Source of the DNA: a virus | Reading direction: 5' to 3' (one strand) | Virus record (IMG/VR): IMGVR_UViG_3300002140_000267 | Location: 1 to 25,000 of that record | DNA: 25,000 nt | Shown here: positions 1 through 25,000 of the stretch, piece by piece | How positions within the stretch are numbered: position 1 is the first letter of the stretch | How the letters are laid out: each line of letters starts with the position of its first letter | The notes under the pieces: model-generated | The model's input: only the letters and a program-made list of their open reading frames with translations | What the model was told of the DNA's origin: nothing | Database searches by the model: none | Made by a program: the position numbers and the translations under genes

Positions 1-1
1 T

Positions 2-427
2 AAGATCAGAATAGAAGAACCGTTTGTAACGGTCTATGCCAGGTCCGAAGATGACTTAAAACGAGATTTGGCTTATCTTGGATTTACTGAAGCGATCCGG
101 GAAGTTATGGCGCCGCATAGTTCGTACGATCTAACTGCACTTACCAATGGTGCTATCTTAAGAAAGCAATCAAACGGGTACCGCTATAAAATTGTACTAC
201 GTGAAAATAGACGAGCAAGCGACGAGCTAGTTAACAGTGTTTACACACTGCTGGTAAATCAAGGCGATAATGTATTACTCAGCAAGACAGTTGAAGAAAT
301 GTTAACACGAACACGGTGGTTATACAATATATGGTTTTACGCAAACGATTTAGATTTTCTTACATTTCTAGATTTAATTTTACCAAACGCAGTATTGAAA
401 ATAAACACGGTCGAAGTTAGCAAATAA
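2..427 (+). CDS. Unknown phage protein, 5' end cut off by the window
   Basis: The reading frame is open from base 2, so the gene starts outside the window. The first codons already read as protein (KIRIEEPFVTVYARSEDDLK), continuous with the part after the TTG at 68, so that TTG is unlikely to be the true start. At least 141 residues are seen. The visible part has no signal peptide or membrane segment and mixes charged stretches with an aromatic-rich segment (TRWLYNIWFYANDLDFLTFL) near the C-terminus. I do not recognise the family. It is followed at once by a late-promoter-like motif and the next small gene, so it is probably the last gene of a preceding late transcript. Confidence 0.75.
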   Translation, partial: KIRIEEPFVTVYARSEDDLKRDLAYLGFTEAIREVMAPHSSYDLTALTNGAILRKQSNGYRYKIVLRENRRASDELVNSVYTLLVNQGDNVLLSKTVEEMLTRTRWLYNIWFYANDLDFLTFLDLILPNAVLKINTVEVSK

Positions 428-430
428 ATA
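424..430 (+). promoter_or_regulatory. Putative T4-type late promoter (ATAAATA)
   Basis: ATAAATA matches the core of the T4 late promoter (TATAAATA), the site read by the gp55 sigma factor with gp33 and gp45. It overlaps the stop codon of the preceding gene and lies 27 bases before the ATG at 458. No -35 element is expected for this class. Confidence 0.45.
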
Positions 431-454
431 TTTGTATATTAAATCAAGGAGTCC

Positions 455-622
455 ATGATGGCAAAAGTCCAAGAACAAATTATCGTTATTAAAGTAAGTA
501 AATTAATTAAAAACGACGGAACCGAGTCCGACCTAATCTCGGACGATGTGGTATCAAGTTTAGAAGAAGTTGTATCTCAACTAGTAGGCGATGGTATCAT
601 CGTCGAAGCAGAAAAAGCATAA
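455..622 (+). CDS. Small conserved-looking phage protein, 55 aa
   Basis: A 55-codon ORF with a clear Shine-Dalgarno sequence (AAGGAG, 446-451) just upstream. Two ATGs lie in tandem at 455 and 458; the second has the better ribosome-site spacing, giving 54 residues. The protein begins with a beta-prone segment (KVQEQIIVIKVSKLIK), then has an acidic stretch and a predicted helix (SSLEEVVSQLVGDGIIVEA). It has no cysteine, signal peptide or membrane helix. It lies between a late-promoter-like motif and a glycosyltransferase gene, which suggests late expression. Function is unknown. Confidence 0.7.
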   Translation: MMAKVQEQIIVIKVSKLIKNDGTESDLISDDVVSSLEEVVSQLVGDGIIVEAEKA

Positions 623-628
623 AGTTAA

Positions 629-1444
629 ATGACAGAACAAACTGAACAACAAGGAGTGGACTTTACAAAGTTCCATCTTCATATATCTATGCCTTGCTAT
701 GGCGGCATGGTTAGCGAAGCTACTATGACTAGTATGTTTAAATTTATACTAGTAGCTAAGGCAATTGGACTAGAGTGGTCGTTTGACACTATTTCCAATG
801 AGTCGTTAGTAACCAGAGCCCGTAATAACTTATGTGCTAAAATGATGGCAAATCCAGATGCTACGCATTTCATGTTCATTGACGCAGACATTAGGTTTGA
901 GCCAATGGCTATCGTTGGAATGCTAGTAGCTGACAAAGATGTGATTGGCGGAATTTATCCTAAAAAAGGATTGCCCATTGACTACAACTTAAACCTAGCA
1001 GAAGAAACCCAAATTCAAGGGCAATTGTTTACTGTAGAGACTCTCGGTAACGGATTCTTAATGTTTAAGCGTCATGTTTACGAGCGTATGATTAAGTCGT
1101 ATCCTGAAACAAAATACATCGACGATGTAAATTACGGTAAAGAATTTGAACCACACATGTATGCTATTTTTGATACGTACATTGATCACACTGGCAGATA
1201 CTTAAGTGAAGACTGGGCATTCTGTAAGAGATGGAAAAAGCTAGGCGGTGAAATATGGGCACACGGCGGAGTATTGTTAAATCATCTCGGGCACTTCGAA
1301 TTTACCGGCGATTTATCTAAGATGCCAGCGTTTGCACAACCGCAAGGCGACGTGTCAGGATATGCAGGAAATCAAGACGTTCCACCTGCATTGTTAGATA
1401 CATTAAAAATGAAGTTACCTAAAAAGGAAAATGAAAATGAGTGA
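629..1444 (+). CDS. GT-A fold glycosyltransferase
   Basis: A 271-residue protein with the layout of the family 2-like glycosyltransferases common in marine T4-like phages. An N-terminal beta-strand (HLHISMPCYGG, about 17-26) is followed by the SLVTRARNNL helix (59-68), then the metal and nucleotide-sugar binding DxD motif in FMFIDADI (81-88). A GGIYPKK segment comes next, then an acceptor-side half containing SEDWAFCKRWKKLGG. It should transfer a sugar from a nucleotide-sugar donor; donor and acceptor cannot be read from the sequence. No membrane segment is seen, so it probably acts in the cytoplasm. The stop overlaps the start of the following beta-rich gene. Possible targets are a virion protein, phage DNA or a host surface glycan. 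Confidence 0.85.
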   Translation: MTEQTEQQGVDFTKFHLHISMPCYGGMVSEATMTSMFKFILVAKAIGLEWSFDTISNESLVTRARNNLCAKMMANPDATHFMFIDADIRFEPMAIVGMLVADKDVIGGIYPKKGLPIDYNLNLAEETQIQGQLFTVETLGNGFLMFKRHVYERMIKSYPETKYIDDVNYGKEFEPHMYAIFDTYIDHTGRYLSEDWAFCKRWKKLGGEIWAHGGVLLNHLGHFEFTGDLSKMPAFAQPQGDVSGYAGNQDVPPALLDTLKMKLPKKENENE

Positions 1445-1955
1445 TATGGAAAACGTAGATTTTATCGTTGGAATCAAGGGAGAGTTTTGGGATAAACGCC
1501 CTATGTATAAAATAACAATCGACGGCGATGAAGTATACCCGCCAACTGAGTTCAACCTTGCATCTGGCCAAATCAAGGAAGTTAAAGTTAGTAAGGCATT
1601 TCCAGTGAACACTAATTCCGGCGCTATCCCCGGTGTATTACGAGTCCATTTTCTAAACAAAGAGCCTAGCGATACAAAAAAAGACCAGTACGATAACCCT
1701 GATAAATTTGAAATAGTAGCAGACATGCTACTGACCGTTACTGGATTAGAAATTGATGGTATTGTATTACCAGTTGGGTCTGACTTTAGCTTATCTGAAG
1801 ATGTTGGTTACTATGAGCTTGAGGAGCCTGTTACTTATCAAGGCGAATCCGATGTTAAAACAATCCCAGGATGCAATGTTATGGGGTGGAACGGGGCGTA
1901 TTGCTTCAATTTTAAAACTCCGATCTATGTCTGGATCTTAGATCAGTTCAAATAG
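1437..1955 (+). CDS. Unknown beta-rich protein
   Basis: ATGs occur at 1431, 1437 and 1446. The Shine-Dalgarno AAGGA (1424-1428) sits best for 1437, which gives 172 residues; starting at 1431 would add two. The start overlaps the end of the glycosyltransferase gene, so the two are probably translationally coupled. The protein is acidic and almost entirely strand-forming, with segments such as YKITIDGDEVYPP and PGVLRVHFLNKE. Two cysteines lie near the C-terminus (PGCNVMGWNGAYC). The pattern suggests a beta-sandwich, as in carbohydrate-binding or minor virion proteins, but no motif proves this. It faintly resembles the 95-residue protein at 3398-3685 in the strand around YKITIDG / YRVWVNN. Confidence 0.75.
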   Translation: MSDMENVDFIVGIKGEFWDKRPMYKITIDGDEVYPPTEFNLASGQIKEVKVSKAFPVNTNSGAIPGVLRVHFLNKEPSDTKKDQYDNPDKFEIVADMLLTVTGLEIDGIVLPVGSDFSLSEDVGYYELEEPVTYQGESDVKTIPGCNVMGWNGAYCFNFKTPIYVWILDQFK

Positions 1956-1962
1956 ACCTGTC

Positions 1963-1969
1963 ATAAATA
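1963..1969 (+). promoter_or_regulatory. Putative T4-type late promoter (ATAAATA)
   Basis: ATAAATA in the 39-base gap after the beta-rich gene, 25 bases before the ATG of the nucleotidyltransferase gene. The matching position and sequence before several other late genes here support it. Confidence 0.5.
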
Positions 1970-1994
1970 CTGCAATAGATATAAGGACTAATAC

Positions 1995-3401
1995 ATGTTT
2001 GTTGCAGATTTATTCGAAGAGGAGCAACGCCGGGTAGTAGCAATTTTACCCGGCAGGTTCCACCCCTTTCACAAAGGGCATGCTAGCATGTACAATGCGT
2101 TAGTGAGTCAGTACGGCAGAGACAACGTATGGATTGCTACTAGTAACAAAGTCGAATTACCAAAAAGTCCATTTACCTTCAGCGAAAAACTGCAAATGAT
2201 GCAACTCGCTGGTATCCCTGCTGACCGTGTCATCGAAACTAAAAACCCTTATGCAGTACCTGAGCTAACACAACACTTTAATCCAGCATCTACTGTGTTA
2301 ATTTTTGCTGTTAGTAATAAAGATATGGACGAAGATCCTCGGTTTAGTTTTAAGCCGAAAAAAGACGGATCTGCCGGCTACTTACAACCTCTACCAGCAT
2401 CTGTTGCCGATGCTGATTCCATGGATACGCACGGATACATCACTACTGTGCCTACACTAGATTTCACAGTACTGGGTGCTCCAATGCGTAGTGCTACCCA
2501 AGTACGTGCAGATTATGCACAAGCCGACGACGAAAAGCGAAAAGCCATCATTAAAGATCTGTTCGGCGGATACAATAACGAAGTTAAAGCAACCATGGAC
2601 AACAAATTAGCATCTGGGCCCGTAACCGAGTCAGTTACTGATTCAGTTACTGAGGGGTGGAAGGGCAAACTAGCATCAGCGGCTCTTGCATTAAGTACTG
2701 CCGCTGGGCCCGCGCAAGCAAATGATTTAAGTGCATTAATTACATTAATGCGCAGTGCCGACAGTATAAGTCGAATTAGCAAAGACGGAATTAAAGCAGA
2801 GATTGGCCAAGAAATTGATAACCAACTACGCACAGATTCTAGTAGTCAAAACAGTACTTGGCAAGGTAAGCGTAAGCAATCTAGTCCAACAGCACCACAT
2901 TTAGATTTTTCTAAACAACGATTGGGCAACCAACCTCCTCGAGTAAGCGAAGGAGTTGGCCGTATAGTACCCGGAGTTAATACTACCGCAGATGTAGGAC
3001 CAACTGAACTTATTAAACAAGCTAAAAAGTTTGGTAACCGTGTTACCAAAGACGGTCGCCCACCTGAAGCAAAGACCAATGGTGTAATTAAAGCATACAA
3101 CTTAGGCATTGCAGAAAGTTTGTATAATATCAATAAAAATGACCCAATGACACAAAGTGAAGTGCATGTGCCAGGAGTCGGAGTCTACACTATTGCATCG
3201 TTACATCGTAACTTAACAGAAAAATTTAAAGACTTAGCAGAACGTATTGCATCAATGGATCCGGAGCAAGCACAGCAGGCAAAATACTTGTTGACAAAAT
3301 CTGCATTACCTGCTATGTTAACAGCACTAGATCAAGCCTACCAAGACCTAAAAGCAAAACGCAAAAAAGGCGGAGTCGGCAGCAGAGGAATCGCACTATG
3401 A
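1995..3401 (+). CDS. NMNAT-like nucleotidyltransferase with modular C-terminal tail, possible internal head protein
   Basis: The first about 200 residues match the HIGH-superfamily nucleotidyltransferases (NMN adenylyltransferase/cytidylyltransferase type). GRFHPFHKGH (20-29) holds the HxGH catalytic motif, and RSATQVR (165-171) corresponds to the second nucleotide-binding motif (ISSTxxR). Such enzymes join a nucleotide from NTP to a phosphorylated substrate, for example making NAD from NMN. At 468 residues it is about twice the family length. The tail has a VTE-rich joint (210-220), a hydrophobic signal-like segment (221-242), a low-complexity linker and a helical C-terminal domain. The leader MFVADLFEE resembles the T4 Alt leader MELITELFDE. 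A Shine-Dalgarno AAGGA precedes the ATG, and the stop overlaps the next gene as ATGA. The enzyme fold is clear; packaging in the head is inferred. Confidence 0.85.
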   Translation: MFVADLFEEEQRRVVAILPGRFHPFHKGHASMYNALVSQYGRDNVWIATSNKVELPKSPFTFSEKLQMMQLAGIPADRVIETKNPYAVPELTQHFNPASTVLIFAVSNKDMDEDPRFSFKPKKDGSAGYLQPLPASVADADSMDTHGYITTVPTLDFTVLGAPMRSATQVRADYAQADDEKRKAIIKDLFGGYNNEVKATMDNKLASGPVTESVTDSVTEGWKGKLASAALALSTAAGPAQANDLSALITLMRSADSISRISKDGIKAEIGQEIDNQLRTDSSSQNSTWQGKRKQSSPTAPHLDFSKQRLGNQPPRVSEGVGRIVPGVNTTADVGPTELIKQAKKFGNRVTKDGRPPEAKTNGVIKAYNLGIAESLYNINKNDPMTQSEVHVPGVGVYTIASLHRNLTEKFKDLAERIASMDPEQAQQAKYLLTKSALPAMLTALDQAYQDLKAKRKKGGVGSRGIAL

Positions 3402-3685
3402 GTACAGTAACAGTAGAATTTGATTTACTATGCATTAAGCCCAATGATTCAGCTCCGGTTTATCGGGTTTGGGTTAATAATACGTTGTTCACTGAGCGAG
3501 TGTTTCGTTGGAATACCCAAGAAAAGTACCTTCGTGAAAACTTAACAGTAGAGTTTGACGAACGTCAGACTTACGATATTAAAATTGAAAAAGTAAAAGG
3601 CATTGGCGAATTCAAAGTAGAAAAAATTGATGTTCGCGATGAGCGCAAGCGAGACTTAAAAACTAACTTTCGTGTATTTTTTTAA
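3398..3685 (+). CDS. Small beta-rich protein of unknown function
   Basis: The 95-residue protein begins in an ATGA overlap with the nucleotidyltransferase gene, so the two are likely translationally coupled. It consists of alternating strands (TVEFDLLCIKPND, PVYRVWVNNTLFTERVF, RQTYDIKIEKVKG), consistent with a compact beta-sandwich of the kind found in small carbohydrate-binding modules. The C-terminus is basic. One cysteine, no signal peptide, no membrane helix. It may bind or decorate a virion component, but no catalytic motif is visible. Confidence 0.75.
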   Translation: MSTVTVEFDLLCIKPNDSAPVYRVWVNNTLFTERVFRWNTQEKYLRENLTVEFDERQTYDIKIEKVKGIGEFKVEKIDVRDERKRDLKTNFRVFF

Positions 3686-3689
3686 TAGC

Positions 3690-3696
3690 ATAAATA
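3690..3696 (+). promoter_or_regulatory. Putative T4-type late promoter (ATAAATA)
   Basis: CATAAATA in the short gap 33 bases before the ATG of the next gene. The position matches the other late-promoter-like motifs in this window. Confidence 0.5.
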
Positions 3697-3729
3697 GTAT
3701 TAATACAACAATTTTTGGGCTAAGACAAC

Positions 3730-4185
3730 ATGAAACCACAAGATTTTATAACAGAACGTTCTGATATCGCTGAAAAAGCGTTAGAGATGGACTTAGATCA
3801 CGAAGTGCAAATGGCACGCCAGCAATGCTATTTTGCTGCCAAGGACGCTATTCGCATTCATAGCCTTCTAAAGTCCGTAAGCGAAATGGAAGGATTAGAA
3901 GCATGGATGCAATCTAAGCTATCCAAAGCCGCAGACTACCTAAGCGCAGTTGCCGAGGGCTTAGAATACAATGCAATTGAAAAACAACAGGATAGTACAG
4001 TAGCCGTACCGGACACTCCCGTTGATGCATTCAGCGAAGGTCGGGCCGAAGAACTGTACAATAGTCTATTAGACGAAACTACTAGCACCGGCGGTGTTGC
4101 TACTAGTATAAATGGCGGAAATGGTTTTGCAAATGGCGGACCAGGTACCATCAAGCGTGTTAAAACGAAGAAAGTAGCGAAATAA
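3730..4185 (+). CDS. Probable internal head or prohead-core protein with capsid-targeting leader
   Basis: A 151-residue protein whose leader MKPQDFITE closely matches the capsid-targeting leader of T4 internal proteins (MKTYQEFIAE). In T4 the gp21 prohead protease cuts after this (L/I)xE signal. The body is helical: residues 12-90 form long amphipathic helices (QMARQQCYFAAKDAIRIHSL, MEGLEAWMQSKLSKAADYL). A further possible cleavage motif is FSEG. The tail is Gly/Asn-rich and ends in a basic KRVKTKKVAK, which could touch DNA. It follows a late-promoter-like motif and is two bases from the next gene. I see a recurrent marine T4-like phage protein; the packaging role is inferred from the leader. 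Confidence 0.8.
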   Translation: MKPQDFITERSDIAEKALEMDLDHEVQMARQQCYFAAKDAIRIHSLLKSVSEMEGLEAWMQSKLSKAADYLSAVAEGLEYNAIEKQQDSTVAVPDTPVDAFSEGRAEELYNSLLDETTSTGGVATSINGGNGFANGGPGTIKRVKTKKVAK

Positions 4186-4186
4186 A

Positions 4187-4654
4187 ATGAATGATTTTTC
4201 CAAACTAATTGAACATTTACGCAGCCTTGAAGCTATCGAAGAGGGCGGCTTTAACTCAGACGGTAGCTACAACACTTCTGATGATGAAGCAAATGAGTTC
4301 GACGAATTTGCAACCGACGAAGAAGCAGTCGAGTCAACTGATTTAGAAGACCGTGTTCATGCACTAAGAGAAAAATTGTCGCAGTTTAAAGATACATATT
4401 TAAAAGAATTTGGTGCAGATAATGGTCCAGCACCAACTGGCGGTCAGCCTTCCCCAGACGACATTAGACAACAGAATACAATCAAGTCCAACTTAAATCA
4501 ACTTAAGACAGCCGGAGTCGACATTGACCCAACTAAAGGTGCCGATGATCCACAAAATGCAGCGGCGATTGGGTCTAAGGTACAGGCAGCAATGGCTGAT
4601 CCTGCAATGGCTAATCAAGTTAAAAGTGTCTTGCAGAAAATTAAAACACAATAA
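4187..4654 (+). CDS. Acidic helical late protein of unknown function
   Basis: The ATG follows the previous stop by one base. The 155-residue product starts with a short leader (MNDFSKLIEHLRSLEAIEEG), which could be another head-targeting signal with a cut after EE. A highly acidic region follows (about 25-50, rich in Asp and Glu), then a helical segment (DRVHALREKLSQFKDTYLKE), a Pro/Gly linker and a second helical part. There is no enzyme motif, cysteine or membrane segment. Size, charge and position between two similar proteins fit a scaffold or core component of the prohead, but that is inference. Confidence 0.75.
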   Translation: MNDFSKLIEHLRSLEAIEEGGFNSDGSYNTSDDEANEFDEFATDEEAVESTDLEDRVHALREKLSQFKDTYLKEFGADNGPAPTGGQPSPDDIRQQNTIKSNLNQLKTAGVDIDPTKGADDPQNAAAIGSKVQAAMADPAMANQVKSVLQKIKTQ

Positions 4655-4666
4655 AGGATACTGACT

Positions 4667-5572
4667 GTGCTTATATCGCAATTTAATATTAAAAAGAAGA
4701 CTCGAGTTGTTGAGTCCATTGAAGTAACCGAGTCGGGTATCACATTTGGACCAGAAACTGGTAAAGAAACATACCCAGCTGGTTATGCAAGCGATGGCAA
4801 AATGATCATGCATGTTGTAATCGATCTTTTGCCACGTATTAGAGATGATCAACTGACATTGGATGTTATGCGAGCCATTGAAGCGATTGAGCGCGGTAAA
4901 CCAACTCAGCAACAGATGCAACAAGTAATGGACGTATACAAAGCAGCCGAGCAAGCTGGTATCGTACAACAATATAAAGACGCCATTGGCAGCTTTGTTG
5001 ATCAAGATGAAGAAGATAATGAGTTTAAAGAATCAGAGCAAGAAGATGGTGCTACACAAGACGAAGTTGCTAGTGCAATTGCTAACCGCTTTATGAATGA
5101 CAGGGATTTGTTAAACAAAGTTTTAAAAGACAGTGATATCGGTGCATTAACACAGGCCATTGACAGTGTTGCTGAATTTCATGTAGGCGCACAAGAACTA
5201 GGCACAAGCGATGTTAGCGGTATGGTTAAAGAAGTAATGCGTGAACTTGGTATTAATGAGCGTAAACTATCCAAGCCAGAGCAAGGTGTGGCAGAGGCAA
5301 GTTGGATCAACGGCAAGAAGCAAGATGATAGTGAACTAGTTTGGAAACAAACTAGCATGGGTTATGAGCAGGCTGTTGAGAAGTATGGCAAAGAACACGT
5401 AAAAAAAGGTGGTAAAAATCGCCGCGGTGAGGAAACTGTTGAAGTACACGTTCCGTTAGCAGAGGCAGGCGGACTTGACAATTACAGACAGCGCCAGGCC
5501 GAGAAAGAAAGCATTGACGAGTCAATATTAAAAGAATACGAAACAGCCGGGTACTTTACCTCAGCAAAGTAA
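4667..5572 (+). CDS. Modular late protein with possible prohead-protease sites
   Basis: The start is GTG at 4667, with AAAGGA 8 bases upstream; no better ATG exists in the first stretch. The 301-residue product has a leader ending in SIEVTESG, a helical region with two IEAIERGKP-type helices, and an acidic spacer (QDEEDNEFKESEQEDG). A second helical domain follows (about 125-200), then a joint PEQGVAEASW and a C-terminal module of about 60 residues (MGYEQAVEKYGKEHVKKGG). After PLAEAGG comes a short acidic tail. VTE, VAE and LAE before small residues look like cut sites for a T4 gp21-type protease. This is the last gene before a strong terminator. Confidence 0.75.
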   Translation: MLISQFNIKKKTRVVESIEVTESGITFGPETGKETYPAGYASDGKMIMHVVIDLLPRIRDDQLTLDVMRAIEAIERGKPTQQQMQQVMDVYKAAEQAGIVQQYKDAIGSFVDQDEEDNEFKESEQEDGATQDEVASAIANRFMNDRDLLNKVLKDSDIGALTQAIDSVAEFHVGAQELGTSDVSGMVKEVMRELGINERKLSKPEQGVAEASWINGKKQDDSELVWKQTSMGYEQAVEKYGKEHVKKGGKNRRGEETVEVHVPLAEAGGLDNYRQRQAEKESIDESILKEYETAGYFTSAK

Positions 5573-5587
5573 TATTCATTAACTGCT

Positions 5588-5617
5588 AAAAATAGACCCA
5601 CCCGGGTCTATTTTTTT
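5588..5617 (+). terminator. Rho-independent terminator closing the late block
   Basis: AAAAATAGACCC pairs with GGGTCTATTTTT as a perfect 12-bp stem around a 4-base loop (ACCC), followed by two more T residues. It begins 15 bases after the stop of the preceding gene. The A/T flanks make it potentially bidirectional. Confidence 0.9.
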
Positions 5618-5638
5618 GAGCGCACGGTCAAGCATTTA

Positions 5639-5645
5639 TTAAATA
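5639..5645 (+). promoter_or_regulatory. Possible late promoter (TTAAATA)
   Basis: TTAAATA lies 28 bases before the ATG of the 49-residue membrane peptide gene, a spacing close to that of the other TAAATA motifs. The first base departs from the T4 consensus, so this one is weaker. Confidence 0.3.
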
Positions 5646-5673
5646 GTAGTACTACCATTATGGATATATCGTT

Positions 5674-5823
5674 ATGAAGCCCCAAGATACGTGCAAATTA
5701 GTCTTGACAATTATATTAATAATTGTTATAATATATGGAGTAATGTTTTCCGGCATTCTTCCACCAGGTGACCAAGACAAGCCGCCGGGATATACATTGC
5801 TTCAATTTGGAGGTAGGTTTTAA
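5674..5823 (+). CDS. Small single-pass membrane peptide, 49 aa
   Basis: An ORF of 49 codons starting MKPQDTCK, then one strongly hydrophobic helix (LVLTIILIIVIIYGVMF, about 9-25) and a short polar Pro/Gly-rich tail ending LLQFGGRF. The stop overlaps the next start as TAATG, and the end of the gene (GGAGG, 5811-5815) supplies the ribosome site for that gene, which argues for translation. The ribosome site of the peptide itself is weak. A perfect sigma-70 promoter lies inside the helix-coding bases, so part of the AT-rich hydrophobic stretch may reflect promoter constraint. The role is unknown; single-helix phage peptides often act at the host inner membrane. Confidence 0.5.
   Translation: MKPQDTCKLVLTIILIIVIIYGVMFSGILPPGDQDKPPGYTLLQFGGRF
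5704..5732 (+). promoter_or_regulatory. Consensus sigma-70 early promoter for the PP-loop operon
   Basis: TTGACA (5704-5709), a 17-bp spacer, and TATAAT (5727-5732): a 12-of-12 match to the bacterial housekeeping consensus. It lies inside the 49-residue ORF, about 90 bases before gene A1, and just after a terminator. It should be read by unmodified host RNA polymerase early in infection. Confidence 0.85.
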
Positions 5824-6566
5824 TGCCAAAATTTGGTTTGTTATCGCAACGCCACAATACATTTGTGCTAGTAGGCGACGACTATAGTGCAATGAAGACT
5901 GTGCAATTTTGTCTAACCGTTCAGTTAACTACTTTGTGTGTAGACTTTAGTCTGATTGATAAAAAATCCGACATTGAAATCAATACAGAAAATAAATTAG
6001 ATTTTGCAGGCAGCTTTCGTCTACATAAATTTTTAGATTTTGATGCTAGCCCAATTACCATTAAGCACGACTATGCATACTCACTGCGTCCTGATTACGG
6101 TCTAGGCCCAGCTGACTTTAGTGCTAGCCCGGACCTAATTGTAAATATCCAAACAATGTACGACTTTTTTAGCCGATTTAATAGATTACTAGCAATTGCA
6201 GAACAAAATAAAAAGAATGCAATAAAACAGAGGTTAAATGGCATTACAGAATTTGAAAACTATATTAAAGTATTAACAGGGCCTGATGCATTTGTTGATG
6301 AGGCCGTTAGGACTGAGCGTAATGAGTTACATAATACTCAAGATTCAACTGCGTTAATTAAAAAGAGTTTGTATACATTCTTTAGCACAACTGATATTAA
6401 ATCAATCGGACGTAGTAAGTTAGTAGCATTATTAAAGAACGAAATTAACACAATCCATGCACTCTTTGGCGGTCCAGGTGCAACTGCATATTTAAAATCA
6501 ATTATGATAGCGGCGCTATCGGAGAACCTTACCAATGAATGGCTTAGAAGACTACCTGCACAATAA
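5823..6566 (+). CDS. Module gene A1: unknown partner of a PP-loop ATPase
   Basis: 247 residues, with ATG in a TAATG overlap and a GGAGG ribosome site. The N-terminus (MPKFGLLSQRHNTFVLVGDD, then YSAMKTVQFCLTVQL) aligns with that of the gene at 7737-8420 (YALYNPRSNRFVIADRSYEM, then LKSIQFVLTHKI): a hydrophobic strand pair followed by a conserved K(T/S)(V/I)QF helix. The rest is mostly helical with no cysteine cluster, nucleotide motif or membrane segment. Like its paralogue, it is immediately followed by, and overlaps, a PP-loop ATPase gene, so the two proteins probably act together. It may bring the substrate or carrier to the ATPase. I do not recognise a named family. Confidence 0.8.
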   Translation: MPKFGLLSQRHNTFVLVGDDYSAMKTVQFCLTVQLTTLCVDFSLIDKKSDIEINTENKLDFAGSFRLHKFLDFDASPITIKHDYAYSLRPDYGLGPADFSASPDLIVNIQTMYDFFSRFNRLLAIAEQNKKNAIKQRLNGITEFENYIKVLTGPDAFVDEAVRTERNELHNTQDSTALIKKSLYTFFSTTDIKSIGRSKLVALLKNEINTIHALFGGPGATAYLKSIMIAALSENLTNEWLRRLPAQ

Positions 6567-7740
6567 AACTGCAACTGAGTTACAAAGTTCCAGACTTGTA
6601 GCGGCAGACTACTTTACTAACTTAACTGCTTACAAGAATCCTAATGCAAACCATTGGACTCAAATGAATCGATTGTTAATCGGTGTAAGTGATTGGCGCA
6701 GTAGACTGGGTGAATTTAAAAACCCCTGGGGGGCTAGTTGCAAGTCTGAATACTTGCCGCCTGCTTTTACCTTTACTAATTTATCGTTTAGCGATGTTGC
6801 AGACCAACGTGCAATCGAACTGTTTAGTATTGCCAAGGCTACTAATCGACGGATACTTATTTTATGGTCCGGCGGAATTGACAGCACTGCGGTCTTAAGT
6901 AGCTTTATTAAAAATCTAGAACCTGCTGACAGAGACATTTTAACTATAACATTAAGCTCTAGAAGCATATTAGAAAATAGTCATTTTTACGTTAACCATA
7001 TCAGTAATAAACTCGATTGCTTGCACTATTCAAATTTTGATCTTACACCTGAGTTGCTTAAAAAATATATTGTGATACACGGCGACCCAGGCGATTGTTT
7101 ACAAGGCCCTAGTATACCGGCGTATGCTAAATTTATACAACAAGGAACACATAAGGATCCTTGGCGTAATCATATTAGCGGAATCATTGATTCAGTCCAG
7201 CCGCACCCAAGTCATCCTCATTATTCTGAAGGGTTTGGCAAATGGTTTGTTAACGCAGTAAGTGCTAATTTAGAAGAGATTAATCCTGAAAATGTAATTA
7301 CTGTAGCTGATTGGTGGTGGTGGACTTACTACAACTTTAAGTGGGAGTTTAGTTGCCAGCGACCTTTTTTCTTTAGTAGGTCAGACTTTAATACATCGTT
7401 CACTAAAGAAGAACTAGTAGATTATGCAACTAATACCTACTTTAATTCACCAAATTGGCAACAGTGGAGCTACAGTAATTTGCAAACTCTATTGCCAGCA
7501 GGCACAGGGTGGGATGTACGAAAGATGCACAAACATGATGCACGTAGCTATATATTTGAGTTAGATCGCAATGATCTTTACTTCGAAACTAAAGTAAAAA
7601 CGCCCGGTGCTCCGGCTAATGTATTAGACAGACAGTCTCGAGTACAACCCGTATACTTTACTGATAGTTGGCAAGGACGCAATTTGTCTGACCCAGGTGT
7701 ACGCGAAAGTGTTGTACAGTTATTAGAGGATTTCAATTGA
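6535..7740 (+). CDS. Module gene B1: asparagine-synthetase-like PP-loop ATPase
   Basis: 401 residues. The PP-loop LWSGGIDSTAV (SGGIDS at 112-117) binds ATP and drives AMP transfer to a substrate carbonyl in the N-type ATP pyrophosphatase family. HGDPGDC (182-188) sits where asparagine synthetases have their GEGxDE-like acidic loop. A striking ADWWWWTYYNFKWEFSCQRP segment follows (258-277). No glutaminase domain is present, so if it forms an amide or amidine the nitrogen must come from elsewhere. QueC and TtcA/MnmA cysteine signatures are absent. The ATG has GGAG 10 bases upstream and overlaps the end of A1 by 32 bases. The fold is confident; substrate unknown. Confidence 0.85.
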   Translation: MNGLEDYLHNKTATELQSSRLVAADYFTNLTAYKNPNANHWTQMNRLLIGVSDWRSRLGEFKNPWGASCKSEYLPPAFTFTNLSFSDVADQRAIELFSIAKATNRRILILWSGGIDSTAVLSSFIKNLEPADRDILTITLSSRSILENSHFYVNHISNKLDCLHYSNFDLTPELLKKYIVIHGDPGDCLQGPSIPAYAKFIQQGTHKDPWRNHISGIIDSVQPHPSHPHYSEGFGKWFVNAVSANLEEINPENVITVADWWWWTYYNFKWEFSCQRPFFFSRSDFNTSFTKEELVDYATNTYFNSPNWQQWSYSNLQTLLPAGTGWDVRKMHKHDARSYIFELDRNDLYFETKVKTPGAPANVLDRQSRVQPVYFTDSWQGRNLSDPGVRESVVQLLEDFN

Positions 7741-8420
7741 AAGAATTATATGCATTATATAATCCGCGATCAAACAGATTTGTAATCGCGGATAGAAGTT
7801 ACGAAATGCTTAAAAGCATTCAGTTCGTATTAACACACAAGATACTGTTGTACTGTGTGCGAGTAAGCGACATTGAAAATTATCGCGAAGGTATTCTTGA
7901 TCGCGGTCGATTAATAAACATCGGATTAGCTGATTCAAACCGAATCAACATAGCGGTCGATATTCACCCAAAAAGCGAACCGTACATTCGCCTTATACCA
8001 AACACTGACCCAATTGATTCATACCACACGCATTTAGTTGATGTTGTTAGTTGTTTTCATCAGTTTATCAAAGTGTTTAATAAAGAGTATGGATATTTCC
8101 AAGATACTATGCGTACAAAGAGTCGCAATCAAAAAATGCATCTTGAACAATTAGCTGAGTTTTCTAAATTAGTAATGCCCGACGATCAGGCATTACTAGA
8201 TCTTATTAAATGGGAAACCGATTATAAGTTTAGTATAATGAAATATTTGCGTTCATACAAAGGCGAAGTTTTTCAAATGCTATACAACAATATTGACATT
8301 GAACAAAGTGTTGATGATATTAGACAGCAAATTGGAGTTGAGTTTAATAAGATTCCAATTAAATGTCATTTGCAACGGTATATACATCCTAAGATTTCGG
8401 AGTGGCTAAATGTCAATTGA
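7737..8420 (+). CDS. Module gene A2: paralogue of A1
   Basis: 227 residues, with a TTG start overlapping the stop of B1 (TTGA). No in-frame ATG occurs before residue 24, and the N-terminal alignment with A1 begins at once, so TTG is the likely start. Shared features with A1 are the N-terminal strand pair, the LKSIQF helix and overall length. The two are clearly diverged, most of the length showing only weak similarity. The C-terminal half is helical and charged. No catalytic motif is visible. It overlaps B2 by 11 bases, repeating the A-then-B order. Confidence 0.8.
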   Translation: MKELYALYNPRSNRFVIADRSYEMLKSIQFVLTHKILLYCVRVSDIENYREGILDRGRLINIGLADSNRINIAVDIHPKSEPYIRLIPNTDPIDSYHTHLVDVVSCFHQFIKVFNKEYGYFQDTMRTKSRNQKMHLEQLAEFSKLVMPDDQALLDLIKWETDYKFSIMKYLRSYKGEVFQMLYNNIDIEQSVDDIRQQIGVEFNKIPIKCHLQRYIHPKISEWLNVN

Positions 8421-9591
8421 AAAACACATTAATCAAATAAAACACGGTAACATGGTCGATAACCAGTTAATCGAATACCTTGACATTAAGAACCCAGTGG
8501 GACAACACTGGCAGAGGTACAGTAAATTAAACATTGGAGTTAAAGATGTAAGGCCTCGTTCTGGAACTTTTACTACCCCGTGGGACAGTCCGAACGATAA
8601 TGCTATATGGGGTATGCCCAGTCTACGTTATATACCAGACTCACTCGACGATATATTAGACGAACGTGCGCTAGAGTTATTTAAAATTGCTAGCGAAACT
8701 AATCGCGAAATTTATATCATGTGGTCTGGTGGTATCGACAGTTCCGGCGTGCTAGTTAGCTTTATTAAGAATTTAAGCGAAGCAGATAGAAAGATATTAA
8801 CTGTAGTGTTGAACACTGATAGTCTATTAGAAAATATGGACTTCTATCAGCGGCACATTAGTGGCAAGTTAAAAATTGTACATATCAATGATATTGATGT
8901 TACCAACGAGTTCTTGGATAAAGTTATGCTATTACACGGTGATCCCGGCGATTGCATATACGGACCTAGCATCGGAGCATTTGCACACCTAATTCCCGAT
9001 GGAAGACATATGTTGCCTGCTAACGAGAATCGTGATCTTATTAAAGTATTCTACGATAAGCAAACTAATCCGTGGAGCCACCCAGACTTTAGCAAATGGT
9101 ATGTTGACAAAGTAGCTGATAACTTCGCAGAAGCAAATTTAGAAAATGCATACTCCATTGCTGATTACTGGTGGTGGCATTACTTTAATTTAAAGTACCA
9201 GTTTTCTATGCAACGTCCGTTGCAACACGCTGTTGCAGACTACAAGAAAGGTATTACACAGGATCGTTACGATCGATTCATGAGTGAGGTATTCTTCCAT
9301 AGTGAGCGATTCCAGTTCTGGAGTTATAGCAATTTACAAACATTCTATGCTAAGATTGATCAAGGTGTAACTGGTACAAAATGGCAGGCACGTGAGTATT
9401 TGTATAAGTTCGATAACAATGCACGTTATTATAACCACAAAGTTAAAATAGCAAGTACTGCAACTGACCGAGACCGTCGTACCGTTGAAATTAGTCCATT
9501 TTACTTTGACAATAACAATGTTGGACACTTTCCGTGGGAACCAAATGTAACTGAAGCTGTTACCTACTATTTGGAAAATTATAAGGGTTGA
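8410..9591 (+). CDS. Module gene B2: asparagine-synthetase-like PP-loop ATPase, paralogue of B1
   Basis: 393 residues. It shares with B1 the N-terminal region (NPVGQHWQRYSKLNIGV against NPNANHWTQMNRLLIGV), the PP-loop MWSGGIDSSGV (SGGIDS 106-111), a following FIKNL(S/E)xADRxILT stretch, LLHGDPGDC (174-182), the ADYWWWHYFNLKYQFSMQRP segment and WSYSNLQT. Both copies keep the ATP-binding residues, so neither looks dead. The charged linker after GPSIGAFAHLIPDG and the C-terminal third differ most and may set substrate choice. It is the last gene of the overlapping four-gene operon; the sigma-70 promoter of the next operon overlaps its last codons. Confidence 0.85.
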   Translation: MSIEKHINQIKHGNMVDNQLIEYLDIKNPVGQHWQRYSKLNIGVKDVRPRSGTFTTPWDSPNDNAIWGMPSLRYIPDSLDDILDERALELFKIASETNREIYIMWSGGIDSSGVLVSFIKNLSEADRKILTVVLNTDSLLENMDFYQRHISGKLKIVHINDIDVTNEFLDKVMLLHGDPGDCIYGPSIGAFAHLIPDGRHMLPANENRDLIKVFYDKQTNPWSHPDFSKWYVDKVADNFAEANLENAYSIADYWWWHYFNLKYQFSMQRPLQHAVADYKKGITQDRYDRFMSEVFFHSERFQFWSYSNLQTFYAKIDQGVTGTKWQAREYLYKFDNNARYYNHKVKIASTATDRDRRTVEISPFYFDNNNVGHFPWEPNVTEAVTYYLENYKG

Positions 9592-9616
9592 CATTACGTC
9601 ACACTTATAGTACAAT
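9588..9616 (+). promoter_or_regulatory. Sigma-70-like early promoter for the DNA polymerase operon
   Basis: TTGACA (9588-9593), 17-bp spacer, TACAAT (9611-9616). The -35 box overlaps the stop codon of the upstream ATPase gene. It is about 30 bases before the ATG at 9647, which has a good ribosome site (AAGGAGA). Confidence 0.8.
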
Positions 9617-9646
9617 ACTATATATTATACTAAGGAGAATAGCATT

Positions 9647-9901
9647 ATGGCTATGTTTACAGGCGAGCAGAAATCGAAACTAACACAGATTATGAATGAG
9701 GGCATTCAAGTAAAGCAAGAGATTGAAGATCTAAATGCTGGACTAAATGACACCATCAAAGCAGTAGCAGAAGAACTAGAAATTAAACCAGCTGTTCTTA
9801 AAAAAGCAATCAATGTTGCACACAAGAGTAAGTTAACAGACTACAATGCCGATCACGAATTGCTAAACGATATTCTAGAGACTGTTGGTCGCACCCTGTA
9901 A
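9647..9901 (+). CDS. dsbA: T4 DsbA-like small double-stranded DNA binding protein
   Basis: 84 residues, all helical. The C-terminal part (AEELEIKPAVLKKAINVAHK, then ADHELLNDILETV) matches the spacing and chemistry of T4 DsbA (AKDELGVDGKMFNRLLALYH, then a helix ELYDTVF). T4 DsbA binds DNA near late promoters and enhances late transcription. The N-terminal half here is a predicted coiled coil (KLTQIMNEGIQVKQEIEDLN). It is the first gene after a sigma-70-like promoter, and its TAA overlaps the next ATG by one base. The family call rests on remembered similarity over about 45 residues and could be wrong in detail. Confidence 0.65.
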   Translation: MAMFTGEQKSKLTQIMNEGIQVKQEIEDLNAGLNDTIKAVAEELEIKPAVLKKAINVAHKSKLTDYNADHELLNDILETVGRTL

Positions 9902-10131
9902 TGTCAGAAAACAAGCCATACCAATGGCTTGCCTGGGTAGGAACCACTGGGGTCGTGCTTGCCGCTTGTTTGGCTAGCTTCGTGCCCCAGTTGCTATTAC
10001 ATCATGCATTTTTTATACTAAGCAATGCCATTTGGGCGGCAACCGGTGTATTATGGAAAGAACGATCATTGATCTTTCTTAATACAAGCCTTACAATAGT
10101 CTATATACTAGGATTAATTTACAATACATGA
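9901..10131 (+). CDS. Small membrane protein with three predicted helices
   Basis: 76 residues with three hydrophobic segments: about 9-26 (WLAWVGTTGVVLAACLAS), about 31-51 (LLLHHAFFILSNAIWAATGV) and about 56-73 (SLIFLNTSLTIVYILGLI). Size and layout recall SemiSWEET-type half-transporters or small phage membrane proteins, but no diagnostic motif is seen. It should sit in the host inner membrane. It is tightly placed between the DsbA-like gene (1-base overlap) and the DNA polymerase (ATGA overlap), so it is expressed early. Function is unknown. Confidence 0.75.
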   Translation: MSENKPYQWLAWVGTTGVVLAACLASFVPQLLLHHAFFILSNAIWAATGVLWKERSLIFLNTSLTIVYILGLIYNT

Positions 10132-12794
10132 GCTATATTGACGCAAGATTTGAAAAAGAAAAAGACACTATCCACGTCGTGGAGAGGGTTAATGGGCGTA
10201 GAGAGTTTAAAACATATCCGGCTAACTATGTGTTTTACTACGAAGACCCTAAGGGAAAATATCGTACTATTCACGGAGCGCCTGTTAGTAAATTCAGCAC
10301 ACGAAATAGTAAAGAGTTCCATAAAGAACTACGAGTTAACTCAAGTAAGCAGGTACACGAAAGTGATATCAATCCAGTGCTACGGTGTCTTGCAGACAAC
10401 TACCTTGGTGTAGATTCGCCCAAACTGCATACATGCTTTTTTGACATTGAGGTAGACTTTGACCCAGAGCGCGGCTACAGTTCACCTGGTGATCCGTTTA
10501 ACAAAATTACAAGTATCACCGTATACCTTGATTGGCTAGACAAACTTATTACGTTGGCGGTCCCGCCTAAGAGCATGAGCTGGGAAACGGCCGAGGAGCA
10601 TGCCGCTAAGTTTGACAACACATTTATGTTTCGCACTGAAGCAGAAATGCTTGTTGTATTTTTAGATTTAATTGACGACGCTGATATTTTATCAGGCTGG
10701 AACAGTGAGGGATATGATATTCCCTATACTGTCAACCGTGTTATTCGTGTACTAAGCAAAAATGATACTCGTAGATTTTGCTTGTGGGATCAACTCCCTA
10801 AACAACGTATGTTCGAGCGCTTTGGCGCAGAGAACGTTACGTTTGACTTGATTGGTCGTGTACACTTAGACTACATGCAGTTGTACCGCAAGTATACTTA
10901 CGAAGAACGCCACAGTTACAGCTTAGATGCAATTGGTGAGTATGAACTAGGCGAGCGCAAGACTCAGTATGAAGGAAGTCTTGACCAACTTTACAATAAA
11001 AACTTTGAAACATTCTTAGACTACAACAGACAAGACGTTATGTTGTTAGTTAAAATGGATAAAAAACTACGATTCATTGATTTAGCAAACGAGCTAGCAC
11101 ACGATAATACTGTGCTGTTGCCTACCACAATGGGCGCAGTGGCTGTTACTGAGCAGGCTATTATTAACGAAGCGCATCTGCGCGGAATGGTTGTTCCTTC
11201 AAGGATTAGAAAAAATGACGACGATAACACGCAAGCGGCAGGTGCCTATGTTGCTTTCCCCAAAAAAGGCATGCACGACTACATTGGCGCGATCGACCTT
11301 AACTCGCTGTACCCCTCGGCTCTTCGCGCCCTCAACATGGGTCCAGAAACCGTCGTTGGACAAATCCGACCAATAATGACAGATAACTACATCCGTGACA
11401 AAATGGCTAAGGGAAGTAGTTTTGCTGATGCTTGGGAAAATATGTTTGGTACACTTGAGTATCAAGCAATGATGAATATGGACATTGGTACTGAACTGAC
11501 CATTGACTGGGAAAATGGTGAGTCTGACGTTACTAGTGCTGCCAATGTATGGCGGTTGATTTTCGACAGTAATCAACCTTGGACGGTAAGTGCTAACGGA
11601 ACTATCTTTACTACTGCTCATAAAGGTATTATCCCGGGCCTGCTTGAACGCTGGTATGCTGAACGTAAAGAATTGCAGGCAAAGAAGAAATCTGCAACTA
11701 CGCCAGAAGAAAAAGCATTCTGGGACAAACGACAGTTAGTTAAGAAGATTAATTTGAACAGTTTGTATGGTGCTATTCTTAATCCTCATTGTAGATTCTT
11801 TGATCATCGTATTGGTCAGAGTACAACGCTTACAGGTCGTATTATTGCTAAACACATGGATGCGTTTGTTAACGAATGTATCATGGGCAAATACGATCAC
11901 GTGGGTGAATCGATAATTTACGGTGATACTGACTCAGTGTACTTTACTGCTTGGCCGGCAATTAAGGATGAAGTTGAGGCAGGACGCATGGAATGGAACA
12001 ACGATATTTGTGTACAGTTGTATGATACAATTGCTGAACAAGTAAACGAATCGTTTCCTGCGTTTATGGAACGGGCGTGTCACTGCCCAAGATCGATGGG
12101 TTCTATTATCCAAGCTGGACGTGAACTTGTAGCAAGCAAGGGTCTCTTTATTAAAAAGAAGCGGTATGCGGTATTGATCTATGACAACGAAGGTACCAGA
12201 CTTGACACCCACGGTAGCTTGGGTAAAGTTAAGGCTATGGGCTTAGATTTGAAGCGCAGTGACACGCCACGGGTAGTGCAGGACTTTCTAAGCGAAATTC
12301 TGTTAACAACATTGACAGAACAGTTGCCTAGAGACGAAGTAATTCGTAAAGTGCGTGATTTTAAATTGGCGTTTGCTGATCGCCCGGCATGGGAAAAAGG
12401 TACACCTAAGCGAGTTAACAACTTAACTAAGTATACCGCCGAAGAAGCCCGACTCGGTAGAGCTAATATGCCAGGACATGTACGTGCAGCTATGAACTGG
12501 AATAAGTTAAAAGCAATGCACGGAGATAGGTACAGTACTGAAATTATGGATGGTATGAAAGTCATCGTCTGTAAACTAAAAGATAACCCACTGGGATATA
12601 CAAGTGTTGCATATCCCACAGACGAAAGTCATATCCCTGCATGGTACAAAGAGTTGCCGTTTGACGATAACTTAATGGAATCGACTATTGTTGATCAAAA
12701 GGTAGACAACTTATTAGGTGTATTAGAATGGGGGATTCCTGAGGCAACTGATATCAAAACAACTTTTGATAGTCTGTTCACTTGGGACGACTAA
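10128..12794 (+). CDS. 43: T4-type family B DNA polymerase (gp43)
   Basis: 888 residues, near the 898 of T4 gp43, so full length. Proofreading exonuclease motifs are FFDIEVDFD (Exo I, D106/E108), GWNSEGYDIPY (Exo II, D197) and DYNRQDV (Exo III, D303). Polymerase motifs are DLNSLYPS (motif A, D390), KKINLNSLYG (motif B, 539-548) and YGDTDS (motif C, 598-603). All catalytic acids are present. The C-terminus ends TTFDSLFTWDD, resembling the T4/RB69 clamp-binding tail SLFDMFDF, fitting the gp45 gene just downstream. It replicates phage DNA with the clamp. The ATG overlaps the previous stop (ATGA). No intein, intron or split is seen. Confidence 0.98.
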   Translation: MSYIDARFEKEKDTIHVVERVNGRREFKTYPANYVFYYEDPKGKYRTIHGAPVSKFSTRNSKEFHKELRVNSSKQVHESDINPVLRCLADNYLGVDSPKLHTCFFDIEVDFDPERGYSSPGDPFNKITSITVYLDWLDKLITLAVPPKSMSWETAEEHAAKFDNTFMFRTEAEMLVVFLDLIDDADILSGWNSEGYDIPYTVNRVIRVLSKNDTRRFCLWDQLPKQRMFERFGAENVTFDLIGRVHLDYMQLYRKYTYEERHSYSLDAIGEYELGERKTQYEGSLDQLYNKNFETFLDYNRQDVMLLVKMDKKLRFIDLANELAHDNTVLLPTTMGAVAVTEQAIINEAHLRGMVVPSRIRKNDDDNTQAAGAYVAFPKKGMHDYIGAIDLNSLYPSALRALNMGPETVVGQIRPIMTDNYIRDKMAKGSSFADAWENMFGTLEYQAMMNMDIGTELTIDWENGESDVTSAANVWRLIFDSNQPWTVSANGTIFTTAHKGIIPGLLERWYAERKELQAKKKSATTPEEKAFWDKRQLVKKINLNSLYGAILNPHCRFFDHRIGQSTTLTGRIIAKHMDAFVNECIMGKYDHVGESIIYGDTDSVYFTAWPAIKDEVEAGRMEWNNDICVQLYDTIAEQVNESFPAFMERACHCPRSMGSIIQAGRELVASKGLFIKKKRYAVLIYDNEGTRLDTHGSLGKVKAMGLDLKRSDTPRVVQDFLSEILLTTLTEQLPRDEVIRKVRDFKLAFADRPAWEKGTPKRVNNLTKYTAEEARLGRANMPGHVRAAMNWNKLKAMHGDRYSTEIMDGMKVIVCKLKDNPLGYTSVAYPTDESHIPAWYKELPFDDNLMESTIVDQKVDNLLGVLEWGIPEATDIKTTFDSLFTWDD

Positions 12795-12797
12795 ATA
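12791..12797 (+). promoter_or_regulatory. Putative late promoter (CTAAATA)
   Basis: CTAAATA overlaps the polymerase stop codon, 30 bases before the ATG of the methyltransferase-like gene. The same CTAAATA form recurs at 19192 and 22241. A perfect 14-base palindrome (AATATACGTATATT, 12800-12813) lies in the predicted leader. Confidence 0.45.
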
Positions 12798-12827
12798 GAA
12801 ATATACGTATATTATGGATGCTCATAT

Positions 12828-13775
12828 ATGAAATTAAGTGATTTAGTACAGTTTAAAAATCGTCTAAACGAAACACTGTCAGTTTACGGTATTCAGCAAG
12901 CGATTGATCACTTAAATGAAGATTTAAGGAATGTCATAACTGGTGATGTAGAAATGCATCACAACGAATATGTGCAACAAATTATGCACAGATTAGTTGC
13001 AGTTAGAGACGAGCTTGAGCAACTGCAATCTTCATTGGCTAATCAAACACGACTAGCCAATGAAGAAATTGAAGGAATGAGCCGTGAATTCTATGTAAGA
13101 AACTACGATTTAGAACTAGCGTACTCCGACGCTCAGAGTATTAGAGAAGTTCGTAAGTTGTATATCCCGGAGAGAGCCGTTGATACATTCATCACGCGAA
13201 TCGGGAAATATGTTGATTGGAAATATCCAATGCTAGAAATGGGTTGTCGCGATGGCGACATGACTAAGCATTTGGTAGCTGGCGATCCGTTGTATGTAGT
13301 AGACAACTTTAACGAGTTTCTTGATGTTACCGTTAATCAATTTAACGATGACTATAAGCACAGAGTTCGGCCATATTTAATCGACGACGAAACAATCAAC
13401 TTTGATGAGTTACCTAAAGATCAATTTGGATTTGTTTTTAGCTTTAACTACTTTAACTATCGTAGCATGCAAAGCATTAAGGATTATTTGCGAGAGATAT
13501 TTACATTATTGCGTCCCGGTGGCGTGATGATGTTTACATATAACAATGCAGATTTGGCACCGGCGGCTGCGTATGCCGAAAGTTACTTTATGAGCTATAT
13601 GCCCAAAAGCGTACTTATACCATTGGTTCGTAGTCTCGGCTACGATATCATTACCGACTTTGACTTCAATCCTGCATTTAGCTGGTTAGAGATTCGGAAA
13701 CCGGGCGACCTGTACAGCATTAAAGCACACCAGGCATTAGCCAGAGTGCTCGATATGGATAAACGATCAGCTTGA
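12828..13775 (+). CDS. Class I SAM-dependent methyltransferase-like protein with N-terminal coiled coil
   Basis: 315 residues. Residues 1-115 are helical and include a coiled-coil stretch (VRDELEQLQSSLANQTRLAN). A Rossmann methyltransferase domain follows: motif I LEMGCRDGD (136-144), an acidic residue after the second strand (YVVDNFN), a helix-strand with FGFVFSFNYFNY, and LRPGGVMMFTYNNADL (228-243), the usual strand-5 region. Glycines of motif I are fewer than usual, so activity is not certain. It sits between gp43 and gp45 but has its own late-promoter-like motif. The leader MKLSDLVQFKNRLNE could be a head-targeting signal. The target is unknown. Confidence 0.75.
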   Translation: MKLSDLVQFKNRLNETLSVYGIQQAIDHLNEDLRNVITGDVEMHHNEYVQQIMHRLVAVRDELEQLQSSLANQTRLANEEIEGMSREFYVRNYDLELAYSDAQSIREVRKLYIPERAVDTFITRIGKYVDWKYPMLEMGCRDGDMTKHLVAGDPLYVVDNFNEFLDVTVNQFNDDYKHRVRPYLIDDETINFDELPKDQFGFVFSFNYFNYRSMQSIKDYLREIFTLLRPGGVMMFTYNNADLAPAAAYAESYFMSYMPKSVLIPLVRSLGYDIITDFDFNPAFSWLEIRKPGDLYSIKAHQALARVLDMDKRSA

Positions 13776-13800
13776 CACACAGCACTATTGATGCTATAAT
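13772..13800 (+). promoter_or_regulatory. Consensus sigma-70 early promoter for the clamp-DpdA operon
   Basis: TTGACA (13772-13777), 17-bp spacer, TATAAT (13795-13800), with TGC in front of the -10 box as an extended element. It overlaps the methyltransferase stop codon and lies 32 bases before the clamp ATG, whose ribosome site is AAAGGA. Confidence 0.88.
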
Positions 13801-13832
13801 ATCAATATAAACTTTAATTAAAGGAATAACAC

Positions 13833-14552
13833 ATGCGCGACTATCTATTAGACATCGTTCAACACACGTACGGTCTTGGTAACATTGATTTGATTAAGAT
13901 TACCGGAGACGAAAATGGCACAACTATTAACTGTATTAGCGAAGACCGTAGTGTTATCGTTGAAGGCAAGTTTAAAGGTCCCGTTGCTGATTTTGTAGGC
14001 ACATTCGGTATGCCTAACTTAAGCAAGCTAAACACTATTTTAAATCTTCCAGTATATAAAGAAAATGCTAAAATTGATGTTTCACGAGACGGAGAAGCAC
14101 CAACTAACATCCACTTTGAAAACAAAGAAGGCGACTTTAAAAACGACTATCGTTTCATGAAAGCCGATGTAGTTACTGCTATTCTTAAGAATTTTAAATT
14201 TAAAGCAGTTAACTGGAACATTGATATTGTTCCTTCAGTAATTGGTATTCAACGTTTAAAATTCCAAAGCCAGGCACACAACGATGAAACCACGTTTAGT
14301 GCTAAGACTGACGGATCCGACCTCAAATTCTTCTTCGGCAACCCAAGTAGCCACAGCGGTGAATTTGTATTCGAAAGCGGAGTAAGTGGTAAACTAACTA
14401 AAGCCTGGAGTTGGCCAGTTACAGCTATCACTAACATTCTGAGCCTAACAGGAGATAAGACTCTTAAAATCAGCGATGAAGGTGCTACTATGATTACCGT
14501 TGACAGCGGGTTAATTGAGTACAACTACATTTTGCCTGCACAAACTAAGTAA
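13833..14552 (+). CDS. 45: T4-type DNA polymerase sliding clamp (gp45)
   Basis: 239 residues against 228 for T4 gp45. The strand-rich sequence shows the usual phage clamp pattern: an N-terminal helix, ENGTTINCISEDRSVIVEGK, a region PNLSKLNTILNLP, the NDYRFMKADVV segment, and a C-terminal strand series ending ISDEGATMITVDSGLIEYNY. Three copies form the ring that holds gp43 on DNA and, in T4, also activates late transcription from TAAATA promoters, which are plentiful here. It has its own consensus promoter and heads an operon that runs into radical SAM, sulfotransferase and DpdA genes. Placement beside gp43 and the similarity together make the call firm. Confidence 0.9.
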   Translation: MRDYLLDIVQHTYGLGNIDLIKITGDENGTTINCISEDRSVIVEGKFKGPVADFVGTFGMPNLSKLNTILNLPVYKENAKIDVSRDGEAPTNIHFENKEGDFKNDYRFMKADVVTAILKNFKFKAVNWNIDIVPSVIGIQRLKFQSQAHNDETTFSAKTDGSDLKFFFGNPSSHSGEFVFESGVSGKLTKAWSWPVTAITNILSLTGDKTLKISDEGATMITVDSGLIEYNYILPAQTK

Positions 14553-14559
14553 TCTTAGA

Positions 14560-15573
14560 ATGCTATCGCCTGACAACATAACTCAGATTCTGGCTTGGCA
14601 TCCGAATCCTCGTGGCCAAGATTGGTCTGGCACTATAACAAATCATTGCGATAGCCCGTTTACTGTTCTGACTGTAGACTTATCAGGTAATTGTTTTCTA
14701 TGCAAGTGCGAAGCGCATTTACCAATAAGCGTGGGCAATATATTAGACTTCGCTGACTTAAACGAAGTTTGGAATAACTCAACTGCAATTGAGCTACAGA
14801 AAACAATTACTGATCGCACATACAAATATTGCGCGGTCGAACTCTGCGGTATTTTAGATCAAGATCTAAAATCGTCCTCTTACTATTTGTCTATTAACAT
14901 AGATGAAAGTTGCAACTTAGCATGTCCGTCATGCCGGCGTGAACAGATATCTCATAGCAATGGTGAGGTGTTCGATCAGAAATCGGCCATGGTCTTACAC
15001 TTAGTTAATTTAATTAACCAATTTGACAAGCCGTTGCACTTAACTATGAGCGGAAACGGAGACCCATTGGCTAGTTTGATTATGCGTCCGCTAGTGCTTA
15101 ATTGGGAACCTAAAAGTAATCAAACAATTAAATTGCTTACCAATGGTTTACTAATTAAGAAACTGTTGCCCAACAGTCCGATACTTCATAACATAAGTGA
15201 ATTTCAAATTAGTGTGGATGCCGGAACTCAAGAAGTATACGAAGTAGTTAGACGTCCAGGCAAGTTTAGTATATTGCAAGATAACCTACAGTGGCTAGCA
15301 GATAACCGTCCTGCTCATTCTACTGTTAGACTAATGTTTTGCCTAAGTAAAAGCAATCATACCGATATACTAAACTTTGCTAACTTATGTAGTAAATTTG
15401 GATTTCTGGGAGAAATTACTAAAGTAGAAGACTGGGGCACGTTTGATAATTTCAGCGAACAGGATATTATGGCAACAACTGGGCCAGAATATACACTTGC
15501 ACTAGACCAACTGAGAATTGTAAGCACCATGTCGCACATTTCAATTGGGTCGTTTATAAAGAGGTTGTTATAA
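14560..15573 (+). CDS. Radical SAM enzyme with unusual N-terminal cysteine-rich region
   Basis: 337 residues from ATG 14560, seven bases after the clamp stop; an upstream in-frame TTG at 14515 would overlap the clamp gene and is less likely. The radical SAM core has the 4Fe-4S motif CNLACPSC (C118, C122, C125), MSGNGDPL (163-170) in place of the SAM-binding GGEP-type motif, and ISVDAGTQEVYE (217-228). Before the core, residues 30-96 hold six cysteines (30, 45, 48, 50, 91, 96) plus GNILDFADLNEVWNN, a layout like a SPASM/twitch auxiliary cluster domain, which normally follows the core. The substrate is unknown. It shares an operon with sulfotransferase and DpdA genes. Confidence 0.88.
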   Translation: MLSPDNITQILAWHPNPRGQDWSGTITNHCDSPFTVLTVDLSGNCFLCKCEAHLPISVGNILDFADLNEVWNNSTAIELQKTITDRTYKYCAVELCGILDQDLKSSSYYLSINIDESCNLACPSCRREQISHSNGEVFDQKSAMVLHLVNLINQFDKPLHLTMSGNGDPLASLIMRPLVLNWEPKSNQTIKLLTNGLLIKKLLPNSPILHNISEFQISVDAGTQEVYEVVRRPGKFSILQDNLQWLADNRPAHSTVRLMFCLSKSNHTDILNFANLCSKFGFLGEITKVEDWGTFDNFSEQDIMATTGPEYTLALDQLRIVSTMSHISIGSFIKRLL

Positions 15574-15575
15574 TT

Positions 15576-16403
15576 ATGCTAGATTTTAAAAGATATTCTA
15601 ATAATACTCGCGACATACTAGACAATTGTCGTAACAACATTATAGACGAGACCCGGCGAGTAGTCAGAAGACCAGAACGTCAATGGTTAATGAAAGGGCA
15701 CGATATTAATGAATGTTTTGTGGATCCAGGTCGTACTTGTACCTACGTTAACATCCCCAAAAATGCCAGCACTAGTGTAAAAAATGCATTAGGCGGAAGG
15801 CTTGGATGGCAAGTACATAACATTAACAATATAGGGTCGTTAGCTGAAAAACACCATTTAGTCTTATTAAGAGATCCAGCAACTAGGTGGATCAGTGGAA
15901 TCTGCGAATACTTAACCATGTATCACACTGATATTATTAGCAGGATAGGTGATACCAGATTTACACACGGTATGAATGGGCTGTATGGTCAGGAATTAGC
16001 ATTGTCTATAATTTTTGATCGTTTTGTGTTTGACGATCATACTGATAATCAAACAAGTTTCTTAAACGGGTACAATGTAGATCAATGCCATTTTATTTTT
16101 ATTGATAAGCACCTGGAAACTAATCTAAATACTTTTTTAAACATGTACGGCTTTCCAGAAGTTACACTAGAACACGAAAATGTTGCTAATCTAAATAGTG
16201 ATAGTAACGGCGACGGGGAAGGACGGGCACGAAGCAATTTAATGAAGGCTCAACTGCATGCAGTTATACTACACATGCTAGAAAACTCTATAATTTTAAA
16301 AGAACGGCTATTAGAGTACTTATGGGAAGATATTTCCTTTATGCAGTCTATACAATTCGCAAATCAACAAGTAGCATCAGAAGCATTATACAAATATGGA
16401 TAA
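15576..16403 (+). CDS. Sulfotransferase-like protein
   Basis: 275 residues. YVNIPKNASTSVKNAL (58-71) matches the 5'-phosphosulfate loop of PAPS-dependent sulfotransferases, and LVLLRDPATRWISG (95-108) matches the 3'-phosphate binding motif with its conserved Arg and Ser. The predicted reaction moves a sulfuryl group from PAPS to a hydroxyl or amine. The remaining helical part fits the sulfotransferase fold, and the C-terminus is less conserved. It starts two bases after the radical SAM stop and overlaps dpdA by 8 bases, so all three are made together. No signal peptide or anchor is seen, so the acceptor is probably cytoplasmic: DNA base, sugar or protein. Confidence 0.78.
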   Translation: MLDFKRYSNNTRDILDNCRNNIIDETRRVVRRPERQWLMKGHDINECFVDPGRTCTYVNIPKNASTSVKNALGGRLGWQVHNINNIGSLAEKHHLVLLRDPATRWISGICEYLTMYHTDIISRIGDTRFTHGMNGLYGQELALSIIFDRFVFDDHTDNQTSFLNGYNVDQCHFIFIDKHLETNLNTFLNMYGFPEVTLEHENVANLNSDSNGDGEGRARSNLMKAQLHAVILHMLENSIILKERLLEYLWEDISFMQSIQFANQQVASEALYKYG

Positions 16404-17931
16404 CTTAACAGAAAAACAAAAAGACTACGCAGTATTTTTGCCAGCCATCAGCGGGTTCTATGCTACATTCGTAGGCAAGCAACGTAACGAAGAATACGTA
16501 GACCCATCTAGATTTCCGCAAGGGTTAGTTGATATGGAACAAATGAATTGGCTTAATAGTCAAAAAGGGCTATTTCCATATCGGTGGAGTCTATATTCCG
16601 GCGGACATGCTAATCTAGATCTCAATAAAGAAGATTGGTCCGAGGACATGGTTCGTAATCGTGCAGAGGATACGTTTATGTTAGGCGACTCGGGCGGTTT
16701 CCAGATTGCCAAAGGCTTGTGGGAAGGCGATTGGAAGGCTAATTCAGGGTGCCCTAAAGCACAAAAGAAACGCAGTCAAATATTGACATGGTTAGATAAC
16801 ATTGCCGACTATGGCATGATTCTTGATATTCCAACTTGGGTTATACACGACAAAAACGCCAGTGACAAGTGTGGGATCAAAACATTGCAAGAAGCAGTTG
16901 ACGCCACCAAGTACAACAACGAATACTTTATGGCTAACCGCAAAGGTAAAAAGAATGGCGGTGCCAAGTACTTAAACGTGTTACAAGGCGACAATCATTC
17001 AAGTGCCGAAGCATGGTACCAGGAAATGAAATCATTTTGTGATCCTGCTGTATACCCAGACACGCACTTCGATGGTTGGTCAATGGGCGGTCAGAACATG
17101 TGTGATGTACACTTGGTACTCAAGCGTTTGGTTGCATTGCGCTACGATAATCTGTTGCAAGAAGGTGTTCATGACTGGATGCACTTCCTAGGAACAAGTA
17201 AGTTGGAATGGGCAGTACTACTCACCGTGATCCAAAGAGCAATACGCAAGTATGTAAATCCTGCGTTTACTATCTCTTTTGATTGTGCTAGCCCATTCCT
17301 TGCCACTGCAAACGGACAAGTGTATTTTGAAAATGCGTTCCCACAAGATGGTAAGTGGTCATATAGGATGGCTCCAAGTGCAGACGACAAGAAGTATGCA
17401 CTAGATACACGCAAGTGGGCAGACGGTGTTGTTGCTGATGGCATTTACCCACGTTGGGAAGACAGCCCTATTAGCGATATGTTAACAATGAAAGACATCT
17501 GTATCTACAAACCGGGTGTACTGAAAGCCGGAGTTGCTGATACTCTTGAAAATAGGTTAATTGAAGAAAACTACGACGTAATGCCAGACTTAAACAAGAA
17601 CGGTAAGTGGGGCAAAACTTCCTGGGATAGTTTTAGTTACGCATTGCTAATGGGCCATAATGTATGGATGCACTTAACCGCTGTGCAAGAAGCCAATCGA
17701 CGATTCGATGCAGGCGAGCATCCTGCAATGATGCGATACAGTAATGGCGACTTTGCATTTTTTGAAGATATTGTAGAAACTATCTTTGCCGCACCTACTA
17801 AAGAAGAAAGTCTAGCAATCATTGAACAATATGATGACTACTGGATGGACATTATTGGTACTCGCGGATTCAAAGGTAAGAAAACTAAAAACGCGAACAC
17901 TATGTTCAATTCACTTTTTGAGGAAGCATAA
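16396..17931 (+). CDS. dpdA: DpdA-like DNA 7-deazaguanine transglycosylase (TGT family)
   Basis: 511 residues with the tRNA-guanine transglycosylase barrel motifs in order: MLGDSGGFQ (95-103, general acid/base D98), LDIPTWV (143-149), NVLQGDN (194-200), DGWSMGGQN (226-234), HFLGTSKLEW (263-272) and ISFDCASP (293-300, nucleophile D296). A C-terminal GHNVWMHLTAVQEANRR helix matches the TGT helix that carries the zinc His. The CxCxxC of classical TGT is missing, leaving one Cys (DICIYKPG). Length and motif changes fit DpdA, the family that swaps guanine in DNA for a 7-deazaguanine base. folE and a QueD-like gene in the window support this. A tRNA substrate cannot be excluded. Confidence 0.85.
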   Translation: MDNLTEKQKDYAVFLPAISGFYATFVGKQRNEEYVDPSRFPQGLVDMEQMNWLNSQKGLFPYRWSLYSGGHANLDLNKEDWSEDMVRNRAEDTFMLGDSGGFQIAKGLWEGDWKANSGCPKAQKKRSQILTWLDNIADYGMILDIPTWVIHDKNASDKCGIKTLQEAVDATKYNNEYFMANRKGKKNGGAKYLNVLQGDNHSSAEAWYQEMKSFCDPAVYPDTHFDGWSMGGQNMCDVHLVLKRLVALRYDNLLQEGVHDWMHFLGTSKLEWAVLLTVIQRAIRKYVNPAFTISFDCASPFLATANGQVYFENAFPQDGKWSYRMAPSADDKKYALDTRKWADGVVADGIYPRWEDSPISDMLTMKDICIYKPGVLKAGVADTLENRLIEENYDVMPDLNKNGKWGKTSWDSFSYALLMGHNVWMHLTAVQEANRRFDAGEHPAMMRYSNGDFAFFEDIVETIFAAPTKEESLAIIEQYDDYWMDIIGTRGFKGKKTKNANTMFNSLFEEA

Positions 17932-17933
17932 CA

Positions 17934-18128
17934 ATGAATAATACCAAAACTACAGCACACTTAGAGAGCTTAAAGCAAGCACACAAAGTACTTAATGACG
18001 AAGTAGATCAACTCAACAAATCCCACATCCCAGAAGATATTGCAAGAGCTGGTGCGCTAAAGCAGAAAAAACTACAAGTTAAAAACGAAATTCGACGACT
18101 CGAATCGAACCTAGGACATAATGGTTAA
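17934..18128 (+). CDS. YdcH/DUF465-like small coiled-coil protein
   Basis: 64 residues, almost wholly helical. The pattern LKQAHKVLNDEVDQLNK followed by ALKQKKLQVKNEIRRLE matches the DUF465 (YdcH) family, whose hallmark is a helical hairpin ending in LKKxKLxLKDEI. Function of that family is not established. It starts two bases after dpdA and ends the operon; the next transcript has its own promoter 9 bases later. It might stabilise a partner protein, but nothing in the sequence shows which. Confidence 0.7.
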   Translation: MNNTKTTAHLESLKQAHKVLNDEVDQLNKSHIPEDIARAGALKQKKLQVKNEIRRLESNLGHNG

Positions 18129-18136
18129 TAACGTCA

Positions 18137-18165
18137 TTGACTACACTTATAAAATATAGTATACT
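18137..18165 (+). promoter_or_regulatory. Sigma-70-like early promoter for the QueD-like pair
   Basis: TTGACT (18137-18142), 17-bp spacer, TATACT (18160-18165): 10 of 12 bases match the consensus. It lies in the gap after the YdcH-like gene and about 37 bases before the TTG start of the next gene. Confidence 0.75.
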
Positions 18166-18201
18166 TACTGTATAGAACCATTTAAACATCAAGGCTTTAC
18201 A

Positions 18202-18759
18202 TTGACTAAAATTACTCGCGAAGATGCCGACTACATGATCGGCAGAGAAATCGAAAACACTCCTGCAAAAGGTAAGCAAACGCTGTTTCTTGCAAAATGG
18301 ATTAATCCTGTTACTATCAGCAAGATTCGACCGGAGTTTTGCACACATCTTTATTTTGGTGCTAATAAAAGTTTCCCTAAGGAGAAATTAAGTGCCGCGG
18401 AATGGAATAAGTGGGTTAATACTATTACGGTGTTTTTGCATCAAGGATTTCAGTGTACACTAGACATACCATTAAGTCAATATAACGACCTAATGGAAAC
18501 TTCATTAGTTAAACACCCAAACTTTATTATGATGTTAAGTATTGAGCTTCCATCTATTCAACAAGCAGGTTACAACGCTTGTTTAAAACTAGACGACGTC
18601 GGTGTCGGCGGAGTAAATGGTGGCGTGTGGGTTCACACGTTGCACGACTTGCGCACTAAGGAGTCGTACACTAGCTGGCACGACTACGGCAGAGATAAAA
18701 TGGCCAAACTTCAACCACGAACAACGAGCATACCAAATAATGACGCATCCAATAACTAA
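18202..18759 (+). CDS. Unknown phage protein paired with a QueD-like gene
   Basis: 185 residues. The start is TTG at 18202, with AAGG 10 bases upstream; the next in-frame ATG (residue 12) would remove the N-terminal helix. Visible features are an N-terminal acidic helix, FCTHLYFGANKSF, a central LHQGFQCTLDIPLSQY, a hydrophobic FIMMLSIELPSI strand, and a Gly-rich VGVGGVNGGVW before a polar tail. Three cysteines are scattered. No known catalytic motif stands out, and there is no membrane segment. It overlaps the QueD-like gene by 20 bases and shares its promoter, so a link to pterin or deazaguanine chemistry is possible but not shown. Confidence 0.75.
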   Translation: MTKITREDADYMIGREIENTPAKGKQTLFLAKWINPVTISKIRPEFCTHLYFGANKSFPKEKLSAAEWNKWVNTITVFLHQGFQCTLDIPLSQYNDLMETSLVKHPNFIMMLSIELPSIQQAGYNACLKLDDVGVGGVNGGVWVHTLHDLRTKESYTSWHDYGRDKMAKLQPRTTSIPNNDASNN

Positions 18760-19186
18760 TTCCGAACGAACTGCTATTGATCAATCAATCAACAAAGCAT
18801 CAAAAATGATCTGGGTTACCTTTCAAAAAGAAGGTGTACATATGTATCCAGGAGCAGACAGTGATCCAAAACTGGCAACAGGCGGCTGGGACGACGTTTC
18901 GTTCCTTGGTATTCCTCACCGCCATATCTTTCATTTCCGGGTGTGTATCGAAGTGTTCCACAACGATAGAGACATCGAATTCATCCAGTTCAAGCGATGG
19001 ATGGAAAGACTATATCAACAGCTCGACGGTGGTACTTCGGTGCTTAATTTGAATCACAAGTCCTGCGAAATGATTGCAGACGATTTGTATCGTAAAATTG
19101 CAACAAAGTATCCGGGCCGTGTTGTAAAAATTAGTGTAAGCGAAGACAACGAAAATGGTTGCGAAAATGTTTACGCGGTAGTATAA
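18740..19186 (+). CDS. QueD/PTPS-like protein (possible 6-carboxytetrahydropterin synthase)
   Basis: 148 residues from ATG 18740, inside the end of the previous gene. The order of segments follows the tunnelling-fold QueD/PTPS family: PHRHIFHFRVCIEV (for the HGHxYxxxVxV zinc strand), DIEFIQFKRWMERL (for the DFxxLK helix), LNHKSCEMIADDLYRKI (for the LDH/PTxEN helix) and VVKISVSEDNENGCENVY (for the VxVxET strand with its Glu). QueD makes 6-carboxytetrahydropterin from dihydroneopterin triphosphate, the product of FolE, which is also encoded here. The first zinc His and the usual catalytic Cys are not obvious, so it may be a divergent or altered enzyme. The family call is moderate. Confidence 0.5.
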   Translation: MTHPITNSERTAIDQSINKASKMIWVTFQKEGVHMYPGADSDPKLATGGWDDVSFLGIPHRHIFHFRVCIEVFHNDRDIEFIQFKRWMERLYQQLDGGTSVLNLNHKSCEMIADDLYRKIATKYPGRVVKISVSEDNENGCENVYAVV

Positions 19187-19191
19187 TAAAT

Positions 19192-19198
19192 CTAAATA
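19192..19198 (+). promoter_or_regulatory. Putative late promoter (CTAAATA)
   Basis: CTAAATA 37 bases before the ATG at 19236. It is followed by TTTGTATATTAA (19201-19212), the same 12 bases found after the late motif at 424-430. Confidence 0.5.
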
Positions 19199-19235
19199 AC
19201 TTTGTATATTAATCTCTGTAACAGGAAAATGATTT

Positions 19236-19496
19236 ATGAAACCCCAAGTTGCACAAATTTTTAAAGATCTCGAAGAATATCAAGAGTTCTGTGTTGAGTT
19301 TGGCCGTCCGTTTAGAGAAAAAGATCTGTATAACATGCGTAGCCCCCACTACCAAGATTATACCGCAATGAAAGAAGGTCGGCAAATTCGCAATCACTGG
19401 TTCCAACGTCCACCGTTTGATCCCGCCCGAAAAAAATCTGCTAATTTTAGATACGCTACTAAAAACCACAATAGCAACGTTAGGAAATCACAATAA
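19236..19496 (+). CDS. Small basic phage protein of unknown function
   Basis: 86 residues, rich in aromatic and charged residues. The first half contains IFKDLEEYQEFCVEFGRPFR and KDLYNMRSPHYQDY; the C-terminus is basic (ARKKSANFRY, then KNHNSNVRKSQ). There is no signal peptide, membrane segment or enzyme motif. I associate this sequence type with other marine T4-like phages but know of no function. It starts the late sugar cassette and its stop overlaps the glycosyltransferase ATG by one base. Confidence 0.75.
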   Translation: MKPQVAQIFKDLEEYQEFCVEFGRPFREKDLYNMRSPHYQDYTAMKEGRQIRNHWFQRPPFDPARKKSANFRYATKNHNSNVRKSQ

Positions 19497-20671
19497 TGAA
19501 AAAACTTTTTTATATGGGCCTTGAGCCGTACGAAGGTCGATACACTTTGCAACTACAAGAGTGGAGCGAGCGTGTGTTTAAGCAACGCGGAATCGACTAT
19601 GTTGTAGTGCCCGGAAGCACTATCGACAACACTAAGGCAATTAGTGTCGGTCAAGTATTAGATGCACACGGACGTAGCTACTTTGGTATGAGTCAGTTAA
19701 TGAATTTAGTGCAGATGATGCGAAGCGGCGAATGCGGCGGTGGCGATGTGGTATTCTTCGAGGATATGTTTCAACCGGGAATCGAATCTTTGCCGTACAT
19801 CATGTGCCAGATTCCCGAAGAACAACGCCCAACTATTTACTTGCGATGTCTAGCACAAGCAGTCGATCCCGACGACTTTGTTCACGTATGGGGTATGGGC
19901 AAGTGGATGAGTTTGTACGAGCAAATGTGCAACGAAATTCCTAATGTTAATATTCTTGCTACTAACGAAGAAATGGTAGCACATATGAAAATTGCAAACT
20001 GGACTGCTCCGATTTACAACATTAGCGGTCTGAGCTTTAGTAAAGAAGAAGTCCGAGGTCGGGTTGATAATAAGATTAAGCCGTGGGATCAACGTAGCGA
20101 TAGGGTTGTATTTGCCGCACGGTTTGATCAAGAAAAGCAACCAGACTTTTTTATGGATCTAATAGAACGATTCAAGCAAGCTCGTCCAGATGTTGAATTT
20201 GCAGTGCTAAGTGGTGGCCCGTTACGCAGTAATAATCAAAAGTACTTGGACCGTGCTTTAAAGATGGAAGCCGACGGTAAGTTAAAGATATATAAAGACT
20301 TGCAAAAAAATGATTACTATAATATCGTCAACGATAGTAAGGTGTTGTTTAACTGTGCATTACAAGACTGGGTGTCAAATACGGTAAGTGAAGCAGACAC
20401 CCTTGGCTGTAACGTGTTATATCCTGCGTACCGCAGTTTCCCGGAAACTTTTGCAAATGACGCAGAACGACTTTATATTCCATGGAGCCTGTCAGATGCA
20501 GAAACGAAACTAGAAAAGTTGTTGAGCGAGCCTCATGCCAACATAGGCAAAATTAGTAACTGGACCGATGGTACTATTAACCGTATGGTTGATATTATGC
20601 AAGGCAACGGCGAGCAGTGGAATCGTGCAGGTAATCGATATAGAGACTTTGTGTCAGAAGAGAAATACTAA
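19496..20671 (+). CDS. GT-B fold glycosyltransferase (family 4-like)
   Basis: 391 residues with two Rossmann-like halves. The C-terminal donor half is typical of GT4: DRVVFAARFDQEKQPDFFMD (the first strand and loop), VEFAVLSGGP, LKIYKDLQKNDYYNIVNDSK, and SNTVSEADTLGCNVLYP, which corresponds to the ExxxxG(x)P(V/L) donor-binding motif. The N-terminal half starts with a strand and carries a Gly-rich SGECGGGDVVFFEDMF. It should move a sugar from a nucleotide-sugar to an unknown acceptor. It is coupled to the small gene before it and lies three bases from the epimerase, which could supply its donor sugar. Confidence 0.82.
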   Translation: MKKLFYMGLEPYEGRYTLQLQEWSERVFKQRGIDYVVVPGSTIDNTKAISVGQVLDAHGRSYFGMSQLMNLVQMMRSGECGGGDVVFFEDMFQPGIESLPYIMCQIPEEQRPTIYLRCLAQAVDPDDFVHVWGMGKWMSLYEQMCNEIPNVNILATNEEMVAHMKIANWTAPIYNISGLSFSKEEVRGRVDNKIKPWDQRSDRVVFAARFDQEKQPDFFMDLIERFKQARPDVEFAVLSGGPLRSNNQKYLDRALKMEADGKLKIYKDLQKNDYYNIVNDSKVLFNCALQDWVSNTVSEADTLGCNVLYPAYRSFPETFANDAERLYIPWSLSDAETKLEKLLSEPHANIGKISNWTDGTINRMVDIMQGNGEQWNRAGNRYRDFVSEEKY

Positions 20672-20673
20672 TT

Positions 20674-21660
20674 ATGAACGTACTAATCACCGGAAGCAAC
20701 GGCTACATTGGTAGCAATATTGCTAAAGCATTTAATAGCATTAGTTGGAAAGTGTATGGCATCGACCGCGAAACTACTAACACCAATGCAAGGCAATACC
20801 ATGATGAGATATTGAAGGCAGACTACGGTGATTATACATTAGTGTCCAAATACATAGCACAGGTAAAACCAGATGTTGTTGTGCATTGTGCGGGTACTAG
20901 TTTAGTAGGTCCGAGTGTCATGAATCCCGACGAATACTATACTAATAATGTACGTGGAACCATCAACTTCTTACGTGCTATCGTTGAGCAATGTAAAGGG
21001 CAACTGCCGACATTTATGTTTAGTAGTAGCGCAAGTGTATACGGAAATCCTAAAGTAACTCCTATTACAGAAGACTCGCCTATTAACCCAATGAGTCCAT
21101 ATGGATCAACTAAGGCTATAATTGAACGCATTTTGCAAGACTATTATAGTGCATACGGATTGAATAGTATTAGCTTTAGGTATTTTAATGCGGCAGGCGC
21201 TAGTAAGGATTTAGGACAAGCGCATGGTGCTACCCATATCATTGCTAGAATCCTAGAATCAAAAATAAAAGACAGTGTCTTCACATTAAACGGCAACGAT
21301 TACAATACGCCGGACGGGACTTGTATTCGCGACTACATTAGCGTCAACGATATTGCTAGTGCATACTTACTTGCCACTACTAAGTATAGTGCAAATGGTG
21401 CAGAGGCGTTTAACTTAGGTACTAATACCGGTATTAGTAATCAACAAATCATTGATTATGTAGTTAACAACATTGGGCCAGTTAACATCAAAGCCGGCCC
21501 ACGTAGAGAAGGCGACCCCGACTTACTAATTGCAGACAGTAGCAAAGCAATGAAAATGTTAGGTTGGATGCCAATGCACAGCTCAGTTGATCAAATTGTT
21601 TCAAGTGCGTGGGATTGGTATAACATCTCTGCAGAAGAATCTGTACAAAATGGCATTTGA
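20674..21660 (+). CDS. galE: UDP-glucose 4-epimerase-like SDR enzyme (GalE-like)
   Basis: 328 residues, close to GalE size. NVLITGSNGYIGSNIAKAF (2-20) holds the GxxGxxG NAD-binding loop. VVHCAGTSLVGPS follows. MFSSSASVYGNP gives the catalytic Ser region, and SPYGSTKAIIERIL gives the YxxxK pair. RYFNAAGAS and the downstream DGTCIRDYISVNDIASAYL are highly typical of GalE rather than dehydratases. It interconverts UDP-glucose and UDP-galactose or related sugars. The stop overlaps the DegT-like gene by 11 bases. With the glycosyltransferase it suggests the phage makes a particular sugar for a virion or host glycan. Confidence 0.88.
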   Translation: MNVLITGSNGYIGSNIAKAFNSISWKVYGIDRETTNTNARQYHDEILKADYGDYTLVSKYIAQVKPDVVVHCAGTSLVGPSVMNPDEYYTNNVRGTINFLRAIVEQCKGQLPTFMFSSSASVYGNPKVTPITEDSPINPMSPYGSTKAIIERILQDYYSAYGLNSISFRYFNAAGASKDLGQAHGATHIIARILESKIKDSVFTLNGNDYNTPDGTCIRDYISVNDIASAYLLATTKYSANGAEAFNLGTNTGISNQQIIDYVVNNIGPVNIKAGPRREGDPDLLIADSSKAMKMLGWMPMHSSVDQIVSSAWDWYNISAEESVQNGI

Positions 21661-22234
21661 ATTAATTAAAGCGTTTGAAGACACTCTCGCAAAGCATACT
21701 GGTGCTCCGTATGCAATTATGACTGATTGTTGCACTAATGCACTAGAGTTGTGTTTGCGCTACGACGGAGTTAGTATGACTAGTTATTCTAAGTATACCT
21801 ACCTTAGCATACACCAACTAATGCATCGTCTAGGCATTGTATACGAGTTAACTGACGACGAATGGGTCGGTGAATATCAATTTAACAATACCAGGATATG
21901 GGATAGTGCTAGGCTACTTGCACCTAACATGTATCGTGCCGGGACCCTACAATGTTTAAGTTTTGGATTCGGTAAGCCCCTTGAGCTTGGTTGGGGTGGC
22001 GCTATACTAACCGACGACGAACAGTTTTATAGTACTGTTATTAAGCAACGGTATGACGGAAGAGATTTATCAGTTAATCCCTGGCAGAATCATCCTATCC
22101 CTAAAATTGCGTACCACATGCGGCCCACACCTGAACTAGCTAAGTTGGGTCTAGATAAACTACCCTATGTGAATCCTATTCCTGAATATAAAACATACCC
22201 AAATGGGAAAGAACTTATTTGGATTGATAGCTGA
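21650..22234 (+). CDS. Half-length DegT/DnrJ/EryC1-like aminotransferase
   Basis: 194 residues from ATG 21650, whereas family members have about 370-400. The PLP core order is kept: APYAIMTDCCTNALELCLRY (19-38, for the phosphate-binding SGTAALxLAL), TRIWDSARLL (81-90, with the Asp that holds the pyridine nitrogen), LSFGFGKPLELGWGGAILTD (103-122, with candidate PLP lysine K109) and HMRPTPELAKLGLDKL (156-171, for the NxRMxxxxAAxGLxQL helix). The C-terminal domain is essentially absent and the middle is shortened. It could be a compact sugar aminotransferase or a PLP-binding relic. It follows galE, so an amino-sugar pathway is plausible. Confidence 0.75.
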   Translation: MAFELIKAFEDTLAKHTGAPYAIMTDCCTNALELCLRYDGVSMTSYSKYTYLSIHQLMHRLGIVYELTDDEWVGEYQFNNTRIWDSARLLAPNMYRAGTLQCLSFGFGKPLELGWGGAILTDDEQFYSTVIKQRYDGRDLSVNPWQNHPIPKIAYHMRPTPELAKLGLDKLPYVNPIPEYKTYPNGKELIWIDS

Positions 22235-22240
22235 TGCTGT

Positions 22241-22247
22241 CTAAATA
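22241..22247 (+). promoter_or_regulatory. Possible late promoter (CTAAATA) upstream of folE
   Basis: CTAAATA lies 7 bases after the DegT-like stop and only 3 bases before a consensus -35 box. It is 73 bases from the folE ATG, farther than other late motifs, so it may be chance or a second late start. Confidence 0.3.
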
Positions 22248-22250
22248 GAA

Positions 22251-22279
22251 TTGACAATCGACTTAGTTGATTGTATAAT
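22251..22279 (+). promoter_or_regulatory. Consensus sigma-70 early promoter for folE
   Basis: TTGACA (22251-22256), 17-bp spacer, TATAAT (22274-22279): a 12-of-12 match. Part of the spacer with the -35 flank forms an inverted repeat (GACAATCGACTTAGTTGATTGT, CAATC and GATTG arms), a possible operator-like element. It drives folE, whose ribosome site is GGAGA. Confidence 0.88.
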
Positions 22280-22320
22280 AAACAATACGGCAATCCACTG
22301 CCTTAACATCGGAGATATAA

Positions 22321-23007
22321 ATGAGTAAAGCACAAGAAATTAAAACAAAACTAGAAAAATATGGCATTCGTCACTGGGCTGGTGATAACATCAGTACAGT
22401 ATTACAAGAAGGCGATAAAGAACAACTTATTGACGAAGCTACATTAGCATTTAACAGTGTACTAGATGCACTAGTAATTGATCGTTACAATGATCCTAAC
22501 AGTCAAGGCACTGCAAGACGTCTTGCTAAAATGTACTTTAACGAAATAATGGCAGGAAGATATGAACCAGCACCAGACGCAACAGCATTTCCAAATGATT
22601 CGGCAGACCGTTACGAAGGCATGCTCGTGGTTCGCAGTGAACTTCGTAGTATGTGTAGTCATCATCACCAACCCGTTACTGGGGTTGCTTATATTGGCAT
22701 TATTGCGGCAGAAAAACTAATCGGCCTTTCGAAGTATACACGTATTGCACAGTGGTGTGCTCGTCGCGGCACACTACAAGAAGAACTTTGTAACGACATT
22801 GCTCGTGAGATTATGAAGGCAACCGACAGTGAAAACGTAGCAGTCTACATTCAAGCAACACATGGTTGTTGTGAAAATCGTGGCATTATGGCGCATAGTT
22901 CGTTAACACAGACTACTGTACTAAAAGGGGCATTTAATACAGACGGCAATACAAAGAAAGAGTTCTTTGACAACATCAAACTACAACAAGAGTTTGCACC
23001 ACGATGA
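22321..23007 (+). CDS. folE: GTP cyclohydrolase I
   Basis: 228 residues, typical length. Zinc ligands match E. coli FolE: C112 and H115 in MCSHHHQPV, and C183 in THGCCENRGI. Other family segments are GVAYIGIIAAEKLIGLSKYT (121-140), RIAQWCARRGTLQEELCNDI (141-160) and VAVYIQATH. The enzyme turns GTP into dihydroneopterin triphosphate, the entry step to both folate and 7-deazaguanine (preQ0) synthesis. A DpdA-like gene and a QueD-like gene in the same window favour the preQ0 route for phage DNA modification. It is transcribed from its own consensus promoter and overlaps the next gene as ATGA. Confidence 0.95.
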   Translation: MSKAQEIKTKLEKYGIRHWAGDNISTVLQEGDKEQLIDEATLAFNSVLDALVIDRYNDPNSQGTARRLAKMYFNEIMAGRYEPAPDATAFPNDSADRYEGMLVVRSELRSMCSHHHQPVTGVAYIGIIAAEKLIGLSKYTRIAQWCARRGTLQEELCNDIAREIMKATDSENVAVYIQATHGCCENRGIMAHSSLTQTTVLKGAFNTDGNTKKEFFDNIKLQQEFAPR

Positions 23008-23396
23008 AATTATACAAAATTGAACCTAAAGATAAAAAAAGTATTAAGCAAGTCGAAACATGGACACACCCTGACGGTCGCATTTTTTATGTAGATCAAC
23101 TTTGGCGGCGGGGACATGCGATCATCGAAGTTGAAGACGATCAAGAGTTCGACGTTGAATATAATTCAACCAATGAGTTTGGATTCGACCTAGACGACTA
23201 CGCTATCCAAGACCAAGAAATGGATGATGGCATTTCACTGGATTTTAATACAGACGGTGATCAATTATTGCTTGCAGAAGTAGATGAAATGTGGGACAAC
23301 GACGGGTTTGCGGCATTCGAGGAAGCAGGCTGGTCATTCGAGGAGTGCGAAACAACTATGTATGGCCCGTTGTTAATCACGGAGATTAAAACATGA
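23004..23396 (+). CDS. Acidic protein of unknown function downstream of folE
   Basis: 130 residues, very acidic from about 45 onward (EVEDDQEFDVEYN, then FDLDDYAIQDQEMDDG). The N-terminus is basic and contains HPDGRIFYVDQLWRRGHAII. The many Asp and Glu residues give a DNA-mimic-like charge, seen in some anti-restriction proteins, but the sequence proves no such role. One cysteine. It begins in an ATGA overlap with folE and ends in another with the next gene, so the three are co-translated. Confidence 0.75.
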   Translation: MKLYKIEPKDKKSIKQVETWTHPDGRIFYVDQLWRRGHAIIEVEDDQEFDVEYNSTNEFGFDLDDYAIQDQEMDDGISLDFNTDGDQLLLAEVDEMWDNDGFAAFEEAGWSFEECETTMYGPLLITEIKT

Positions 23397-23692
23397 AATG
23401 GCTTAAAAGAAAACTACGCGATTGGGTTCGTGATCCCAATGAAAAACCAGATGCAGATGCCTACCAATCGAAATTGTCGAGGGGCAGTTTAGTATCTTGC
23501 GACGATGTTGAAACCTTTGGCGAGCCCATGCGTTTTACACTGACCAAGGCCAATGGTGGGTTTATTGTCAGCACTAGACGCTACGATAATAGAACTGACA
23601 GATCCACAGGTGACAATTACATTATTACCGATGATGTTGATTTAGGTGAAGAGATTAGTAAAATTATCACCATGGAATCACTTAAATTTTAA
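23393..23692 (+). CDS. Small conserved-looking phage protein of unknown function
   Basis: 99 residues. A basic N-terminal helix (MKWLKRKLRDWVRDP) is followed by a strand-rich domain with MRFTLTKANGGFIVSTRRYD and NYIITDDVDLGEEISKIITM. The pattern of a positively charged amphipathic helix plus a small beta domain could suit binding to nucleic acid or membrane surface. I associate the TRRYDNRTDRS and DLGEEISKI segments with other marine T4-like phage proteins of no known function. It ends 20 bases before a terminator. Confidence 0.75.
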   Translation: MKWLKRKLRDWVRDPNEKPDADAYQSKLSRGSLVSCDDVETFGEPMRFTLTKANGGFIVSTRRYDNRTDRSTGDNYIITDDVDLGEEISKIITMESLKF

Positions 23693-23712
23693 CTCAACCA
23701 TACGCACACGAT

Positions 23713-23737
23713 AACCCGCTTAGGCGGGTTTTCTTTT
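23713..23737 (+). terminator. Rho-independent terminator after the folE operon
   Basis: AACCCGC pairs with GCGGGTT as a 7-bp GC-rich stem around a 4-base loop (TTAG), followed by TTCTTTT. It separates the folE operon from the late exported-protein gene. Confidence 0.85.
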
Positions 23738-23742
23738 GACTG

Positions 23743-23749
23743 ATAAATA
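23743..23749 (+). promoter_or_regulatory. Putative T4-type late promoter (ATAAATA)
   Basis: GATAAATA directly follows a terminator and lies 42 bases before the ATG of the exported-protein gene, whose ribosome site is a strong AAGGAG. No sigma-70-like boxes are seen here. Confidence 0.5.
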
Positions 23750-23791
23750 CACAGATTCACACAATAATAACAATAATAAGGAGTTGTGAAA

Positions 23792-25000
23792 ATGTTAAAA
23801 AAACTCGTGACTGCGGCCGCTGCCGCAATGTTAACAATGGCCAGCGCATTTGCTGCCATTACAGACGGTCGATTCAGTACCGCACAAATTTGGGATGTAC
23901 AATACAGCTGGAATGGCACAACACTGAATGCCAGCTGGTTTCAAAACTTGTATGCCAGCGTTAATTATGCTACACAAGCATCCAGTGCCTCACGACTAAC
24001 AGATGCGCAAATTGCTGATGCATCTGCCAATGGAAGATACTTTGCTTTCTTTGACAGTACTACTAACCCCGGCACATATGGTTTAGCCTTGTACGAGTCA
24101 GACGGTACACTTTACAAAGTTATTAACCATACTGGTACATTTACAGCGTTAGGCGACGGCGCTATATTCTATCTAGGTAATGGTAGCTGGGGAACTGTTA
24201 TTACTATTGAAGGAGGCTATTCCAAAAACGATAGTGCGTCATTTACCACCATGGATAGAAGCGTTGATGCAACCAAGTTATCCAACTATACATACACAAA
24301 CACAACGCCGTTGGCAGCAGGTCAAACATATAGTGGTACACCAACTGTAGTAAGCACAACAGCAGGAACCCCGACTGTTACTTCTTCTAGTTCAACAGGC
24401 GCAACTGTGATAACAAATACAGTAACTAACGGCACAACTGTAAGAGCAGTTACTACAGCACACGCAGTAAGCGAAGATACCATAACACAAACAGTTGACA
24501 CTACTGTTACTACTGTAGACACAACTCCAGTAACAACTATTGTAACTAATACAACGCCAGTGACAACTACAACTTGTACAACTCCTACAACAGTTACTAC
24601 ATACAGTGATAATTCGACTACTACAGCAAACGGAACACAATCTTGCTCTGTTTCAACTACTAACACAGTAACAACTTCAAGTTCAACTGTTGATCTGGTA
24701 CAAACTAGTATAGCAACTGCACAAGCAGTTGGGCGCATTGATCAACTTGCTACAGCACAAGACATCACAAACTCCGTGGCTAGAGGTATAGAGTTTGATG
24801 GTATTAAAGCCATTGGCATTTCACATGTTTATAAAAATGGTCTTGAAGGACGCACAAAAGGCATCACTGTAGGTGGCAAGAGACGTATCGAAAATGGAAT
24901 TATCATCGGTGGCGGCATTGCAGAATTATCAACTAATGTTAACAATCAAGGCAACAGTGCTAGTGCTGACACACGTATATTTAATGGTTCAATTGGCAAA
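23792..25000 (+). CDS. Exported protein with Thr-rich linker and probable beta-barrel, 3' end beyond window
   Basis: Open to the last base; 403 residues are seen. Residues 1-21 (MLKKLVTAAAAAMLTMASAF plus A) form a textbook Sec signal peptide with an AxA cut site. About 22-175 is a strand-rich N-terminal domain with repeated NASW/GNGSWG segments. About 180-293 is a low-complexity linker made mostly of Thr, Val and Ser. Next come a short coiled helix (IATAQAVGRIDQLATAQDI) and alternating amphipathic strands (GITVGGKRRIENGIIIGGGI, then DTRIFNGSIGK), as in autotransporter or other outer-membrane barrels. Expression is probably late. It could change the host surface or be an adhesin-like virion part; neither is proven. 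Confidence 0.8.
   Translation, partial: MLKKLVTAAAAAMLTMASAFAAITDGRFSTAQIWDVQYSWNGTTLNASWFQNLYASVNYATQASSASRLTDAQIADASANGRYFAFFDSTTNPGTYGLALYESDGTLYKVINHTGTFTALGDGAIFYLGNGSWGTVITIEGGYSKNDSASFTTMDRSVDATKLSNYTYTNTTPLAAGQTYSGTPTVVSTTAGTPTVTSSSSTGATVITNTVTNGTTVRAVTTAHAVSEDTITQTVDTTVTTVDTTPVTTIVTNTTPVTTTTCTTPTTVTTYSDNSTTTANGTQSCSVSTTNTVTTSSSTVDLVQTSIATAQAVGRIDQLATAQDITNSVARGIEFDGIKAIGISHVYKNGLEGRTKGITVGGKRRIENGIIIGGGIAELSTNVNNQGNSASADTRIFNGSIGK

Follow-up and report, generated by a model that had tools for sequence, protein, structure and literature searches.

Tandem two-gene modules of an asparagine-synthetase-like PP-loop ligase and a partner protein co-occur with a DctP-like protein in phage contigs

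Organization of the locus

The window, a stretch of 25,000 nucleotides (positions 1 to 25,000 of IMG/VR virus record IMGVR_UViG_3300002140_000267), carries an operon in which the gene order A1-B1-A2-B2 repeats a two-gene module (Table 1). The order and coordinates (5823-9591) given in the initial annotation are exact, and so are the overlaps of 32 bases (A1/B1), 4 bases (B1/A2) and 11 bases (A2/B2). The terminator placed ahead of the operon is also borne out, as it folds much better than shuffled sequences. Its stem is retained in the related locus L002 despite altered bases, with the pairing preserved as judged by eye from the alignment; a terminator scan of the region does not list the element.

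Table 1. Features at the A-B locus of the window
Feature	Position	Strand	Support
Intrinsic terminator, 5′ of operon	5588..5617	+	Fold z -5.5
Small ORF, 49 aa	5674..5823	+	tblastn matches in relatives
Promoter-like TTGACA-17-TATAAT, within small ORF	5704..5732	+	12/12 consensus bases
A1, unfamiliar protein, 247 aa	5823..6566	+	No significant family match
B1, asparagine-synthetase-like PP-loop ligase, 401 aa	6535..7740	+	Sequence relatives, conserved motifs
A2, unfamiliar protein, 227 aa, TTG start	7737..8420	+	Model pLDDT 93.2
B2, asparagine-synthetase-like PP-loop ligase, 393 aa	8410..9591	+	Model pLDDT 93.9, fold matches

The consensus promoter described earlier is present, but it sits inside the 49-aa ORF. 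Promoter-like sites in the region show no excess over shuffled sequences (18 versus a mean of 16.4), and the alignment places TTGACA-17-TATACT near the corresponding position in L002. The 49-aa ORF, which the earlier sequence-only reading overlooked, is a predicted membrane-peptide ORF whose stop codon overlaps the A1 start (TAATG) and whose product combines a hydrophobic segment with a PPGDQxxPPGxTL tail. It has tblastn matches at the same position in L010 (2e-5), L002 (2e-4), L005 (3e-4) and L009 (2e-3), and the codon changes in the tail between the window and L002 are mostly synonymous as judged by eye.

B resembles asparagine and beta-lactam synthetases

B1 and B2 share 40% identity over 374 columns (E = 1e-95). 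Both retain SGGIDS, HGDPGDC, the W-rich segment and WSYSNLQT, as had been noticed before, and they are identical at all 25 conserved positions checked. SGGxDS, R50, Q302, W304, K324 and K344 are invariant in the 90 aligned B sequences, no cysteine stands in a column that is invariant or nearly so, and the zinc-binding motif CxxCxxC is found in 0 of the 90 rows. We take HGDPGDC to be the second G-D/E motif of the asparagine synthetase group.

Searches of Pfam, PHROGs, NCBIfam and PADLOC gave nothing significant for A1, B1, A2 or B2. In Pfam the window proteins have no match up to an E value of 1, the curated score of PF00733 not being reached, and this family matches 5 of 29 B relatives at E values up to 0.1 (best 0.0017). 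B1 matches DndC with an E value of 0.002 over the PP-loop region only. Thus, the libraries searched place B in no well-characterised family; had they done so, this would have spoken against the earlier view of the module.

The best fold match of the B2 model, covering most of its length, is the hydroxyamidotransferase TsnB9 (PDB 7ylz; Foldseek E = 2e-4; Z = 12.1, rmsd 5.0, 268 residues aligned), followed by beta-lactam synthetase (Z = 11.2, rmsd 3.7, 189 aligned) and human asparagine synthetase (Z = 10.8, rmsd 3.5, 192 aligned), with fold Z values for asparagine synthetases of 10.3-10.8. The Foldseek TM-scores are low, at best 0.33, which counts against the explanation favored here. The TsnB9 chain has 576 residues versus 393 in B2, B lacks its N-terminal half, and identity is 10-14%. 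B shares the PP-loop fold and SGGxDS with asparagine synthetase B and with the beta-lactam and carbapenam synthetases; it differs from this group in having no N-terminal glutaminase-type domain, in falling below Pfam detection in the window copies, and in its W-rich helix and separate conserved partner A. The PP-loop domain of the B2 model starts at about residue 79 and is preceded by short helices only, in agreement with the earlier reading that no glutaminase domain is present. The confident model thus shows B as a PP-loop ligase of the asparagine-/beta-lactam-synthetase type that lacks a glutaminase domain, in line with the asparagine-synthetase-like ATPase first proposed.

LarE chains are also among the fold matches (Z about 6.6), and B could transfer sulfur as LarE or TtuA does instead of forming amides. 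The resemblance to LarE is weak in sequence too, the folds of asparagine and beta-lactam synthetases are clearly the closer ones (Z about 10 to 12), and B offers no conserved cysteine; we consider sulfur transfer very improbable.

A, a probable dedicated partner of B

Among 140 distinct B ORFs, 120 have a suitably sized ORF immediately upstream on the same strand. Three partner clusters take in 97 of these 120, and 89 of the 97 overlap B (45 by 4 bases). Single-linkage clustering by BLAST puts A1 and A2 together in a group of 46 partner proteins. Pairwise, only about 57 of their N-terminal residues align (35%, E = 4e-7). Within this A cluster, K26 is kept in at least 90% of the rows. The U2 partner cluster is related to A by profile comparison (E = 1e-8). 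Kinship of the U0 partners to A is not established by the same comparison (E = 0.011, probability 3.8%).

The A2 model clearly matches no known fold among PDB structures (best Foldseek E = 1.0) and gave no glutaminase-type match. VIA-align rows for CHMP3 (Z = 8.0) and YicC (Z = 7.5) are confined to the helices, at a level common among helical bundles. One BFVD entry, the unannotated uncultured phage protein A0A6J5LWH7, matches A (E = 3e-6, TM 0.55).

A was found in 16 of 41 contigs, a chosen and biased set, and every A match adjoins a B; an outward search with one A protein reached 2 loci only. Evolutionary distances of A and B correlate at 0.72 over 42 true pairs, 7 long-branched or distant pairs of 49 having been removed beforehand, whereas 2000 within-phage swaps of partners averaged 0.47 and never exceeded 0.70. 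The adjacency in the 41 contigs and the best agreement for correct pairs support the earlier suggestion that A and B form a unit.

The carriers are large uncultured phages, with two modules, as here, or elsewhere one or three in tandem. The B tree contains three clades, B0, B1 and B2 (support of 88 for the B1 clade), which suggests that the modules multiplied before these phages diverged. In the A tree, A2 is one clade and A0 and A1 are not, their forks being weak or open, so early multiplication rests on the B tree. The copies had been described as diverged, and B1 and B2 indeed represent an old split that has retained the same conserved residues.

The pairing invites comparison with QatB-QatC of qatABCD and CdnD-Cap9 of type IV CBASS, in which a protein of unassigned role is likewise encoded beside a PP-loop enzyme, by which it is bound there. 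According to the available text of PMC13279940, QatB and QatC form a 1:1 complex, Cap9 conjugates a small carboxylate to CdnD, and the same is proposed for QatC on QatB. A might therefore be the substrate of B, which would attach a small carboxylate at one of A's amines. The gene architecture is alike, with a mostly helical protein of unrecognised fold next to a PP-loop enzyme, A was met solely beside B in the 41 contigs, and K26 is conserved in A. In those systems, however, the enzyme is a QueC-family member that has a zinc site, and the acceptor is an N-terminal glycine of the partner; A-B shows neither feature: all 90 B rows lack CxxCxxC, and glycine occupies residue 2 in only 4 of 46 A rows (predicted starts), so that the N-terminal glycine is mostly missing. 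Of the 44 A rows that carry an xGL motif, 31 have their nearest Met at most 8 residues ahead of it, which leaves no long N-terminal tail. Modification of A by B is therefore unlikely, and a role of A as partner rather than substrate is preferred.

Distribution of B and the 7-deazaguanine genes

The B family comprises at least 417 confirmed virus-contig stretches, some of them on other kinds of contig, and 22 bacterial loci. One bacterial B is that of Duganella sacchari (L124), whose upstream ORF belongs to none of the three partner clusters, U0 included. Neither B1 nor B2 has a match among 50,697 isolated-phage records.

The window's contig also carries folE (window position 22321), queD and a queE-like radical SAM gene, and we presume from its DSGGFQ motif that the protein at 16396 is TGT-like. 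B could accordingly replace QueC in the phage 7-deazaguanine DNA-modification pathway, one form of the base modification considered in the initial annotation: PF06508 (QueC) has matches in 0 of 6 contigs, and the PHROG QueC-like profile weakly matches 24 of 29 B members (best 1e-5). A PAPS-reductase profile likewise weakly matches 19 of the 29. QueD, however, is equally present in related contigs that lack the module, as it occurs in all 10 contigs of 100 kb or more in the polymerase-chosen set, of which 4 carry B and 6 do not; no SGGxDS-type ORF was seen in the 6-kb stretches around queD of these 6 B-negative contigs. In G069, a contig with the module, a different PP-loop gene immediately precedes queD (L304 1707-2546), and B would not be needed there. 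B also differs from QueC in lacking CxxCxxC, and it is found in bacteria and other contig types. A 7-deazaguanine role for A-B is thus unlikely, and the specific replacement of QueC by B would be most surprising.

Co-occurrence with a DctP-like solute-binding protein

DctP-type proteins usually bind carboxylates. A DctP-like gene is present in 5 of 5 B-positive versus 1 of 24 B-negative contigs chosen by their polymerase; these 29 are part of 80 loci and mostly selected on length, which left out the B-positive short loci L223, L224, L227, L277, L278 and L290, and G010, with a weak B match of 3.7e-5, was scored negative at the threshold of 1e-5. Conversely, B occurs in 19 of 28 DctP-chosen contigs (the longer ones of 80, minus G001, G002 and G004); G011 has DctP and no B match at 1e-5. 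Of 80 DctP loci, 45 have a B-related PP-loop gene no more than 4 kb away, versus 10 of 80 loci around the polymerase with flanks of up to 5 kb. The association differs with the type of module: DctP was found in 17 of 23 contigs with A/U2-type B versus 0 of 9 with U0 or other types. This comparison took in B loci whose contig reaches about 45 kb, minus G001, and grouped L078 (G073), which has an unclustered partner, with U0. Some of the 6 A/U2-type contigs lacking DctP are fragments. Many contigs are near-duplicates, so p-values for this link are too small.

Of 92 distinct DctP-like ORFs, nine lack the N-terminal motif. In none of the other 83 does a hydrophobic stretch precede the motif, and each has its nearest Met 4-8 residues ahead of it; the set was picked by a profile of signal-less copies and is silent on the frequency of exported ones. 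The phage copies share the PF03480 domain (4.9e-43 in one copy) with TRAP solute receptors, from which they differ in being signal-less and sometimes split into two genes, as N and C halves in L015, L020, L045, L052, L053 and L058. A-type modules thus co-occur with a TRAP-type solute-binding protein without a signal peptide, a link that is new here. The number of DctP copies does not follow that of modules, as G002 has 3 modules and 2 DctP genes and G009 has 2 modules and 3 DctP genes.

The window's contig has two DctP genes, both distant from A-B. PHROGs assignments place one of them (L133) next to tail sheath and tail tube genes, the DctP of L188 between tail tube and portal, and that of L194 beside head-tail adaptor and head-closure genes. 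A-B might thus modify the cytoplasmic DctP-like protein, which would then serve in the virion or in host interaction. Its genes co-occur with and adjoin the modules, and a virion protein would need no signal peptide. On the other hand, the protein is divided into halves in the six loci named above, and the DctP neighbors in L134 and L092 do not look structural by eye. We regard this explanation as distinctly doubtful, less so than the two enzymatic alternatives of sulfur transfer and QueC replacement.

Proposed function

Our preferred reading, held tentatively and at a little below an even chance, is that A-B is a two-protein ATP-dependent carboxylate ligase in a pathway that includes the cytoplasmic DctP-like protein. 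B would bind ATP at the PP-loop and convert a carboxylate to an acyl-AMP, a step made very probable by fold and motifs, and would then hand the acyl group to an amine to yield an amide. Since B has no glutaminase domain, the amine would be a co-substrate, free ammonia or an amine on a bound protein. The pairing suggests that A is a dedicated partner that probably sets the specificity of each module. Because the modules have diverged with conserved residues intact, the two (elsewhere one or three) are also rather likely to act on different substrates or acceptors. The DctP-like protein, which may belong to this pathway, although we hold this a little less firmly than the reading as a whole, would bind the A-B substrate or product.

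The nitrile synthetase PesC of the nitrilobacillins is asparagine-synthetase-like and adenylates a carboxylate, as proposed for B; in the available text of PMC13060819 it uses glutamine and a precursor peptide; here, no more than a candidate precursor is offered by the 49-aa ORF. Searches of the open-licence literature on TRAP/DctP/TctA in phages, or on PP-loop/asparagine synthase proteins in phages or gene clusters, brought up no report of the module.

This multi-copy enzyme pair, whose partner has an unrecognised fold, belongs to a sizeable enzyme family of virus contigs and bacteria, although B1 and B2 are unmatched in the isolated phages searched. Known phage metabolism does not readily account for its tie to an apparently never-exported solute-binding protein. 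The modules and DctP together point to undescribed small-molecule or protein-modifying chemistry in phages. In a bolder and rather improbable version, A-B would make amides from carboxylates that are bound by cytoplasmic, sometimes split, TRAP-type receptors, and such a small-molecule system could serve signalling, host takeover or phage-phage competition. A concrete handle is the ligand of the receptor, which may be what A-B uses or makes.

SUP05 phage contigs carry tctA, with no role assigned in the available text of PMC4164917. TctC-like neighbors in the present set are weakly supported, one at 3.3e-6 and another having no match, and the transporter genes of L137 are borne out by profile match.

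Operon layout and the B enzyme

B, the asparagine-synthetase-like PP-loop protein, has a known enzyme fold and forms a new branch; its conserved partner is likewise new, and its link to a receptor is unexplained. The four overlapping genes described in the initial annotation, two tandem modules each with an A gene before a B gene, were borne out exactly as A1-B1-A2-B2, and the same genes are present in G001 (locus L001), a 170,893-base virus contig. B1 and B2 share 40% identity over 374 columns, and the likeness between A1 and A2 is confined to a short N-terminal stretch. Because matching stretches stand at the equivalent position in L002, L005, L009 and L010, the 49-aa ORF preceding A1 probably encodes a real small membrane protein belonging to the operon.

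Coordinates of the A-B operon, its upstream elements, pathway genes and split DctP genes
Feature	Location	Remarks
Terminator	window, before operon	stem retained in L002 despite changed bases
49-aa membrane-peptide ORF	window 5674-5823	directly before A1; PPGDQxxPPGxTL tail; stop overlaps A1 start
Sigma-70-type promoter	window 5704-5732	perfect match; inside 49-aa ORF
A1	window 5823-6566	
B1	window 6535-7740	
A2	window 7737-8420	
B2	window 8410-9591	
TGT-like gene	window 16396-17931	DSGGFQ motif
FolE gene	window 22321-23007	
DctP, N-half + C-half genes	L015 8063-9604	two C halves
DctP, N-half + C-half genes	L020 7957-9495	two C halves
DctP, N-half + C-half genes	L045 10722-11684	
DctP, N-half + C-half genes	L052 9455-10417	
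DctP, N-half + C-half genes	L053 4468-5430	
DctP, N-half + C-half genes	L058 4568-5530	

The fold of the B2 model (pLDDT 93.9) matches TsnB9, beta-lactam synthetase and asparagine synthetase; Foldseek returned a single match below an E value of 0.001 (TM-score 0.33). B has no glutaminase domain. R50, S106, G107, G108, D110, S111, Q302, W304, K324 and K344 are invariant over 90 aligned B sequences. Since the conserved positions are intact in both window copies, with the 25 checked positions identical in B1, B1 and B2 are probably both active adenylating ligases. From its fold and motifs, B most likely adenylates a carboxylate and forms an amide.

The A2 model (pLDDT 93.2) consists of a short beta hairpin with a helix and a long helical hairpin, and has no clear fold match in the PDB. 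The closest known architectures to A-B are QatB-QatC and CdnD-Cap9, in which the partner itself is the substrate, or is thought to be (PMC13279940). A test for the glycine and zinc hallmarks of these systems was negative for A-B, but A as the substrate of B is still the main alternative. In the most likely mechanism, as gene association suggests, A would set the specificity or present the partner.

Pairing and evolution of A and B

A same-strand ORF of fitting size directly precedes 120 of the 140 distinct B ORFs; of the 20 without one, 7 lie at contig edges. Three clusters cover 97 of these 120 partners, namely U1 (the window's A type, 46), U2 (14) and U0 (37), and the partner overlaps B in 89 of the 97 pairs, by exactly 4 bases in 45. 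Profile comparison by hhalign relates U2 to A (E 1e-8) but did not establish kinship of U0 to A (E 0.011). A search of 41 contigs with the A and B profiles placed A in 16 of them, and every match adjoins a B, as read from the coordinates. L014 and L018 carry B with no A detected by iterated profiles. Three modules each are found in L003, L005, L010, L012 and L013, and the gene order is A B B A in L015 and L020.

In a B tree of 49 pairs, built by a quick method without bootstrap, B0 (of a third module type), B1 and B2 form clades with supports of 99, 88 and 99. As each clade contains several of these phages, the modules predate the divergence of the phages. The A tree recovers an A2 clade (support 90), with A0 and A1 dispersed over weak or open forks. 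Distances of A and B are correlated in true pairs (r = 0.72; 42 pairs, 7 of the 49 being dropped), a value never reached when partners were swapped within phages (2000 swaps; mean 0.47, maximum 0.70).

Distribution of B

No relatives of B1 or B2 were found among 50,697 isolated-phage records, and a plasmid search with one bacterial B also gave none. Two more distant B proteins match one isolated-phage record, Pseudomonas phage Cygsa01 (22%). This phage (L317) has two PP-loop-type genes annotated as mnmA at 3796-5945; the second is a distant B relative, so its annotation is doubtful. In virus contigs, searches with the window's B proteins gave 26 and 10 relatives, and a B profile search gave at least 417 confirmed relatives among at least 599 stretches, from which 77 loci were retained. 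Iterated profiles yielded 211 B and 104 A ORFs (132 loci, overlapping ones counted). The bacterial and archaeal genome collection contains 22 B loci, including those of candidate-phyla bacteria, Bdellovibrionales, Polynucleobacter and Duganella sacchari. Near the candidate-phyla B pairs lie YcaO and nitroreductase genes (L114 2736-4942; the same clusters in L112, L113 and L121), surroundings that resemble peptide-modification clusters.

Association with a DctP-type receptor

A DctP-type domain (TRAP-type solute-binding protein, PF03480) without signal peptide was found in module-bearing contigs, outside the window. All 8 module contigs first tested have a PF03480 match; in G002, one of the matching proteins is of the exported type and belongs to a TRAP operon that also encodes DctQ and DctM. 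As a control, 80 contigs were selected for a similar polymerase and 29 of them, for the most part the longer ones, were examined; B occurs in 5, cytoplasmic DctP in 6 and both in 5, counts that do not include six polymerase loci with B found on short contigs. Among those of at least 100 kb (n = 10), DctP is present in 4 of 4 B-positive versus 1 of 6 B-negative contigs. The Fisher values (5e-5 and 0.048) overstate the link because the contigs are related to each other. Sampling by DctP found B in 19 of 28 contigs, and sampling by B found DctP in 17 of 32, a set holding near-copies (G002/G037/G039 and G079/G080/G084/G085); by partner type, DctP accompanies 17 of 23 A/U2 and 0 of 9 U0 or other. 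Of 80 DctP loci, 45 have a PP-loop gene related to B no more than 4 kb away (24 of 42 clusters when grouped at 90% identity), compared with 10 of 80 polymerase loci. A search of isolated phages with the DctP protein found 8 weak matches of 22-28% identity, and one or more of these belong to a bacterial record.

In six loci DctP is split into N-half and C-half genes, an arrangement that fits poorly with a normal exported receptor. In the contig that contains the window (L133), the signal-less DctP adjoins genes for the tail sheath and tube; in L188 it is flanked by the tail tube and portal genes, and in L194 it is next to connector genes, so it may have a role in the virion. From its gene association, the cytoplasmic DctP-like protein could bind the substrate or product.

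Exported TctC-like proteins, named from a weak match, are frequent DctP neighbours, one cluster occurring in 29 of 80 loci. TctA was found in 3 of 6 contigs and not in G001. In G002 (L137 1567-8000), one run holds DctQ, DctM, an exported-type DctP, a PP-loop gene recognised by motif, by eye, then TctA and a weak TctC match.

The 7-deazaguanine pathway

The window's contig encodes FolE, QueD, QueE-like and TGT-like proteins. The TGT-like protein carries a DSGGFQ motif; Pfam and PHROG searches gave no match for it. A place for the A-B module in this pathway was considered and set aside as unlikely, given the survey of QueD, QueC and PP-loop genes: QueD occurs in 10 of 10 related contigs of at least 100 kb, equally without the module; none of 6 module contigs gave a PF06508 QueC match; the surroundings of QueD in the 6 B-negative contigs showed no ORF with a PP-loop motif; and in G069, which has the module, the PP-loop gene near QueD is a different one. 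With FolE, QueD, QueE-like and TGT-like genes across the lineage (window and L302-L313) and no PF06508 QueC in the six module contigs, 7-carboxy-7-deazaguanine is perhaps the basis of a DNA modification in these phages.

The window also encodes a radical SAM/SPASM protein (14515-15573), whose best NCBIfam matches are maturases, all below cut-off; of 80 polymerase loci, taken with flanks of up to 5 kb, 5 contain it.
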